Shown here: positions 1 to 64,000 of the stretch, in pieces
Layout of the letters: every line of letters begins with the position of its first letter
Numbering within the stretch: position 1 is the stretch's first letter
NCBI GenBank assembly: GCA_016777965.1
Contig: JADHQL010000001.1
Span: forward strand, 25,189-89,188
Direction of reading: 5' to 3'
Source: Fidelibacterota bacterium
GTDB taxonomy: Bacteria > Fidelibacterota > Marinisomatia > Marinisomatales > Marinisomataceae
Length of the DNA: 64,000 nt
The notes under the pieces: model-generated
Told to the model about the DNA's origin: nothing
The model's database searches: none
Seen by the model: the letters and a program-made list of their open reading frames with translations, nothing else
Position numbers and translations under genes: made by a program

Positions 1-1
1 A

Positions 2-1054
2 TATAGAAAGCTAATTACGTTTCTTGAAGAACAACAAAAATTAGCAGATAATAATCATGGAGTTTGGAAGTTTGAAGACGGAGATGAGTATTATCAGCAT
101 ACGCTCGACGGATATACAACCTTAGGGTTGACCGCTGAAGAAATTCATGAGATTGGCTTAAGTGAAGTTGAGAGAATTCATGGAGAAATCTATGAAATCA
201 TGGAACAGGTGAACTTTGATGGCACTTTAAAAGAATTCTTTGATTTTATGAGAGAGGATGATCAGTTTTATTACCCTGAAGGACCTGAAGGTAGACAAAT
301 GTACTTAGATCAGGTTCAGGTGGTAGTAGATACGCTGTCTAATCGTATAGAAGAACTATTTTATGGGTTACCATCTATTCCGCTTCAAGTTAAGCCTGTA
401 GAGGCTTATAGAGAAGCTTCAGCAGGTATTGCATTCTATCAGCGTGGTCAAGCGGATGGAAGCAGACCTGGAACGTATTATGCAAATTTGTATAGAATGA
501 GAGATATGCCGATATATAAGCTTGAAAATTTAGCCTATCATGAAGCAATCCCAGGACATCATATGCAAATTTCTATACAGCTAGAAGTCGAAGATATGCC
601 AAGTTTTAGAAAGTATGGTGGCTACAGCGTTTTTTCAGAGGGTTGGGCATTATATTCAGAAACTCTTCCAAAAGAAATAGGTTTATATAAAGACCCTTAT
701 TCTGATTTTGGAAGGTTATCTGGAGAGCTTTGGAGAGCATGTAGATTAGTAGTTGATACTGGTGTTCATCATTACAAATGGACCAGAGAAGAAGGTATTG
801 ACTATTATATGAACAATACTGCAAATCCAGAAGGAGATTGCATAGGGATGGTTGAGCGACATATTGTATGGCCCGGACAGGCTGTTTCATATAAGATTGG
901 TATGATAAAAGTTCAAGAATTACGCGCCTATGCAGAACAAAAATTAGGAGATAAATTCTCTTTACAAGGGTTTCATGATGTGGTACTAAGAAATGGTAGC
1001 GTAACCATGGATATTTTAGAAGATATCGTTTACAGTTGGGTAGATAGCCAATAA
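2..1054 (+). CDS. DUF885 family metallohydrolase-like protein (5' end cut by window)
   Basis: C-terminal part of a DUF885 protein, a family related to zinc metallopeptidases, often exported and of unknown substrate. The ORF track starts at a TTG at 128, but the frame is open from base 2, and the upstream codons (ending HTLDGYTTLGLTAEEIHEIG) are family-like, so the gene runs in from the left. The family signature YHEAIPGHH is present (HE..GHH, predicted metal site), followed by the usual Gly/Trp-rich segment and a FHDVVLRNGSV C-terminus. The stop overlaps the next start as TAATG, so the two genes are probably co-translated. Substrate cannot be told from sequence. Confidence 0.85.
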   Translation, partial: YRKLITFLEEQQKLADNNHGVWKFEDGDEYYQHTLDGYTTLGLTAEEIHEIGLSEVERIHGEIYEIMEQVNFDGTLKEFFDFMREDDQFYYPEGPEGRQMYLDQVQVVVDTLSNRIEELFYGLPSIPLQVKPVEAYREASAGIAFYQRGQADGSRPGTYYANLYRMRDMPIYKLENLAYHEAIPGHHMQISIQLEVEDMPSFRKYGGYSVFSEGWALYSETLPKEIGLYKDPYSDFGRLSGELWRACRLVVDTGVHHYKWTREEGIDYYMNNTANPEGDCIGMVERHIVWPGQAVSYKIGMIKVQELRAYAEQKLGDKFSLQGFHDVVLRNGSVTMDILEDIVYSWVDSQ

Positions 1055-1365
1055 TGATCATAATTAAGACCAGCACTGATAGTCATAAGGTAATGAAAGT
1101 TATTGCCAATGCACTGCTAAATAATAAACTTGCTGCATGTGTAAATATGATTCCCCGTATGAGATCTAAGTATGTTATGGATGGAAGAATTGTTGAGGCA
1201 AGAGAGGTAATTTTATTAATAAAAACAACTGCAAAATTGGAAGATAAAGTTTATCAAATCATCAAAGAACATCATAATTATGAAATACCTGAAATTTCAA
1301 CGATTCAAACTTCTAATGTTGATAAAGATTATGAACAATGGCTTAAGGACTTTGTTGTAGAGTAG
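1054..1365 (+). CDS. cutA: CutA1 divalent-ion tolerance protein
   Basis: 103 aa, the usual size of CutA1, a trimeric cytosolic protein of ferredoxin-like fold linked in E. coli to copper and divalent cation tolerance. Recognisable landmarks are the KLAACVNMIP segment, the central LLIKTT strand and the HHNYEIPEI segment, all in family order. The ATG overlaps the stop of the upstream gene by one base (TAATG). A 41-codon membrane peptide and then a nitroreductase follow with almost no spacing, so this looks like one transcript. The molecular role of CutA1 is still debated; family assignment is secure. Confidence 0.93.
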   Translation: MIIIKTSTDSHKVMKVIANALLNNKLAACVNMIPRMRSKYVMDGRIVEAREVILLIKTTAKLEDKVYQIIKEHHNYEIPEISTIQTSNVDKDYEQWLKDFVVE

Positions 1366-1367
1366 GT

Positions 1368-1493
1368 ATGAAATTAGAAGAATTATCTGAAGCTACTATT
1401 TTAAAAACTGTTATTTTAATATTATTGTTAATTATGATTATTACTGCAATCGTAGTAATAGCTATTAAATATCCTGAAATAGGTATCCAGTGA
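1368..1493 (+). CDS. small single-span membrane protein (41 aa), unknown
   Basis: Too short for the ORF track. ATG at 1368, two bases after the cutA stop, encodes 41 codons: a polar start (MKLEELSEATILK), a strongly hydrophobic run of about 20 residues (VILILLLIMIITAIVVIAIK) and a short tail ending at TGA 1491-1493. Its stop overlaps the GTG start of the downstream nitroreductase (GTGA), a typical translational-coupling junction, which is the main reason to believe it is translated. No family recognised. It could instead be a non-functional leader ORF. Confidence 0.6.
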   Translation: MKLEELSEATILKTVILILLLIMIITAIVVIAIKYPEIGIQ

Positions 1494-2131
1494 GCTTAAT
1501 CGACAGTTTAAATTGGAGATATGCTACTACCAAATTTGATTCATCAAAGTCTATTTCAGAGCATGATATTGAAAAATTAAAAGAAATTGTGAAACTGTCA
1601 CCATCATCTTGGGGGTTTCAGTTTTATAAAATTTTGGTGATTACTGATTCAGAGTTAAAGCAAAAATTATTACCTGCAGCATACAATCAAAATCAAATCA
1701 TTGACTGCTCTCATCTGTTTGTGTTTTGTAGTTATAGTAGCGTATTTGAGGAAGATATTGATCAAATGATAGCAGAGTTCCATAGGTTGAGAGCTAATGA
1801 TGATGATTATAACAAAGAAAGTACCGATAATTATGGCGCTGGTGCTAAAAAAAGTATTTTAAATATGGAGCCTAATCGTCAAGCAGAATGGCTTAAAAAA
1901 CAGTGCTACATTGCATTAGGTCAACTCATGGTTGGTTGCGCAGATATGCGTATAGATTCTTGTCCAATGGAAGGGTTTAAATCTGATAAAGTAGATGAGA
2001 TTTTAGATTTAAAATCACAAAATTTAACATCTGTAGTATTATTACCCATGGGATATCGTACTTCTGATGACAAGTATCAGCATAAAACTAAAGTGCGAAA
2101 ATCAAGCAATCTTTTGTTCGAAGAAAGATAA
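1490..2131 (+). CDS. nitroreductase-family NAD(P)H-dependent oxidoreductase
   Basis: 213 aa flavoenzyme of the nitroreductase (NfsB-like) family, which uses FMN and NAD(P)H to reduce nitro compounds, quinones or similar acceptors in the cytosol. Visible signatures are the N-terminal RYATTKFD motif (FMN phosphate contact), the LSPSSWGFQFYK segment that lines the flavin, and the C-terminal CPMEGF and VVLLPMGYR motifs. Start is GTG at 1490, overlapping the preceding peptide's stop by four bases; the frame begins directly at the conserved N-terminus. The physiological substrate cannot be inferred. Confidence 0.9.
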   Translation: MSLIDSLNWRYATTKFDSSKSISEHDIEKLKEIVKLSPSSWGFQFYKILVITDSELKQKLLPAAYNQNQIIDCSHLFVFCSYSSVFEEDIDQMIAEFHRLRANDDDYNKESTDNYGAGAKKSILNMEPNRQAEWLKKQCYIALGQLMVGCADMRIDSCPMEGFKSDKVDEILDLKSQNLTSVVLLPMGYRTSDDKYQHKTKVRKSSNLLFEER

Positions 2132-2216
2132 TTTTCTTCATATAAAATTTCTATTTACAATATCAATTTTTTGGATGATATTCCTTCGATTCTTTAATCA
2201 AAGAAAGGAATATAGA

Positions 2217-3110
2217 ATGAAAGGCTGGCTACTATCTACTTCAGAACAACCATCATACGAAACCAACAAAATTGTTAAAGAGTTTGAAAAAGCAGGAATT
2301 GAATGTTTTATTGTGGATCCTAGACTAATTGATATATATGTTACCAGAGAAGATAGAAAATCTATCCAAGTTGGTAACGAATATACGATACTGCCAAACT
2401 TTGTTATTCCAAGGATGGGAAGTAAAATTACCTCTTATTCAACTGCGGTACTTAGACATTTAGAAAAATTAGGTGTTCTCCTTATAAACAGCTCTGAAGC
2501 AATATATAAAGCAAAAGATAAGCTGTATACAATGCAGATATTAGCTCAAGAAAATATTCCAACTCCAAGAACAATGTTAACGAAGCATCCAGTCAATCTT
2601 GATTTTATTAAAAAAAGAATTGGATTTCCTGTTGTGGTAAAAACTTTAAGTGGAATGCATGGAAAAGGAGTCTATTTGGCTGAAAAACCATCCAATCTTG
2701 AACAGTTGGTTGATGTAGTAATGGAAGTTGACCACAAAACTAACTTGCTGATTCAAGAGTTTATTAGTCATAAAGCAGGAACAGATATCAGAATTTTTTT
2801 GGTTGGAGGTAAAATTGTAGGTGCATTTATGCGTCAATCCAAAGATGGAGATTTTAGAGCAAATATTACAAGAGGTGGACTTCCAAAACCTATAGAGCTT
2901 GATAGCGATGCGGAGTTTTTAGCGATTCAATGTGCTAATATATTAAAACTGGACATTGCAGGGGTGGACTTATTAATTGACAAAGAAGGGTATAGAATTT
3001 GCGAAGTAAATTCTGCTCCAGGTTTTGAAGGGCTTGAAAAAGCGTGTAAATCAAATATTGCACTTGAAATTGTTCAATTTGTACAGCAAAAACTAAGTTT
3101 AGCTATATAA
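2217..3110 (+). CDS. rimK: RimK-type ATP-grasp alpha-L-glutamate ligase
   Basis: 297 aa, same length and order of motifs as E. coli RimK, which adds glutamates to the C-terminus of ribosomal protein S6. An N-terminal pre-ATP-grasp domain (VIPRMGSKITSY) is followed by the ATP-grasp fold: KDKLYTMQILAQ, GFPVVVKTLSGMHGKGV (ATP loop), LLIQEFI, DIRIFLVGG, GDFRANITRGG and the metal-binding CEVNSAPGFEG. The ORF track starts at 2067 inside the nitroreductase; I chose ATG 2217 because it has an AAAGAAAGGAA ribosome site just before it and matches the family N-terminus. Another acceptor than S6 is possible. Confidence 0.92.
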   Translation: MKGWLLSTSEQPSYETNKIVKEFEKAGIECFIVDPRLIDIYVTREDRKSIQVGNEYTILPNFVIPRMGSKITSYSTAVLRHLEKLGVLLINSSEAIYKAKDKLYTMQILAQENIPTPRTMLTKHPVNLDFIKKRIGFPVVVKTLSGMHGKGVYLAEKPSNLEQLVDVVMEVDHKTNLLIQEFISHKAGTDIRIFLVGGKIVGAFMRQSKDGDFRANITRGGLPKPIELDSDAEFLAIQCANILKLDIAGVDLLIDKEGYRICEVNSAPGFEGLEKACKSNIALEIVQFVQQKLSLAI

Positions 3111-3139
3111 TCATAGCTTAAATGTGCTATATTTGATTC

Positions 3140-4297
3140 ATGGAAACTTTTTTTATAATACTATTCATCATTGTATTCTCAGTAGCATTAGGAATGATTG
3201 CATATACTCTTTACGGAATGTCCAAAAAAATGCCTACCTCTGCTTCAGAAGATAAAGAAGATTTATTAAACGAAAGAGCTAGCACTATTGCAGTAGATGC
3301 AGCAAAAAAAGCGTTAGATGAGGTTTTAAAGCAAAATGCAGAACTTCAAAAAAAGGATTGGGATGGATACAAAAAAGACTTAGATCTCACCTTAACACCA
3401 GTAAAAAAATCCTTAGAAGATTTGCAAAAAAACATTTCTGAAGTAGAAAAAGACCGTATTGAAGACAAGGGAAAGCTGGATGAAAAATTAAAAGATTTAA
3501 TCGGTACCACAGCAAGTTTAAGTAGGGCGCTTACTTCAAGCTCTGATACAGGTGATTTAGGAGAAACAATTTTAAGAAATTTAGTTGAAAAAGCGGGGAT
3601 GATTAAGTATATCGATTTTGTAGAGCAAACCTCTACGGGAAATAGAAGCATTCCTGATATGGTAATTAACTTACCTGGTGGCGGTAAAATTCCAATTGAT
3701 TCTAAGTTATCTTTAGAAGCGTTTGATCAAGCGATGAATACAGTAGATAAGTCCCAGAGAAAAGCATTAGAAGAAAAACATGCAAATAATTGTAGAACCT
3801 TGATGCGCAACCTATCCAAACAAGAATACCATAAACAATTTGATGGGCCTATAGAATTTGTAGTAATGTTTATCGGAAGTGAGCCAGCATATCAAATGGC
3901 TTTAAAGCACGACGGAAAACTCTTCCTTGATGGTGCAGATAGAAAAGTATTTGTTGTATCTCCATTATCACTTTTACCGTTGCTAAGTTTAGTATCAGAA
4001 GCATGGAGACAATTCCAATTAAGTACCAATGCGAATCAAGCAATTCAAATTGCCAAAGATTTAACAGATCGTTTAAAAATTTATGAGGATAAATATCAGG
4101 CAGTGGGAAGTAAAATTTTAGCGCTAGGTAAAGCGTATAATTCTTCGGTATCATCCTATAATGCTAGATTGAAACCATCTGTGAGAAATCTTCAAAAATT
4201 ACAAGGGCAGCCTCAGGACTTAATGGATATGGAAAACGTTCCTGTAGATGTGACTCCGGTTATTGAATCTTTAGAAGCAAATAACGAAGAAGAATAA
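3140..4297 (+). CDS. rmuC: RmuC family protein
   Basis: 385 aa RmuC homologue, a membrane-anchored protein with a PD-(D/E)XK nuclease-like core that in E. coli limits inversions between short repeats. An N-terminal transmembrane helix (about residues 4-26) is followed by a long Lys/Glu-rich coiled coil (to about 130) and the conserved core with GDLGETILRNLVEKAG, SIPDMVINLPGGGKIPIDSK and FVVSPLSLLPLL. The acidic C-terminal tail is variable in the family. Its stop overlaps the next ATG (TAATG). Confidence 0.92.
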   Translation: METFFIILFIIVFSVALGMIAYTLYGMSKKMPTSASEDKEDLLNERASTIAVDAAKKALDEVLKQNAELQKKDWDGYKKDLDLTLTPVKKSLEDLQKNISEVEKDRIEDKGKLDEKLKDLIGTTASLSRALTSSSDTGDLGETILRNLVEKAGMIKYIDFVEQTSTGNRSIPDMVINLPGGGKIPIDSKLSLEAFDQAMNTVDKSQRKALEEKHANNCRTLMRNLSKQEYHKQFDGPIEFVVMFIGSEPAYQMALKHDGKLFLDGADRKVFVVSPLSLLPLLSLVSEAWRQFQLSTNANQAIQIAKDLTDRLKIYEDKYQAVGSKILALGKAYNSSVSSYNARLKPSVRNLQKLQGQPQDLMDMENVPVDVTPVIESLEANNEEE

Positions 4298-4887
4298 TGC
4301 CACTAGTTACACCTTTATCCAACATCGAAGATAAAGAAACTCAAGACTTAGTAACTTTTTTTAATGAGACCTTAGGATTTTGTCCAAATTCTGTTCTTAC
4401 TATGCAAAAAAAGCCTCACTTAGCCAAGGCGTTTGTTAATCTAAATAAAGCTGTAATGGATAATGCTGGTTCCATTTCAAGCGAATTTAAGCGTATTATA
4501 GCCTATATTAGTAGCAACACAGTTGGCTGCAGATATTGTCAAGCACATACGATTAGAGCTGCTGAGCGATATGGTGGAGAAAAAAAGCGTTTAGAGCAGG
4601 CTTGGGACTTTGAAAACAGTACGTTATTTACTGAAGCTGAGAAGGTTGCATTACGATTCACAATCGCTGCAAGCTCAGTGCCAGTAAGTACATCCCAAGA
4701 ATTAGAAGAGTTATTACAACATCATTGGGATGAAACAGATATTTTAGAAATTATGAGCGTCATCGCTTTATTTGGATATTTAAATAGATGGAATGATGTA
4801 ATGGGTACCAGCCTGGAAAAGGATGCAAAAGAATCTGCTGAAAACTTATTGCAAGATCAATGGGACATCGGAAAACATGCTACTTAA
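4297..4887 (+). CDS. carboxymuconolactone decarboxylase / AhpD-like protein
   Basis: 196 aa all-helical protein of the CMD/AhpD superfamily, annotated in many genomes as peroxidase-related enzyme. The diagnostic CRYCQAHT motif (CxxC plus His three residues later) is present near residue 78, the proton-relay and thiol site in AhpD. It begins on the rmuC stop and converges on the HxlR regulator with an 8-bp tail overlap. Next to CDGSH, DoxX and glutaredoxin-like genes, it suggests a thiol or peroxide defence role; this is inference from neighbours. Confidence 0.85.
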   Translation: MPLVTPLSNIEDKETQDLVTFFNETLGFCPNSVLTMQKKPHLAKAFVNLNKAVMDNAGSISSEFKRIIAYISSNTVGCRYCQAHTIRAAERYGGEKKRLEQAWDFENSTLFTEAEKVALRFTIAASSVPVSTSQELEELLQHHWDETDILEIMSVIALFGYLNRWNDVMGTSLEKDAKESAENLLQDQWDIGKHAT

Positions 4888-5218
4888 TGTAGTCTAAAGC
4901 CCAATCATTTAACATATCAAACACCGGAACCAATGTTTTACCTTTTTTTGTCAATGAATATTCAACTCTAGGCGGTATTTCAGCATAGATTTTACGTGTA
5001 ATAATATCATTTTTTTCAAGATCTCTTAATTCCCTAGTTAACATATTTTTACTAATTCCGTCAATGCTACGCTGAAGCACACCAAAACGATTAATATTTT
5101 GTGCTATTCTCATAATAATAATGGGTCTCCATTTTCCACCAATCGTCTTCATAGAATAAGTGATAGGACAGGAGTCTACCGTGCATCCGCATATATCTTC
5201 AAAACATTGTTGTTTCAT
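4880..5218 (-). CDS. HxlR family winged-helix transcriptional regulator
   Basis: 112 aa, single HxlR/MarR-like wHTH domain: SCPITYSMKTIGGKWRPIII at the N-terminus, recognition region SIDGISKNMLTRELRDLEKN, and the wing PPRVEYSLTKKGKTL. HxlR proteins such as YodB and HypR sense electrophiles or oxidants through an N-terminal cysteine. This one has four cysteines within its first 17 residues (positions 5, 10, 12, 17), the last at the conserved sensor position. AGGA lies 8 nt before the ATG. Divergent from the CDGSH operon across a 104-bp spacer with an inverted repeat, so probably its regulator. Confidence 0.9.
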   Translation of the reverse strand: MKQQCFEDICGCTVDSCPITYSMKTIGGKWRPIIIMRIAQNINRFGVLQRSIDGISKNMLTRELRDLEKNDIITRKIYAEIPPRVEYSLTKKGKTLVPVFDMLNDWALDYIK

Positions 5219-5239
5219 TATAATAGTCCTTTTTTTGTT

Positions 5240-5257
5240 ACTATATTAAAAAATAGT
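5240..5257. promoter_or_regulatory. inverted repeat, candidate HxlR operator
   Basis: ACTAT-N8-ATAGT, a perfect 5-bp inverted repeat, lies 22 bp upstream of the hxlR-type start in the 104-bp divergent spacer shared with the CDGSH operon. HxlR/YodB regulators bind short ACT...AGT dyads near their own promoters, so this is the best operator candidate. A weak TTGTAA-N17-TAATTT promoter-like pair (5264 to 5292) reads towards the CDGSH gene. Assignment is by position and symmetry only. Confidence 0.4.
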
Positions 5258-5322
5258 GCCTACTTGTAAAATTTAATATTACTTAATAATTTTTCATATC
5301 ATTTTTTTGAAAGGATAACAAA

Positions 5323-5628
5323 ATGAAAAAACAACCATATATAGTAACACTCGAAAAAGGGAAGAATTATGCTTGGTGTGAATGTGCTGAATCTCAGACA
5401 CAACCGTTTTGTGATGGAAGTCACACCAAAGTAAACAAACGAAATGAAAACTTAGTTGAGAATCTCAAAGAAATAAGCTTAATCACAGAAGAATCACAAA
5501 AACTAGTCGAAACAGATATCAAAAAACCGGTTGTGTTTAGCGCTGAAAAAGATGAAGAAGTAGGCTTATGCGGTTGTAAAGAATCAAATAACGCTCCCTA
5601 TTGCAGCGGAGTGCACGTGAATATTTAA
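5323..5628 (+). CDS. double CDGSH iron-sulfur domain protein
   Basis: 101 aa with two CDGSH-type 2Fe-2S modules (3Cys-1His ligation). The first is canonical: CECAESQTQPFCDGSH. The second reads CGCKESNNAPYCSGVH, keeping the three Cys and the His but with Ser in place of the conserved Asp. A charged spacer separates them. GAAAGGATA precedes the ATG. A second, shorter CDGSH gene follows 17 bp downstream and the pair looks like a tandem duplication. CDGSH proteins act in iron-sulfur and redox handling; the exact role in bacteria is unclear. Confidence 0.9.
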   Translation: MKKQPYIVTLEKGKNYAWCECAESQTQPFCDGSHTKVNKRNENLVENLKEISLITEESQKLVETDIKKPVVFSAEKDEEVGLCGCKESNNAPYCSGVHVNI

Positions 5629-5645
5629 AAAGAAAGGAAGATAAA

Positions 5646-5873
5646 ATGAGCAATCAAAAAGAACCACATGTATTAGATATTAAAAAAGATAAGAATTATG
5701 CTTGGTGTCAGTGTAATGAATCTGATACTCAGCCATTTTGTGATGGAAGTCATGCTAAAACAGATCATCAACCAATCGTATTTAAAGCAGATGCTTCAAA
5801 AGAAGTAGCACTTTGTGGTTGTAAACAATCTAAAAATGCACCATATTGCGATGGAACGCATTTAACATTATAA
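5646..5873 (+). CDS. double CDGSH iron-sulfur domain protein (short paralogue)
   Basis: 75 aa with two CDGSH modules close together: CQCNESDTQPFCDGSH and CGCKQSKNAPYCDGTH, both with all four predicted 2Fe-2S ligands. The ORF track starts at 5601 inside the previous gene; ATG 5646 is preferred because AAAGAAAGGAAG lies just upstream and it yields a family-like N-terminus. It closely resembles the upstream gene minus the 25-30 residue charged spacer, so the two are recent paralogues or diverged duplicates. Two bases separate it from the DoxX-like gene, so one operon. Confidence 0.9.
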   Translation: MSNQKEPHVLDIKKDKNYAWCQCNESDTQPFCDGSHAKTDHQPIVFKADASKEVALCGCKQSKNAPYCDGTHLTL

Positions 5874-5875
5874 AT

Positions 5876-6241
5876 ATGACCATAGATTTAACATATTACA
5901 GGACATTTGTACTATTTGTAGCACGAATAGTATTAGCAGCAATTATCTTTAAAGCTGGCATCAATAAGTTGCCAGTTTATGAGGTAGGAGGTCTTGTAAA
6001 ACAATTGCCTGAATTTCTTCGATATTTAGTAGTACTGTTTGAGATTGTTGGACCTATATTTCTTCTTTTAGGAATCAGATTTAATCAACTTCAAATTCTT
6101 GGGGCAGCTATGATTGCGGTTGTGATGTTAGGAGCGAGTAGTATGAAATACTTTGTTGCTGGAAGTGCACTAATATCCAGTGGTACAATGTATCCATTTG
6201 CATTATGTTTATTGGCCTTGATTTTTCTTACTGAAGAATAA
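5876..6241 (+). CDS. DoxX-like four-helix membrane protein
   Basis: 121 aa with four predicted membrane helices. The first helix ends in ARIVLAAIIFKAGINKL, the pattern of the DoxX family (RxxLGxxFxxxGxxKL). DoxX-type proteins occur with redox and thiosulfate metabolism genes; function is not settled. Start ATG 5876 lies 2 bp after the CDGSH stop; the track start at 5846 lies in the previous gene. Its position after two CDGSH genes and before a glutaredoxin-like gene supports a redox-linked operon. DoxX assignment is moderate. Confidence 0.65.
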   Translation: MTIDLTYYRTFVLFVARIVLAAIIFKAGINKLPVYEVGGLVKQLPEFLRYLVVLFEIVGPIFLLLGIRFNQLQILGAAMIAVVMLGASSMKYFVAGSALISSGTMYPFALCLLALIFLTEE

Positions 6242-6280
6242 TTTAATGTTTATATTCGCGTTTACTTTAAGTGGGAAAAT

Positions 6281-6685
6281 GTGAAAAAAACTATCTTTTC
6301 AGTACTAGTTGTAATTTTATTTGCTGTTTTTGTTCAAGAGATAATAGTTGAGCAAGATATACGCAAGGCAATTGTTTCCTATAACGATAATCCAACTTTT
6401 ACTAAAGAAACGATTATAGAGGAAGATTTTAACGGTGCAGCAATTACCATTTTTACTGCTACATGGTGTGGATATTGTAAGGGAGCCAAGCAGTTGCTTA
6501 ATGAAAAAGAGATAACTTACTTTGAAGTAGATGTAGAAGAATACAATATTTCAAAACGTAAATTAAAAGAAATTGGTATTGAAGACTTTTTTGTCCCTCA
6601 AATCTTTGTAGATGGAGTACCAATCGGTGGATTTTCAGATCTTAAAAAAATTTTTGGTAGCAATATGCCTGTTCCAGAAGTATAA
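6281..6685 (+). CDS. membrane-anchored glutaredoxin-like protein
   Basis: 134 aa. An N-terminal hydrophobic segment (about residues 4-20) forms a signal anchor, followed by a glutaredoxin fold with the CxxC motif in ATWCGYCKGAKQLL, the cis-Pro strand FVPQIFVDG and the GG of PIGGFSDL. The active site would lie on the outer face of the inner membrane, unlike normal cytosolic glutaredoxins. Start is GTG 6281; no ATG fits the hydrophobic start. Follows the DoxX-like gene by 39 bp and is probably part of the same redox cluster. Confidence 0.8.
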   Translation: MKKTIFSVLVVILFAVFVQEIIVEQDIRKAIVSYNDNPTFTKETIIEEDFNGAAITIFTATWCGYCKGAKQLLNEKEITYFEVDVEEYNISKRKLKEIGIEDFFVPQIFVDGVPIGGFSDLKKIFGSNMPVPEV

Positions 6686-6726
6686 TTATGAAGTTTTTAA
6701 TATAGTTTTAGGGGGAAAATAAAACT

Positions 6727-7512
6727 TTGTTTGTATCAACTTATTTAGTAAAAAATGAAACAAATCTATGTGAATTAATAAGCAACATAGACTCCTTATA
6801 TCGGAATGACGGGATAACAATACATTCAGATCGAAATACAACTAAAAAAATTGAATTCAATGGAAGGTTATTTGCAGTTAAATCGTTCCAATCACCTAAT
6901 TTTTTACAACGTATTGCCTATGCAAACTTTAGAAAGCCTAAGGCACAACGTTCTTTAGAGTTTTCCTTAAAATTGCTTGAGGCTGGATTACATTCTCCGA
7001 AGCCGATTGGGTATATTGTAACTAAGCATTCTATGCAAATCCATGAAAGTTTTTATATTACTGAATATCATGACTATGATTTTGATCTCGTTCCAGTCTT
7101 TGAACAGTTTGACAGTCATTTAAAATTAATTGAAAAGTTTATTAAGACTATTATTCATATGCATGATAACAATATTTATCATCACGATTTAACTAAAAGA
7201 AATATATTAATTACTCCTTCTTCAAAGCATGTATTTAGCTTTGTAGACAATAATAGAATGTCTTTTGTTGAAATGTCCTTAAAAATGAGAATGGAGTCAT
7301 TGTCAAAGCTGTCAAATAACGTAAAGGAATTACATGCATTAGCAAACCTATATGGAAAGCATTCTAATTATAGCTCACAACGATGTATAGATTTTATAGA
7401 TAAAGGATTCAGAAAAAGCCAACGCTATAAAAACGTTAAAAAATTTCTTAAGGGAAACAAAAAAGGCGCCTTCGACGCGACGCCTTTTTCTACTCGAGGT
7501 AATCAGAGATAA
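6727..7512 (+). CDS. lipopolysaccharide kinase (Kdo/WaaP)-like protein
   Basis: 261 aa protein-kinase-like fold of the WaaP/KdkA type, which phosphorylates LPS core sugars or Kdo at the inner membrane. Visible are the beta3 lysine in LFAVKSF (about K52), the catalytic loop HHDLTKRN (152-159) and a metal motif DNNR in place of DFG (about 173). TTG start at 6727 follows a strong GGGGGAAA site; no nearby ATG fits. Odd: the last 20 codons (KKGAFDATPFST...) are encoded by a perfect terminator hairpin, so the tail may be read-through after loss of an earlier stop. Confidence 0.75.
   Translation: MFVSTYLVKNETNLCELISNIDSLYRNDGITIHSDRNTTKKIEFNGRLFAVKSFQSPNFLQRIAYANFRKPKAQRSLEFSLKLLEAGLHSPKPIGYIVTKHSMQIHESFYITEYHDYDFDLVPVFEQFDSHLKLIEKFIKTIIHMHDNNIYHHDLTKRNILITPSSKHVFSFVDNNRMSFVEMSLKMRMESLSKLSNNVKELHALANLYGKHSNYSSQRCIDFIDKGFRKSQRYKNVKKFLKGNKKGAFDATPFSTRGNQR
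7460..7489. terminator. bidirectional intrinsic terminator inside coding end
   Basis: AAAAAGGCG, 12-nt loop, CGCCTTTTT: a perfect 9-bp stem with A and T tracts on the two sides. It lies 23 bp before the stop of the plus-strand kinase-like gene and just past the end of the convergent minus-strand gene (7516), so it can serve both transcripts. It overlaps the coding sequence of the kinase-like gene. Confidence 0.8.
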
Positions 7513-7515
7513 CTA

Positions 7516-8019
7516 TTATTGTATGTTGTAAGCAAGACTCTCGTCATTTTCGACTTGACTGAGTTGTGGTTCAGTCTCGTCAATTAGTATTTCTTCCACA
7601 GCAACTTCCGTATCTAATACTTCAAATACTTCATCTGCATAATTGGTAGAATAAAGATTTCCATTCCATTCAAACGTATTTCCAGGTCCTAGTTCATTTC
7701 TAGCTGCTAAAAATGCGACATTAAAGGAGGGTACAGGGGTCGTTTCAATTACTTCTAGTGATTCAACATTATTGTGAAATGTTGGCACTGTTTCAGTAGC
7801 CATGGCTTCATCATTGACTGAATTACCCATATTGGTGTTATTAACTAATGAGGTAATCTCTACATCCACAGTGCCTTCATCAAAAAAGCTTTCTGAGATA
7901 TTATCGGATAGTTCTACTTCTTCGGATTGATCCATGAGAAAAAACAAGGAACCGATACACAAAATTACACCTGCTAACACGAATTTTTCAACATTATTAT
8001 ACATATTTTTTAACTCCAT
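7516..8019 (-). CDS. unknown membrane-anchored acidic protein with F-x2-AR-x2-LGPG motif
   Basis: 167 aa. One N-terminal membrane helix (about residues 12-29), then an acidic low-complexity stretch, then a short conserved-looking module NVAFLAARNELGPGNTFEWN followed by GNLYSTNYADE, and an acidic tail. I recall the pattern FxxARxxLGPGxxFxWxGxxYxTxxxxE from many small uncharacterised proteins of Bacteroidota and relatives; its function is not known to me. Shares a divergent spacer with the SDR gene and a terminator with the kinase-like gene. No function assigned. Confidence 0.6.
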   Translation of the reverse strand: MELKNMYNNVEKFVLAGVILCIGSLFFLMDQSEEVELSDNISESFFDEGTVDVEITSLVNNTNMGNSVNDEAMATETVPTFHNNVESLEVIETTPVPSFNVAFLAARNELGPGNTFEWNGNLYSTNYADEVFEVLDTEVAVEEILIDETEPQLSQVENDESLAYNIQ

Positions 8020-8099
8020 TTGTTATGCCTCTTAATATCGCTTTCATAGCCTATGTACATTTAATTTTCATTTTTGTTTCAATGTTTGTAACTTTTAAT

Positions 8100-9101
8100 A
8101 TGGAAAAAGTATTTGTCAGTGGTGGATCAGGGTTTATATCTCTTCATTTGATTTCAAAGCTCATTCAAGAAGGATATCAAGTAAGAACGTCTTTACGCTC
8201 TTTAGATCGTAAACAAGAAGTGATTGATGCGGCGGAAAAAGAAGTATCCACAGTAGGCATGCTTGAATTCTGTGAACTTGATTTATTAAAAGATGAAGGA
8301 TGGGATGAAGCAGTTGCTGGATGCGATTATGTGCAACATATTGCCTCACCAATCCCAACTACCAACTCCAATGATTATGATATTGTGGTTAAACCTGCGG
8401 TAAATGGCATAAAACGATGCCTTAACGCAGCCTTAAAGAACAATATCAAACGTTTTGTCATGACATCTTCTGTTGCATCGGTAGGAGGGTCTAATCATAA
8501 AAATGAATATGATGATACTGATTGGACGGATTTAACCATGGATGTAGGTCCGTATCAAACCAGTAAAACCAAAGCAGAGCAATATTTATGGGACTTTATG
8601 AAAGAACATGAAGGGAAGACCGACATGGAAGCAGTAGCTATTAATCCTTCTATGGTCTTTGGTAATTCACTATCAGATGATATTGGTGCTTCAAATCTTG
8701 TTATAAAGCGCTTAATTGATGGATCCATGCCTTTCACCTTAAATATTTGTATTAATATCGTTCATATTAAAGATGTTGCTGATATGCACTTTGAGGCGAT
8801 GATTAATGACAAAGCACCTGGTAAACGTTTTATTGCATCTAATAACCATATGTTTTTCCCTGAAATTGCTAAAGTACTAAATGATAATGGCTTTAAAGCA
8901 CCTAAAAGAAATTTACCGACCTTCTTAGCCAGAATATTAGGCAAGTTTGATAAGCAATTATCGTTCTTTCTAAAAGACATCGATATTTTGCGTATTTATC
9001 ACTCTAATAACGCCCGAGATATTCTAGGGTGGAAGTTTCGATCTTCAGAGTCTGCAATTGTAGACGCTGCTACACAAATCGATGCATTGTTGAAAAATTA
9101 G
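8100..9101 (+). CDS. extended SDR, dihydroflavonol-4-reductase-like NAD(P) oxidoreductase
   Basis: 333 aa extended short-chain dehydrogenase. Nucleotide-binding motif VSGGSGFISLHL at the N-terminus (GxxGFI), adenine pocket ELDLL, the catalytic Ser in MTSSVASVG, and YQTSK (YxxxK). The neighbourhood GIKRCLNAALKNNIKRFV is characteristic of the dihydroflavonol reductase / cinnamoyl-CoA reductase-like branch, which in bacteria reduces varied aldehydes or ketones. The ORF track starts at 8025 with a hydrophobic extension; ATG 8100 gives the canonical start immediately before the Rossmann strand. Substrate unknown. Confidence 0.87.
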   Translation: MEKVFVSGGSGFISLHLISKLIQEGYQVRTSLRSLDRKQEVIDAAEKEVSTVGMLEFCELDLLKDEGWDEAVAGCDYVQHIASPIPTTNSNDYDIVVKPAVNGIKRCLNAALKNNIKRFVMTSSVASVGGSNHKNEYDDTDWTDLTMDVGPYQTSKTKAEQYLWDFMKEHEGKTDMEAVAINPSMVFGNSLSDDIGASNLVIKRLIDGSMPFTLNICINIVHIKDVADMHFEAMINDKAPGKRFIASNNHMFFPEIAKVLNDNGFKAPKRNLPTFLARILGKFDKQLSFFLKDIDILRIYHSNNARDILGWKFRSSESAIVDAATQIDALLKN

Positions 9102-9130
9102 TATACTTAATAAATATAAACATAATTCTA

Positions 9131-9181
9131 AAGGAGATTACATAATATATTTGTAGTTTACGCATAATACATATTATGTAT
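9131..9181. promoter_or_regulatory. palindrome and orphan ribosome-binding site before membrane gene
   Basis: The 92-bp spacer ahead of the 9194 gene contains AAGGAGATT (from 9131) with no workable start codon in range, and a perfect 15-bp dyad ATACATA-T-TATGTAT at 9167-9181, 12 bp before the next ATG. The dyad could be an operator or a -10-rich AT element. Nothing else is visible in the spacer. Confidence 0.35.
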
Positions 9182-9193
9182 AATTAATTATAT

Positions 9194-9862
9194 ATGAATA
9201 ATAAACTAGGAAAATCAACAAGACTAATGCTTCTTACCTACCTCGGTTTATTGGCTTCAGCAGGTTTTTTCTATGGTGGCGGTAATTATGTCGACAAAAC
9301 TACTCCCTATTACAATTTCTTTAGAAATTTTATAAGCGATCTTGGCCGTACAACAAGTCATTCTGGTGATGATAATACCATATCAATTATTTTATTCTCA
9401 ATTGGTATGATTGTTCAATTAATTGCAGTTTTAATATATCTTGTTAAAGCAGCTAATTATTTTTCTAGTGAGTACCCTAAAATTAGTTTATTCGCAAAAT
9501 GTTCTGCAATTTTTGGCTCTATAAGTCTTTTAGGGGTCATTTTAACACCAGCAGATGTTCCTTCGTTATATGCTTTACATATTTTCTTTGCAAATTCAGT
9601 ATTTAACGGTGCTTTTGTAACATTAGGTATATATTCTTACTTATTTTACTATAAAGGTCTTAAATACGTCACTTATACCCTATTTTTATGTTCCTTAATC
9701 ATTCTTGGATATATAATATTTCTTGAAATTGGTCCTGAGCCATGGAAATCAATTCAATCACTTACTTTTCATGCAACCTATCAAAAGGTAGCTGTTTTAA
9801 GCTTAATTGGAACAGTTTGGATTATGTCTAAAGGTACAGATCTACTTGACGACAAAATTTAA
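9194..9862 (+). CDS. six-helix membrane protein, DUF998-like
   Basis: 222 aa with about six predicted membrane helices. The segment [12 protein letters not shown] matches the FISDLG signature of DUF998-type integral membrane proteins, whose function is unknown. The helix 1-2 loop carries polar Gly/Asp residues (GGGNYVDK). ATG 9194 follows an AT-rich spacer with a palindrome and no close Shine-Dalgarno. Its 3' end overlaps convergent leuS by 21 bp. No catalytic motif seen. Confidence 0.6.
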
Positions 9863-12283
9863 AAGTCTGTTTGGTACATAAATTGTTTTTACAACATTTC
9901 CTACGGATGTGAATTTTTCGACATTTTCTAAGGACAGAGCTTCAGAAATAACATCTTTTTCAGCTGAATCTTTAGCAACGTTAATATTAGCTCTAAGCTT
10001 TCCATTTACTTGGACAGCAATAGTAACTTCATCTAATTGTATCAAATTTTCGTCAAACTGTGGCCATGGCTGGTATGTAATAGTTTCAGAATGACCTAGC
10101 AAACTCCAAAACTCTTCTGAAAGATGTGGGATAAATGGGCTTAATATGATTGCTAGCTCCTCAATAAGTTCTTTAGAAATTGTATTACATTTCTGTAAAT
10201 GATTACAATAAATCATTAGTTGAGATATTGCAGTATTAAAATGTAGATTTTCGATATCTTCGCCTATTTTTTTAATTGTTTGATGGTGTAAAAATAATGT
10301 GTCTTTATCCTTTTCATCACTATCTACTATCTTCGACGACAAATTACCATTTTCATCAACAATAATTGACCATAATTTATTTACAAATCTATAGCATCCT
10401 TGTAAACCTTTTGTACTCCAAGGCTTTGATTTGTTTAAGGGACCCATAAACATCTCATAAAGCCTCATCGAATCTGAGCCGTATTCATCAATAATATCTT
10501 CTGGATTTATTACATTCCCTCTAGATTTACTCATTTTTGTACCATCATCTCCTAAAATCATTCCCTGATTATATAATTTTTTAAATGGTTCTTTGGTCGA
10601 TACTAGGCCTAAATCGTATAAAACATGATGCCAAAATCTAGAGTATAATAAATGCAGTACTGCATGCTCTTGTCCGCCAATATATAAATCTACCGGCATC
10701 CAATAGTTTTCTTTTTCTTTTGACCATGCCTCATTTGTATTGTTAGGATCTGTAAATCTTAAAAAATACCAACAAGATCCAGCCCATTGAGGCATAGTAT
10801 TTGTTTCTCTAAGTCCAATAATATTACCATTTTCATCTTTTACTTCAACCCAATTTTTAACTAATGATAATGGAGATTTACCATCATCTGATGGCTTATA
10901 ATTTTCAACTTCAGGAAGCATTACTGGCAAATCCGTTTCTTGAATTAACTCTACTGAATCTTCCTTATAAATTAATGGAAAAGGCTCTCCCCAATATCTT
11001 TGTCTAGAAAATAACCAATCTCTTAATTTGTAATTAACTGTGGCTTTTCCTATTGCATTTTTTTCAATAAATGAAATTGCTTTTTTAATAGCTTGATCTA
11101 CACTTAATCCGTCCATGGATAAGGTTATATTGCTTGAAGAATTAATAATTTTGGCACTACCTTTTGCAGTGTATGCAGCTTTTGATACATCTCCACCTTC
11201 TACAACTTCTACAATTGGAAGATTATATTTTGATGCAAACTCCCAATCTCTTTCATCGTGACCAGGAACTGCCATAATTGCGCCAGTGCCATAACTTATC
11301 AACACATAGTCAGCTATCCATATTTCAATTCTTTCTTTACTGAAGGGATTTATTGCATAACTACCTGTGAAAACACCAGTTTTATCCTTATTAACTTCTG
11401 TTCTATCAAAATCTGATTTCTTTTTTGTTTCCTCAATATAAGCTTCTACTTTGGATCTTTGCTCTTCTGTGACAATTGAATGAATTAAAGTATGTTCTGG
11501 AGCTAAAACCATATAAGATGCTCCGAAAAGAGTGTCAGGTCTTGTAGTGTATACATTGATAGTATCATTATGTCCATCAATATCAAACTCTAACTCAACC
11601 CCCTCTGATTTACCAATCCAATTTTTTTGAAGTTCTTTAATATTTTCTGGCCAATCTAAATCATCTAATCCATCAAGTAATGACTCTGCATAGTCAGTAA
11701 TCTTTAAAATCCATTGTCTCATTGGTAATCTTACTACAGGATGTCCGCCAATATCTGATTTTCCGTTTACAACTTCTTCGTTAGCAAGGACTGCTTTTAG
11801 TTCAGGGCACCAATTAACAGCAACCTCTTGCTCATAAGCTAAACCTTTATTATAAAGTTGCATAAAAATCCATTGAGTCCATTTGTAGTAATTAGGATCA
11901 GTTGTATTTATTTCTCTTGACCAATCATAAGAAAATCCAAGGCTATTAATCTGTTTTTTAAAATTTGAAACATTCTGATGAGTTGTTTTTTTAGGATGAG
12001 TACCTGTTTTTATAGCATATTGCTCTGCTGGTAAGCCAAACGCATCCCAACCCATAGGATGAAGCACATTAAAACCTTTCATGCGCTTGTAACGTGCTAC
12101 AATATCCGTTGCTACGTATCCTAAAGCATGACCAACATGCAATCCTGTCCCAGACGGATAAGGAAACATATCTAAAACGTAATATTTAGGTTTATTGGTA
12201 GAGATATCCTCAGACTTAAAAGTTCGATTTTCAGACCAAAATTTTTGCCATTTACTCTCTATGGATTTATGATTGTAGCTCAA
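9842..12283 (-). CDS. leuS: leucyl-tRNA synthetase
   Basis: 813 aa class Ia synthetase charging tRNA-Leu. The HIGH motif is HVGH (49-52) within [20 protein letters not shown], the editing domain (CP1) carries [12 protein letters not shown] and [15 protein letters not shown], and the KMSKS motif is [10 protein letters not shown] near residue 580. C-terminal anticodon-binding domain with VQVNGKLR is present. The Cys pairs of the E. coli ZN-1 insert are replaced ([18 protein letters not shown]), a form also common in other phyla. Last gene of a small operon behind msrA and an unknown; two bases separate it from that unknown. Confidence 0.98.
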
Positions 12284-12285
12284 AT

Positions 12286-12831
12286 TTAATAGAAGTTCTT
12301 AATTTGCTTCATCCAATCTAGAATAATTGCATTTACATCAATTGGTTGATTATTTGAGGAGCCATAACCCATATTATTTGAAGTTGTGCTTCCAAAAGCA
12401 TTAGTCATTGGTCCACTATATTCATCATCTGCAAGCACTTGATTTGCTTGAAATTTAGCAAACACTTTCTTGGTATTTGGATCTCTAAAAATAATTGATG
12501 AAGTTTTTGGGTCTGCAGTTGAGCCGTAATATGGGTCGAAATTAAAATCTTCAAAGTTGATTAAAACTTCCATATCCCCATCTGTTTCAGGAGGTAATAT
12601 TTCAAAACCAATTTTAACTAATTCAGATTGCAATGATTGTATATGTTCAACCATAAAAGGATCTTGAATATAATCATTAATAAACTCTTCGATTTTATTT
12701 GTCTGACTAAGCTTTACTTTTTTTCTTCTGAACTGTCCATTCAGGTCTGTCGTAAAGACAAATAACATTAATAAAGCCAGTAGATATGTATAATTTTTAA
12801 GCTTAATTATGTTCTCAATTAAATAGCGCAT
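12286..12831 (-). CDS. exported protein of unknown function
   Basis: 181 aa. A hydrophobic N-terminal helix (about residues 15-27) followed by NGQF resembles a signal peptide, so the product is likely exported or anchored. The body has an acidic beta-rich stretch ([35 protein letters not shown]), a Gly/Ser/Asn-rich loop ([13 protein letters not shown]) and a C-terminal helix ending [10 protein letters not shown]. The pattern of a parseable strand plus NTKKVFAKF loosely recalls DUF4136-type envelope proteins, but I cannot assign it. Its start overlaps the msrA 3' end by 13 bp, so it is co-transcribed. Confidence 0.7.
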
Positions 12832-13361
12832 CCTTCTATTCCTCTTTTTTTGTAATAATCTTGATGATAATCTTCTGCATTGTAAAAATCAGAAATAGCT
12901 TCAATCTCGGTTACAATCTTAGAAGTAAACTTTCCTGATTCATTTAATTCATTAATTTTTCTTTCAATAATTTGTTTTTCATCATCGTTAGAAAAATATG
13001 CAGCTGAACGATATTGAGTGCCTATATCTGGGCCTTGACGATTTAATGTGGTAGGATCATGAAGCTCAAAGAAAGTATCTAACAGTTTTTCAAAAGTAAT
13101 TTCATTAGGATTATACTCAATCTCTACTGCTTCGGCATGACCTGTTAATCCAGTACACACCAGTTCATATGAAGGATTTTTAACTTTTCCACCTATATAT
13201 CCTACTGTTGTAGATTTCACTCCATCCATTTGTTGAAATGTAGATTCAACCCCCCAAAAACAACCAGCTGCAAATACAGCTTTTTTATTCTCTGTGTCAT
13301 TTGCCATTACTAACCCCGTTATTGAAATAAAAATTGCTAAATATGTTTTAATTTTTATCAT
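12819..13361 (-). CDS. msrA: peptide methionine sulfoxide reductase A, exported form
   Basis: 180 aa MsrA, reducing methionine-S-sulfoxide. Catalytic GCFWG at 33-37 with flanking VESTF; HAEAVEIEY, RQGPDIGTQYRSAAYF and HQDYY follow in family order; the C-terminus EGCAI offers a resolving Cys. A hydrophobic N-terminus (IKTYLAIFISITGLVMAND) looks like a signal peptide, so the enzyme probably works in the periplasm. A 45-codon membrane peptide overlaps its start by 14 bp upstream. Confidence 0.95.
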   Translation of the reverse strand: MIKIKTYLAIFISITGLVMANDTENKKAVFAAGCFWGVESTFQQMDGVKSTTVGYIGGKVKNPSYELVCTGLTGHAEAVEIEYNPNEITFEKLLDTFFELHDPTTLNRQGPDIGTQYRSAAYFSNDDEKQIIERKINELNESGKFTSKIVTEIEAISDFYNAEDYHQDYYKKRGIEGCAI

Positions 13362-13485
13362 ATGTGTAATAAAAGTATGCTCCTATAATGCTCATTGGAA
13401 TCGATAGAACTGTACCGATTACTGGTATTAAAAAAGATGCCAAAAATATACCAATACCAACAATTATTGTATTGAAAATACGCAC
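13348..13485 (-). CDS. small hydrophobic membrane peptide (45 aa), unknown
   Basis: Too short for the ORF track. GTG at 13485 preceded by AAGAAAGG at good spacing encodes 45 codons: MRIFNTIIVGIGIFLASFLI, a Pro/Gly-rich turn and a second hydrophobic run ending FYYTYDKN. Two membrane-spanning segments are plausible. Its 3' end overlaps the msrA start by 14 bp, so it is probably the first gene of the msrA-leuS transcript and may couple translation. No family recognised. It accounts for most of the otherwise empty 263-bp stretch upstream of msrA. Confidence 0.55.
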   Translation of the reverse strand: MRIFNTIIVGIGIFLASFLIPVIGTVLSIPMSIIGAYFYYTYDKN

Positions 13486-13570
13486 AATTAACCTTTCTTA
13501 ATAAAAATTCTTTTAATATTTCGCATTTTCACATAAAAAATTAAGAAAAAATATAAATTAATTAAATAAA

Positions 13571-13597
13571 AAAGCCTCTCAACAACTGAGAGGCTTT
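13571..13597 (-). terminator. intrinsic terminator of the nusA-pnp-ald-merR operon
   Basis: On the minus strand AAAGCCTCTCA-GTTGT-TGAGAGGCTTT, an 11-bp perfect stem with a 5-nt loop, runs into TTTTATTTAATT. It lies 28 bp after the MerR-type gene stop and closes the long operon before the msrA transcript starts. Confidence 0.88.
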
Positions 13598-13624
13598 GGT
13601 GGCTACCATAATAGACTCTCACCC

Positions 13625-13972
13625 TTAGTGTCTATTTAGTATATTTAAAATATTCTTTAATTCATTTTTAATCTCATTTAAAGCTGATACTTGAGTATTA
13701 GATAATGATTTTTCTGGTAAAGTTTTAGTTGATCTGTTTTTAAGCTCTTCAACCGCTCCTTTAATAGTAAATTTTTTATCATAAAGCAATTTCTTAATAT
13801 CAAGTATTACTTGAATATCTTGCTTTTTATAGGTCCTATTTCCAGCCTTATTCTTTGATGGTTTTAATGAAGGAAATTCAGATTCCCAATACCTTAACAC
13901 GTAAGGCTTAAGCTCCGTCATTTCACTTACTTTTTTAATACTATAATAGAGTTTTGATTTTGATTCAAGCAT
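13625..13972 (-). CDS. MerR family regulator
   Basis: 115 aa. An N-terminal MerR helix-turn-helix: YSIKKVSEMTELKPYVLRYW, then the wing ESEFPSLKPSKNKAGNRTYK and the second helical part DIQVILDIKKLLYDKKFTIK. The C-terminal part is a short coiled coil (NEIKNELKNILNILN) for dimerisation, with no cysteine-rich effector site, so it is not a metal or oxidant sensor of the classic kind. This compact form is commonly found after housekeeping operons. It is the last gene before the terminator; targets unknown. Confidence 0.87.
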   Translation of the reverse strand: MLESKSKLYYSIKKVSEMTELKPYVLRYWESEFPSLKPSKNKAGNRTYKKQDIQVILDIKKLLYDKKFTIKGAVEELKNRSTKTLPEKSLSNTQVSALNEIKNELKNILNILNRH

Positions 13973-14033
13973 TGCTTTAATATTATATAAAAAATATAAT
14001 TAAAGCGATACTTTAAATAAAAAATATAGATAT

Positions 14034-15131
14034 TTAAAGTGATTTTGGATCAGAATAGTCTAACGAATGAGCAACAGCAACTTCTTCATTTGTAAGTTTG
14101 CCTTTATATGTGTTTAACGCCATTAGAAGTTTATCATCATTAAATAAACCGTGCAATCCAGAATTAGCAAATTTAAGGATAAATGGCTTTGTTGCTTCAT
14201 TAAGCGCATTGGTTGCTGTAAATGGAACAGCGGAAGGAATGTTCTTAACACAATAATGAATAATGTTATCCACCTCATATGTTGGATCTCCATGTGTTGT
14301 TGGTTTAGAGGTCTCAAAACATCCACCTTGGTCAACAGACACATCAGATAAAATGGATTTGGGTTCCATTAAACTCAACATATCTCTAGTTATAACTGTA
14401 GGAGGTTTCCCTCCAGGAGTTAAAACTGCACCAACAACAATATCTACCATAGGTAAAATTCCCTCAATTACTTGTTTGGAGGATTCGCCAACATTTACTG
14501 CTGGATATCTACTTTTAATATCATTTAATAATTCGTTATTAACATCTAGTAAAGTTGTACTAGCACCTAATCCTAAACTCATTTGCATTGCATTTAATCC
14601 AACAATACCTCCACCGATGATTAATACGTTTGCAGGATCAGCTAAGCTTGTACCAGCAATCAACTTACCTTTTCCACCCTTGCTCTTCTTTAAAAGCTCA
14701 ATACTGTCTAATAAAGATAGCCTACCAGCAATTTCGCTCATCGGTTTTAACATGGGAGTTTGGTTGTTTATAACCACAGTTTCATATGCTAATCCAGTAA
14801 CATTGCAATCCATAAGCTTTCGTGTTAAATCTTTTGATGAACTTAGGTGCAAATAAGTAAAAATTACCTTATTTGAAAGCATTTCAACTTCTTCTAATGA
14901 GGGTTCTTTAACCTTAACAATCAACTCTGATCTATCAAAAACTTCTGAAGCAGAATCAACGATTGTACAACCTAAAGATGAGTAATCCTCGTCATTATAT
15001 CCACTATCTTGACCTGCCCCAGATTGAACATATAGCTCATGAGAGCTTTGAAGAAGCATTTTTGCTGTTTCTGGATTAATAGAAACGCGATATTCTTGAG
15101 AAATAATTTCTTTTGGAATACCAATTTTCAT
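14034..15131 (-). CDS. ald: alanine dehydrogenase
   Basis: 365 aa NAD-dependent alanine dehydrogenase interconverting alanine and pyruvate plus ammonia. The start MKIGIPKEI, the substrate-site KVKEPSLEE (Lys) and FTYLHLSSS (His), the Rossmann motif VLIIGGGIVGLNAMQ and the C-terminal VDQGGCFETSKPTTH all match the family. It sits 8 bp after pnp, an unusual downstream partner, and ahead of a MerR-type gene. An AGCS alanine/sodium symporter elsewhere in the window gives it a possible substrate supply. Confidence 0.96.
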   Translation of the reverse strand: MKIGIPKEIISQEYRVSINPETAKMLLQSSHELYVQSGAGQDSGYNDEDYSSLGCTIVDSASEVFDRSELIVKVKEPSLEEVEMLSNKVIFTYLHLSSSKDLTRKLMDCNVTGLAYETVVINNQTPMLKPMSEIAGRLSLLDSIELLKKSKGGKGKLIAGTSLADPANVLIIGGGIVGLNAMQMSLGLGASTTLLDVNNELLNDIKSRYPAVNVGESSKQVIEGILPMVDIVVGAVLTPGGKPPTVITRDMLSLMEPKSILSDVSVDQGGCFETSKPTTHGDPTYEVDNIIHYCVKNIPSAVPFTATNALNEATKPFILKFANSGLHGLFNDDKLLMALNTYKGKLTNEEVAVAHSLDYSDPKSL

Positions 15132-15139
15132 ATCATTTA

Positions 15140-17218
15140 TTATTCAGGTTTTTCAGTTAAAAGTTTAATACTGAAATTTAAACGACCTTGCTTATCAATT
15201 TCAAATAGCTTTATCTTAACTTCATCGCCCACAGATAGCACATCTTCAACTTTATTAACACGTTTCCATGCTAGCTGAGAAATGTGGACCAACCCTTCTC
15301 TTCCCGGAGCGAATTCAACAAAAGCACCAAAGTCTAAAATTTTAGTCACTTTACCGTCGAAAACAGATCCAACTTCTGGATCTTGAACTACAGCTTTAAT
15401 TTGAGATATTGCGTTATCTAATTTTGCTTTGTTTTCTGCTGATACACTTACAGTACCATCATCTTCAATATTAATAACACATTCTGCATTTTCCTGAAGA
15501 GCCTTAATATTTTTACCTCCAGGACCTATTAATGCGCCAATCTTATCTTTATCTATCTTAAAAGATTCAATTTGAGGTGCATATTGGGATAATGCATTCG
15601 GTTTGTCAATTGCTTTATTCATTTCACCTAGAATGTGCAATCTACCTTTATTTGCTTGTTCAAGAGCATTTGATAAAATATCCATAGAAAGACCAGGAAC
15701 TTTTAAATCAAGTTGAATTGCACTAATTCCATCTTTTGTACCAGCTACCTTGAAATCCATGTCTCCAAGGAAGTCTTCAGTACCTAGAATATCACTTAAA
15801 ACTGCGTAATTATCATCATCTTCCATAATTAAGCCCATAGCTATACCTGCCACATGCTCTTTTATAGGAACACCAGCATTCATCATGGCTAATGAGCCGC
15901 CACACACAGATGCCATTGAGGAAGAACCGTTTGATTCAGTAATTTCAGATACAATACGAACTGTATATGGGAATTCTTCTGAAGATGGTAATATAGGTTT
16001 TAATGATCTTTCAGCTAAATGACCATGACCAATTTCACGTCTATTAGTAAAACCAATTCTTCCAACTTCTCCTACACTATATGGAGGAAAGTTATAATGC
16101 AACAAGAATGATTTTTTATAATCACTAGCCATTGAATCAATAATTTGCTCATCTCTACTAGAACCTAAAGTTAAAGCAGCTATAGACTGCGTTTCACCGC
16201 GAGTAAACAATGCAGATCCATGCGCTCTTGGAAGGATAGATTCTACAACGCTAATATCTCTAATATCTTCTAATCCTCTACCATCAACTCTAACTTTTTT
16301 ATCTAAAACAGTTTTTCTAACTGTGTTTTTGAACATATTTTTAATATAATTCTTAACTTCTGGATACATTTCTTCATCTTCAAGATATGGTTCTAATGCT
16401 TCTTTCTCAATTACATTAAATTTGTCGTCTCTTGCTTGCTTAGTGTCTAAATCAAATATCTTTTCCATTTTTGACAAGTAAGCATCATCTAAAGACTTTT
16501 CAATATCTTCAGTTATAACTTTTGTATCAACAATCTCATAAGAATTGTCAAAATGTTCTGAAAACTCCATTTGAAGATCAACAATATCATTAATTCCATC
16601 CATTGCTATATCTAATGCTTCTAAAATTGTTTTTTCAGGTACAAAATTAGACCCACCTTCAATCATACAAATTTTATCTTTTTTTCCAGTAACTATTAAG
16701 TCTAAATCTGATGATTCCATCTGTTCATTTGTTGGATTTAAAACATATTCTCCGTCAATTAATCCAATTTTTACAGAAGCAATAGGACCATCAAATGGTA
16801 CTGGTGACAATAATAAGGCTGCTGAAGCACCAATAGCAGCTACAATATCTGGTGTATTTACACCGTCATATGACATTGTAGTTAACATAATTTGCAATTC
16901 ATGCCTATAATTCTTAGGTATTAAAGGTCTAATAGGTCTATCTGTAAGACGTGAAGTTAGTACCTCAGCATCTGTAGGTTTAGCCTCTCTTTTAAAGAAC
17001 CCTCCAGGTATTTTTCCACCCGCATAATGTTTTTCTCTGTATTCAACCTGCATTGGTAAAAAATCGATGCCTTCTCTTGGTTCAGGTGAACAACATACTG
17101 TTGCTAAGATTACTGTTTCTCCATAACTAATAAATACGGAACCACCAGCTTGCCTAGCGATTTGTCCAGATTCTATTTTAAGCGGTCTTCCCGCTATATT
17201 CTTTTCTACTTTTATCAT
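15140..17218 (-). CDS. pnp: polynucleotide phosphorylase
   Basis: 692 aa PNPase, the phosphorolytic 3'-5' exoribonuclease of the RNA degradosome. Two RNase PH domains (about 1-210 and 310-530, the second with FTRGETQSIAALTLG and the catalytic GTEDFLGDMDFKVAGT), a KH domain (KIGALIGPGGKNIKALQ) and an S1 domain (GSVFDGKVTKILDFGAFVEF) in order. Preceded by rpsO by 12 bp, the standard order. Confidence 0.98.
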   Translation of the reverse strand: MIKVEKNIAGRPLKIESGQIARQAGGSVFISYGETVILATVCCSPEPREGIDFLPMQVEYREKHYAGGKIPGGFFKREAKPTDAEVLTSRLTDRPIRPLIPKNYRHELQIMLTTMSYDGVNTPDIVAAIGASAALLLSPVPFDGPIASVKIGLIDGEYVLNPTNEQMESSDLDLIVTGKKDKICMIEGGSNFVPEKTILEALDIAMDGINDIVDLQMEFSEHFDNSYEIVDTKVITEDIEKSLDDAYLSKMEKIFDLDTKQARDDKFNVIEKEALEPYLEDEEMYPEVKNYIKNMFKNTVRKTVLDKKVRVDGRGLEDIRDISVVESILPRAHGSALFTRGETQSIAALTLGSSRDEQIIDSMASDYKKSFLLHYNFPPYSVGEVGRIGFTNRREIGHGHLAERSLKPILPSSEEFPYTVRIVSEITESNGSSSMASVCGGSLAMMNAGVPIKEHVAGIAMGLIMEDDDNYAVLSDILGTEDFLGDMDFKVAGTKDGISAIQLDLKVPGLSMDILSNALEQANKGRLHILGEMNKAIDKPNALSQYAPQIESFKIDKDKIGALIGPGGKNIKALQENAECVINIEDDGTVSVSAENKAKLDNAISQIKAVVQDPEVGSVFDGKVTKILDFGAFVEFAPGREGLVHISQLAWKRVNKVEDVLSVGDEVKIKLFEIDKQGRLNFSIKLLTEKPE

Positions 17219-17230
17219 TTTCTTCTTTTT

Positions 17231-17497
17231 TTATCCTCTTATCGATAGTTTTTTAATTAATTCATCATAACTATCTAGTTTAGTTTTTCTTAAATATTTC
17301 AATAGCTTCTTTCGCTGTGACACTAACTTAACTAAACCATGTTTTGAATGAACATCTTTCTTGTGCATCTTTACATGCTCTGTCAATGATCTAATTCGAT
17401 CAGTTAGAAGCGTAATTTGCGCTTCACTACTACCGACATTCTTTGCATCAAGACCCACGTCTTGAAGAAGTGTACTTGTTTCTTTACTATATTTCAT
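17231..17497 (-). CDS. rpsO: ribosomal protein S15
   Basis: 88 aa, the normal S15 size. Binds 16S rRNA in the platform of the 30S subunit. Recognisable GSSEAQITLLTDRIRSLTEH, the KKDVHSKHGLVKLVSQRKKLLKYL core and a C-terminal Tyr-rich helix. Its start overlaps ribF by 11 bp. In E. coli S15 represses its own translation via its mRNA leader; here the start lies within ribF and no separate leader is available. Confidence 0.98.
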   Translation of the reverse strand: MKYSKETSTLLQDVGLDAKNVGSSEAQITLLTDRIRSLTEHVKMHKKDVHSKHGLVKLVSQRKKLLKYLRKTKLDSYDELIKKLSIRG

Positions 17498-18437
17498 ATT
17501 TCTCCTTAAAAGTATCTATTAATTCAATACATACTTCTTTATCTTTTTCAATTTGTTTGATTAATAATTCTTTGCTATCAAACTTTTTTTCATCTCGAAT
17601 TTTATCTAAAAACTCGATATAAAAATTCTTATCGTACAGACTGCCAAATTTATCAGATAAAATGTGAACTTCCATAACAAATTTTTTTTCATTAAAAGTT
17701 GGTCTGATACCAGCATTCATCATTCCAAAATAACATTCTCCGTCTAAGAAAACCCTAGTTAAATATACTCCAATGCTTGGAAGTAACTGATTTTCAAAAG
17801 TTGGAATAAAGTTTGCGGTTGGATAATTCATTGTTTTCCCGCGATTTGAACCAGAAACAACTCTTGCATTAAAACCATAAAATCTTCCTAAATAATCATA
17901 TACCTTACTTGAGTTTCCATTTAAAATCAATGATCTAATTAAGCTGCTAGATATGGTACTACCCATATATTCTCTCATTACAGGCGCATGAAGTTCTATA
18001 TTATAGTTACTGCAAAAAGTTTTTAAAAATTCAAAATCTCCTTCTTTTTTATGTCCAAAATAGTGATTTGTACCTACAGAAATTAACGTTGGATTAAATA
18101 AATCTTTTAAGACAGTATCTGCAAATATTTGAGCAGACATTAATGAAAACTCTTTGTCAAATGGTATTATTAACACAATATCTAAACCTATCTCTTTTAA
18201 AGTTTCCAGTTTTTCATCTAAACTTTGAAGATATATTGGATCTGGTTTATCAGAAAGCACATAAAAAGGATTGGGATTAAAGGTAATTAAACAGGATGGG
18301 ATATTTCTTTTTTTACCTTCTTCAACAATATAAGACAACACATCATAATGACCTTTATGAATACCGTCGTAATTACCAATAGTTATAACTGAATTAGATA
18401 ACTTTTTGAAATCTTCTAGTGATGTTATGATCTCCAC
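17487..18437 (-). CDS. ribF: bifunctional riboflavin kinase / FMN adenylyltransferase
   Basis: 316 aa. The N-terminal nucleotidyltransferase (FAD synthetase) has the TIGNYDGIHKGHYDVL signature; the C-terminal flavokinase has the GRFYGFNARVVSGSNRGKTM stretch and the FIPTFENQLLPSIGVY loop with Gly/Pro. Together they make FMN and FAD from riboflavin. It overlaps truB by 13 bp and rpsO by 11 bp, so it is embedded in the translation operon, the usual location in many bacteria. Confidence 0.97.
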   Translation of the reverse strand: MEIITSLEDFKKLSNSVITIGNYDGIHKGHYDVLSYIVEEGKKRNIPSCLITFNPNPFYVLSDKPDPIYLQSLDEKLETLKEIGLDIVLIIPFDKEFSLMSAQIFADTVLKDLFNPTLISVGTNHYFGHKKEGDFEFLKTFCSNYNIELHAPVMREYMGSTISSSLIRSLILNGNSSKVYDYLGRFYGFNARVVSGSNRGKTMNYPTANFIPTFENQLLPSIGVYLTRVFLDGECYFGMMNAGIRPTFNEKKFVMEVHILSDKFGSLYDKNFYIEFLDKIRDEKKFDSKELLIKQIEKDKEVCIELIDTFKEKYEI

Positions 18438-19066
18438 TTGTCCTCAAATTTTTCTACTGTAACTGATTCATCCAATCTATATTTACCAACACTTAATCGT
18501 GTTAAGCTTATCAAATGACCTAAAGTACCTAAATATTCTGCTATATCCTCTGCTAATACCCTTATATAAGTTCCAGATGAACAATCAACAGTGATTTTTA
18601 AGGTATTTTCATCTAATGAATCAATTTTTAAGCTCTTGATAGTTATTAACTTTGGATTTGTTTTGATTTCAATATTTTTTCTTGCAAGCTTATAAAGTCG
18701 AACTCCATTAATTTTCCTAGCTGAGTACATAGGAGTTCTTTGTAGTAATTCTCCAACAAACTTTTTTTCGCAATCCATTAAATTCTGTTCCGAAATTTCA
18801 CAAACTTCTCTTTCTTCAACAATGTTACCTGTTAAATCCATAGAATCCGTTTTTTCTCCTAATTTAATAATACCTTCATAAGTCTTATCAAATTGTATGA
18901 TATTTGATAATTTTTTTGTCGATTCTCCAACACCTAACACTAATACTCCATCTGCAAACGGATCTAAAGTACCAGAGTGACCAACCTTTTCTTTGGTAAT
19001 ATTTCTTACTTTTTTAACAATTGAAAATGAAGACAAATCTTTTGGTTTATATATATTGTAAATCAT
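18425..19066 (-). CDS. truB: tRNA pseudouridine-55 synthase B (short form)
   Basis: 213 aa, shorter than the roughly 300 aa E. coli enzyme because the C-terminal PUA-type domain is missing, as in several other phyla. The catalytic segment KVGHSGTLDPFADGVL contains the conserved Asp; KTYEGIIKLGEKTDSMD, RKINGVRLYKLAR and CSSGTYIRVLAEDI follow in order. Makes pseudouridine 55 in the T-loop. Standard position between rbfA and ribF. Confidence 0.97.
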   Translation of the reverse strand: MIYNIYKPKDLSSFSIVKKVRNITKEKVGHSGTLDPFADGVLVLGVGESTKKLSNIIQFDKTYEGIIKLGEKTDSMDLTGNIVEEREVCEISEQNLMDCEKKFVGELLQRTPMYSARKINGVRLYKLARKNIEIKTNPKLITIKSLKIDSLDENTLKITVDCSSGTYIRVLAEDIAEYLGTLGHLISLTRLSVGKYRLDESVTVEKFEDKWRS

Positions 19067-19067
19067 G

Positions 19068-19415
19068 CTAAACTATTTTTTTTATTAGCTTATCAATTTT
19101 TTCAAATTGCTCAAATGAATCATCATAGAAAAATTTCAATGTTGGAGTAGATCTTAAATTTAAAGATGCTGACAAAAATTTTCTAAAAACCGGCACAAGC
19201 AAGTTCAGTTTATCATTAATAATTTCTATCTTTTTAGTAGGGTTTAAAACACTATAGTATAAATTTGCATGTTTTAAATCAGCTGTCATTTTAACTGAAG
19301 AAAAAGTTATAAAACCATATTTCCTTAAATCCATCTCTCTGGTTAAGATATCGTTGATGGTTTTTAAAACTTGTTGCGATACTCTCTCTGATCTTGAAAA
19401 CGGTTTATTGTTCAA
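19068..19415 (-). CDS. rbfA: ribosome-binding factor A
   Basis: 115 aa KH-type factor for 30S maturation. N-terminal SERVSQQVLKTINDILTREM, the strand LKHANLYYSV and the TPTLKFFYDDSFEQ segment are characteristic. ATGA overlap with infB and a one-base gap to truB. Confidence 0.96.
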   Translation of the reverse strand: MNNKPFSRSERVSQQVLKTINDILTREMDLRKYGFITFSSVKMTADLKHANLYYSVLNPTKKIEIINDKLNLLVPVFRKFLSASLNLRSTPTLKFFYDDSFEQFEKIDKLIKKIV

Positions 19416-21760
19416 CTGTCTGCTAATGTTCTCTTAATTTCATTTATTTTATATGCAACTATTCTGTCGCCTTCAAAATACTTTTTCACACCTTCAACGG
19501 AAATACCACATTCCATGCCTGAATCAACAGATGCTACATCGTCTTTAAAGCGCTTTAATGAGGTAATTGAACCTTTTGAAACAAGCTCTTCTTCCTCGCG
19601 AATAAGCCTAACAAAACAATCGCGAGTAATTTTACCAGATTCTACTTGAGATCCAGCGATAAAACCAATTTTTGGGATTTTAAATGACTCTTTAACAACT
19701 GCAACACCAATAACTTCTTCAACCATATCTGGCTTTAACAATCCTTCAACAGCCATCTTAACGTCTTCAACAATCTGATAAATAATACTATAAGCTCTAA
19801 TTTCTACATTATTTTGACTAGCTAATAACTTGGTATTTGATGGAATTTGAACTCCAAAACCAATTATGATAGCTTGTGAAGCTTGTGCTAACAAAACATC
19901 AGATTCGGTAACATTACCAACCCCTTTATGAACAATATCTACACCAACTTCATCGTTATTGATTTTTTCTATGCTTTGTATTAAAGCTTCAATTGAACCA
20001 TCAGAATCAGCTTTAATAATGATATTTAAATTATTTATATCACCTTCCTTAATCTGAGCTGATATACTGTCTAATGATGTTTTTTGAACCATCTGAAGAT
20101 CAATTTCACGTTTAATTCTCTGGCGTTCATTAGCTATTTTCTTTAAATCTGATTCATTTTCAACTTCTGCAAAAATATCTCCAGCCTGAGGAACTTGATC
20201 AAAACCTAGAATTTGGACTGGATCTGATGGTCTAGCTTGAGTGATTCTTTCATTATTTTCATTCATAATTGCTCGAACCTTACCGGGGTGATTATTACAA
20301 ATGAATGGTGTTCCAATGCTTAAAGTACCTTTTTGAATTAAGACAGTTGCAACAGGACCCAATCCTTTATCTAATCTTGAATCTATTACAATACCTTTAC
20401 AGTCAATATCTTGATTTGCTTTCAAATCTAATACTTCGGCCTCAAGTAAAATTGCTTCCATTAAGTCATCTATACCTTCACCTGTTTGAGCAGACGTATG
20501 AACACATTGAATTTTACCTCCCCAGTCTTCCACTAAGACATTTTTTTCAGATAATTCTCTTTTAACGACATCAGGATTAGCGCCTTGCTTATCAATCTTG
20601 TTGATAGCTACAACAATTGGTACTTCCGCGGCTTTTGCATGATTAATAGCTTCAATTGTTTGGGGCATAACACTATCATCAGCAGCAACTACTAAAATAA
20701 CAATATCTGTTGATTGAGCACCTCGTGCTCTCATAGCAGTAAAAGCTTCGTGCCCAGGAGTATCTAAAAAAGTGATTTTATTATCATTATGTAAAACCTG
20801 ATAAGCTCCAACTCTTTGTGTAATTCCTCCTGATTCACCTGCTGCTACTTTTGTTTTTCTAATATAATCTAAAATAGATGTTTTACCATGGTCTACGTGT
20901 CCCATAATTGTTACAACCGGTGCTCTTTCTATCGCATTTGATAATTCTTCCTCTGAATGAGATGTTGTAAACAAGTCATCAATAACTTCTTCATATTTCC
21001 TCAATTCAATATCATATTCTCCAGCAATTAATTCTATGACATCCCATTCAAGTCTTTGATTTACAGTTGCTAAAATACCCATTTGTAAGCATTTACCAAT
21101 TACTTCACTGGTTGATACGTCTAAAACTTTAGCTATTTCATCAATACTAGCATATTCAGCAAGCTCAATTGTTCTTTTTTGATCTCCATCTTTTAGCCCA
21201 ACATCTTTTTTCGATTTCTTATATGATTTCTTCTTAGGACTTGCATCCATAGAAGCAAGGGTCTTCTTTAATCTTTTAACAGCAGAACTATCTTTTTTCA
21301 GCTCGTCTTTCTGTTTTTTTATCTGCTTTTTATTCTCTTTCTTTTCTGGTTCACGTAAAGAGATTTTTCTTAATTTTTTCTTTGATTTTTTCTCAAAAGT
21401 AGCCTCTGTTTTTCCTTCAGTCTTATTATTGTCTTTTTCATCATTAATCGGACCTTCAGCTTTTTTCTTGTCCGATTTACGTTGATCTTCAACAGACATA
21501 ATTTTAAACTTTTTGACAGATTTAGTTTTCATCACAACTTTTGAGTCATGAATCTCTTTTCTAACCTGCTCTTTTCTGTCTCTTTCTGCTGATTGACGAT
21601 CCTTTGCAAACTCTGTATAAACTATTTGTTGTGTTTTACCGTCAATTGGTGACATATGACTAGATACAGCAATATCTTTTGACTTTAAAAAGTCTAAGAT
21701 ATCAGTATGAGAGATATTTAGCTCTTTTGCTAACTGGAATATTCTTATTGAATCAGACAT
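19412..21760 (-). CDS. infB: translation initiation factor IF-2
   Basis: 782 aa. An N-terminal domain with ELNISHTDILDFLK and a Lys/Glu-rich linker, then a second IF2_N module (IDEIAKVLDVSTSEVIGKC), then the G domain: GHVDHGKT (about 287-294), FLDTPGHEAFTAMRARGAQ (G3) and INKIDK (G4), followed by domains II to IV. Recruits fMet-tRNA to the 30S subunit. Start 3 bp after the nusA stop. Confidence 0.98.
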   Translation of the reverse strand: MSDSIRIFQLAKELNISHTDILDFLKSKDIAVSSHMSPIDGKTQQIVYTEFAKDRQSAERDRKEQVRKEIHDSKVVMKTKSVKKFKIMSVEDQRKSDKKKAEGPINDEKDNNKTEGKTEATFEKKSKKKLRKISLREPEKKENKKQIKKQKDELKKDSSAVKRLKKTLASMDASPKKKSYKKSKKDVGLKDGDQKRTIELAEYASIDEIAKVLDVSTSEVIGKCLQMGILATVNQRLEWDVIELIAGEYDIELRKYEEVIDDLFTTSHSEEELSNAIERAPVVTIMGHVDHGKTSILDYIRKTKVAAGESGGITQRVGAYQVLHNDNKITFLDTPGHEAFTAMRARGAQSTDIVILVVAADDSVMPQTIEAINHAKAAEVPIVVAINKIDKQGANPDVVKRELSEKNVLVEDWGGKIQCVHTSAQTGEGIDDLMEAILLEAEVLDLKANQDIDCKGIVIDSRLDKGLGPVATVLIQKGTLSIGTPFICNNHPGKVRAIMNENNERITQARPSDPVQILGFDQVPQAGDIFAEVENESDLKKIANERQRIKREIDLQMVQKTSLDSISAQIKEGDINNLNIIIKADSDGSIEALIQSIEKINNDEVGVDIVHKGVGNVTESDVLLAQASQAIIIGFGVQIPSNTKLLASQNNVEIRAYSIIYQIVEDVKMAVEGLLKPDMVEEVIGVAVVKESFKIPKIGFIAGSQVESGKITRDCFVRLIREEEELVSKGSITSLKRFKDDVASVDSGMECGISVEGVKKYFEGDRIVAYKINEIKRTLADS

Positions 21761-21763
21761 TAA

Positions 21764-23236
21764 CTACTCTTCTTTTTCCTTCATATTTGAGTCAGAATCT
21801 TCTTCAGAATCAACAACTTCTTTATCCGGCAATTCTACTTCTTCAGCTGATTCTTCATCAGTTGATTCAACTTCTTCACTATCATTTTTAACTGCTTCAA
21901 TATTTTGTTCTGCATCAGTTAAATCTAACTCAACACCCTCTTCAGTGCTTTCAACTACTTCTTCTACTTCTTCTTCTTTGTTATGCGTAATTTCAATAAA
22001 TGAATTTACTGTATCACTTATTGAAGTTATCTCTTTATCATTAAGCGCTAGCTCTTCAGTGAGAACATATTTCTTTACGTTTAAATAATCTGCAACTGAA
22101 ACAATATCTACTTTTGCAAGTTTATTACTCAACGTTTTTGTAATTCCATCTAATGATTCAAGAGTTGTTTTCTGATTTATAAGCACTTCATCATATTCAG
22201 ATTTAGTGTAAGCATCAATTGTATATCCTGTTAGCTTTGAAGCAAGATTAATATTAACACCGCTTCTTCCAACAGCATTTTCAAGACCACCTTCATCAAA
22301 TATTGCAACACAATATTTTCTTTCATCATCTATGTATAAATCAACTGGTTTTGCTGGGGAAAGAGCTCTGGTAACAAATACTTCAGATTTTTCTGAATAA
22401 TTAACAATATCAATCTTTTCGTTGTTTAGCTCTCTAACAACAGATTGAATTCTACTTCCTCTCATACCAACACAAGCACCAACCGCATCAATTCGTTTAT
22501 CAACAGAATGAACAATAATCTTGCTTCTCTCTCCTGGTTTTCTTGCAATTCCCTTAATTTCAATAATCCCATCTTCAATTTCAGGAACTTCCATTTCAAA
22601 AAGCTTGTATAGGAAAAGATCGTCACTTCTAGAGATTAAAATATCTGGACCTTTTGGTGTGACTTCCACTGATTTAACTAAAGCTCTGATTGTATCGCCT
22701 CTTCGAAATCTTTCAGAAAAAATTTGCTCATTCCTAGGCATTCTTAATTCTGTTTGCTCAATATTTACAAAAGTATTTTCTCGATGCACCTGATGAACAG
22801 TCCCGATAATAACTTCTCCTATCCTTTGAACATAATCCTCGTAAATATATTGTTGCTGAACTTCTCTTGTTCTTTTATTTAGAAATTGTCTAGCATTTGC
22901 AACCAACCTTCTACCGAATCGTGCAGGATCAATCACCTCAACAAAAGTATCTCCTAACTTTAATTCGCCAGCTAAATCTGGCTCTAGCTCTACAGCTCTT
23001 TCTAAGGTAATATCGAAGTGATCATCATCAACCTCTTCTACAATTGTTTTTTCAACATATATCTCAATTTCACCTTTATCAAGATTAACAATGACACTAC
23101 AATTATCAGATTCACCAGTTTCTTTCTCAATAATGAATAAGAATAATTGTTCAATTATTGTGCCAAGCTCTGAACGCTCGATATTCTTTTCTCTTGCTAA
23201 TTCAATGAAAATTTCAATTAAATCTCTATTAATCAT
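21764..23236 (-). CDS. nusA: transcription termination/antitermination factor NusA
   Basis: 490 aa. N-terminal RNAP-binding domain, S1 domain (IGEVIIGTVHQVHREN), KH1 (ACVGMRGSRIQSVV), KH2 (VGRSGVNINLASKLTGY), then a C-terminal acidic low-complexity tail of about 70 residues rich in Glu and Asp in place of the two AR repeats of E. coli. No rimP gene precedes it, although rimP-nusA is a very common order. A TATAAT at 23257-23262 on this strand could be its promoter. Confidence 0.97.
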   Translation of the reverse strand: MINRDLIEIFIELAREKNIERSELGTIIEQLFLFIIEKETGESDNCSVIVNLDKGEIEIYVEKTIVEEVDDDHFDITLERAVELEPDLAGELKLGDTFVEVIDPARFGRRLVANARQFLNKRTREVQQQYIYEDYVQRIGEVIIGTVHQVHRENTFVNIEQTELRMPRNEQIFSERFRRGDTIRALVKSVEVTPKGPDILISRSDDLFLYKLFEMEVPEIEDGIIEIKGIARKPGERSKIIVHSVDKRIDAVGACVGMRGSRIQSVVRELNNEKIDIVNYSEKSEVFVTRALSPAKPVDLYIDDERKYCVAIFDEGGLENAVGRSGVNINLASKLTGYTIDAYTKSEYDEVLINQKTTLESLDGITKTLSNKLAKVDIVSVADYLNVKKYVLTEELALNDKEITSISDTVNSFIEITHNKEEEVEEVVESTEEGVELDLTDAEQNIEAVKNDSEEVESTDEESAEEVELPDKEVVDSEEDSDSNMKEKEE

Positions 23237-23256
23237 AATAACCCTTCAATTTTTTC

Positions 23257-23286
23257 ATTATAACAAAAATGGGCCGTAGCCCATTT
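23257..23286 (-). terminator. short hairpin terminator plus TATAAT before nusA
   Basis: AAATGGGC-TACG-GCCCATTT, an 8-bp stem with a 4-nt loop (23267-23286), followed on the minus strand by TTGTT, can end the TPR-protein transcript. The next bases contain TATAAT (23257-23262), 21 bases before the nusA ATG, a candidate -10 element; no clear -35 lies 17 bp above. The rest of the 94-bp spacer shows nothing. Confidence 0.5.
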
Positions 23287-23330
23287 AATTCATTCGAATA
23301 TATTTAATTAATATCGTATTAACAAGTAAC

Positions 23331-23966
23331 TTAGTTAATACTTAATACGTATCCATAAACTTCTTCAAAAAGTTGATTATATGCCGGATTATCGGAATCT
23401 AATGACTCAAGAAGCATTATTGATTGATCAGACTGACCATTTTGAGCTAGTTTTTTAGCTTTAAGAATACTGATATATTTAATTTCATTTTCAGAATCAG
23501 TAAACTTCATTGCCTTGTCAAACATTTTTGTGTCGTTTTCTAACTCTGCAAGCATGATATATCCTTCTTTTTTAAGATTATCATACTTTATTTTAGAAAC
23601 GCTTTCAGATAAATAAACAAGGGCTTTATCATTATTTCCATTAATAAATGCGGTTCTTCCAAGATAAAACTTAGCTTGATGGGCAGCTATAGTACCAGAA
23701 AAGCTATCAACAACAGCCTCTAGTTGTAAAACAGCATTATCAAAATCTCCTTTTTCAAAGTAAATCATCGCATTGCTAAGCGCTGCATCTGAAGCAGATG
23801 TTTTCGGATCATCATTTAGAGAAAAAGCTTGAAAAGTGACTAGAAATACAATTAAAGCTAAAATAATAGGATTTAATATGAAATTTTCTATCGGTGTATA
23901 GTTCGATCTGTCCTTATAGCTCACCTTAATTGGTGTTAAAATAAAATTTTGAAATTTATCTATCAT
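23331..23966 (-). CDS. membrane-anchored TPR protein
   Basis: 211 aa. An N-terminal stretch, one membrane helix (NPIILALIVFLVTFQAFS), then a TPR-like solenoid: AMIYFEKGDFDNAVLQLEAV, KFYLGRTAFINGNNDKALVY, ILKAKKLAQNGQSDQSIM. Such proteins scaffold complexes at the membrane. The ORF track begins at 24053 inside trhO; ATG 23966 is preferred because it lies 4 bp after the trhO stop and has GGAAA about 10 bp upstream. Possibly a YfgM-like chaperone-accessory protein, but this is not secure. Confidence 0.75.
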   Translation of the reverse strand: MIDKFQNFILTPIKVSYKDRSNYTPIENFILNPIILALIVFLVTFQAFSLNDDPKTSASDAALSNAMIYFEKGDFDNAVLQLEAVVDSFSGTIAAHQAKFYLGRTAFINGNNDKALVYLSESVSKIKYDNLKKEGYIMLAELENDTKMFDKAMKFTDSENEIKYISILKAKKLAQNGQSDQSIMLLESLDSDNPAYNQLFEEVYGYVLSIN

Positions 23967-23970
23967 TGTA

Positions 23971-25008
23971 TTATTTCCAGTAATTAAACAGTTTGTAAAG
24001 TTTAGGTCTAAATTTATTTGATAATTTAGCACTTGAAACCTTTTTATTTTCATCTTTTCTTATTTTTTTTTGTGTCTCTATATCCAATTGTAAAAATTCA
24101 TTACAGGCGTTTGAACAACAATCATTATATTTTTCAGCACATTTATCACATTGAATGAACAATAAATGACATGCATCATTTTTACAATTCTTGTGATCAT
24201 CCGATGGTGTCTTACATTGATGACATTTACCAATAATGTCATTAGTTACACGTTCTCCCATTCTATCATCAAACACGAAATTCTTACCAATAAATTTAGA
24301 TTTTAAATTATTTCGCTTCATATCGTGAGCATATTGAATGATTCCACCTTCAAGTTGATAAACTTCTTTAAAACCTTTTTTAATGAGATACGAGCTAGCT
24401 TTTTCGCAGCGAATACCTCCTGTGCAGTATAGATGTACTTTTTTATCTTCTTTTCCTTCTAAAACTTTAGCAACCGTGGGTAATAATTCTTTTGAATAAT
24501 GCGCATCAGGAATAACAGCATTTTTAAATCTACCCACTTCGCTTTCATAGTAATTTCTCATATCAACAACAATTGAATCCTTTTCTTTAATAGAACGATT
24601 AAAATCAACTGGTTTTAAATGCACTCCTGTCTTATTCATATCATAGGATTCTTTGGGTACTTTATAGGCAACAATCTCATCACGAACTAAAATTTTTAAT
24701 TTTAAGAAAGAGATGCCCTCTTCAACAGCATGTTTAAATTTGATATCATTAAAAACATCAAATGAATGTATATAAAATTTAAAATCTTCTTTGTTATGCT
24801 CTGGAATGCTTATTTGCGCATTGATTCCTTCTTTTGAAACATAAATTCTGCCAAGAATATTTAGATTCTTAAGGTCAAAATATAATTTATCACGAAAATA
24901 TTCAGGATTATCTATTGTAACGTATTTGTAAAAAGAACAAGTAATTCTTTCAAATTGTTCTCTTTCTAAGCTTTTTTTAAGCTCTACTTTAGACTTTTTA
25001 TTGTACAT
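23971..25008 (-). CDS. trhO: tRNA uridine(34) hydroxylase, rhodanese type
   Basis: 345 aa TrhO/YceA, an oxygen-dependent tRNA U34 hydroxylase. N-terminal domain (GRIYVSKEGINAQISI), rhodanese domain with catalytic Cys in HLYCTGGIRCEKASSYLIKKG, and a Cys-rich C-terminal part (CHQCK, CDKCAEKYNDCC) typical of the longer family members. All segments are intact. Confidence 0.95.
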   Translation of the reverse strand: MYNKKSKVELKKSLEREQFERITCSFYKYVTIDNPEYFRDKLYFDLKNLNILGRIYVSKEGINAQISIPEHNKEDFKFYIHSFDVFNDIKFKHAVEEGISFLKLKILVRDEIVAYKVPKESYDMNKTGVHLKPVDFNRSIKEKDSIVVDMRNYYESEVGRFKNAVIPDAHYSKELLPTVAKVLEGKEDKKVHLYCTGGIRCEKASSYLIKKGFKEVYQLEGGIIQYAHDMKRNNLKSKFIGKNFVFDDRMGERVTNDIIGKCHQCKTPSDDHKNCKNDACHLLFIQCDKCAEKYNDCCSNACNEFLQLDIETQKKIRKDENKKVSSAKLSNKFRPKLYKLFNYWK

Positions 25009-25026
25009 AATAGAATGTTAATAGAA

Positions 25027-25060
25027 AAAGAGCCTATTAACAATAAATAATAGGCTCTTT
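25027..25060 (-). terminator. strong intrinsic terminator after exported duplicated-domain gene
   Basis: A 13-bp perfect stem, AAAGAGCCTATTA and TAATAGGCTCTTT with an 8-nt loop, read on the minus strand and followed by TTTTTCTAT. It lies 22 bp after the stop of the 25083 gene and separates it from trhO. Confidence 0.88.
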
Positions 25061-25082
25061 ATAAATTTAGAAAAAAGCAATA

Positions 25083-25835
25083 TTAATCAACAGTTGTACT
25101 TAATTCAGGTCTAAATCTCCAAGTTTCACTCCAAATCCAATTCCAACCTCCTCTTACTTTTGAGTCTAAATCTGGATCTTCCTCATACATTTTTTGAAGT
25201 GTTTCTTGAAATTCTAATTGATGTGGCCCTAACATTTCTGACATTGTCATGTGAGGTGTTGAATATGAATACACTGAAACGTTTCCACCCAAAGTTTTTG
25301 TCATTGCGATCCAAGGTCTAGTGCTATCGCTTTGCTTCGCTAACTCATTAAATTTTCCAAAGACACTCTCTGTGTTAGCAGTTCCACCTTGTTGAACGCC
25401 ATAATAATAAACAGTAATAAAATTAGGAGGTCCTTGATTATTGACATTTGCTCCATCAACAGTCGGCATGTTTCTACTTAAATCAGGACGTAGTGTCCAG
25501 AACTCTGTACCACCAACTTGCTCAATCATTGATCCCCATTTATCGTAAGGTACTGGATCATGATTTGACATAGCGTCAAAAACATCATCTACCATATCCA
25601 AAGGAGTAGGCCATTGTGCAGCAGCTACCCTAACGTATTTACCAGCATTTGGACCGTTGACAATTGAAAATGTGTTTACTGCTCCTAGTCCAGTATGAGC
25701 TTTATTGTGTTGAATCATAGCTTTTTCAAAATCAGCTACTCTTACTCCATCTTTAGCTCCGACATAACTTTGAATATGTAATACTTGACCAAAAGCAAAG
25801 GAAATAAAGATAAGTGATAGTAATAATTTTTTCAT
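25083..25835 (-). CDS. exported protein with two similar domains, unknown
   Basis: 250 aa with a clear signal peptide (MKKLLLSLIFISFAFG-Q). The mature part appears to hold two related halves: the first ends EFWTLRPDLSRNMPTVD near residue 125, the second ends TWRFRPELSTTVD at the C-terminus. Each half starts with a strand followed by a helix (VLHIQSYVGA / FITVYYYGVQ) in a manner reminiscent of NIPSNAP or ABM-type dimeric alpha-beta barrels. No Cys, no catalytic motif. Own transcript with a strong terminator. Function unknown. Confidence 0.75.
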   Translation of the reverse strand: MKKLLLSLIFISFAFGQVLHIQSYVGAKDGVRVADFEKAMIQHNKAHTGLGAVNTFSIVNGPNAGKYVRVAAAQWPTPLDMVDDVFDAMSNHDPVPYDKWGSMIEQVGGTEFWTLRPDLSRNMPTVDGANVNNQGPPNFITVYYYGVQQGGTANTESVFGKFNELAKQSDSTRPWIAMTKTLGGNVSVYSYSTPHMTMSEMLGPHQLEFQETLQKMYEEDPDLDSKVRGGWNWIWSETWRFRPELSTTVD

Positions 25836-25871
25836 AATTACCTCATATTTGTTAATAATATATAATGTTAA

Positions 25872-26063
25872 TTATTTTTTATCAAAGATGTAATAGTTAA
25901 CTAAAGATTTAACTTGTTTCAAGGCTGCATGCGGAGCACCCCCGTCTTGTGCAATTCCTAAAATAACGACATATGGCTGCTCTTTTACATTAGTAAAACT
26001 ATAAAACATCGATGAAATCGATAAAACTAATAATAACCTAACCGCCAAGTTGAAGTTCATCAT
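25872..26063 (-). pseudogene. truncated MBL-fold (PqqB-like) hydrolase remnant
   Basis: 63 codons: a hydrophobic signal-like N-terminus followed by PYVVILGIAQDGGAPHAA, which I recognise as the start of the exported MBL-fold PqqB-like hydrolases (xxVVLGIAQDGGxPQxG/C). The usual metal ligands and the other roughly 240 residues are missing: after about 17 further residues the frame stops, and only 36 bases remain before the next gene. Its start overlaps the acyl-CoA ligase stop by 26 bp. Most likely a decayed remnant, though a small exported peptide cannot be excluded. Confidence 0.55.
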
Positions 26064-27909
26064 CGGATGACGTTACAGGTATATTTGGCGAATTGTACAT
26101 TGCTTCAATTTCGGCTTTATGTTTTTCAATGACCACTTTTCTCTTAATAGACATCTTTGGAGTTAATTCTCCTCTGTCAACGGTCCATTCATCTGCAATT
26201 AAAGTGAATTTTCTTACTGATTCATATCTTGAAAAGTTGGTCATCGTATCCTTAACGATGGCATCAAATAAGTCATATGCAAGTTCATGCGAACATAAAG
26301 CGTTATAATCTAAGCCTGATAATCCTTTTTCTTTCGCCCACGATAAAAGATTTTCTTTATTTGGAACTATTAATGCTGAAATGAAATTTCTATCATCTCC
26401 AACAACATTACATTGTTCTATATATTTATTTGAGGTAAGCGAAACCTCCATTGGTTGAGGAGCGACATTTTTTCCTCCTGAAGTTACAATCAAGCTCTTT
26501 TTTCTATCAGTGATGCGTAATAACCCATCTTCATCAAATTCACCGATATCACCTGAGTGAAACCACCCATCAATAATTGATTCATTGGTTGCTTCTTCAT
26601 TTTTGTAATATCCTTGCATTACATTATGACCTCTACAAACAATTTCTCCATCTGATTGAATTTTAACCTCAACTCCTGGTATTGCTTTTCCAACAGTTCC
26701 AAATTTAAAGAAATCTGGACGACCTATTGTCATTACAGGACTAGTTTCTGTTAGTCCATAACCTTCAATTATAGAGATACCAATTCCACAAAAGAATGAG
26801 CCAACTTCTTTAGACAATGCAGATCCACCAGAAGAACATGATCTAACCTTGCCGCCTAATGCAGCTCTAAACTTATTGAGAACTAGCTTATCAGCTATTT
26901 TATATTTTTGAGCAAGAAAAAATGGTAAGTCTTGATTTTTTGTACGATAAGGTACAGTTTGCAAACCTACAGATATAGACCAATCAGCAAGCTTCTTTTT
27001 AATACCAGACATTGAAGCAACTTTATCTAAAATTTTAGCATGAATTTTTTCAAAAATTCTTGGAACTGCAGTTAAAAATGTTGGTCGAACTTCTCTAATA
27101 TTTTCAAAAAGAATTTCAGGAGTAAAATTCATTTCAGCGTAGTAAATAGATATTCCTTGACTAAATATTGAATAATGTCCACCAACTCTTTCAAAACTAT
27201 GACTTATTGGAAGAAATGATACAAATCGCTCTATACCATCCTTAGGTTTTAGTTCAGGATTAAGCTCCATAGCGTCTTTAATTATCGGATCTATAGAAAG
27301 TAAATTATTACAAATATTTGCATGGCTAAGCATAACACCTTTAGGATGACCTGTTGTTCCGCTTGTATAAATAAGAGTTAATAAATCATTTTCCTGAACA
27401 GTTGCAGAAAGTGAACGAATATCATGTACTTGATTTTTCATATTAAATACATCACCAAAATTGATAACATTCTCTTTGTTGCCACTATATTCGTCATCCA
27501 TAATAATAATGGTATTTAAATTTGAATTAGCATCATCTATCAAGGAATAGACTTTATCTAATTGGACCTCATCTTGTACAATTGCTATTTTACTTTCTGA
27601 ATGTTCAACAACATATTGAGATTGCGTTGGAATAAGCGTTGGGTAAACTGGAACAGATACAGCTCTAATATGAGCAATTGCGTAGTCAGATATTGCCCAT
27701 TTACGAGAATTTGCACCAATGATAGCAACTTTATCATTATCATTGATTCCTAAATTTTTTAATCCATTTGCAAAATCCTCAACCATCACTTGAAGATCAG
27801 CTAACTCTACTCCTTCCCAACCATTTTCAGTTTTTGTATAGAAAGTTTTTAAGGTTGGTCTTTCGCTTACTAAATGTTGAAACATTTGTGGTACTGTTTT
27901 AAATGACAC
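26038..27909 (-). CDS. long-chain fatty acid-CoA ligase (AMP-dependent)
   Basis: 623 aa ANL-superfamily acyl-CoA ligase. AMP-binding motif LIYTSGTTGHPKGVMLSHAN, the adenine-contact YGLTETSP, the hinge region WFHSGDIGEFDEDGLLRITDRKKSLIVTSGGKNVAPQ with conserved Asp and Lys, matching the FACL/FadD15-like long-chain branch. Start is GTG 27909 with AGGAG 6 bp before it. Upstream is a long inverted repeat (TTGACAAA-N19-TTTGTCAA). Activates fatty acids for membrane lipid synthesis or beta-oxidation. Confidence 0.93.
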   Translation of the reverse strand: MSFKTVPQMFQHLVSERPTLKTFYTKTENGWEGVELADLQVMVEDFANGLKNLGINDNDKVAIIGANSRKWAISDYAIAHIRAVSVPVYPTLIPTQSQYVVEHSESKIAIVQDEVQLDKVYSLIDDANSNLNTIIIMDDEYSGNKENVINFGDVFNMKNQVHDIRSLSATVQENDLLTLIYTSGTTGHPKGVMLSHANICNNLLSIDPIIKDAMELNPELKPKDGIERFVSFLPISHSFERVGGHYSIFSQGISIYYAEMNFTPEILFENIREVRPTFLTAVPRIFEKIHAKILDKVASMSGIKKKLADWSISVGLQTVPYRTKNQDLPFFLAQKYKIADKLVLNKFRAALGGKVRSCSSGGSALSKEVGSFFCGIGISIIEGYGLTETSPVMTIGRPDFFKFGTVGKAIPGVEVKIQSDGEIVCRGHNVMQGYYKNEEATNESIIDGWFHSGDIGEFDEDGLLRITDRKKSLIVTSGGKNVAPQPMEVSLTSNKYIEQCNVVGDDRNFISALIVPNKENLLSWAKEKGLSGLDYNALCSHELAYDLFDAIVKDTMTNFSRYESVRKFTLIADEWTVDRGELTPKMSIKRKVVIEKHKAEIEAMYNSPNIPVTSSDDELQLGG

Positions 27910-27934
27910 AATTTACTCCTTTTAATATTGGTTA

Positions 27935-27969
27935 TTGACAAACTACATACTTTATCTGAAATTTGTCAA
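27935..27969. promoter_or_regulatory. inverted repeat TTGACAAA-N19-TTTGTCAA between ligase and tRNA-Leu
   Basis: A perfect 8-bp dyad with 19-bp spacing in the divergent region. Each arm contains TTGACA reading outward-in, so both the tRNA (plus) and the acyl-CoA ligase (minus) have a -35-like hexamer, but no well-spaced TATAAT follows on either. An operator or paired promoter is possible. Confidence 0.4.
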
Positions 27970-27976
27970 CATCTTT

Positions 27977-28060
27977 GCCGGGGTGGCGGAATTGGTAGAC
28001 GCGCTGGTCTCAAACACCAGTGAGGGCAATCTCATGTCGGTTCGAGCCCGACCCTCGGTA
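27977..28060 (+). tRNA. tRNA-Leu (anticodon CAA)
   Basis: 84-nt class II tRNA: GCCGGGG acceptor, GGCGGAATTGGTAGACGC D-arm, anticodon stem CTGGT-CTCAAAC-ACCAG with CAA, a long variable arm, T-arm GTCGG-TTCGAGC-CCGAC and A73. CCA is not encoded. The acceptor closes with a G1-U72 wobble (3' strand CCTCGGT), where G-C is usual. Followed by a strong terminator, so a single-gene transcript. Confidence 0.96.
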
Positions 28061-28061
28061 C

Positions 28062-28093
28062 AAAAAAAAGGGCTTAAAAAAGCCCTTTTTTTT
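28062..28093. terminator. bidirectional intrinsic terminator
   Basis: AAAAAAAAGGGCTT-AAAA-AAGCCCTTTTTTTT: a 14-bp stem including 8 A-T pairs. It follows tRNA-Leu on the plus strand by 1 bp and the 28107 gene on the minus strand by 13 bp, and works on both strands. Confidence 0.92.
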
Positions 28094-28106
28094 AAACTAA
28101 TTAAAC

Positions 28107-28586
28107 TTAATTCTCTTCTTCTGGGGGAAAGACTTCATCGTTAAGTGTTTTTAACTGCTTCTTGATATCTGATAAGTCTCTTCTAGTTCTACGCTTTTCT
28201 GAATCAAAGTTATCTTCTAACCCTTCAAGATCACGTTGAACATTTTGAATTCTTTTTGTTAAATCTCTATCAACTCGTTTAATCTCGTACGCTAGGTCAT
28301 CAATTAAATTTCCTAGAGAGTCGGCCTTAGCATAAATTAATTTTGTATTTGCTAAAATCATATCTTGACCTCTTTTAATCTCTTTACCCTGGCCAATGTT
28401 TTCTAACTGAACAGCTTTAACTCTTTGTTTAAATTCTTTATTAACCATATCTACATGTTCTGCTTGCTCACCTCTTAATTGAGCCATTTCATCCATAGCT
28501 GATCCATATTGCATTAATGAAAAACCAACTGCTAAAGTTAGAGCAAGAACAACAACACTTAAAATCTTTTCAGTACTAGATAACAT
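28107..28586 (-). CDS. membrane-anchored coiled-coil protein, unknown
   Basis: 159 aa. A single membrane helix near the N-terminus (ILSVVVLALTLAVGFSL) followed by a long, highly charged heptad-like coiled coil (residues about 30-150) with many Lys, Asp and Arg, ending in an acidic tail. Topology suggests a periplasmic or cytoplasmic rod. A 70-bp spacer separates it from lepB. No family recognised; too generic to guess a function. Confidence 0.7.
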   Translation of the reverse strand: MLSSTEKILSVVVLALTLAVGFSLMQYGSAMDEMAQLRGEQAEHVDMVNKEFKQRVKAVQLENIGQGKEIKRGQDMILANTKLIYAKADSLGNLIDDLAYEIKRVDRDLTKRIQNVQRDLEGLEDNFDSEKRRTRRDLSDIKKQLKTLNDEVFPPEEEN

Positions 28587-28656
28587 AATAAATACCTCAC
28601 TTTTTTTTTAGTCCACAGAAACTAATGAATGAAAATTCAATATGAAAACATTTTTT

Positions 28657-29631
28657 TTATTTAGGAATATTTCCAATTCTGGAAAGTCTAGGTAAATAAT
28701 TTTCTAAGTCTAATGAAAACCAAGTAATAACTGGTTGTCCAAGAATATGACTCTTGGGAACAAAACCCCAAAATCTTGAATCTTCACTATTATCCCTATT
28801 ATCTCCCATCGTCCAATAATAATCTTGTTTTAAAGAATATGTATCAATCTCGCTGATATCTTTATCATTTATTTTTAAATATTTTAAATATTCTTTTTTC
28901 ATTACTGACATCCATGGATTAATTAATGAAGCATTAGGTTGCGGAACATAATTATCAAATACTTTCCTATCACCCGTTCTTCTATATAGGTCATACGGAT
29001 CTTCGTTGGTAAAGGTTAGCTTTTGATCGTTAAATACCAATTCAACTTTATTTCCTTCAAATAATAGTAAAGGGATAATTAGCTCCCAATTCATATCTTC
29101 GTTAATTTTATATGAATCACCTTTTTTAGGAATTCTAAGATCTTTCATATTATCTTTATTTCCAAGATTCATAAATATACTGTCATCAATATAGGATTCG
29201 GATGATGGTTCTTGCGATAAAAATTGACCACCTTCAGGCAATAGATACTCTATATCATTAACAAATACTTTTCGATTTTCAATTCTAACATTATCACCAG
29301 GTAAACCGATACATCTTTTTACATATTTATATACATTATCTCGGGGATATTCGAAAACTACTACATCTCCTCTTTCTACATCTTTGAATGCAGGAAATCT
29401 ATAATCTGGAAGAAATGTAGGAATACTTACAGCTGTAAATGGAACCCAAATTTTTTGAGGAACTTTCATACCATAGATATATCTACTTCCAACAAGCATG
29501 TCTCCTCTTAATATATTCTTTTCCATACTTCCTGTTGGTACAATATAAAGCTCTACAACTGTTTCTTTTAGGAAAAGGATGGCCAAAATTAAAACAGAAA
29601 GTGATTTTATTTCTTTAATGAAGTTTTGCAT
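28657..29631 (-). CDS. lepB: signal peptidase I
   Basis: 324 aa type I signal peptidase, inner membrane, active site outside. N-terminal membrane helix, catalytic Ser35 in VPTGSMEKNI, catalytic Lys around 105 in YVKRCIGLPGD, and the GDNRDNSEDSRFWGFVP box. A large insertion of about 120 residues between Lys and the GDNRDNS box (about 140-260) is found in LepB of Bacteroidota and related groups. Its ATG overlaps the rnhB stop by one base. Confidence 0.96.
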   Translation of the reverse strand: MQNFIKEIKSLSVLILAILFLKETVVELYIVPTGSMEKNILRGDMLVGSRYIYGMKVPQKIWVPFTAVSIPTFLPDYRFPAFKDVERGDVVVFEYPRDNVYKYVKRCIGLPGDNVRIENRKVFVNDIEYLLPEGGQFLSQEPSSESYIDDSIFMNLGNKDNMKDLRIPKKGDSYKINEDMNWELIIPLLLFEGNKVELVFNDQKLTFTNEDPYDLYRRTGDRKVFDNYVPQPNASLINPWMSVMKKEYLKYLKINDKDISEIDTYSLKQDYYWTMGDNRDNSEDSRFWGFVPKSHILGQPVITWFSLDLENYLPRLSRIGNIPK

Positions 29632-30182
29632 TATTTAATATTGGATGATATCGGCTTAAAGGTTATTCTGTGTATTGGTGTATATGAGTATTTGTCCAAT
29701 GCTTCCAAGTGTTTTTTTGTTCCATATCCGCTATTTGAAATAAAATCATAGTCTGGATAAATATAATGAAATGATCGCATTATTTCATCTCTTGTTACTT
29801 TTGCTATAATTGAAGCAGCCATAATTTGCTGATATTTTTGATCGCCTTTTATAATACCTTCATTTTCAATTTGAATGTCTAATGAAAATCCATCAACTAA
29901 AACTTTATCTGGCCTTACTTTTAATGAGCTTATTGCATCTTTCATAGCATCTTCAGATGCTACTTTAATATTGTGCTTGTCAATATAATCATTCCATTTA
30001 ACTCCAACTGCAATTGAACTAGCATTTTCTAAAATCTCGCTATATAAAACTTCTCTTTTCTTTTTTGACAATTTCTTTGAATCGTTAAGAGAATCAATAG
30101 AATTATTTAGAATTACTGCTGCAGCTACCACTGGACCAGCTAAACAGCCTCTACCCACTTCATCAACGCCCGCAATAATCAT
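29631..30182 (-). CDS. rnhB: ribonuclease HII
   Basis: 183 aa RNase HII, which removes single ribonucleotides and RNA primers from DNA. Signature GVDEVGRGCLAGPVVAAAV with the paired acidic D7-E8, the KVLVDGF Asp and AASIIAKVTRD. First gene of the rnhB-lepB pair; divergent from the AGCS symporter across a 59-bp spacer in which no strong promoter is evident. Confidence 0.97.
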   Translation of the reverse strand: MIIAGVDEVGRGCLAGPVVAAAVILNNSIDSLNDSKKLSKKKREVLYSEILENASSIAVGVKWNDYIDKHNIKVASEDAMKDAISSLKVRPDKVLVDGFSLDIQIENEGIIKGDQKYQQIMAASIIAKVTRDEIMRSFHYIYPDYDFISNSGYGTKKHLEALDKYSYTPIHRITFKPISSNIK

Positions 30183-30241
30183 TTTTTAAATTAATAATAA
30201 AAAATCAATGTACATCTTTTAAAAAAATAATTAATATTTAT

Positions 30242-31825
30242 GTGTCCATGTCAAAAACTCTATATACGCTTCTAGTTTTTTCAATTATAGGAATTTTACT
30301 ATTGATTCCAGGATATGGAGTTCACTTTTTTGAACAAATTTGGAGTTTTCCAGGAAATCTTTTTTCAGATGATTTCAAACAAGCATTTCCCTTAGCTACC
30401 ATACCCCTAATGGTTATTTCTTTATTGGGAACTGGTATGTACATGACTTTTAAACTAGGATTTCCACAATTAACTCGCATTTTACACGGTATTAAAGTTA
30501 CCAGAGGTGACTACGATAGCACGGAAGACGAAGGAGATTTAAACCATTTTAAAGCACTTTCAACTGCTTTAGCAGCTACTGTGGGTATTGGAAATATTGC
30601 TGGAGTAGCTATTGCAATTCAAATTGGTGGTCCCGGCGCATTATTTTGGATGTGGATTACAGCTTTTTTTGGAACTGCTTTAAAGTATGCTGAATGTGCT
30701 CTCGCTGTTGAATACAGAGAAACAGACTCTCAAGGAAATACTGCAGGAGGACCAATGTATACTATAGAAAACGGTTTAGGTCTTAATTGGAGATGGCTAG
30801 CAGTAGTATTTGCATGTTTTACAATCATTTGCTCCTTCTTTACAGGAAATGCTATTCAATCAAACACCCTAACACAGCAGCTATACAGTCAATTAGCTTC
30901 TATTTTTGGAACTGATAATTTTTTGATGTCTACAAAAGAAGTTGCTTTATTAGGTGACGTTTCAAGTATATCTATAATGCATGTGGCAATAGGTTTAATT
31001 TGTGCTGCAATTGTGGGGTCAGTTATTTTAGGCGGTATTAAAAGAATAGGTGATGTTACAAGTTTTCTTGTACCTATAATGGCTGCTATTTATGTTTTTT
31101 GTGCATTATTTATAGTGATTACAAACTTCGATCAAGTTGGTAATTCTTTTAATACCATTTTTACAATGGCTTTTAATCCACCATCCTTATTAGTTCCTGC
31201 TACAGGCGTTGCTTCAGGAGCATTTATAGCATTTTTAAATACAATGTTAATGGGTGTTAAAAGAGGTTTATTTTCAAGTGAATCAGGTCAAGGTTCAGCT
31301 GCTATTGCTCATTCAACAGCAAAAACACCGTATTCCACCAGAGAAGGTGTTGTTGCTTTATTAGAGCCATATATTGATACTATCATAATTTGCACCTTAA
31401 CTGGTTTAGTAATTATGGTTACTGGTTCATGGAAATTGACTGAGTTTTATTCCCTAAGAATTGATTCATCAATTGTTGAATTAAAAGAAGGTGTATTACT
31501 TACAAGTTATGCTTTTTCACAAGGAATTCCTTTTGGTAGTGAAATGGTTACCATTGCTGTAGTTCTCTTTGCTCTTTCAACTGCCATCAGTTGGTCATTT
31601 TACGGAGATAGAGCCACTGAGTACTTGTTTGGATCTAGTTATATTTCATATTATAGATATATTTATGTTATAATGGTTTTTCTTGGCTCAATGTTAACTT
31701 TAAATCAAGTTTGGAATCTTGGTGATGCTGCCCTTGCTTTTATGACTTTTCCTAACCTTATTGCGATTATTCTTTTAAGTACGAAATTAAAAGATATTTC
31801 CTCTAAATACTTTGAAAAGTACTAA
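30242..31825 (+). CDS. sodium:alanine/glycine symporter (AGCS family)
   Basis: 527 aa, about 11 membrane helices. AGCS signature region with GIGNIAGVAIAIQIGGPGALFWMWITAF, the FFGTALKYAE segment, AGGPMYTIENGLG, and a C-terminal TAISWSFYGDRATEYLFG. Imports alanine or glycine with sodium. Start GTG 30242 by the track; ATG 30248 (MSKTLY) is equally plausible. Overlaps the IMPase gene by 14 bp. Could feed the alanine dehydrogenase in this window. Confidence 0.93.
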   Translation: MSMSKTLYTLLVFSIIGILLLIPGYGVHFFEQIWSFPGNLFSDDFKQAFPLATIPLMVISLLGTGMYMTFKLGFPQLTRILHGIKVTRGDYDSTEDEGDLNHFKALSTALAATVGIGNIAGVAIAIQIGGPGALFWMWITAFFGTALKYAECALAVEYRETDSQGNTAGGPMYTIENGLGLNWRWLAVVFACFTIICSFFTGNAIQSNTLTQQLYSQLASIFGTDNFLMSTKEVALLGDVSSISIMHVAIGLICAAIVGSVILGGIKRIGDVTSFLVPIMAAIYVFCALFIVITNFDQVGNSFNTIFTMAFNPPSLLVPATGVASGAFIAFLNTMLMGVKRGLFSSESGQGSAAIAHSTAKTPYSTREGVVALLEPYIDTIIICTLTGLVIMVTGSWKLTEFYSLRIDSSIVELKEGVLLTSYAFSQGIPFGSEMVTIAVVLFALSTAISWSFYGDRATEYLFGSSYISYYRYIYVIMVFLGSMLTLNQVWNLGDAALAFMTFPNLIAIILLSTKLKDISSKYFEKY

Positions 31826-32594
31826 TCACATTCTTGATACTGCATTAGAAATTTCAGATCAAGCTGCTGAACTGATTCGTTTATCTTCTCAAAAAATTAA
31901 ATCTTATAAGTCCAAAGGTGAAATTTCAAATCTTGTAACTCAAACTGATGTTGAAGCTGATAAACTAATCACCAAAAAAGTTAAAGAATCCTTTCCTGAA
32001 CATAATATTGTCTCAGAAGAATTAGGATCAAATAAATTGAGTTCAGATTATACATGGTACATTGACCCAATTGATGGTACCAATAATTTTGTACATAATT
32101 ATCCTTCTTTTGCTGTTTCTATAGGCGTTTTCTTTAAAAACAAACCGCTGGTTGGGGTTGTTTATGATATCCCTAACAACGAAAAGTTTTTTGCCTCTAA
32201 AGATGGTGGTTCTTTTAGCAATGATTCTCCAATCTCTGTTTCAAATAGAGAACATTTTAATGAAGGGTTATATGTTACTGGTTTTATACCATACGATGAA
32301 AATTATATTGATAAAAATTTGCAAGTTATAAAGAATATAAATCTTAATTCACATGGTGTTAGAAGATTGGGGGCAGCTTCCTTAGATATGTGTCATGTAG
32401 CAAAAGGTATTGTTGAAGGATTTTGGGAATATAATTTACAACCTTGGGATACAGCAGCCGGCAATATCATCATTTCGGAGGCAGGTGGATTTGTTTCAAA
32501 TGAAAACGGAAATCAATATAATTTTGATAAATGTATTGTTGCTTCTAATAAAAAAGTGCACAAAGAATTTTTAAAAATTATTAAAGAATCTTAA
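31812..32594 (+). CDS. inositol monophosphatase family phosphatase
   Basis: 260 aa Mg-dependent FIG-superfamily phosphatase. Motifs: [35 protein letters not shown] (metal and phosphate site), and [15 protein letters not shown]. The substrate may be inositol phosphate, histidinol phosphate or a sugar phosphate. TTG start at 31812 within the upstream gene end; a later start would remove family sequence. Its stop TTAA is shared with recA on the other strand. Confidence 0.93.
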
Positions 32595-33580
32595 TTCAGC
32601 TCTAAATAATCTTTAACATCAGATAATACGCTCTCCATAAGCTTATCATCAGTTTCTAGTAGAATTTTAACTTTTTCACGGCCTTGAGCAATCTTATCAC
32701 CTTTGTATGAGAACCAAGAGCCCATTTTTTCAACTACGCCCCCCTGTAAAGCTAAATCCAGTAAATCTCCAGCATATGAGATTCCTTTACCATACATGAT
32801 ATCAAACTCAGTCATTTTAAAAGGTGAAGCTACTTTATTTTTTACCACTTTCACTCTGGTTCTATTTCCAGTCATGTCAGTTCCTTCTTTAATAGCAGCT
32901 ATTCTTCTAATATCCAATCTTACTGATGAATAAAATTTTAACGCTCTACCACCAGGAGTTGTTTCTGGGCTACCGAACATTACACCAATTTTTTCTCTGA
33001 TTTGATTAATAAAAACTACACATGTTCTAGATTTGTTAATTGGACCAGAAAGCTTTCTTAAAGCTTGTGACATCAATCTTGCCTGTAAGCCAACTGTAAC
33101 ATCACCAATCTGTCCGTCAAGCTCAGCTTTAGGTACTAATGCTGCAACAGAGTCAATAACAATTACATCCAAAGCAGCTGTTTCTAGCAACTTTTGAAGA
33201 ATATCAAGTGCTTGCTCTCCAGAATCTGGTTGTGAAACCAATAAGTCGTCTGCGTTACATCCAAGATTTTTGGCATATTCTGGATCTAATGCATTTTCAG
33301 CGTCAATAAATGCTGCTTTTCCGCCATTTTTTTGACACTCAGCAACAATATGCAAAGCTAAAGTGGTTTTTCCTGATGATTCAGGTCCAAATACTTCAAC
33401 AATTCTTCCTTTTGGTACACCTCCAACTCCTAAAGCCACATCCAGTGAAAGACATCCAGTTGAAATAGCTTCTACATCAAGACTGGCAGTTCCACCCAAT
33501 CTCATTATGGATCCATCTCCATACTCTTTATTAATATCTAATTGAACTGCTTCTAACACTTTATCTACATTTTTTGCCAT
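32591..33580 (-). CDS. recA: recombinase RecA
   Basis: 329 aa RecA. Walker [15 protein letters not shown], Walker [12 protein letters not shown], the L2-loop [14 protein letters not shown] and the C-terminal region that modulates DNA binding. Last gene of the run dnaX-ybaB-recR-pgsA-pgpA-cinA-recA, 19 bp after cinA with AAAGGAAAG before the ATG; no SOS-like box sits directly upstream, so it may be read from the operon. Confidence 0.98.
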
Positions 33581-33599
33581 TACAACTTTCCTTTAATAT

Positions 33600-34880
33600 T
33601 TATGAATTTCTTAAAATTTTTCGTATTTCATTAAGACACAAGGTAACAGTTAATTCACGATTTGTGATTCTGTCAGGTGTTAAATTATACCTCTTAATAT
33701 ATAAATTATTTTTATAAAATATTCCAACAAATACTAATCCAACTGGTTTTTTTTCTGTTCCGCCATCTGGACCAGCTATTCCAGTTATCCCGATTCCTAT
33801 ATCTGTATTATTTTTTTGAGCAATATTTTTTGCTAAAGACTCAGCAACCTCCTCACTTACCGCGCCATACCTTTCAATTAAATCCTTATCTATACCAATG
33901 TCGTTAATTTTTAACTCATTACTATAACAGACACTTCCACCTTTAAAATATTGAGAGCTTCCAGGAACATCTGTTAATCTTGATGCTAGTAAACCTGAAG
34001 TGCATGATTCTGCGGTACTTACTGTGAGATTATTTTGAATAAGCAGATCAGCTATTACTTGTTCTAACTTATCGTTATCATAACCATATACATATTTTTT
34101 TATTCTTGGAACTATTGCATTAACTAAATCTTCAACTAATTGACTATCTGATGATGTGAGTCGTATATCAACGCCTAACATTTTATGAGGCAAGAATGCA
34201 ATATCAAATTTTTCCTTATTGGCATCAATGATATCTGTAATTTTTTCTTGAAGAATAGACTCAGGAACCCCTGTTGTTCTAATACTTTTACAAACCACTT
34301 TTTTCTTTAATGATTTTTCAATTTCTGGCAATACATAATTTGTAAACATAGATTTCATTTCTTTGGGAACTCCTGGAAGTGCAAAAAAATTGATTCTATT
34401 TTTATCTCCTGAAATTAAACCCTTAACACTTCTTAAAACTGAATCATGTTTTTTAGTGTAATGTAACCCTCTTGCAGTACCAACTAAGTTTGGAATCATT
34501 ATTCCTTTTTTAGATTTAAATGCTTGATTTTTATTAAGATTGGGCATTTTGAAGTTTAATCTTTTAAATCTTTCCGATAAAATTTGCCAGTACTCTTTAT
34601 CAAAAGAGTGCGAATCATCAAAATACTCAAGAAATGCTGCCACTGTAATGTCATCTACAGTTGGTCCTAGGCCTCCTGTAACAATAATTTGGTCGCACTC
34701 CCATTCTTTGCACTGATATTCTAATGTGTCACAAATTTTGCCAATATCATCTGGTATAGTATGATGAACATTAACTTTAATTCCTGAAGAAAGTAGTTGT
34801 TGACCTATCCAAGCAGCATTACGATCTACGGTAAAGCCACTTAATAACTCATTTCCAATTGTTATAATTCCAACTCTCAT
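33600..34880 (-). CDS. cinA: CinA-like competence/damage protein
   Basis: 426 aa. N-terminal molybdopterin-binding-like domain (VGIITIGNELLSG, DQIIVTGGLGPTVDDIT) and C-terminal CinA deamidase domain (TVSTAESCTSGLLASRLTDV, GIGITGIAGPDGGTEKKPVG). In bacteria the C-terminal part is NMN deamidase (PncC) and the N-terminal part ADP-ribose pyrophosphatase. The track starts at 34892, but MRVGIITIG at 34880 forms an ATGA overlap with pgpA and fits the family start. Often next to recA, as here. Confidence 0.95.
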   Translation of the reverse strand: MRVGIITIGNELLSGFTVDRNAAWIGQQLLSSGIKVNVHHTIPDDIGKICDTLEYQCKEWECDQIIVTGGLGPTVDDITVAAFLEYFDDSHSFDKEYWQILSERFKRLNFKMPNLNKNQAFKSKKGIMIPNLVGTARGLHYTKKHDSVLRSVKGLISGDKNRINFFALPGVPKEMKSMFTNYVLPEIEKSLKKKVVCKSIRTTGVPESILQEKITDIIDANKEKFDIAFLPHKMLGVDIRLTSSDSQLVEDLVNAIVPRIKKYVYGYDNDKLEQVIADLLIQNNLTVSTAESCTSGLLASRLTDVPGSSQYFKGGSVCYSNELKINDIGIDKDLIERYGAVSEEVAESLAKNIAQKNNTDIGIGITGIAGPDGGTEKKPVGLVFVGIFYKNNLYIKRYNLTPDRITNRELTVTLCLNEIRKILRNS

Positions 34881-35401
34881 TGCATGATCCATAAGTTAAC
34901 ACTTAAAAAAATTATTACAAGAATTATGGACAAAAGTGCGGCCATAATATCATCACCTATAACCTTATTGTATGCTTTTTCTTTTGGATTATTTTCAACC
35001 CATCCAACTGGACCAATTTTAGAAATATCAAAAAATCTAAAGACTATAAATGTTAATATGAAAAGCTCACTTGTTGCGGAAAGAGTTTCTATAAGATTAA
35101 ACGAAAGCTGATCAAGAATGCTTGTGAAAATATAGACTCCAGAAATAGCAATACCCATTCCTATAACCTCATCTAAAACATATTCTTTTGGATCTTCAGA
35201 TTCAACAAGAGCGGAAAGCTTTGTGTAAGCATTTGGACCGATAATTAAAGTAAAAAATGCTAGAAATGAAGCTGTTTCTGCGTTTTGTTCATATAATGCA
35301 ATAAGTAAAACTATAAGGGAAGCCCAAGTACCACCTCCGGGAATTTTTCCAATGCCAAATAAGGTGGCAAGCTGAACATTAAATCCTTTACTAAAATCCA
35401 T
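34877..35401 (-). CDS. pgpA: phosphatidylglycerophosphatase A
   Basis: 174 aa membrane enzyme that dephosphorylates phosphatidylglycerol phosphate. Family landmarks are LFGIGKIPGGGTWASL at the start, YVLDEVIGM, and VFRFFDISKIGPVGWVEN. The track starts at 35458, inside pgsA; ATG 35401 (MDFSKGF) gives a family-length protein and overlaps the pgsA end by 11 bp. Works right after PgsA in the same lipid pathway. Confidence 0.92.
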   Translation of the reverse strand: MDFSKGFNVQLATLFGIGKIPGGGTWASLIVLLIALYEQNAETASFLAFFTLIIGPNAYTKLSALVESEDPKEYVLDEVIGMGIAISGVYIFTSILDQLSFNLIETLSATSELFILTFIVFRFFDISKIGPVGWVENNPKEKAYNKVIGDDIMAALLSIILVIIFLSVNLWIMQ

Positions 35402-35894
35402 TTTTAACAAAATAATGAATTCCGGTTGCCGCAGCATAGATTGCATTAATATTGACAATTAAATCAACTATCAATTGTGATGGATTTACAAGCAATATTA
35501 TTAGAACCATACCGTGTTGAAATACTGTTTTTAGCTTTCCAAATTTTGATGTTTCAAGAGGTTTATTTTTCGCAATCAGATAGTTTCTATATATAGTTAT
35601 AATTATATCTCTACCTATTACAATTATGTAAGGCCAAAGCTGTATTGTATCTAAAACTAATAACGCTGATAATACTCCTATCATTAAAACTTTATCAGCT
35701 AATGGATCCATATAGTTACCATGACCTGAAACCAAATCATATTTTCTAGCAATTTTACCATCAGCAACATCGCTAAAACTGCAATATGCAAAAATTATAC
35801 CTGCATAAAGAAAATTGTCATTTACAATTAAATAAATGATTAATGGAGTAAGCAGAATTCTAGAATAAGTAAGAAAATTTAGAAAAAATTTCAA
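35391..35894 (-). CDS. pgsA: CDP-diacylglycerol-glycerol-3-phosphate 3-phosphatidyltransferase
   Basis: 167 aa integral membrane CDP-alcohol phosphatidyltransferase. The full signature D-x2-DG-x2-AR-x8-G-x3-D-x3-D is visible as DVADGKIARKYDLVSGHGNY followed by MDPLADK. Makes phosphatidylglycerol phosphate from CDP-DAG, the step before PgpA. ATGA overlap with recR. Several hydrophobic helices flank the motif. Confidence 0.94.
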   Translation of the reverse strand: MKFFLNFLTYSRILLTPLIIYLIVNDNFLYAGIIFAYCSFSDVADGKIARKYDLVSGHGNYMDPLADKVLMIGVLSALLVLDTIQLWPYIIVIGRDIIITIYRNYLIAKNKPLETSKFGKLKTVFQHGMVLIILLVNPSQLIVDLIVNINAIYAAATGIHYFVKNGF

Positions 35895-36490
35895 CTTAAT
35901 TTTACCCTTCCTGAAATGGCAGAAGAAATAGTTTTGTCGTCAATATATTCCAAATTACTACCAACCGGCAAACCAACAGCAAGGCGTGATAGTTCAATGT
36001 TCTTATCTTTTAAAATTTTTTCAAGATAAAGCGCAGTGGCATTTCCAGAAGTGCTAGGATTGGTTGCAATAATAACTTCTTTTAATCCTGAATTAATTCT
36101 TTTTAAAAGCTTGTCAAAAGATAGATCTGACGGACCAATACCATCTAATGGGGAAATAGCTCCGCCAAGTACATGATACAACCCATCAAAACTATTGGTG
36201 TTTTCAATTTTAATAACATCTTCCATATTTTCAACTACACACAAAATTTCAGAATTTCTAGACTCACTGCTCAATGGAGATTCTTCGCCTTTAAGCAACA
36301 ACATTCCTGTATCCGGACAAATATCAAGCTTTTCATCAACCTCTTTTAAGGCACTAATCAAATTCTTGCCTAATGACTTTTCGGACTTTACTATGAAATA
36401 TGCTATTCTTTCTGCTCCTTTTCTTCCAACTCCAGGAAACTTCGTCAAAGACTCAATTAATATTTCAATATATTTAGTAGCATTTGCCAT
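35891..36490 (-). CDS. recR: recombination protein RecR without zinc finger
   Basis: 199 aa RecR, which with RecO/RecF loads RecA on gapped DNA. N-terminal HhH (KFPGVGRKGAERIAYF) and the Toprim domain (LCVVENMEDVIKIENT, LYHVLGGAISPLDGIGP) are clear. The Cys4 zinc finger is degenerate: the CPxC first half reads CPDT, and the second DPCxIC half reads SPLSSES, leaving one ligand. The Toprim segment usually read as TVEGEATALY is STSGNATALY, with two acidic residues replaced. One-base overlap with ybaB. Confidence 0.94.
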   Translation of the reverse strand: MANATKYIEILIESLTKFPGVGRKGAERIAYFIVKSEKSLGKNLISALKEVDEKLDICPDTGMLLLKGEESPLSSESRNSEILCVVENMEDVIKIENTNSFDGLYHVLGGAISPLDGIGPSDLSFDKLLKRINSGLKEVIIATNPSTSGNATALYLEKILKDKNIELSRLAVGLPVGSNLEYIDDKTISSAISGRVKLS

Positions 36491-36804
36491 TAAAATCCTG
36501 GTAATCCATCAGTTAAACCACCAGTTACAGCTTTTAATTTCTTAGCTGATGTATCTTTAGCATCTTCAAGTGCCTTATTAACAGCAACCTTTATTGCATT
36601 TTCAATTACATAGGCTTCGCTACTTAAAAGCGTTTCATCTATTTCTACATTTTGAGTTTTCATATCTGCTGTCATCGTAACCTTACATGCACCATTAGCA
36701 GATACTCCCTCTACCTGAATACTCTCCAACTCTTTCTTAATTTTCTTCATTTGAGATTTCATATTTTGCGCTTGTTTAAGCATTTCTTTCATATTTCCAA
36801 ACAT
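36490..36804 (-). CDS. ybaB: YbaB/EbfC nucleoid-associated protein
   Basis: 104 aa, a small DNA-binding protein of the EbfC family, classically between dnaX and recR, as here. N-terminal helix MLKQAQNMKSQMKKIKKELES, then the strand VEGVSANGACKVTMTADMK and C-terminal helix. Start on the dnaX stop, stop on the recR start, each with one shared base (TAATG). Confidence 0.95.
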   Translation of the reverse strand: MFGNMKEMLKQAQNMKSQMKKIKKELESIQVEGVSANGACKVTMTADMKTQNVEIDETLLSSEAYVIENAIKVAVNKALEDAKDTSAKKLKAVTGGLTDGLPGF

Positions 36805-38354
36805 TATAACATATCCTTTCCATCAAATAGAGATACAATATCATCTTCATTAACTTTTTCATCTTTTTTATCTTCAATTTTTACAACCTCAGTATCAACA
36901 ATCAAACTAACATTAACATTGGAACCATACTTTTCATCAATAATTAACTTTACAAGCTCCAAGCCTTCCTTTAATAGCTTTTGATTAAATTCTGAACTAT
37001 CATAAGAAATCACCTCAAGATTACTACCTTTTAAGTTTCCAAGAATGCATCCAGATAACTGCGCTCCGATTGATCCTCTTTTTTTTGAAACTTCTTTAAC
37101 AATTTGATTCCAATTATTTTTCAACAATTCTTCACTTAAATCTATTTTTTTCTCTTTTTTTGTAGAGGTTGCATCAGGGGTATTATTTACTGTTTTTTCT
37201 TTTAGAGTTTCTACCTGCTGTTGCTGAATAATTTCTTTTTTTAAAAATTCTTCAATATCAACGCTTGAATCAAACTCTAAGAGCTTGATTAAGTTCATTT
37301 CTAATAACAAATATTGATCAGAGTATTGTCGTATTGAAGCATAAAGTGTTGATAGATTATTAGACAGTCTAATTATATCTTTGTGACTCCAATTGTAACT
37401 TAATTGATTATATTTTTTAGAAAGTTCAGAATCTACGCCAGCAAGCTTTAATCCGTTTTTAAAATTCAAAACTGATAGATTTCTGAAATGCAAAATTAAA
37501 TCTTTTAATAAATCTTCAACTATATAACCTTTATTCCTAATAACCTCTAAATCAGCAAGAAGCTTATCTCCATCTCTATCATGTAAAGCATCAGAGATAC
37601 TAAACAAAATTTCATAAGGAACTACTCCAAGTAAATCCTGTACTATATCAAAAGTGATGTCATTTCCTAGCACAAGGACTTGATCTAAGTAACTTAATGC
37701 ATCTCGCATACTTCCTTCTGATTTTGAAGCAATCATTGATAATGACTTTTCATCAATTGACTGGTTTTCACTTTTCGCAATATATTTTAATCTTTCACTT
37801 ATTGTTTTGTTTGAAAGTGGTAAAAAATCAAATCTTTGACATCTTGAAATAATCGTTTGTGGAACTTTATGTATATCTGTAGTTGCCAGAATAAATTTTA
37901 CATGATGAGGAGGTTCTTCCAATGTCTTTAATAAAGCATTAAATGCCTGCGTAGTAAGCATATGAACCTCATCAATGATGATAACCTTAAACTTTCCAGA
38001 AACAGGCATAAATTTGATATTTTCTCGCAATTCACGCATTTCGTCAATTCCTCTATTGGAGGCTCCATCAATCTCAATCACATCCATAGATTTTCCATCA
38101 ATAATATCCAAAACTGATTCAGATTTTAAATCATATTCTGTAGTTGGTGTATCTGCACCATTTAAAGACATAGCTACTAGACGAGCTGTTGTTGTTTTAC
38201 CTACTCCTCTTGGTCCAGCAAATAAAAATGCTTGGGCGATACGATTTTTTTCAAAAGCCTTTTGGAGTGTAGTGGTAATATGCTCTTGACCAACAACATC
38301 TTTGAATTGTTTTGGACGCCATTTAAGAGCTAAAACTTGGTAATTTTCTGACAA
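36804..38354 (-). CDS. dnaX: DNA polymerase III gamma/tau subunit without zinc module
   Basis: 516 aa clamp-loader ATPase. Walker A LFAGPRGVGKTTTARLVA, Walker B IIIDEVHML, sensor ILATTDIHKVPQTIISRCQRF with the SRC arginine finger. The Cys4 zinc module that normally follows Walker A is absent: the segment reads SLNGADTPTTEYDLKSES. At codons 398-400 an A-AAA-AAA-G slippery run on the minus strand (37161-37154) precedes a -1-frame TGA at 37134-37132, so a 407-residue gamma form is possible. First gene of the recombination operon. Confidence 0.96.
   Translation of the reverse strand: MSENYQVLALKWRPKQFKDVVGQEHITTTLQKAFEKNRIAQAFLFAGPRGVGKTTTARLVAMSLNGADTPTTEYDLKSESVLDIIDGKSMDVIEIDGASNRGIDEMRELRENIKFMPVSGKFKVIIIDEVHMLTTQAFNALLKTLEEPPHHVKFILATTDIHKVPQTIISRCQRFDFLPLSNKTISERLKYIAKSENQSIDEKSLSMIASKSEGSMRDALSYLDQVLVLGNDITFDIVQDLLGVVPYEILFSISDALHDRDGDKLLADLEVIRNKGYIVEDLLKDLILHFRNLSVLNFKNGLKLAGVDSELSKKYNQLSYNWSHKDIIRLSNNLSTLYASIRQYSDQYLLLEMNLIKLLEFDSSVDIEEFLKKEIIQQQQVETLKEKTVNNTPDATSTKKEKKIDLSEELLKNNWNQIVKEVSKKRGSIGAQLSGCILGNLKGSNLEVISYDSSEFNQKLLKEGLELVKLIIDEKYGSNVNVSLIVDTEVVKIEDKKDEKVNEDDIVSLFDGKDML
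37132..37161 (-). promoter_or_regulatory. candidate programmed -1 frameshift site in dnaX
   Basis: Minus-strand A-AAA-AAA-G in the zero frame at codons 399-400 (Lys-Lys), right after the conserved ATPase and oligomerisation region. Slipping back one base gives R-E-K-N-R-F-K and then TGA. A second A-run follows 3 bases later. No clear Shine-Dalgarno stimulator or downstream hairpin is visible, unlike E. coli. Confidence 0.4.
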
Positions 38355-38392
38355 TTTATTTCCTTTATTTTTAGAATTTAATCAAACATATT

Positions 38393-38431
38393 AAAAGAGC
38401 GTAGAAATATAAAAAAACTCTACGCTCTTTT
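38393..38431. terminator. intrinsic terminator after cupin operon
   Basis: AAAAGAGCGTAGA, 13-nt loop, TCTACGCTCTTTT: a 13-bp perfect stem. It lies 20 bp after the cupin gene stop on the minus strand. T-rich runs flank it on both strands. It separates the cupin operon from the dnaX operon. Confidence 0.82.
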
Positions 38432-38450
38432 TTAATAAGTTAAACTGTAT

Positions 38451-38810
38451 CTATTTAGCATATGATTGAGCTGTGGATGAATCAAACTCAAAACATACAG
38501 CCTCCTCATCACCATTAACCTGTGCAGTATGGCCTGGAAGAATTTGATATGCATCTCCAGCTTCAAATGTCTCTTCTGAATTATCGTCACCAAAAATAGT
38601 CAAACTTCCTTTAATAACGAGCCCTAAATGAGGTGCTTGACAAGTTTTAGTACCTGCTATTGGACCTACACTTTCTGTCCATTTCCATCCAGGTTGCAAA
38701 GTAAATCTTCCTACTGTTCCAGCAGGAAAATTTAACAACTCAATCCTTGCTTTATCTGGCTCTCTTAATTCATCAAACTCATTAAAGTTTTTCTTATTTA
38801 CTATTGCCAT
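38451..38810 (-). CDS. single-domain cupin protein
   Basis: 119 aa cupin. The strand series has GWKWTESVGP, PHLGLVIKGSLTIFGDD (cupin motif 1 region with H but few other metal ligands) and FEAGDAYQILPGHTAQV (motif 2, GDxxxxxPGH). A metal site is possible but ligands are not all clear. Last gene of the SDR-thioesterase-yaaA-TPR-cupin operon, 17 bp after the TPR lipoprotein gene. Substrate unknown. Confidence 0.8.
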   Translation of the reverse strand: MAIVNKKNFNEFDELREPDKARIELLNFPAGTVGRFTLQPGWKWTESVGPIAGTKTCQAPHLGLVIKGSLTIFGDDNSEETFEAGDAYQILPGHTAQVNGDEEAVCFEFDSSTAQSYAK

Positions 38811-38827
38811 TTTTCTCTCCTTTATTA

Positions 38828-40294
38828 TTATAAAATTAATTTAAGACTATCAACTTTTGACTCACTAGCTTTTAATCCCATCTTTGCAGATTGTTCAAAG
38901 TATTTTAACGCCATAGCGTTATCATTAACTTCTAAATAATAATCTCCTAAAGAATCATAGGGATTAGCCTTTCCGCCCTGTCTTCTAACTTGCTCTTGAA
39001 AAATTTCTTTAGCTAAGTCCATCTCATCTTTTTGCATGTAAGCATAACCCATAATATTTAATGCTGGCGTAAAGTTAGGATTCATTGCGTACAATTCCTT
39101 TCCTCTGCGCAATATCATGTCAGGTCCAATATCACTGATTGTTGCAAATATAGATTCCATTCTTAAAAATGAATCATCAGGATATTTAATAACCAATCTT
39201 TCAACTACTTTATCAAAAGAATTGGTTCCAAGCTGATTATCATTATACAATGTTAAGATCATTTTTTTCTCTTCTGCAGAAGCATTAATTGACATGCTTA
39301 CTGCTATATCTAAGTCTTCAGTACCAGCACTTTGATTCTGCATGAAAAAATGTGTTCTTGCACGCATAGCATAAGCAATAGCAAAGCTTTCATCCATTTC
39401 AATAGCTGCTGAAAATGAATTGTTAGCTTTTTCCCATTCTAAATTGTAAAACTGCCACATTCCCTGATTAAACAGATTTTTAGCATCTTGTTTTTCGCTA
39501 GTCCACTTAATTAGTCCGGTATCCTCTACTGATATTCTTTGTTGGTACTTAGCGACTGCAATATTTCTTGTAGCCCATTCAAATTCAGGATCAATTTCAA
39601 ATGCTAATTGATAGTTTTCTATAGCTTTGTCAAAATCACCTTTATTTAAATAAAATTCTGCTAAGGAATCGTATGCATTAGCTTCGTTTGGATTTAACTC
39701 TATATATTTTTCAATATATCCTAATGCTTTTTCGTATAGTTCATCATCTTTGTCATTTCCAGGTGCATTATAATTTCTAATATATGAGTAAGCTAATAAA
39801 TTATATAAATGACCTTTGTTTAATCTAGATGCCGCTTCTTCTAAAAGTCCAACGCCATAATCAGGAAACTCGTTAGATGCTTGAAATCTGTATGCTCCCG
39901 CAGCTAGAAAGTTATCACCTTTATATTTTTTATATAAATCTGGATATGCATCAAATCTTCCGCCTTCACCGTTAATCCAATTAACAGCTGCTTCCATCAA
40001 CTTTGTTTCTGGATGCCCTTTTTTTGCTAAATCTAAAGCAGTTTCAAGATACTCTCTTCTTAGAACTCTATCTTGCTCTGCATTACCTAAATTCAAATAG
40101 CATGAAGCACAATTTGAATCTTTTTTTATACCCTCTAAAAACAATGCTCTTGCTTCAGCAAAGCGAACATGATGCATTGCTTCTAATCCGTTCATTAATT
40201 CATTTGAAGCTTGGCCAGCTTGTCTTGGCATTTCGCCAGAGTTAGACTGACAACTAATTGCTAAAAATGAAAATAATATTAATATTCTTTTCAT
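38828..40294 (-). CDS. TPR-repeat lipoprotein
   Basis: 488 aa with a lipoprotein signal peptide (MKRILILFSFLAIS-C15), so it is anchored in a membrane by a lipidated Cys. The rest is a TPR solenoid with at least six repeats, for example AYDSLAEFYLNKGDFDKAIE and NPYDSLGDYYLEVNDNAMAL. Such surface or periplasmic TPR proteins mediate protein-protein contacts. 12 bp behind yaaA. No partner identifiable. Confidence 0.85.
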   Translation of the reverse strand: MKRILILFSFLAISCQSNSGEMPRQAGQASNELMNGLEAMHHVRFAEARALFLEGIKKDSNCASCYLNLGNAEQDRVLRREYLETALDLAKKGHPETKLMEAAVNWINGEGGRFDAYPDLYKKYKGDNFLAAGAYRFQASNEFPDYGVGLLEEAASRLNKGHLYNLLAYSYIRNYNAPGNDKDDELYEKALGYIEKYIELNPNEANAYDSLAEFYLNKGDFDKAIENYQLAFEIDPEFEWATRNIAVAKYQQRISVEDTGLIKWTSEKQDAKNLFNQGMWQFYNLEWEKANNSFSAAIEMDESFAIAYAMRARTHFFMQNQSAGTEDLDIAVSMSINASAEEKKMILTLYNDNQLGTNSFDKVVERLVIKYPDDSFLRMESIFATISDIGPDMILRRGKELYAMNPNFTPALNIMGYAYMQKDEMDLAKEIFQEQVRRQGGKANPYDSLGDYYLEVNDNAMALKYFEQSAKMGLKASESKVDSLKLIL

Positions 40295-40306
40295 TATTTC
40301 CTCCTA

Positions 40307-41071
40307 TTATCTTGTATAAACAAATGTTGAATCATCTGACAAAGATGAATCAAATTTGTAATTTTCTAAGTCAAAGTCTTTTAAATCTTTATTTCTTGTG
40401 ATTTTATTGTTAATTATAAATTTTGCTAATAAACCCCGAGCTTTCTTAGCATTAAACGAAATAAATTTAAGCTCACCATCTCGATATTCTTTAAATACTG
40501 TATTTAGAATGTTGCTATCAAGATTCTTTTGATCGATGACATTAAAATATTCATTTGAGGAGCAATTAATAATGGTCTTATTTTCATGTTTTTTAATGTT
40601 TTTATTAAGATTATTAGTCACTTCATTGCTCCAAAAATCATATAAATTCTTTCCTTTAGCGTTTTCAAATTTTGTACCCATTTCAAGTCGATATGGCTGA
40701 ATTAAATCTAAAGGTTTTAATACTCCATAAAGCCCAGAAAGAATTCTTAAATGATCTTGAGCAAACTCTAAATCATTCTGGTTAAATGTTTCTGCTTCTA
40801 GTCCTGAATAAACCCCTCCATCAAAAGCTAAAATAGCTTGCTTTGCATTATCTAGATTAAATGGCAAAGACCAATTATTAAAACGTTCTTTATTTAAATC
40901 TGCCAGTGAATCACTAATTTTCATTAAATCTTTTAAATCTTGTGATGTTAAATTTTTTGCTTTGTTGACAAGCTCTTGTGCGCTTTCAATGAAATCACAT
41001 TGTGTAGATGCTGAAACAGCATCTTGATGTTTGAAATTTAACTTTTTTGATGGTGATAATAATGTAATCAT
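40307..41071 (-). CDS. yaaA: YaaA-family peroxide stress protein
   Basis: 254 aa of the YaaA/DUF328 family, which in E. coli lowers intracellular free iron during peroxide stress and belongs to the DNA-binding HhH-like folds. Motifs: LLSPSKKLNF at the start, AILAFDGGVYSGL, LRILSGLYGVLKPLDLIQPYRLEMGTK, and NCSSNEYF near the middle. Overlaps the thioesterase gene by 4 bp (ATGA). Confidence 0.92.
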   Translation of the reverse strand: MITLLSPSKKLNFKHQDAVSASTQCDFIESAQELVNKAKNLTSQDLKDLMKISDSLADLNKERFNNWSLPFNLDNAKQAILAFDGGVYSGLEAETFNQNDLEFAQDHLRILSGLYGVLKPLDLIQPYRLEMGTKFENAKGKNLYDFWSNEVTNNLNKNIKKHENKTIINCSSNEYFNVIDQKNLDSNILNTVFKEYRDGELKFISFNAKKARGLLAKFIINNKITRNKDLKDFDLENYKFDSSLSDDSTFVYTR

Positions 41072-41508
41072 GTTAACTCCCTTAAATTGTCTATAACCAC
41101 TTGATGCACTGGAATTGATTTCTGCTCCACAAAATTAAACATTACAAAGGTATGAATCGTTTGAAAAGATGGGTCATTCTCTCCTTCAACAAAAATACCT
41201 TGGTGCACGTCATAGCTTTTGTTTCCTACCCTAGTAATACGACATCCAATATCAAGTTTAACAGGATGATGAACTTGCTTGATATAGGTAACATCCATAG
41301 AAGCTAGTAACCCTGCTGCGGTGCTTTTTAATCCCAGATTATAAGTAGTTTTTCCATAAATATAATCAATAAAATCTTTATGTTTTGTTTCAAGCAAACT
41401 GAGGTAAACTGTGTGATTGATGTGTCCTAAAGTATCTACATCCCTCCACCTGGTTTCAGCTGTTGTAAAAAAGTCATAATCGCTTCTAGTTAAAATCTTT
41501 TTTTTCAT
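41068..41508 (-). CDS. acyl-CoA thioesterase, 4HBT hot-dog fold
   Basis: 146 aa hot-dog thioesterase of the 4-hydroxybenzoyl-CoA type. Signature WRDVDTLGHINHTVYLSLLE carries the active-site Asp in the D-x3-GHxNN-like motif (here GHINHT). Hydrolyses an acyl-CoA of unknown chain. Four-base ATGA overlaps link it to the SDR gene before it and yaaA after it, so translational coupling is likely. Confidence 0.87.
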   Translation of the reverse strand: MKKKILTRSDYDFFTTAETRWRDVDTLGHINHTVYLSLLETKHKDFIDYIYGKTTYNLGLKSTAAGLLASMDVTYIKQVHHPVKLDIGCRITRVGNKSYDVHQGIFVEGENDPSFQTIHTFVMFNFVEQKSIPVHQVVIDNLRELT

Positions 41509-42344
41509 ATTAGTTTTTTTTTGAAATCCTCACATAAGTTCCAAACTTTTTTCCAATCCTCTTGATTGTAGGAAGCTCTGGAAGATTTAATTTCTCTACA
41601 TTTAAAAAAATATTTACCCGACACACCCTTAACCTCATTAGAAGTTGACAAATAAATACTGGAGTCTGCGCCATTATCAACAGTTCTAGCAAATATTTTC
41701 GCTCCAAATTTTACAATATATTTTATCAAATTTCCTTCATTGCCTGCAATATTGGTATCTACAAAACCGGGATGTAATACATTAACTGACACTTTATCCT
41801 GCATAGATGCTAATTGATAGGTAAACATAATATTCATTAGCTTTGAAACACAATACGAAGTCCAGGCAGAAAAGCTTTTTTCAGAATTGATATTCTCATA
41901 ATCAATTTCTGCGCCAATGTGCGCATTGGAAGCAACATTCACTATTCTTCCATCATTTGATTCTGAAAGAATATCCAATAACTCTGTAGAAAGAACAAAA
42001 TAATTCATTTGATTGGTGGCGAATGTTTTTTCAAGCCCTTCAGATGTGATTTGCTTTGTTTTATTTGCACCACCAGCATTATTTAACAGCACATCAATTT
42101 TGCTGTGCTTTTGTTTAATTCTGTCTGCTAAATCTTTCACATTAGCAGCTAAGCTAAGATCGCATTCAAAAAAGTTTAAATTTTCATTGCCGGAATGTGC
42201 AATGATTGTTTCAAGAGCTTTTTTACCTTTATCGGGATTTCTTCCAACTAAACTAACATGACAGCCTTTTTTGGCAATAGATTTAGCAGCTGCTAAGCCA
42301 ATTCCATCTGTTGCTCCTGTAATTATAATATTTTTGTGCTGCAT
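41505..42344 (-). CDS. short-chain dehydrogenase (retinol dehydrogenase-like)
   Basis: 279 aa classical SDR. N-terminal TGATDGIGLAAAKSIAKKG (NAD(P)-binding TGxxxGIG), NNAGGANK, catalytic Ser in RIVNVASNAHIG and the YCVSK (YxxxK) active site. The retinol-dehydrogenase-like branch (LNNAG, long C-terminal part) reduces varied carbonyls. First gene of its operon; divergent across 46 bp from the 5-alpha-reductase-like gene. Confidence 0.88.
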   Translation of the reverse strand: MQHKNIIITGATDGIGLAAAKSIAKKGCHVSLVGRNPDKGKKALETIIAHSGNENLNFFECDLSLAANVKDLADRIKQKHSKIDVLLNNAGGANKTKQITSEGLEKTFATNQMNYFVLSTELLDILSESNDGRIVNVASNAHIGAEIDYENINSEKSFSAWTSYCVSKLMNIMFTYQLASMQDKVSVNVLHPGFVDTNIAGNEGNLIKYIVKFGAKIFARTVDNGADSSIYLSTSNEVKGVSGKYFFKCREIKSSRASYNQEDWKKVWNLCEDFKKKLI

Positions 42345-42390
42345 ATATCTGATATTTGAAGAATTAAATATTACTCATAAATTGTTATCG

Positions 42391-43137
42391 ATGTTACAAA
42401 ATTTTGAATCATTAGTTCTAATTTGGCTGAGTATAGGCTTTATTACCTTTATTACACTGTTAAAAATTCCAGCACCCTATGGTAAATTTTCAAAAACCAA
42501 TTGGGGTCCAATGATTCCAAGTAAACTTGGATGGATAGTCATGGAGATCATTTCGCCTCTTGCCTTGCTATATTTCTTTTTAAATGGATATACAGAAAAA
42601 ACACCAACAAACATTACTTTTATGTCATTGTGGACGCTTCACTACTTTAATAGAAGTGTTATTTATCCTTTAAGACAAAATAATCCTGCTCAAATGCCAC
42701 TTCTTATTACAGTGCTTGCATTCTTGTTTAATGTGATGAATGGATATATAAATGGGACTTATTTTGGTAGTATTCAGGAATATTCTGCTGAATACATGTC
42801 AAATTGGAATTTTATTGTAGGTGTATGCTTATTTATAATCGGTGCATTTATCAATATAAAATCTGACAATATTTTATTGTCATTGCGATCTAAATCAGGT
42901 GAATACAAAATTCCTGAAGGCTTTATGTTTAGATATGTCTCATTTCCAAACTATTTAGGAGAAATTCTTGAATGGATGGCTTTTGCTATAATGACCTGGT
43001 CTTTTGCTGGACTGTCATTTATGATTTGGACCATGGCAAATCTCGTGCCAAGAGCTATTAAGGGGCATCAATGGTATCATAATAAGTTTGAGTCTTATCC
43101 AAAAAACAGAAAAGCAATCTTGCCATTTATTATTTAA
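42391..43137 (+). CDS. steroid 5-alpha-reductase-like membrane protein
   Basis: 248 aa integral membrane protein of the SRD5A / DUF1295 superfamily. Signature parts are APYGKFSKTNWGPMIPSKLGW near the start, the central LWTLHYFNRSVIYPL and the C-terminal PEGFMFRYVSFPNYLGEILEW with RAIKGHQWY near the end, the NADPH and substrate region. Bacterial members may reduce unsaturated lipids. ATG 42391 is preferred over the track start, which lies within the divergent SDR gene. Stop TTAA shared with tadA. Confidence 0.85.
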   Translation: MLQNFESLVLIWLSIGFITFITLLKIPAPYGKFSKTNWGPMIPSKLGWIVMEIISPLALLYFFLNGYTEKTPTNITFMSLWTLHYFNRSVIYPLRQNNPAQMPLLITVLAFLFNVMNGYINGTYFGSIQEYSAEYMSNWNFIVGVCLFIIGAFINIKSDNILLSLRSKSGEYKIPEGFMFRYVSFPNYLGEILEWMAFAIMTWSFAGLSFMIWTMANLVPRAIKGHQWYHNKFESYPKNRKAILPFII

Positions 43138-43622
43138 AATTCTTTTTTCTTCTGTCTTTTTTTAAAAAAATATTCTTGAAGTAGAGCAAAGGATTCACCT
43201 GCAAGCAAATTTCCTCGTACTACAGCAGGTGTATTTAAACTGACATTACCACAAATTTCAAACTTTGAACCGCAAGCTCCATAATCTTCATCATAACAGC
43301 CAAAATATAAAAATTCAATTCGACTATTGACTATCGCTCCAGCACACATTGGGCAAGGCTCTTTAGTAACATACATGGTGCAATCGTTTAATCTCCAGTC
43401 TCCTATGGTATTTGAAGCTGCAGTAATCGCCAGCATTTCAGCATGAGCTGTTGCATCATTTAGTGAATTACATTGATTGTATCCCTGGCCAATAATTTTC
43501 CCTTTATGCACCACAATGGCGCCAACTGGAACTTCATCCTCAAGCATAGCTTTTGTTGCTAACCTCAAGCATTTTCTCATCCAATCTTCATGGGAGGTTG
43601 GAGTTAGATTGTTATCAGACAT
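43134..43622 (-). CDS. tadA: tRNA adenosine(34) deaminase
   Basis: 162 aa zinc deaminase that converts A34 of tRNA-Arg(ACG) to inosine. Zinc and proton-shuttle motif HAEMLAI and PCPMCAGAI, with EVPVGAIVV before them. ATG at 43622 (MSDNN); the track start at 43652 lies in the tRNA. The ATG is only 3 nt (CAA) after the discriminator base of tRNA-Arg(ACG), its own substrate, and no Shine-Dalgarno is visible. Retains all zinc ligands. Confidence 0.95.
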   Translation of the reverse strand: MSDNNLTPTSHEDWMRKCLRLATKAMLEDEVPVGAIVVHKGKIIGQGYNQCNSLNDATAHAEMLAITAASNTIGDWRLNDCTMYVTKEPCPMCAGAIVNSRIEFLYFGCYDEDYGACGSKFEICGNVSLNTPAVVRGNLLAGESFALLQEYFFKKRQKKKEF

Positions 43623-43625
43623 TTG

Positions 43626-43699
43626 TACGCCCGGAAGGACTTGAACCCACAACCTTCTGGTCCGTAGCCAGACGCTCTATCCAATTGAGCTACGGGCGC
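43626..43699 (-). tRNA. tRNA-Arg (anticodon ACG)
   Basis: 74 nt. Acceptor GCGCCCG / CGGGCGT with a G1-U72 wobble, D-arm TAGCTCAATTGGATAGAGC, anticodon stem TCTGG-CTACGGA-CCAGA with ACG, T-loop TTCAAGT, A73, no encoded CCA. The T-stem has one U-U mismatch and one G-U pair. ACG must be deaminated to ICG to read CGU, CGC and CGA. Upstream gltX stop is 59 bp away; tadA starts 3 nt downstream. Confidence 0.95.
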
Positions 43700-43758
43700 A
43701 TATGTAAATCAGTTAAGAATTTATCAATCAAATATCAGAGCTTCAACCTGATAAATTT

Positions 43759-45171
43759 TTAGTCTAATATAGACAAAAGCTTACGAATACGTTTTAAACA
43801 AATATCTTTCCCTAGTAATAGTATTAGATCGAATATACCAGGACCGAAAGTAATACCTGTAAGCGCAACCCTTATAGGTTTCATTACTTTTCCAATCTGC
43901 ACATCATGCTGTGCCATTAAATTGTCAAAAATAAGTTCAATTTCAGATCTATTCCATGTATCGCAATTTTCTAAAGCGCTTTTAAAGTCTGTTAAAATAG
44001 CAACAGCTTCTTCATTAAAGGTTTTAGATATTAAATCTTTATCGTAATCAAGTGATTCTTGAAAAAATAGTCCTGACATTTCAGCAATTTCTGTAATTGT
44101 TTTTGACCTATCTTTAATCAGCTTTACAATTTCTTTTAAATAATTCCAATCAAGTCCATCTCCCCAATCAGGATTTAGTTTATAAATTTCATTCATAGTC
44201 TCTCTAACGCTCATCTCTGTTAGATGTTGCTGTGAAATCCATAATAATTTTTTTTCATCAAATACGGCTGATTTTTTTTGTACTTGATCAAATTGGAAAC
44301 TTTCTATCAACTCTTTTTGATTAAAAATTTCTTTATCAGAATCAGGGTTCCATCCTAGTAACGACAAATAATTCAATATTGCAGTGGCAGTAAATCCTTT
44401 ATCCTTGTACTCTTGCACATTGGTTGCGGCATGTCTTTTACTTAATCTTTTTTTATCTGAACCTAAAATCATTGGCAAATGAGCAAAAATTGGTTCATTT
44501 AGACCCAAAGCTCTGTATACAAGGATTTGTTTTGGAGTGTTTGCTAAATGATCATCCCCTCTAACAACATGAGAAATATTCATGTCTGAATCATCTATAG
44601 CTACCACAAAATTATAGGTGGGCGATCCATCTGATCTAGCAATGATAAAGTCATCTAAGTCCTTGTTTTGAACATTGATTGTACCATATACTAAATCAGT
44701 AAATTCTGTTTCACCTTCTGGAACTTTTAATCTGACAGTAAATGATTTACCTTGATTGAGCAATTCTTTGACTTCATCTTCTGATAAATCTCTATACGTT
44801 TGTGGTACACGAAATACTTCTTTTTTTTGTTCAGATACTAATCGCAACTTATCAAGCTCTTCTTTTTGAAGAAAACAACGATAGGCTGTACCATTATCAA
44901 GCATTTTTGCTATCATTTCTTCATGTCTTATCTTGTTGTTTGATTGAAGTATAATGTCTTCATCCCAATTAAGTCCTAGCCAAGATAAAGCATCGGTAAT
45001 TTGATTAACATATTCGGCTTTAGATCGCTCAAGATCAGTATCCTCAATTCGTAACAAAAACTGACCCTTATTTTGTTTTGCAAAAAGCCAATTAAATAAA
45101 GCAGTTCTTGCACCACCAATATGCAAATAGCCGGTAGGACTTGGTGCGAATCTTACTCGAGGATTCTTCAT
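43759..45171 (-). CDS. gltX: glutamyl-tRNA synthetase
   Basis: 470 aa class Ic synthetase. N-terminal RVRFAPSPTGYLHIGGARTA (HIGH = HIGG), and KKRLSKRHAA (KMSKS type) near residue 240, followed by the helical anticodon domain. The Cys/Tyr zinc ligands of E. coli GluRS are absent (YRCFLQKEE, no CxC), a known zinc-free form. ATG 45171 is 2 nt (CA) past the tRNA-Ser discriminator base; no other start and no Shine-Dalgarno fit. Confidence 0.97.
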   Translation of the reverse strand: MKNPRVRFAPSPTGYLHIGGARTALFNWLFAKQNKGQFLLRIEDTDLERSKAEYVNQITDALSWLGLNWDEDIILQSNNKIRHEEMIAKMLDNGTAYRCFLQKEELDKLRLVSEQKKEVFRVPQTYRDLSEDEVKELLNQGKSFTVRLKVPEGETEFTDLVYGTINVQNKDLDDFIIARSDGSPTYNFVVAIDDSDMNISHVVRGDDHLANTPKQILVYRALGLNEPIFAHLPMILGSDKKRLSKRHAATNVQEYKDKGFTATAILNYLSLLGWNPDSDKEIFNQKELIESFQFDQVQKKSAVFDEKKLLWISQQHLTEMSVRETMNEIYKLNPDWGDGLDWNYLKEIVKLIKDRSKTITEIAEMSGLFFQESLDYDKDLISKTFNEEAVAILTDFKSALENCDTWNRSEIELIFDNLMAQHDVQIGKVMKPIRVALTGITFGPGIFDLILLLGKDICLKRIRKLLSILD

Positions 45172-45173
45172 TG

Positions 45174-45260
45174 CGGAGGCAAGAGGATTCGAACCTCTGA
45201 AGGGCTTGCACCCTTGCTGGTTTTCAAGACCAGTGCATTCAACCGCTCTGCCATGCCTCC
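45174..45260 (-). tRNA. tRNA-Ser (anticodon UGA)
   Basis: 87-nt class II tRNA on the minus strand: GGAGGCA acceptor with TGCCTCC, anticodon stem CTGGT-CTTGAAA-ACCAG carrying TGA, long variable arm, T-arm AGAGG-TTCGAAT-CCTCT, G73. CCA not encoded. Upstream an AT-rich stretch with TATAAT at 45285-45290. gltX begins 2 nt after the discriminator base. Confidence 0.96.
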
Positions 45261-45284
45261 AAAAAAAAACAATGTAATTTATAA

Positions 45285-45290
45285 ATTATA
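45285..45290 (-). promoter_or_regulatory. TATAAT -10 element before tRNA-Ser
   Basis: TATAAT on the minus strand, 24 bases before the tRNA 5' end, a plausible -10 for the tRNA-Ser/gltX/tRNA-Arg/tadA unit. No TTGACA lies at 17 bp. Downstream is a 9-A/T tract. The rest of the 150-bp gap to the YceI gene shows no other feature. Confidence 0.35.
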
Positions 45291-45410
45291 AATGAAAATA
45301 AAAGATAATTACTAGGTAAATTTTATACTTACTTGTTGTTAAAAACTAAATATATTAATTTTCGCAACGAAATATATTTTCAAAAATATTTAAAAGGAAA
45401 CAAAGTACTT

Positions 45411-46142
45411 ATGAAAAAAATTTTACTTATTATCTTATTGACCAATTTAATGTTTGGACAACTATTAAATAATCAAGAGCCAGAACTCAAACCATTAAAA
45501 AAATCCTCAAATATATCTGCGCTTAAAATGGATGAAACAAATATAGATTCTAGAATTATTCTTGACACCACTAGAAGCAAGATTGCTTGGCTAGGAGGGT
45601 TAAAGTTTGCTGTTTCAAATCATGATGGTGAATTAAAAATGTCTAACGGAAATATTTTATTAAAAAATAATATTATATCGGGAACTGTAGTAATGGATAT
45701 GAGTTCTATGACAAATAATGACTTATCTGCTGGTTCAAAAGAAAGATTAATTGGTCACTTAAAAAGTCCTGATTTTTTTCATGTCACAAAATATCCAAAA
45801 GCAAAGCTGAATATTAAATCAAGCAAAATACTTGAAAAGCTCGAAACCGGTAAATACAAAATGTTGATTAATGGAGATATGACTATTAAGGACAAAACTA
45901 ATTCTATAAGCTTTGAAGCCATTGTTGATCTTGATTCCAATATTAAAACTGCTCAAGGAAAACTATCATTTGATAGAAGTGCTTTTGGTGTAGAGTATCG
46001 CTCTGAAATGCATTTAGATAATCCAAATTCATTTTGGAACAAGGTTCAAACCTCCAGAGATGCAGCAAAAGACAAAGTGATTAGAGATATGATTGAAATC
46101 GATTTCAATATAGTCTCGCTTCCAGGCATGCTCTCGAAATAA
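45411..46142 (+). CDS. YceI-like exported lipid-binding protein
   Basis: 243 aa. Signal peptide MKKILLIILLTNLMFG-Q, then a lipocalin-like YceI beta barrel: SKIAWLGGLKFAVSNHDGEL, SGTVVMDMSSM, LKSPDFFHVTKYPKAKL and LSFDRSAFGVEYRS. YceI proteins bind isoprenoid quinones or lipids in the periplasm. The track starts at 45333; ATG 45411 is preferred because AAAAGGAAA lies before it and the signal peptide begins there. Ends one base before the convergent 46144 gene. Confidence 0.9.
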   Translation: MKKILLIILLTNLMFGQLLNNQEPELKPLKKSSNISALKMDETNIDSRIILDTTRSKIAWLGGLKFAVSNHDGELKMSNGNILLKNNIISGTVVMDMSSMTNNDLSAGSKERLIGHLKSPDFFHVTKYPKAKLNIKSSKILEKLETGKYKMLINGDMTIKDKTNSISFEAIVDLDSNIKTAQGKLSFDRSAFGVEYRSEMHLDNPNSFWNKVQTSRDAAKDKVIRDMIEIDFNIVSLPGMLSK

Positions 46143-46143
46143 G

Positions 46144-46329
46144 CTAACCTATAAAACCACGATAGATAAGATAAGGAATAACAATATACAGGGTGACATC
46201 TCGAATGAGATAATACATAAAAATGGCAACACCCAATTTCCAGCCATATTTCTTGAACATGATTCTGATTGCTTCTCTAATACCAGACTCTCTAGTATTC
46301 TTTCGTAATTCGTGAAGGGCTTTAAACAT
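46144..46329 (-). CDS. small membrane protein (61 aa), unknown
   Basis: 61 aa. A basic amphipathic N-terminus (HELRKNTRESGIREAIRIMFKK) precedes a hydrophobic segment (GVAIFMYYLIRDVTLYIVIPYLIY) that may span the membrane once or twice. It ends one base after the YceI gene stop. Next to the yjjX gene at an 18-bp distance, so perhaps co-transcribed. Plausible gene by position and composition; no family recognised. Confidence 0.5.
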   Translation of the reverse strand: MFKALHELRKNTRESGIREAIRIMFKKYGWKLGVAIFMYYLIRDVTLYIVIPYLIYRGFIG

Positions 46330-46347
46330 GTGTGAATATAATACCTT

Positions 46348-46866
46348 TTAATAAAGTTTTGTATTTGTAAAAGGAATTAATGCTAAAATAATTGCATGTG
46401 AATAATAGTCTGTTCTATTAATTAAGTTATCTGTAAGGATTCCCACTGCTCCATTTTTTTGTTTTGAATTAGAGCGTTTAAACACCAAATCATCAGCATC
46501 TCCAAGCTCATACCCCTCTTTAATAAGATTTGAAATTTTTATCGGCAATTGAAATGTTGCTGTTTTTGCTTTACCAATTTTTTGCTTATCTGAAACAACA
46601 ATCCAAGCAAATGCTTCATAATTATTATCAAGTAAGTCTATTCCGCCTTCAATAGAAACAAAATAATCAGCTTTAAGATGTTGAATGTTTTGAAGTCGAT
46701 TAGTTGCTCCTTTCAAGGTTTCATCATTTGACATGGGTTGGTCTGAAACCAAAGAATCAACAGAAACTCCTTCAAATTCAAAACGATCAGTAAAGACTTC
46801 TTCAAAAGCCTTTTTAGTGGCATTAATTTTTACTGGATTTCTTGATGCTATAAGTACTTTTTTCAT
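46348..46866 (-). CDS. yjjX: inosine/xanthosine triphosphatase
   Basis: 172 aa of the YjjX (ITPase/XTPase) family, which hydrolyses non-canonical purine NTPs such as ITP and XTP to keep them out of nucleic acids. Motifs: VLIASRNPVKINATKKAFEE at the start, SDQPMSNDETLKGATNR, and YFVSIEGGIDLL. Overlaps the 46866 gene by one base. Fits the nearby genome-protection gene umuC. Confidence 0.92.
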   Translation of the reverse strand: MKKVLIASRNPVKINATKKAFEEVFTDRFEFEGVSVDSLVSDQPMSNDETLKGATNRLQNIQHLKADYFVSIEGGIDLLDNNYEAFAWIVVSDKQKIGKAKTATFQLPIKISNLIKEGYELGDADDLVFKRSNSKQKNGAVGILTDNLINRTDYYSHAIILALIPFTNTKLY

Positions 46867-47324
46867 TAAAAAATACTGTCAAACAGCGCTTTTGGTGTTC
46901 TGATCATAACTATACCCCATTTAATCAATGGAATTGAGCCTAGCATCGCATTAACCCTAACTCTGCTTTTACGCATCTTTTTAAGAGATTTAGGTTCAGC
47001 GCTATTATTGATTTCTCTCATTTCACGCAATGGAACAATCGTATGGCCAATTATAATAGGAATAAAGTTTACTGGATTTGAATTATTCCCTTCCAAAATT
47101 ATAGTACCTATAATACCCATAAATGAATAACCTGCCTGCGCAAAAAGCACATCATTGCTCTGTTTTGCTAAAGACTTATTAATAATTTTAGTTTGTTTTT
47201 TAATTTCATCTGACAATATTCCTTTAACTGCTTTGTCATGATCTTCTAAGATATTGCCCGTCGATACTTCTTGGCCTAAAGAAAAAGTGTTAAACAAGAT
47301 TAGTATCATGATATAGTGTTTCAT
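46866..47324 (-). CDS. exported protein of unknown function (152 aa)
   Basis: 152 aa. Signal peptide MKHYIMILILFNTFSLG-Q; mature part with a polar N-terminal region, a hydrophobic helix around NPVNFIPIIIGHTIVPL and a C-terminal hydrophobic LGSIPLIKWGIVMI segment, suggesting membrane association. It starts 23 bp after umuC and shares one base with yjjX, so it sits in the SOS-type cluster by position. No family recognised. Confidence 0.6.
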   Translation of the reverse strand: MKHYIMILILFNTFSLGQEVSTGNILEDHDKAVKGILSDEIKKQTKIINKSLAKQSNDVLFAQAGYSFMGIIGTIILEGNNSNPVNFIPIIIGHTIVPLREMREINNSAEPKSLKKMRKSRVRVNAMLGSIPLIKWGIVMIRTPKALFDSIF

Positions 47325-47347
47325 TTTTAGATTTTATTATATACTTA

Positions 47348-48625
47348 CTAAACCTTTAATGTTAAAAATTCGTTCCAATTTGTGGTGTAGCTTGGGGAAA
47401 GTTTTTCTCTTTTAATTGACCAGGACTCATTCTCTCCTTGCACAGCGTATCTAATGGTATCTGACCCAAAAGCTTGATTGATTTGATCAATAGACGCACT
47501 AATACGTTCATCCTTGTCTCTACGGTTGTAAAATAGTGATTGTTGCACCTCATTTGCTTGTACTAAGTCGTTTAATATCACTCCGCATTTCTTATACTCA
47601 TATCCATTTTTATAAATCGCATACAATCCTTCTAAAGCAGCGTTAATGATGCCACTGGTATCATTTAAAGCAACAGGTAGTTGAACGTTGATATACCGGC
47701 GATATTGTGGCAAATCAGTGCGGAAACGATTAGTACATAAATATACCCCGATCGAATTTACAAAACTATTCTGTGATCGTAGCTTTTCAGCAGATCTGGA
47801 AGCATGCGAAGAAATAGCATTTCTCAAGGTATTAAGATCAGAAATCATCCTAGAGAATGACCTAGAAGTTGAAATACTTTTCTTAGTTGCATTTTCATAC
47901 TCTAATTCTATTTTTTTTATACCATTTAACTCATCTACTGTATGCCTGCTAATTACAGTCATATGCTTCTGAATCCATTCTGGATTAGCCTGTTTCAAAT
48001 CATAGGCATTATAAATGCCATTAATCTTCAAAAATTTCTGCTTTCTTCTTCCAATTCCCCAGATATCATGTACTTTAACTTTCTGCAATAAATCCTGATC
48101 ATTAGTACTATCAATTAAACAAACATTATCCTTTCCTATGTCTCTTTTGGATAAATGGTTGGCTACTTTAGCTAAGGTCTTAGTTTTTCCTATTCCAATT
48201 GATACCGGTATTCCGGTCCATTGATAGATCTTGTTTCTAAGTGTTGTAGCATAATCTATGGGATCTGTATAGCGAGGATTGATAGTAACAAATGCTTCAT
48301 CAATAGAATAGACTTCTATCTCAGAGTTACCCGAGCGAATGATATTCATAATTCTATTAGATATGTCCCCGTATAACGCAAAATTTGATGAAAAAATCTG
48401 GATGTCATGAATCTCAACAAGATGTTTAATCTTAAAAACTGGAATTCCCATGGGGATACCTAAATCTTTTACTTCTTGTGAGCGTGCAATAACACATCCA
48501 TCATTGTTTGATAACACAATAACAGGTTTGTTGTTTAATGCAGGATTAAAAACTCTCTCACATGAAGCGTAAAAGTTATTACAATCAACAATAGCTATGT
48601 AGCTATCTTGTTTTATGAATGACAT
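47348..48625 (-). CDS. umuC: Y-family DNA polymerase V subunit UmuC
   Basis: 425 aa error-prone translesion polymerase. AIVDCNNFYASCERVFNP carries the first catalytic Asp, YSIDEAFV the paired Asp-Glu, and IGIGKTKTLAKVANHLSK plus GIGRRKQKFLKINGI form the thumb/HhH region. The C-terminal little finger is present and complete, compatible with full length. It overlaps umuD by 23 bp; both belong to one cluster. Confidence 0.96.
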   Translation of the reverse strand: MSFIKQDSYIAIVDCNNFYASCERVFNPALNNKPVIVLSNNDGCVIARSQEVKDLGIPMGIPVFKIKHLVEIHDIQIFSSNFALYGDISNRIMNIIRSGNSEIEVYSIDEAFVTINPRYTDPIDYATTLRNKIYQWTGIPVSIGIGKTKTLAKVANHLSKRDIGKDNVCLIDSTNDQDLLQKVKVHDIWGIGRRKQKFLKINGIYNAYDLKQANPEWIQKHMTVISRHTVDELNGIKKIELEYENATKKSISTSRSFSRMISDLNTLRNAISSHASRSAEKLRSQNSFVNSIGVYLCTNRFRTDLPQYRRYINVQLPVALNDTSGIINAALEGLYAIYKNGYEYKKCGVILNDLVQANEVQQSLFYNRRDKDERISASIDQINQAFGSDTIRYAVQGENESWSIKREKLSPSYTTNWNEFLTLKV

Positions 48626-49058
48626 AGGTTACAACTCCCCAAACAGAGAAATCCATCTCTTCGGTAATTTCAATTTTCTTATACTCTTTATTTGCTGCAA
48701 CCATAAATAATTTGGTTTTTGTTTTTTGAATTTTTTTTACGGTGAATTCACCATTCAATACACCAATGACAATATCATTATTCTTAGGAGTTTTTGATCG
48801 ATCAACTACCAGCAAGTCTCCATCGTCAATTCCTTCGTCTTGCATAGAATTACCAGAGACTCTGATATAAAATGTTGCAGCGCTGTTTTCTACCAAATAT
48901 TCATTTAAATCAATAGGTAAATCTAAATAATCGTCTGCCGGCGAAGGAAACCCTGCAGACACCATGGTATCTATAAAAGGTATTTCTTTTTTTGAATCTA
49001 CAGAGACGGTAAAAAATTCTAGATTATCTATTGTTTTGATTTTTTTCATGGAATTCAT
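48603..49058 (-). CDS. umuD: UmuD-type self-cleaving subunit (S24 peptidase)
   Basis: 151 aa. The AG cleavage site is MVSAGFPSP (A35-G36), catalytic Ser71 in RVSGNSMQDEGI, catalytic Lys about 108 in EFTVKKI. RecA-stimulated autocleavage yields UmuD', which joins UmuC. A TGTAA-N4-TTACA dyad lies directly upstream of the ATG. ATG 49058 (MNSM) by the track; MKKIK at 49049 is an alternative. Confidence 0.95.
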   Translation of the reverse strand: MNSMKKIKTIDNLEFFTVSVDSKKEIPFIDTMVSAGFPSPADDYLDLPIDLNEYLVENSAATFYIRVSGNSMQDEGIDDGDLLVVDRSKTPKNNDIVIGVLNGEFTVKKIQKTKTKLFMVAANKEYKKIEITEEMDFSVWGVVTYVIHKTR

Positions 49059-49474
<416 letters not shown>

Positions 49475-49479
49475 AAAAA

Positions 49480-49923
49480 TTATTTATCGGAGGATTCTTC
49501 AGCTTGTTCAGCTGATTCGTCTTCAGTTGCCGGTTCAGCTTCTTCAGCTGGTGCTTCCTCTACAGGATCTTCTTCTGTAGGCTGTTCTTCAGCTGGTGCT
49601 TCTTCTGTAGGTTCTTCTTCAGCTGGTGCTTCTTCTGTAGATTCTTCTTCTGCTGGTGCTTCCTCTACAGGAGCTTCTTCTGTAGGCTGTTCTTCAGTAG
49701 ACGCCTCTTCAAGAACTTCTCCAAACGATAAAACTTGCTTGGATTCTTCTTCCATTCTTTTCAAAGCCTGATCAAGATTCTCATTTTCTTCTAATCTTAC
49801 CATGTTTTCTAAGAACTTGATATGACCAGTATCTTCAGACTTAACAGACTTAATATGTTTTACATATTTAAAGTTGCTGTCTTGCTTAGTTAGCTTTGAT
49901 GTAAATGTTTGTTTTTTTGCCAT
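49480..49923 (-). CDS. Glu/Pro/Ala-rich tandem-repeat protein
   Basis: 147 aa. A basic N-terminal part (MAKKQTFTSKLTKQDSNFKY...) with an IKFLENMVRLEE helix, followed by an acidic low-complexity tail in which a ten-residue unit TEEAPAEEEP repeats several times. The tail is encoded by 30-bp and 15-bp DNA repeats at 49546-49690. No function assigned; the basic head and acidic tail suggest a nucleic-acid- or ribosome-associated protein, which is conjecture. The Ser-rich plus-strand ORF opposite is a shadow. Confidence 0.75.
   Translation of the reverse strand: MAKKQTFTSKLTKQDSNFKYVKHIKSVKSEDTGHIKFLENMVRLEENENLDQALKRMEEESKQVLSFGEVLEEASTEEQPTEEAPVEEAPAEEESTEEAPAEEEPTEEAPAEEQPTEEDPVEEAPAEEAEPATEDESAEQAEESSDK
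49546..49690 (-). repeat. 30-bp tandem repeats encoding Glu-rich tail
   Basis: The 10-mer AGCTGGTGCT (plus strand) recurs at 49546, 49591 and 49621 and, with one change, at 49651; the spacing is 45, 30 and 30 bp, all multiples of 15. The repeat unit runs about 30 bp and encodes TEEAPAEEEP. Such arrays expand and contract by slippage, so length may vary between strains. Confidence 0.8.
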
Positions 49924-49978
49924 AACTGATGGTGAAGTTAATGTAGGATTTTAAAAACTCAAATATTTAATTAATTAT

Positions 49979-50986
49979 TTATTCTTGTTCTTTTGATTCA
50001 GCTAAATCTCTCATATCAACTACTGAATCATGCTCGTCAACAATTTCCTGTCCAAGAATGGTTTCAATTGCATCCTCTAAGGTGATTAAGCCAGTAAGCA
50101 TATCGCTATTATCTTTAACTAAAGCCATATGATCACGATTTTTTATAAACAATTCCAAAACCTTATCAATTGGGTCGTTTTCATTAACAAATGGAACTTC
50201 TTGTGAAATTTCATGCATTCTTGTACTAAACTGATCATCCGCCTTACGATTAATGATTTCATATCGATTAACCATACCTTTTATAACGTCTAAATTACCT
50301 TCAAAAATAGGAATTCTAGTGAAATCTAATGTTTCATGCTCTTCAAGCACTTGACCAACCGTAAAATCGCTTTTTAACGCAAATATTACTGACCTAGGGG
50401 TCATAATATCTTTTGCCTTCACGTCTTTTAGTTTTAAAGTGTTTTCAATAATATCAGTTTCTTGTTCTTCAAGAACACCTTCATCTTCACCCATTTCTGC
50501 CATTGCAATTACTTCTTCTCTAGTTACAGTAGCTTCATCTTTGCCAAAGTTTGAAATATATTCTGCTAGAAGCACTAATGGATAAGTAAAGAATATTAAA
50601 ACTTCTATAATTAAAGTCGTGTTACCTATTAAACCTCTCCAGTAAACACTTCCAATAGTTTTTGGTATAATTTCAGAAAACACTAAAATCAATAAAGTCA
50701 AAATTCCAGAGGCAATGGCAACTGCACTTTCTCCATACAATTCTAAGGTTTGCGCTCCAACTCCGGCAGCTCCTAGTGTATGTGCGAATGTGTTTAATGT
50801 TAGAATTGCTGCTAGAGGACGATTAATATTTTCCTTAAAACGTTCTAAACGATTTCCTTGAGAAGCATTTTGTTTGGATAAAATAGATGAATATGATGCA
50901 GGCGTAGAAAGCAAAACTGCCTCTAGAAGCGAGCATAAAAAAGATAAAACTAATGCTAAGAAGAAGTATGCTAACAGTAGTGTCAT
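49979..50986 (-). CDS. CNNM/CorC-type hemolysin family transporter
   Basis: 335 aa. N-terminal DUF21 (CNNM) membrane domain (about 1-140, e.g. AYFFLALVLSFLCSLLEAVLL), then two CBS domains with the linker MAEMGEDEGVLEEQETDIIENTLKLKDVKAKDIMTPRS. Thought to act in magnesium or cobalt transport. No C-terminal CorC_HlyC domain is visible after the CBS pair. It overlaps the YwaF-like gene by 4 bp. Confidence 0.9.
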   Translation of the reverse strand: MTLLLAYFFLALVLSFLCSLLEAVLLSTPASYSSILSKQNASQGNRLERFKENINRPLAAILTLNTFAHTLGAAGVGAQTLELYGESAVAIASGILTLLILVFSEIIPKTIGSVYWRGLIGNTTLIIEVLIFFTYPLVLLAEYISNFGKDEATVTREEVIAMAEMGEDEGVLEEQETDIIENTLKLKDVKAKDIMTPRSVIFALKSDFTVGQVLEEHETLDFTRIPIFEGNLDVIKGMVNRYEIINRKADDQFSTRMHEISQEVPFVNENDPIDKVLELFIKNRDHMALVKDNSDMLTGLITLEDAIETILGQEIVDEHDSVVDMRDLAESKEQE

Positions 50987-51684
50987 TTATCGAAAATCCG
51001 CCTTGCAATAACGTCAAGAACATAAAAATGAATAATTGCAAAAACTTCAAATCCAATTATATGGTATGGATCTTGTAAAACGAATGGACTATCTGCTATC
51101 GGTGCTTTAGCTAAATACATGTAATTAGCACCATTACCTATGATATAATTGGCCTGTGAAACCAGCACCACGATAAGCTGCAAATAAATAAAACTTGTCC
51201 ACCATGCGTTATGTCTTAATCTATTCTCATAATAAATCATAAGCCAAGCTGGAATAATTAGCAACATTGAGTGTCCGACATAATAATCAAAAATGTTCCA
51301 AGGAGATGTTCCTCCTGTAAATTCTGGTGTTAAAATCGAATGGATAAATCCTATAATACCAAAATAATATAAAAACTCAAAAAGCAGTTGTTTTCTGTAA
51401 AACACTACAACACCAGCAAGAATTCCTGAGATTCCACATAATTGTATAGGAAGATGTGTCGCTAAAATATAATTATCTGACAAAATATGGGACATTTGAA
51501 CAGTAAACACTTTGATTAACTGATAGGCTCCCATTCCATACAACATATAATCACGTTGTTTAGAAGATAATTTCTTACCTATAAACAACATGAAAGGAAC
51601 AAAAATTAGAACAAAGAAAACACCACTCCACCAAAATTGACCCCCAATTTCCGGTGCCCAGTGAGCAACTGCTGTTTTATCCAT
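50983..51684 (-). CDS. YwaF / TIGR02206 family membrane protein
   Basis: 233 aa integral membrane protein with six or seven helices. Family landmarks: AHWAPEIGGQFWWSGVFFV start, THLPIQLCGISGILAGVVVFYR, and LTPEFTGGTSPWNIFDYYVGHSMLL. Function unknown. Co-transcribed with the CNNM gene (4-bp overlap) and the VOC gene upstream (14-bp gap). Confidence 0.87.
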   Translation of the reverse strand: MDKTAVAHWAPEIGGQFWWSGVFFVLIFVPFMLFIGKKLSSKQRDYMLYGMGAYQLIKVFTVQMSHILSDNYILATHLPIQLCGISGILAGVVVFYRKQLLFEFLYYFGIIGFIHSILTPEFTGGTSPWNIFDYYVGHSMLLIIPAWLMIYYENRLRHNAWWTSFIYLQLIVVLVSQANYIIGNGANYMYLAKAPIADSPFVLQDPYHIIGFEVFAIIHFYVLDVIARRIFDK

Positions 51685-51698
51685 TAATAAAATTCTCC

Positions 51699-52109
51699 TT
51701 ACTTTGCAAAAATCTGATTATCGTCATTAAATGCCTTAAATTCAAGCGCATTTCCTGAGGGGTCTTTAAAAAACATTGTAGCCTGCTCACCTGCTTCTCC
51801 CTTAAAACGAATTTTAGGCTCGATGATGAACTGAATTTTTTGCTCTAATAAATGATTTTTTAACTCTTTCCACTGAGACATAGTTAACACTACTCCAAAA
51901 TGAGAGGCAGGGACCTCATCTCCGTCGACAATATTTGAAGCTGGGTGATTGTTTTCATCAACAAGATGAGCTACTACTTGATGACCAAACATATTGAAGT
52001 CAATCCATGCATCAGATGATCTTCCAACTTCACATTTTAATATATTTACATAAAAGGATTTAGTGGATTTCAAATCTGTAACCGGAAAGGCTAAATGGAA
52101 AGGTCTCAT
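51699..52109 (-). CDS. VOC superfamily (glyoxalase/dioxygenase-like) protein
   Basis: 136 aa with the beta-alpha-beta-beta-beta repeats of the vicinal oxygen chelate fold: HLAFPVTDLKSTKSFYVNILK (typical first motif), HFGVVLTMSQWKEL and FFKDPSGNALEFKAFND (conserved metal-ligand Glu and DPDGN-like motif). Could be a glyoxalase, extradiol dioxygenase or resistance protein. A 102-bp spacer with nothing evident lies upstream. Confidence 0.87.
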   Translation of the reverse strand: MRPFHLAFPVTDLKSTKSFYVNILKCEVGRSSDAWIDFNMFGHQVVAHLVDENNHPASNIVDGDEVPASHFGVVLTMSQWKELKNHLLEQKIQFIIEPKIRFKGEAGEQATMFFKDPSGNALEFKAFNDDNQIFAK

Positions 52110-52211
52110 TATAACAATATTAGTAAATTGTACATATCAATCCAAGGATTATATGATTATAGTAGTGTTTAAATTTATATTTAAAGTAGTACTTTAATAT
52201 ATTTATCTAAA

Positions 52212-52964
52212 TCAAGCATTATTAGCAAATAAAATTATCTCTTTAATAAATTTATCATTGTATTTAGGCGCTGTGATAATATCATTATGTCCACTTCCAG
52301 GATAAATACTATACGATGCATTAAGTTTTTTAACAAGATGCATAAATGCTCTTTTCGGAGTAGTTTTATCCTTGCTTCCAAACACTGAAAGAACATTATC
52401 AGGACCGCTAAAATGTATACGCTCTAAATGTGAATTCCATATACTTTTTGAATTGAAATGCTCCATTAAAAATGTACGATTTTCACGTACTTTATGTTTT
52501 GACAACTCCATTTTTATATTTTCAGGTGTGTCATCAGTAAAATAAAGCGATCTTGTTAACCATTTAGGCAACTTTCCACTAAAAAGCATTCTCATTCCAA
52601 TCTTTTTAATAAATTTTGATATACGATTAATTTGCATCTGCTGCATTGCTTTCATAGCTACTCTCTTTGGCGCAAGACCTGTGTTAACAAAAATTAACTT
52701 ATGAATGACATCTCCAAGCTGTTGAGCAACATAAATTGCAAACAATCCTCCTAAACTATGTCCGACGAGTACAAAATTTCTGTCAGGATACTTTTTCATG
52801 ATTTCTTTGACAGACTTTATTGAAGATTCAAATGCATTATCTAGCGAAGAAAAGTCTAAATCTATTAGTGAATACTCTATAGATTTTTCTTCAAGCTTTG
52901 GTACTATTATGCGCCAGAAATGAGAGCGAATGCCTACTCCATGAAAAAAAATAAAGTGATTCAT
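52212..52964 (-). CDS. alpha/beta hydrolase
   Basis: 250 aa alpha/beta-hydrolase fold. Oxyanion region FIFFHGVGIRSHFW, nucleophile elbow LVGHSLGGLFAIYVA (Ser), catalytic His in YPGSGHNDII, and an Asp in VFGSKDKTTP. Lipase/esterase type; substrate unknown. Its ATG lies 8 nt (CAAATCTT) after the tRNA-Leu(UAA) discriminator base with no Shine-Dalgarno. Confidence 0.88.
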   Translation of the reverse strand: MNHFIFFHGVGIRSHFWRIIVPKLEEKSIEYSLIDLDFSSLDNAFESSIKSVKEIMKKYPDRNFVLVGHSLGGLFAIYVAQQLGDVIHKLIFVNTGLAPKRVAMKAMQQMQINRISKFIKKIGMRMLFSGKLPKWLTRSLYFTDDTPENIKMELSKHKVRENRTFLMEHFNSKSIWNSHLERIHFSGPDNVLSVFGSKDKTTPKRAFMHLVKKLNASYSIYPGSGHNDIITAPKYNDKFIKEIILFANNA

Positions 52965-52972
52965 AAGATTTG

Positions 52973-53058
52973 TGCCCGGGGCCGGACTCGAACCGGCACG
53001 GAGTATTATCTCCGAGGGATTTTAAGTCCCTTGTGTCTACCAATTTCACCACCCGGGC
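52973..53058 (-). tRNA. tRNA-Leu (anticodon UAA)
   Basis: 86-nt class II tRNA: acceptor GCCCGGG with CCCGGGC, D-arm TGGTGAAATTGGTAGACAC, anticodon stem AGGGA-CTTAAAA-TCCCT with TAA, long variable arm, T-arm GCCGG-TTCGAGT-CCGGC, A73, no CCA. Follows tRNA-Cys by 9 nt and precedes the hydrolase gene by 8 nt. Confidence 0.96.
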
Positions 53059-53067
53059 TACACATTG

Positions 53068-53141
53068 AGGCGTCGGTCGGATTCGAACCGACGAATAACG
53101 GTTTTGCAAACCGGTCCCTTAAACCACTTGGGTACGACGCC
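53068..53141 (-). tRNA. tRNA-Cys (anticodon GCA)
   Basis: 74 nt: acceptor GGCGTCG with CGACGCC, anticodon arm around TTGCAAA carrying GCA, T-arm GTCGG-TTCGAAT-CCGAC, U73 as expected for Cys. The anticodon stem has a C27-U43 mismatch in my folding. First of a tRNA-Cys/tRNA-Leu pair, 30 bp after the pmbA stop. Confidence 0.93.
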
Positions 53142-53171
53142 AATTTTAAAATAGCGTCGAAATATAGAGAT

Positions 53172-54512
53172 TTAGAGAGTTAATTCAAAATCATTAACCA
53201 GTATACCTGGACAAGTGGTTTCTCCAGGATTTCTTCCGTCATAAGTTTCTATTACTGGTCGTGCTAAAATCTCTTTTCCAACGCCTTCTAAATTACTTCC
53301 AAAAAAATTATAAAACGAATCATCAAATCTCATTGTTTTAATTGGGGCAACCATTTTACCATCCTCAACCCAATAACACGCATATCTTGTAAGGCCAGTA
53401 ATTCTTCCTCCTAACGAATCACTCCAATTAAGATAATGAATATTTGATATAAAAATACCTGTTCCTAATTTTTGCAAACGATCATCTTTATCAATGTCTC
53501 CTGCCTCCATTAAAGGTGATCTCATGTATTCTCCCATGCCCCATGAATTAGCTTCTTCTGCAAAATTAGATGATATTCCATACTCTAAAGCAGTTTTAGA
53601 GTTAACTAAGGTACTATTAAGCTCACCTTTATTAATAATATTTACATCCTTTGAAACTTCTCCTCTGGAGTTAAAAGGAGCTGTTGCTCTTGAAGAGAAA
53701 GATTCATTCAAAGAAAATAAAGGTGATAATTTTTGCTCAGAATTTCTCATTTTTAGCAAACAACTTGATCCGTTTCTAAATGAAGATTCGCTTACTCCAT
53801 TCCAATTAAACATGTCTACAAAATCTGCAACAGCATTTGGCTCAAACCACACTCTGTATTTTCCTGGTTTAAGCTCCATTTTTGGTTTATTCATGAGCTT
53901 CAGCTTACTAGATGCTTCCTCGAATGCTACATCAAACTTATCCTTATCCCAAGAACTTCCTGGAAAAAGAACTTTTACCATATTTTCTTTTTCATCTATT
54001 AAAGAAAAGTCAAAAATAAATGAATCTTTTTCAAACCAATGATTTGTACCCTCTGAAGTAGAACATGCTCTAAAAATCTTACCAGAAGTCCAAACTCCAG
54101 TCAAAAAATCCTTTGTAATAATATCCATTAAAGCTTCCAATATTTCATTTCTGTCTGGTAATTGTCCAGACTTGATCATTTCTACGGATTCAAAGCTATC
54201 AGGAAAGCTTGCAAATTCATTTTCTGGTATAAGAGATAAAGGATCTCTAAGTGCATGAATTTCATTTCTTAAATTATTTACAGAACTTTCAATATCTGAA
54301 GATACTGTAGTTGCAGCTTGAAGTGATTTTTTACCTGAAAAAAGTGAAATAGTCACTGCATAATCTTCAATAATTCCACTTTGACGCAACTTTGAATCAT
54401 TAAAACGAAAATACTGTGAGTTCTCACCTTCTAAATAAATAGTTAATTGTTCATTATTTTCTAAAGAGCTAAATACTTGTGAGCAAATTTCTTGAAAAAT
54501 TTCTTTTTTCAT
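53172..54512 (-). CDS. pmbA: PmbA/TldE-type metalloprotease subunit
   Basis: 446 aa. Partner subunit of TldD, without a metal site of its own. Family signatures: LKPGKYRVWFEPNAVADFVD, SSRATAPFNSRGEVSKD, and the C-terminal FISNIHYLNWSDSLGGRITG LTRYAC region with GRNPGETT near the end. The TldD/PmbA dimer matures microcin-like peptides and degrades CcdA in E. coli. Its start shares one base with the tldD stop, the two subunits in one operon. Confidence 0.92.
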   Translation of the reverse strand: MKKEIFQEICSQVFSSLENNEQLTIYLEGENSQYFRFNDSKLRQSGIIEDYAVTISLFSGKKSLQAATTVSSDIESSVNNLRNEIHALRDPLSLIPENEFASFPDSFESVEMIKSGQLPDRNEILEALMDIITKDFLTGVWTSGKIFRACSTSEGTNHWFEKDSFIFDFSLIDEKENMVKVLFPGSSWDKDKFDVAFEEASSKLKLMNKPKMELKPGKYRVWFEPNAVADFVDMFNWNGVSESSFRNGSSCLLKMRNSEQKLSPLFSLNESFSSRATAPFNSRGEVSKDVNIINKGELNSTLVNSKTALEYGISSNFAEEANSWGMGEYMRSPLMEAGDIDKDDRLQKLGTGIFISNIHYLNWSDSLGGRITGLTRYACYWVEDGKMVAPIKTMRFDDSFYNFFGSNLEGVGKEILARPVIETYDGRNPGETTCPGILVNDFELTL

Positions 54513-55948
54513 TATGCTCCTCCAAATACTTGAACTTTATCAAATTTACACAACGGAGAAGCATGCCCAACTCTCTCAACCTGATTAGGTTCACCTTTTC
54601 CGCAATTTGGAGTACCAAACACTTCGTAAGTATCCTCATTACCTGTCATAGAAAGACTTCTCCAAAATGGATTAGTGATTCCTCTGTAATTTGGATTTTT
54701 TACAACTTTGGTCAATTCCCCATTTTCAATCAATTTTGCATACTCGCACCCGAATTGAAATTTATTTCTGTAATCATCAATGGACCATGAACGATTGCTT
54801 TCCATATAAACTCCTCGCTCAATACTTCCAATAATTTCTTCCTTGGTTGAAACTCCAGGCTCGAGGTTAATATTTGCCATTCGATCAATTGGAATTCTAT
54901 TCCAAGATGATGCTCTAAGATTTGATACACCATCAACTCCAGAACGTATTTGACTTTCAATACCGCCTAACCCTCTAACAAGAACACCATCTTTAATTAA
55001 ATGTTCTTTTGTAGCAGGCATTCCTCCATCATCATAATTGTATGATGCCAACTGGTTATCGACAGTTGGATCGAAAATAATATTCATTAATTCAGAACCA
55101 TATTGTAATGTTCCAAAGTCTTCAAGGTTAACAAAACTGGAACCAGCAAAATTTCTTTCATCTCCTAAAATTCTATCAAGCTCTAATGGATGCCCAACGC
55201 TTTCATGAATTTGAAGCATCATTTGATCAGGAGCCAACACCAAATCACAAACTTCTGTTGGACATTGATCGGCCTCTAATAGTTCTATAGCCTGATTTGA
55301 AATTTGCTTTGCTTCTGCTTGAATATCATAATCTTCTATAAACTCAGCGCCAGCTTGAAAACAATGTCCTCTCATACCATGATTACTACGAGTTTGTGAG
55401 TCATTTTTATCTTGAGCTGTAGAGGATAATTCCACCAAGACAATATCCATTTTCTGATCAATATCAGCACCATTTGTGCTTACAATTCTAGTGTTACGTT
55501 CAATTAATTCTACTGTGGTAGCTGCATGAACAATTCTTTTATCAAAATTCATCATGTTTTTTGATCCAAGAAATGCTAAATCTTTTATATCGTTAACTGA
55601 TAAATTGCTCAACGGAGACTTCAAATTTGTTTTATATGTACCTTCATAACCTTTTCTAACTTCGTCATGATCAAATTTAAACACGGAAAATTTTGATGCT
55701 AGCTGAGCATTATTAACAGCAATATCTATACATTCAAGAATATGTTTTTCATCGAGGAATGGAGTGGCATAATAAGAAAATTGTCCATTTACCATCACAT
55801 CAATCATAACTCCTCTAGTAGCATTGCGCTGCACATTGTCTAAAGCAAACTTTTTAGTTGAAAGAATATTTTGTTTTTCTTCAACATAACGAAGGCCTAC
55901 CCATTCAGCTTTACTATTTGCTTGTGATAATATTTTTTTAAAATTCAT
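54512..55948 (-). CDS. tldD: TldD metalloprotease subunit
   Basis: 478 aa. Carries the zinc motif HESVGHPLE (HExxxH type) and the FDPTVDNQLASYNYDDGG and SSWNRIPIDRMANINLEPG segments; catalytic subunit of the TldD/PmbA peptidase. Starts the operon; followed directly by pmbA (one-base overlap). A 151-bp spacer towards hsp20 lies upstream. Confidence 0.93.
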   Translation of the reverse strand: MNFKKILSQANSKAEWVGLRYVEEKQNILSTKKFALDNVQRNATRGVMIDVMVNGQFSYYATPFLDEKHILECIDIAVNNAQLASKFSVFKFDHDEVRKGYEGTYKTNLKSPLSNLSVNDIKDLAFLGSKNMMNFDKRIVHAATTVELIERNTRIVSTNGADIDQKMDIVLVELSSTAQDKNDSQTRSNHGMRGHCFQAGAEFIEDYDIQAEAKQISNQAIELLEADQCPTEVCDLVLAPDQMMLQIHESVGHPLELDRILGDERNFAGSSFVNLEDFGTLQYGSELMNIIFDPTVDNQLASYNYDDGGMPATKEHLIKDGVLVRGLGGIESQIRSGVDGVSNLRASSWNRIPIDRMANINLEPGVSTKEEIIGSIERGVYMESNRSWSIDDYRNKFQFGCEYAKLIENGELTKVVKNPNYRGITNPFWRSLSMTGNEDTYEVFGTPNCGKGEPNQVERVGHASPLCKFDKVQVFGGA

Positions 55949-56060
55949 TTTTTATGTCAAAAATTCATACAATTTTACAACAATTTGAAAAAATGGCAAT
56001 GCTTAAAATTAATTCATGCCAAACTTGCATATCTTTTCTAATTGGTACTCCATTTGCAAC

Positions 56061-56066
56061 TATAAT
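56061..56066 (+). promoter_or_regulatory. TATAAT -10 element before hsp20
   Basis: TATAAT 34 bases before the hsp20 ATG, with TTTGCAAC just before it. No TTGACA at 17 bp; TTGCAT at 56025 is too far. Heat-shock genes often use other sigma factors, so this is a candidate only. Rest of the spacer featureless. Confidence 0.35.
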
Positions 56067-56099
56067 ACTGTAAATATTAACAATTGAACGGAGAATAAA

Positions 56100-56510
56100 A
56101 TGAGTTTAATAAAATGGAAACCATTAAACAATGAAATAGATACATTTGATAATATTATTGATCAATTTTTCAATGACTTATCATATGATCCGCGCTTTTC
56201 ATTAATGAATACGAATAATGTTTCAAATTATTATAATGAAAATGAAAATGAATATTATTTGACTATGGATGTTCCTGGAATATCCAAAGACGATATTGAA
56301 GTAACATTCGATAGCAATCGTTTAAAAATTTCAGGACAAAGAAAGTCTGATAAATATGATTCGTATGAATATGGTAAAATGGAAAGAACCTTTAGTGTTC
56401 CAAGCAATGTTGAAACAGATAAAATATCTGCAAAAATTGATAATGGAGTATTAAAAATTCTACTTCCAAAAACAAAATCATCACTTGGTAGAAAAATTTC
56501 TGTAAAATAG
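56100..56510 (+). CDS. Hsp20 / alpha-crystallin small heat-shock protein
   Basis: 136 aa. The alpha-crystallin domain spans about 40-130: EYYLTMDVPGISKDDIEVTF, ISGQRKSD, RTFSVPSNVETDKISAKIDN, and the GVLKILLPK motif. Holds unfolding proteins in a refoldable state. A CGGAG site precedes the ATG with good spacing. Own terminator follows, so a single-gene unit. Confidence 0.94.
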   Translation: MSLIKWKPLNNEIDTFDNIIDQFFNDLSYDPRFSLMNTNNVSNYYNENENEYYLTMDVPGISKDDIEVTFDSNRLKISGQRKSDKYDSYEYGKMERTFSVPSNVETDKISAKIDNGVLKILLPKTKSSLGRKISVK

Positions 56511-56532
56511 TTCTACCAATTGAAAAAAAAGA

Positions 56533-56556
56533 GGGGCTTTTCGCCCCTTTTTTTTT
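56533..56556 (+). terminator. intrinsic terminator of hsp20
   Basis: GGGGC-TTTTC-GCCCC stem with 9 following T residues, 23 bp after the hsp20 stop and just before the cysteine synthase start. A run of eight A residues precedes the stem and extends it. Confidence 0.88.
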
Positions 56557-56567
56557 AATATCTATGC

Positions 56568-57524
56568 ATGATATATAATAACATTCTAGAAACAATCGGT
56601 TCAACTCCTGTTGTTAAATTAAATTCTATTGGCAAAGACCTTGAATGTAATCTTTATGCAAAAATAGAAATGTTTAATCCTGGAGGATCTGTAAAAGATA
56701 GAACTGCCTTTAGAATGATTGATTATGCTGAAAAAGAAGGTCGTATCAAGCCAGGCGATACACTTATTGAAGCAACATCTGGCAATACTGGAATTGGACT
56801 GGCTTTAGCTGCAGCTGTACGAGGATACAAACTAATTATTTGCATGCCTGAAAAAATGAGCATGGAAAAAGAACTGACTATCAACGCCCTAGGTGCAAAA
56901 ATAGTACGTACTCCAACGGAGGCAGCTCATGATGATCCAGAAAGTAATTTTGGAGTTGCAAAAAAATTAAATGAAGAAATTCCAAATAGTCACATTTTAG
57001 ATCAGTGGACTAACTGTTGCAATCCTGATGCACATTACCATGATACTGCTCAAGAAATTTTAAATGACTTCGGAACAGATTTACATATGGTGGTTATGGG
57101 TGTTGGTACTGGAGGAACTGCTACTGGAGTCGGAAAAAGATTAAAAGAAGAAATTAAAGATATAAAAATCATTGGAGCTGATCCGTATGGCTCTATCTTG
57201 GGCGGTGAAGATGAATATAAAGGACAACCTTATAAGATTGAAGGAATTGGTTATGATTTTATTCCCAAAACTTGTGACCACAATTATATAGATGATTTTG
57301 TCAAAGTGAATGACAAAGAAGCATTTAATACTGCAAGAGCTCTTATTCGCAAAGAAGGACTATTAATTGGGGGTTCATGTGGCTCTGCTATGTTTGCAGC
57401 CTTAAAAGCAGCAAAATCACTCAAAAAAGGGCAAAATTGCTTGGTAATACTTCCTGATAGTATTAGAAATTATATGAGAAAGTTTCTTTCAGACGATTGG
57501 ATGAAAGAAAATGACCTTTTTTAA
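56568..57524 (+). CDS. cysteine synthase (O-acetylserine sulfhydrylase) family
   Basis: 318 aa PLP enzyme. Schiff-base Lys43 in [15 protein letters not shown], the substrate loop [12 protein letters not shown], phosphate-binding [15 protein letters not shown] and the C-terminal GGSCGSAM. Makes cysteine from O-acetylserine and sulfide; CysK and CysM/CBS-like members cannot be separated by eye. Starts 12 bp after the hsp20 terminator. Its stop TTAA is shared with uvrC. Confidence 0.92.
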
Positions 57525-59299
57525 ATTATTTCTTTAATTTTTTTTGCAATCTTTTGACTTATACCAAGCTTGTAAGATAATGCTTTATCTGATAAATCTT
57601 TCATATCATTAGTATTTTGAAATCGCTTGTATATTTTTTCAACGGTTTTCTTTCCAACCCCAGGAATATCTTCAAATTTTGATTTATTAATTCCTTTAGT
57701 TCTTTTTTGTCTTTGAAATGTGACAGCAAACCTATGTGCTTCATCTCTTAACTGTTTTAAAATATTTAAGGCAGGTGAATTTTTTGCAATGCGCAGAGAA
57801 TCTTTTTGTGATGGTAAAAATAACTCTTCCAAACGTTTTGCAAGTGCTACTGTTGGTAAATCAAGTTTTAATTCTCTGAGTGATTCTATCGCAGCGGATA
57901 GTTGCCCTTTTCCACCATCAATCAATACAAGATCAGGTAACGTATTTTTTTCTTTTAACTGACGTTTGTATCTTCTATAAACTACCTCTCTCATTGATTC
58001 AAAATCATCTACTTTATCAACATTAATACTATATTTTCTATAGGCACTCTTAAATGGTCTACCATCTTTGAATACTACCATAGAAGCTACAGTATCTGTA
58101 CCTCCTAAATGCGATATATCGAACGCTTCAATCAATCTTGGAGGTTTATTAAGATTTAAAATATCTTTTAACTCATTTAATAATTTTGGAATGTAATCTT
58201 TACGCTTTTCAATGTTTAATAACCACTCATTTAATAACAACTTTGCATTTCTATTAGCAAGTTTTAATTCTTGAAGCTTGACTGCTCTCTCAGGAACATA
58301 AAATACTACTTTTCTTCCTGCTTTTTCTGATAACCAAAATTCAAGTTCTTTGGATTCTTCAGGAAGTTCAGGAAAATAAATCTTATTAGGGATATAAGCT
58401 GCATTCATATAAAAATTGATTACAATTGATCTTAAAATATTATCTAATGACTCATCAGAATCTAAAGAAATCTTTTCTCTACTAAGTATTCTTCCTTCTC
58501 TAATTCGCAAGATAACTACTACAAAATGTTTATCCTTGTTTTGATAACCAATCACATCTCTATTTGAGAAATCTGCTTCTAACTTTCTTTGACCAACTTT
58601 AAATGAATTTATTGACTTTATTTGATCTCTTACTCTTGCTGAATCTTCGTACATCATTTTTGAAGTAAAATAATCCATTTGCTTTGAAAGTTTTTTTTCT
58701 ACAGCCTTTGTTTCACCCTTTAAAAAGGATATCATATCAGCAACCATGTCTTGATATTCATTCTCTGTTATTTTTCTAATACCTAATCCATTTTTTAAAA
58801 CCAAAGGTTGTTTCGTTTCCTTATCAATCTCATTTAGCTCTATATAGCAATTTCTTACAGGGAATGCTTTATAAAGAACGTCTACCAACCTTCTCATTGA
58901 TTTAACATCAGTGTAAGGTCCAAAGTACTTTGATTTATCATTAAATATTTTTCTTGTAATAAATACCTTAGGAAACTGTTCATTGGTTATTTTTAGGTAT
59001 GGAAATGACTTATCATCTTTTAATTGAACATTATACTTTGGTTTAAACTTTTTAATTAAAGTTGCTTCAGTAATAAATGCATCAGCTTCATCCTGACAAA
59101 CAATCCACTCGAAATCCTCAATTCTTTTTAATAAAGATTGTTCTTTTGGTGTTCTGTAAGATTTTTTTTGAAAATAAGACTTTACCCTATTTTTTAGATT
59201 TTTTGCCTTACCAATGTAAATAATTTTACCATTTTTATCTTTGAATTGATAAATACCGGGTTGTTTAGGAAGGCCTAAAATTTTGGACTGTATACTAAT
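57521..59299 (-). CDS. uvrC: excinuclease ABC subunit C, apparent ATT start
   Basis: 592 aa UvrC. The track starts at ATG 58897 and misses the N-terminal GIY-YIG nuclease, which is encoded in the same frame: [34 protein letters not shown]. Following are the UVR motif, RNase H-like nuclease and C-terminal HhH ([17 protein letters not shown]). From the upstream in-frame stop to that domain no ATG, GTG or TTG exists. ATT at 59299 has GGAG ending 8 nt before it and lies 1 nt past the trkH stop, so I take it as the start. ATA 59293 is the next choice. Confidence 0.9.
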
Positions 59300-59300
59300 T

Positions 59301-60725
59301 TTATGATCTCCAAAATGTTCTAGTAAAGAGAACTAAAACTGCAAAGATTTCTAATCTTCCTAAAATCATTCCAAACATCATAAGATACTTGCCAACTATA
59401 TGCATACCATCATAATTATCCATGGCTCCATATTCTCCGATAGACGGGCCAATGTTACCCATAGCTGAAGCAGCTGCGCCAATGGAAGACTCTAAATTAT
59501 CTCCTAACATTACAAAAATGACAGATGCTAAAAAGAAGAATAGGATATAAAATAGGAAAAATGCTAATGTTTTTCTTATAAGCTCATCTGATAAAACTTT
59601 TTTTCCAATTCTAACAGGAATGATTGCTTTTTCATGAAGAGCTCTTTTTAATTCAACTCTAACATATTTATATAAAGCTACAATTCTAATAATTTTAATA
59701 CCTCCACTGGTTGAACCGCCCATTGCTCCAGTAAACATCAAAATATAGAGTAAATATTGTGAAATAAAAGGTGTCCAACTACTATAATCCGTTGAAGTAT
59801 AACCAGTTGTTGTAATAATTGAAATAGTTTGAAAAGCAACATCCAATGGAGAAGTATTTCCATCAGTAAAAAACCCAAAAGAAAAAATTAAGCCTATGAA
59901 AAATAAACAAACAAAAATATAATATTGAAACTCTCTATCTCGCTGATAAGATTTAAGACCTAGATTTACTGCTCTAAAGTGAAGTGCAAAATTAGTTCCA
60001 GTGATCAACATAAAAACTAAAATCACTGATTTTACATAATCACTTTGTCCATTTATGCTATCACTAAATGTTGAAAAACCTCCAGATGGCATTGTTGTCA
60101 TTGCATGACATATTGCATCAAAAAAAGACATATTATATGACAATAAAAGAAATAGCGCTAATGTAAATCCAATATAAAATTTTAGTAACAATCTAGCGGT
60201 ATCTTTAATTCTAGGAGTTATTTTTTCAGACGAAGGTCCAGGGTATTCTAAATTAAAGATTTTTTCTCCAGAAACTCCAAGCAATGGCAATAATGCTATT
60301 GTGAAAATAACAATACCAAGACCACCAAACCATTGAAGAAATGAGCGCCATAACAATATACTTCTTGGCATATTTTCAATATCAGTTAAAATTGTAGCAC
60401 CAGTGGTAGTAACGCCAGAAACAGCCTCAAATAATGCATTTGAATATCCAGTAAATTCCCCAGATAAATAAAATGGAATTGAACCAAATATTGCAGCTGA
60501 AATCCAGCACAAAACAATAACTAAGAAAACGTCTTTGTTTGAAAAAGACTTAGCTTTTCTTGAAAAATACCACACTGGCATAGCGCAAAAAATTGAAATT
60601 GCAGATATTTGAAAAAGATATAAGCTAGAAGAATCAAAGTATTCTATTGTTGCAGGAATTAAAAGAAATACAGATAATATTGCAATTAAAATAGATAAAA
60701 GTCTAAATGTTGGCCTAAGACTCAT
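59301..60725 (-). CDS. trkH: potassium uptake protein TrkH
   Basis: 474 aa membrane K+ transporter with four selectivity-filter-like loops; visible SGVTTTGATIL, MTTMPSGGFSTF, ISIITTTGYTSTDY, and MGNIGPSIGEYG. About ten membrane helices. Works with TrkA, whose stop overlaps its start by one base. Confidence 0.95.
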   Translation of the reverse strand: MSLRPTFRLLSILIAILSVFLLIPATIEYFDSSSLYLFQISAISIFCAMPVWYFSRKAKSFSNKDVFLVIVLCWISAAIFGSIPFYLSGEFTGYSNALFEAVSGVTTTGATILTDIENMPRSILLWRSFLQWFGGLGIVIFTIALLPLLGVSGEKIFNLEYPGPSSEKITPRIKDTARLLLKFYIGFTLALFLLLSYNMSFFDAICHAMTTMPSGGFSTFSDSINGQSDYVKSVILVFMLITGTNFALHFRAVNLGLKSYQRDREFQYYIFVCLFFIGLIFSFGFFTDGNTSPLDVAFQTISIITTTGYTSTDYSSWTPFISQYLLYILMFTGAMGGSTSGGIKIIRIVALYKYVRVELKRALHEKAIIPVRIGKKVLSDELIRKTLAFFLFYILFFFLASVIFVMLGDNLESSIGAAASAMGNIGPSIGEYGAMDNYDGMHIVGKYLMMFGMILGRLEIFAVLVLFTRTFWRS

Positions 60726-62074
60726 TATTCAGACTTAAAGATTTTACTTACTTCCCTTATCTTTGAATTAATACAAAATATTAAAACAGTATCATTTTCT
60801 GTAATTTGAAAATCTCCAGATGGAATCTTAATATGACCATTGTGATTAACTAAAGCCAAAATACATCCATGAGGAAGATTTAGATTTGAGACTGGCAATC
60901 TTGAAGCTTTAGAATCTTTCTCAGCAACAAGTTCAATTGCTTCCATATCTAATGAACTAAAAAGCTGAATAACATGCTCTTTTTGGTCAATTCTGATAGA
61001 TTTAATTACTGCGTTAACACTCACATTGTTTTTACTTACTATTGAACCAATTCCAAGTTCAGACATATTTCTAACATAATCGGGGTTCGTTACATGAATG
61101 ATTGATTGTTTTACATTTAATTGTTTAGCTAATATTCCAGCTAATAAATTTAATTGTTGATCCTCTGTTACAGCCACAAATGAATCAACTTCTGAAATAT
61201 TTTCCCCTCTTAGAAATTCAATATCTGTAGCGTCCGAATTCAAAACTATTGTTTTATCTAACTCGTTAGCAATTTGTGTTGCTTTTTCTTTTGATTTCTC
61301 AATCAGCCTGACAGACATTTCATCCTCAAGCATTGAAGAGACTAACCTTCCAATTTTACTCGCACCAGCTATCATAACTCTTTTGGAGTCAGAGTTTCTT
61401 ATTCCAAGCTTTTCAAGTAGTGAATTAAGATTCAATGATTTGACAAAGAAGAAGATATAATCTTCTGGTTCAAATTTAAAAGTTGATGAAGGAATTGTCA
61501 TTTTTTCTCCTCTAATTACAGCAACAATTAAACTTTTAAAATCTTCGTTAGATCTGTGAAATTCTTCAACAGTTATACCAGCAAGCTTTGATAGATGGTT
61601 TATTTTTTTTGAAAATAAAACAGCTTTACCACTCTCAAATTCATAAAATTTATCTGCATAAGGATGCTTAACTAGTCTAATTATTTCTTTTGCAACTTCT
61701 TTCTCTGGATGAATTACCATATCTACCCCAAATTTTTCAGGAGGGATGGCGTTTCCATTTCTAGAATAATCTAAATCTCTTAATCGAGCAATTATTTTCT
61801 TAGCTCCAAGATTATTACACTGTAATGAAGATATAAGATTTGTTTCGTCTGAATTTGTTAAACAAAATACATAATCTGCGTCGGCAACATTAATATTTTT
61901 AAGAAGCTTTTCATCAGAGCCATTACCTTGATTTACAATTACATCTAAATGTTCATTTGCTCTTGAGCATTTGGCATGATCAATATCGATAACTGATATA
62001 TCGTAGTCTAACTCACTTAGTGATTTTGCAACGTGAAACCCTACTTCACCAGCGCCTATAATAACAATTTTCAT
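60725..62074 (-). CDS. trkA: potassium channel regulator TrkA
   Basis: 449 aa cytosolic regulator with two tandem RCK (NAD-binding) domains: GAGEVGFHVAKSLSELDYDI at the start with DIDHAK, and a second MIAGASKIGRLVSSMLEDEM, each followed by a TrkA_C domain. Gates TrkH. One-base overlap with trkH; separated from murA by 50 bp. Confidence 0.95.
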   Translation of the reverse strand: MKIVIIGAGEVGFHVAKSLSELDYDISVIDIDHAKCSRANEHLDVIVNQGNGSDEKLLKNINVADADYVFCLTNSDETNLISSLQCNNLGAKKIIARLRDLDYSRNGNAIPPEKFGVDMVIHPEKEVAKEIIRLVKHPYADKFYEFESGKAVLFSKKINHLSKLAGITVEEFHRSNEDFKSLIVAVIRGEKMTIPSSTFKFEPEDYIFFFVKSLNLNSLLEKLGIRNSDSKRVMIAGASKIGRLVSSMLEDEMSVRLIEKSKEKATQIANELDKTIVLNSDATDIEFLRGENISEVDSFVAVTEDQQLNLLAGILAKQLNVKQSIIHVTNPDYVRNMSELGIGSIVSKNNVSVNAVIKSIRIDQKEHVIQLFSSLDMEAIELVAEKDSKASRLPVSNLNLPHGCILALVNHNGHIKIPSGDFQITENDTVLIFCINSKIREVSKIFKSE

Positions 62075-62124
62075 GTCTGCAGGTAAATCTATAAAGAATT
62101 AATTCAAAAACAATACAAATTCGA

Positions 62125-63384
62125 TTATTTTTTTCTAAAAATTTCAGCACCAATATTGGTTAATTTTTTTTCGATATTGTCGTATCCTCTATCGATATGA
62201 TAGATTCTACTTATTTTAGTAGTCCCTGAAGCACATAAAGCGGCGATAATTAATGCTGCAGATGCCCGAATATCTGTTGACATTACATCTGCTCCAATCA
62301 GCTTTCTATCTCCTTCAATTATAGCAACAGAATCTTCGAGCTTAATATTGCAACCAAGACGATTTAACTCCATAATATGCGTGAATCTATCGTAATAAAT
62401 ATTTTCTTTTATTGTAGAATTACCTTTTGCTAAACACATCAACATCATCCATTGAGCCTGTAAGTCGGTTGGAAAACCAGGATATTCATTAGTCTCAATG
62501 TTTGTGGATAATATATCTTCTTTTTTAGACCTAACAACTATTGAACTATCTTTTACTTCTAACTGAATATTAGCTTTTTGTAGACAATTTATCACACTAT
62601 CTAAGTGTTCAGGTATAATATTTGTTACTTCAACTTCTCCGCCAATAGCTGCAGCTGCAATTAAGAATGTACCTGCTTCAATTCTATCTGGAATAACTGA
62701 GATGTTCGAAATAGAATTTAGAGAGCTAACTCCCTCAATTGTAAGAATGTTTGATCCAATTCCTGAGATATTTGCACCCATACTATTTAGCATTTCACAT
62801 AATTGTTGAATTTCAGGCTCTGATGCAGCGTTAGTTATTGTTGTTCTACCTTTAGCAAGTATTGCAACCATAACAACATTTCCAGTAGCCCCAACTGATA
62901 TTTTAGGAAAATGAATTTTGTTTCCAGTCAAATTACTTCCATCTGCAACAACGTATCCATTTTCAATAGAGATTTTTACTCCCAATGCCTTAAGTCCTTC
63001 CAAATGAAAATCTACAGGTCTAGGACCCCATGCACAGCCTCCAGGAAGAGATACTTTTGCCTTACCAAACCTTGCTAACAAGGGTCCAAGGACATAAAAA
63101 GATGCTCTCATTGTTTTGACTAAATCGTAAGGTGCAAATGGAGTATCAAGCTTTGATGAATCAACAAAAATTGAATTATCAGATTCAAATTTTACTTCTA
63201 CTCCCATTTCTTCTAATAGTTTAGACATTGTTATAGAGTCTGATAGTGTGGGAACATTAGATATTCTTAATTTACCCTTATTTAAAATGGTTGCAGCCAT
63301 TAGAGGAAGTACAGCATTTTTTGCTCCACCCACCTCCACAACACCGTTCAATGTTTTTGATCCGTTTATTTCAAAATAATCCAT
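62125..63384 (-). CDS. murA: UDP-N-acetylglucosamine 1-carboxyvinyltransferase
   Basis: 419 aa MurA, first step of peptidoglycan synthesis. Start motif EINGSKTLNGVVEVGGAKNA, PEP-active-site Cys in LPGGCAWGPRPVDFHLEG (fosfomycin-reactive type), and the C-terminal TDIRASAALIIAALCASG. The track starts at 63399; ATG 63384 overlaps the acpS stop by one base (TAATG) and fits the family. Confidence 0.96.
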   Translation of the reverse strand: MDYFEINGSKTLNGVVEVGGAKNAVLPLMAATILNKGKLRISNVPTLSDSITMSKLLEEMGVEVKFESDNSIFVDSSKLDTPFAPYDLVKTMRASFYVLGPLLARFGKAKVSLPGGCAWGPRPVDFHLEGLKALGVKISIENGYVVADGSNLTGNKIHFPKISVGATGNVVMVAILAKGRTTITNAASEPEIQQLCEMLNSMGANISGIGSNILTIEGVSSLNSISNISVIPDRIEAGTFLIAAAAIGGEVEVTNIIPEHLDSVINCLQKANIQLEVKDSSIVVRSKKEDILSTNIETNEYPGFPTDLQAQWMMLMCLAKGNSTIKENIYYDRFTHIMELNRLGCNIKLEDSVAIIEGDRKLIGADVMSTDIRASAALIIAALCASGTTKISRIYHIDRGYDNIEKKLTNIGAEIFRKK

Positions 63385-63740
63385 TATTGCACTACGCAAA
63401 AAGCTACAGCATAGTTCCTATCATGTGAAATTGAAATATCAACGACTGATTTGTTTTTAAGGTCAACTCCTGGCTTACCGCTATCATAATTAAAAACCTC
63501 AATAGATTTAAAGGTTAATTTGGAAGAATTTTCAGGTGTTGAAGTAGCTTTTCTTACAGCTTCCTTTGCTGCAAATCTACCAGCAAAAAACTGGGCCTCA
63601 TTCTTTCTTGATTCGGCTTCTTTTATTTCATTAGAAGAGAAAATCTTTTTTAAAAATCGTTCTCTTTTTGAAGAAGTTAAAATTTCTTTAATTCTATTAA
63701 TTGATACGATATCAATACCGGTAGACAAATTATTTTTCAT
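63384..63740 (-). CDS. acpS: holo-[acyl-carrier-protein] synthase
   Basis: 118 aa AcpS, which attaches 4'-phosphopantetheine to acyl carrier protein. Motifs TGIDIVSINRIKEI (metal Asp) and FAGRFAAKEAVRKA. Trimeric family size. Overlaps the HAD gene end by 11 bp and the murA start by one base. Confidence 0.95.
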   Translation of the reverse strand: MKNNLSTGIDIVSINRIKEILTSSKRERFLKKIFSSNEIKEAESRKNEAQFFAGRFAAKEAVRKATSTPENSSKLTFKSIEVFNYDSGKPGVDLKNKSVVDISISHDRNYAVAFCVVQ

Positions 63741-64000
63741 TTACAGCTTTAACAATATCTATTAATTCTGAAATATCATCAATATCCCAATCTGCACCAG
63801 AATCTTTTACTCCAAAAGTATCACCATATCTAGCAAAAATTGTTTTTATTCCTAAACTATTTGCCCCAACAACATCTCTTTCAGGCCAATCTCCAATCAT
63901 AACTACTTCATCCTTATTTAAACCTAATTTTTCTAAAACAAGATTGAATGGTTTTGGAGAAGGTTTCCTTTCATTTGAGTCATCAAAAGTAACAACTACA
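63730..64000 (-). CDS. HAD-superfamily hydrolase, partial at right edge
   Basis: C-terminal 89 codons of a gene cut by the window end. The visible part contains KPSPKPFNLVLEKLGL (conserved Lys), VVMIGDWPERDVVGANSLGI (HAD motif IV, GDxxxRD) and the usual end of a subfamily-IA hydrolase such as phosphoglycolate phosphatase-like enzymes. The catalytic DxD and motif II would be beyond the right edge. Not listed in the ORF track. Its stop lies within the acpS start. Confidence 0.85.
   Translation of the reverse strand, partial: VVVTFDDSNERKPSPKPFNLVLEKLGLNKDEVVMIGDWPERDVVGANSLGIKTIFARYGDTFGVKDSGADWDIDDISELIDIVKAVNEK

Follow-up and report, generated by a model that had tools for sequence, protein, structure and literature searches.

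tRNA genes abutting start codons in a compact Marinimicrobia genus: possible release of near-leaderless mRNAs by tRNA 3' processing

In a 64,000-nt stretch of DNA (the window), four tRNA genes end within a few nucleotides of the start codon of the next protein gene. This arrangement raises the question of whether excision of the tRNA could itself create the 5' end of the mRNA, leaving it practically without a leader.

The window is part of a 400-kb genome assembly (G000; 57% complete), whose GltX protein shares 79–96% identity with named loci of Candidatus Marinimicrobia (SAR406). The host belongs to a streamlined genus of this lineage with genomes of ~1 Mb (0.6–1.0 Mb in the same-genus assemblies); streamlining of epipelagic Marinimicrobia has already been published (PMC6143742). 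A near-complete relative, G030 (1.02 Mb, 95% complete, more than 1000 genes, i.e. ~1070), was taken whole for genome-wide counts; genes were called by a simple script, and start errors dilute the genome-wide SD and promoter-box values given below.

Junctions between tRNA genes and coding sequences

ARAGORN identified five tRNAs at the window loci, and the junctions were read from the sequence (all features listed here lie on the minus strand). tRNA-Arg(ACG) (43626..43699, positions 1–73; C74 encoded at 43625) is separated by 3 nt (CAA) from the ATG (43622) of tadA (43134..43622), coding for a tRNA adenosine-34 deaminase of 162 aa; its match to PRK10860/TadA (7.7e-43), obtained with a query that began at an internal Met, falls just below the curated cut-off. 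tRNA-Ser(UGA) (45174..45260, positions 1–73; C74 at 45173) lies 2 nt (CA) from the ATG (45171) of gltX (43759..45171), coding for a 470-aa glutamate-tRNA ligase (TIGR00464, 5e-164). Both are secure genes, and their N-termini settle their start codons. Downstream of tRNA-Ser(GGA) (49390..49474; C74 at 49389), a spacer of 7 nt (CAAAAAA) precedes the ATG (49382) of a membrane-like ORF of 104 aa (49068..49382). Finally, tRNA-Cys(GCA) (53068..53141; C74 at 53067) is followed by tRNA-Leu(UAA) (52973..53058; C74 at 52972) and, 8 nt later (CAAATCTT), by the ATG (52964) of a 250-aa alpha/beta hydrolase (52212..52964), whose BioH/MenH-like matches are below the cut-off.

The sequence thus bears out the spacers of 3, 2, 7 and 8 nt between discriminator base and ATG reported in an earlier note on this DNA, as well as the lack of a Shine-Dalgarno (SD) motif in any of them. 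Genome-wide, such abutment is not found at every tRNA: the tRNA-Trp/secE and tRNA-Thr/tuf operons, known from bacteria and both present in the window genome, have the same tandem order of tRNA and coding sequence, but they retain a longer leader with a clear SD, whereas the abutted genes have neither. An 84-aa ORF located 3 nt past tRNA-Ser(GCU) in the window genome was set aside because of its low coding score.

On its other side, tRNA-Ser(GGA) starts 5 nt (49475–49479) past the stop codon of the upstream coding sequence (49480–49923), and elsewhere in the genus some tRNAs lie 2–5 nt past a stop codon, which leaves little room for a separate promoter.

Analysis of the genus samples revealed 50 junctions, from 10 tRNA families, in which the tRNA directly abuts the coding sequence, as in transcripts of the mitochondrial type (spacers of 1–10 nt). 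The start codon is nearly always ATG (GTG in some tadA relatives), and no SD was found at any of the 50. In G030, spacers of 2–10 nt were observed at 8 of the 23 same-strand junctions, i.e. those of tRNA-Asp, Leu(UAG), Gln (followed by prs), Phe, Lys(CUU), Leu(UAA), Ser(UGA) and Arg. Counted by tRNA family, an SD occurs in 0/10 cases with short and 9/16 with long spacers (p = 0.004), although this difference is partly built in, since the motif does not fit into 10 nt or less. Spacers of at least 14 nt often carry one (secE, tuf, Met and, in G010 and G028, Phe); the gene for a 177-aa protein behind tRNA-Phe has a 10-nt spacer without SD in G030 and one of 20–21 nt with SD in G010 and G028. A phylum-wide count of tRNA ends followed within 9 nt by ATG was uninformative, because chance ATGs are frequent and large-genome relatives score equally high.

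Conserved spacing and genome compaction

The earlier note had allowed that close relatives might show normal spacing, which would make these junctions chance cases. They are not, since the spacing at tadA and gltX is kept while the sequence varies. In 16 of the 19 genomes of the genus, tadA follows tRNA-Arg(ACG) at 3 nt, with the letters CAA, CTA, CTT, CAC or CTC; the other three have 5, 5 and 7 nt. The tadA start codon is conserved, with GTG in some relatives. Between tRNA-Ser(UGA) and gltX the spacer reads CA at 13 of 14 genus loci and C at the remaining one; in G010, gltX begins directly after C74. The 8-nt spacer between tRNA-Leu(UAA) and the hydrolase gene recurs at 9 of 10 loci. Only the pairing of tRNA-Ser(GGA) with the 104-aa ORF is mostly not conserved, and in most relatives other genes follow this tRNA. 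The layout is old in the genus.

tRNA-Arg(ACG), the main substrate of bacterial TadA, lies directly 5' of tadA wherever the latter was found in the genus (19 of 19 genomes). The tadA frame is open upstream, but reading of the gene through the tRNA was rejected, as the frame is lost in those relatives whose spacer measures 5 or 7 nt.

Outside the genus, many families of the order carry tRNA-Ser(UGA) 5' of gltX, at distances of 9 to 873 nt; over this range, none of the order relatives inspected showed an SD upstream of gltX. Since gltX is devoid of an SD whatever the spacer, its SD-free initiation is probably older than the 2-nt spacer.

Comparison with ordinary gene pairs revealed that short spacing is explained by compaction. 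In G030, gaps of 10 nt or less (non-overlapping pairs) are no commoner between tRNA and coding sequence (8/23) than between coding sequences (158/472; p = 1), and the difference in SD frequency between the two sets of short gaps (0/8 versus 43/158) is not significant (p = 0.11). What exceeds chance is that the spacing is preserved so exactly throughout the genus. The idea of a systematic route, put forward in the earlier note, is borne out only in part: about 8 of more than 1000 G030 genes are concerned, their spacing is not shorter than that of gene-gene pairs, and across the order gltX does without an SD even behind spacers of 57–873 nt.

These results also bear on whether compaction is the entire explanation, with tRNA processing playing no special role and the SD-less starts being served by a generic mechanism, as in most genes of this genome. 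Such a reading agrees with the equal gap distributions, with the approximately 70% of operon-internal starts that have no SD, and with the state of gltX across the order. However, given the footprint of the 30S subunit, a ribosome should not fit on a precursor whose AUG lies 1–3 nt past a folded acceptor stem, so that the tRNA would still need to be cut first. Moreover, the spacing at tadA and gltX is kept nearly exactly throughout a genus in which TadA proteins are 66–99% identical. We therefore regard compaction as the sole explanation as rather unlikely.

Leaderless signature and the tRNA 3' end

At promoter-proximal starts, a -10 box at leaderless distance (TANNNT at -13..-11) was detected in 58 of 161 cases in G030 (~16% expected; p ~ 9e-10) and in 22 of 58 in the window genome (~16% expected; p ~ 1e-4); operon-internal starts were not enriched for it. 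This excess is a leaderless-promoter signature, and its presence at genes with their own promoters is an indirect sign that the genus probably translates leaderless mRNAs. A 400-kb stretch of the order relative G020 gave no clear excess, with a small number of starts. An SD is present at about 1/4 to 1/3 of operon-internal starts, and at merely 5–9% of starts behind gaps of 21–50 nt, which is near background.

As leaderless promoters appear to be common in the genus, a promoter within the tRNA gene could in principle yield a leaderless mRNA by transcription initiation instead of processing. However, the TANNNT box is absent at this distance from all 50 short junctions, and the function of the tRNA dictates its sequence, the acceptor being GC-rich; we consider this origin highly improbable.

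The conserved layout, free of both SD and -10 boxes, together with the leaderless signature, makes processed near-leaderless mRNAs the most economical reading, and one that is partly supported by the sequence data. We assign a probability of roughly 0.6 to the proposal that tRNA 3' processing releases leaderless or nearly leaderless mRNAs in this compacted, probably leaderless-competent genome. The tRNA and the downstream gene would be carried on one transcript, from which the tRNA would be removed by RNase P at its 5' end and by an endonuclease cutting at the encoded C74 or immediately 3' of it. The freed mRNA would carry 0–9 nt ahead of its AUG (or GUG, as in certain tadA relatives), could not use an SD, and would be initiated as a leaderless mRNA, a mode apparently widespread among promoter-proximal genes of the genus. 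Compaction would have produced the short spacers, which would have been tolerated because leaderless initiation was available. Those of 7–10 nt amount to a short leader, and the term leaderless does not strictly apply to them; a study of Streptomyces and Escherichia coli counted leaders of less than 10 nt as leaderless (PMC4681348).

The cut site is suggested by the tRNA ends. The earlier note stated that CCA is not encoded, which is correct for the complete triplet; nevertheless, C74 is encoded in all 18 tRNAs of the window genome, and the first base of each spacer is thus part of the tRNA. In five further genomes C74 was found in 34/34, 31/31, 42/42, 23/24 and 31/33 tRNAs, and across the genus and order hardly any tRNA examined is without it. 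Of 150 unselected matches in genomes of the phylum, a set that includes some non-tRNAs, 141 have the base as well. The genes mostly do not continue with CA at positions 75 and 76, and a CCA-adding enzyme is present. Encoded C74 in nearly every tRNA indicates that 3' cleavage may fall after this base, leaving a leader of 0–9 nt.

RNase Z, proposed in the earlier note as the nuclease, fits these data poorly. No match above the curated cut-off was obtained in 61 relatives, including 24 genus genomes, although just 9 of 14 controls pass this cut-off, and the absence of a canonical RNase Z is suggestive only. Below the cut-off, the genus genomes yielded only metallo-beta-lactamase (MBL) proteins. 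For a divergent MBL protein of G019, RNase Z is the best-matching family; the MBL proteins of the 95%-complete G030 do not resemble RNase Z. Some genus members carry an MBL-fold protein of ~366 aa that has a hydrophobic stretch at its N-terminus and weakly resembles RNase Z. Cleavage by RNase Z after the discriminator, giving an mRNA that begins with C74, is how bacteria generally process tRNAs whose genes lack CCA, and the divergent MBL-fold proteins might perform it; but an invariant encoded C74 would serve no evident purpose if it were removed, and we judge this version improbable. RNase E/G, found in 19 of the 24 genus genomes, is a candidate for the 3' nuclease. Cutibacterium acnes has no obvious RNase Z and cuts between the Cs of CCA (PMC3848588), a precedent for the proposed site. 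In C. acnes and Streptomyces coelicolor the cut likewise falls after C74, but there CCA is encoded, whereas here C74 alone is, with the same cut predicted. Tentatively, a nuclease distinct from canonical RNase Z may cut after the encoded C74 and leave a tRNA needing only CA, together with an mRNA with a 0–9-nt leader translated as leaderless, a possible form of bacterial tRNA punctuation.

Known systems and significance

The punctuation of animal mitochondrial transcripts by tRNAs was reportedly described by Ojala, Montoya and Attardi. There, excision of the tRNA sets the 5' ends of mRNAs that have hardly any leader or none, and translation is SD-independent; the same is predicted here from sequence. 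In contrast to mitochondria, tRNAs do not punctuate most mRNAs of this genome (8 of ~1070 genes in G030); promoters, SD motifs and leaderless promoters are used otherwise. In addition, the mitochondrial 3' cut is made by RNase Z (ELAC2), while no canonical RNase Z was recognised here.

Leaderless mRNAs of bacteria are known from mycobacteria (PMC4633059), C. acnes (PMC3848588) and Streptomyces (PMC4681348). The genes described here resemble them in the lack of an SD, the AUG or GUG start and the genome-wide promoter signature. Those mRNAs are defined by transcription start sites, however, whereas in the present genes tRNA maturation would create the 5' end. No report of leaderless mRNAs made in this way in bacteria was found in the open-access literature.

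If the proposal is correct, the essential genes gltX, tadA and prs of an abundant uncultured ocean lineage would be expressed via the maturation of tRNAs. The production of tRNA and of protein would then be coupled, and bacteria would have a parallel to the tRNA punctuation of mitochondria. The case would further illustrate how a genome with access to leaderless translation can dispense with promoter, leader and SD. How the phylum completes its tRNAs, given an encoded C74 and no RNase Z that can be recognised, is a question that lends itself to testing.
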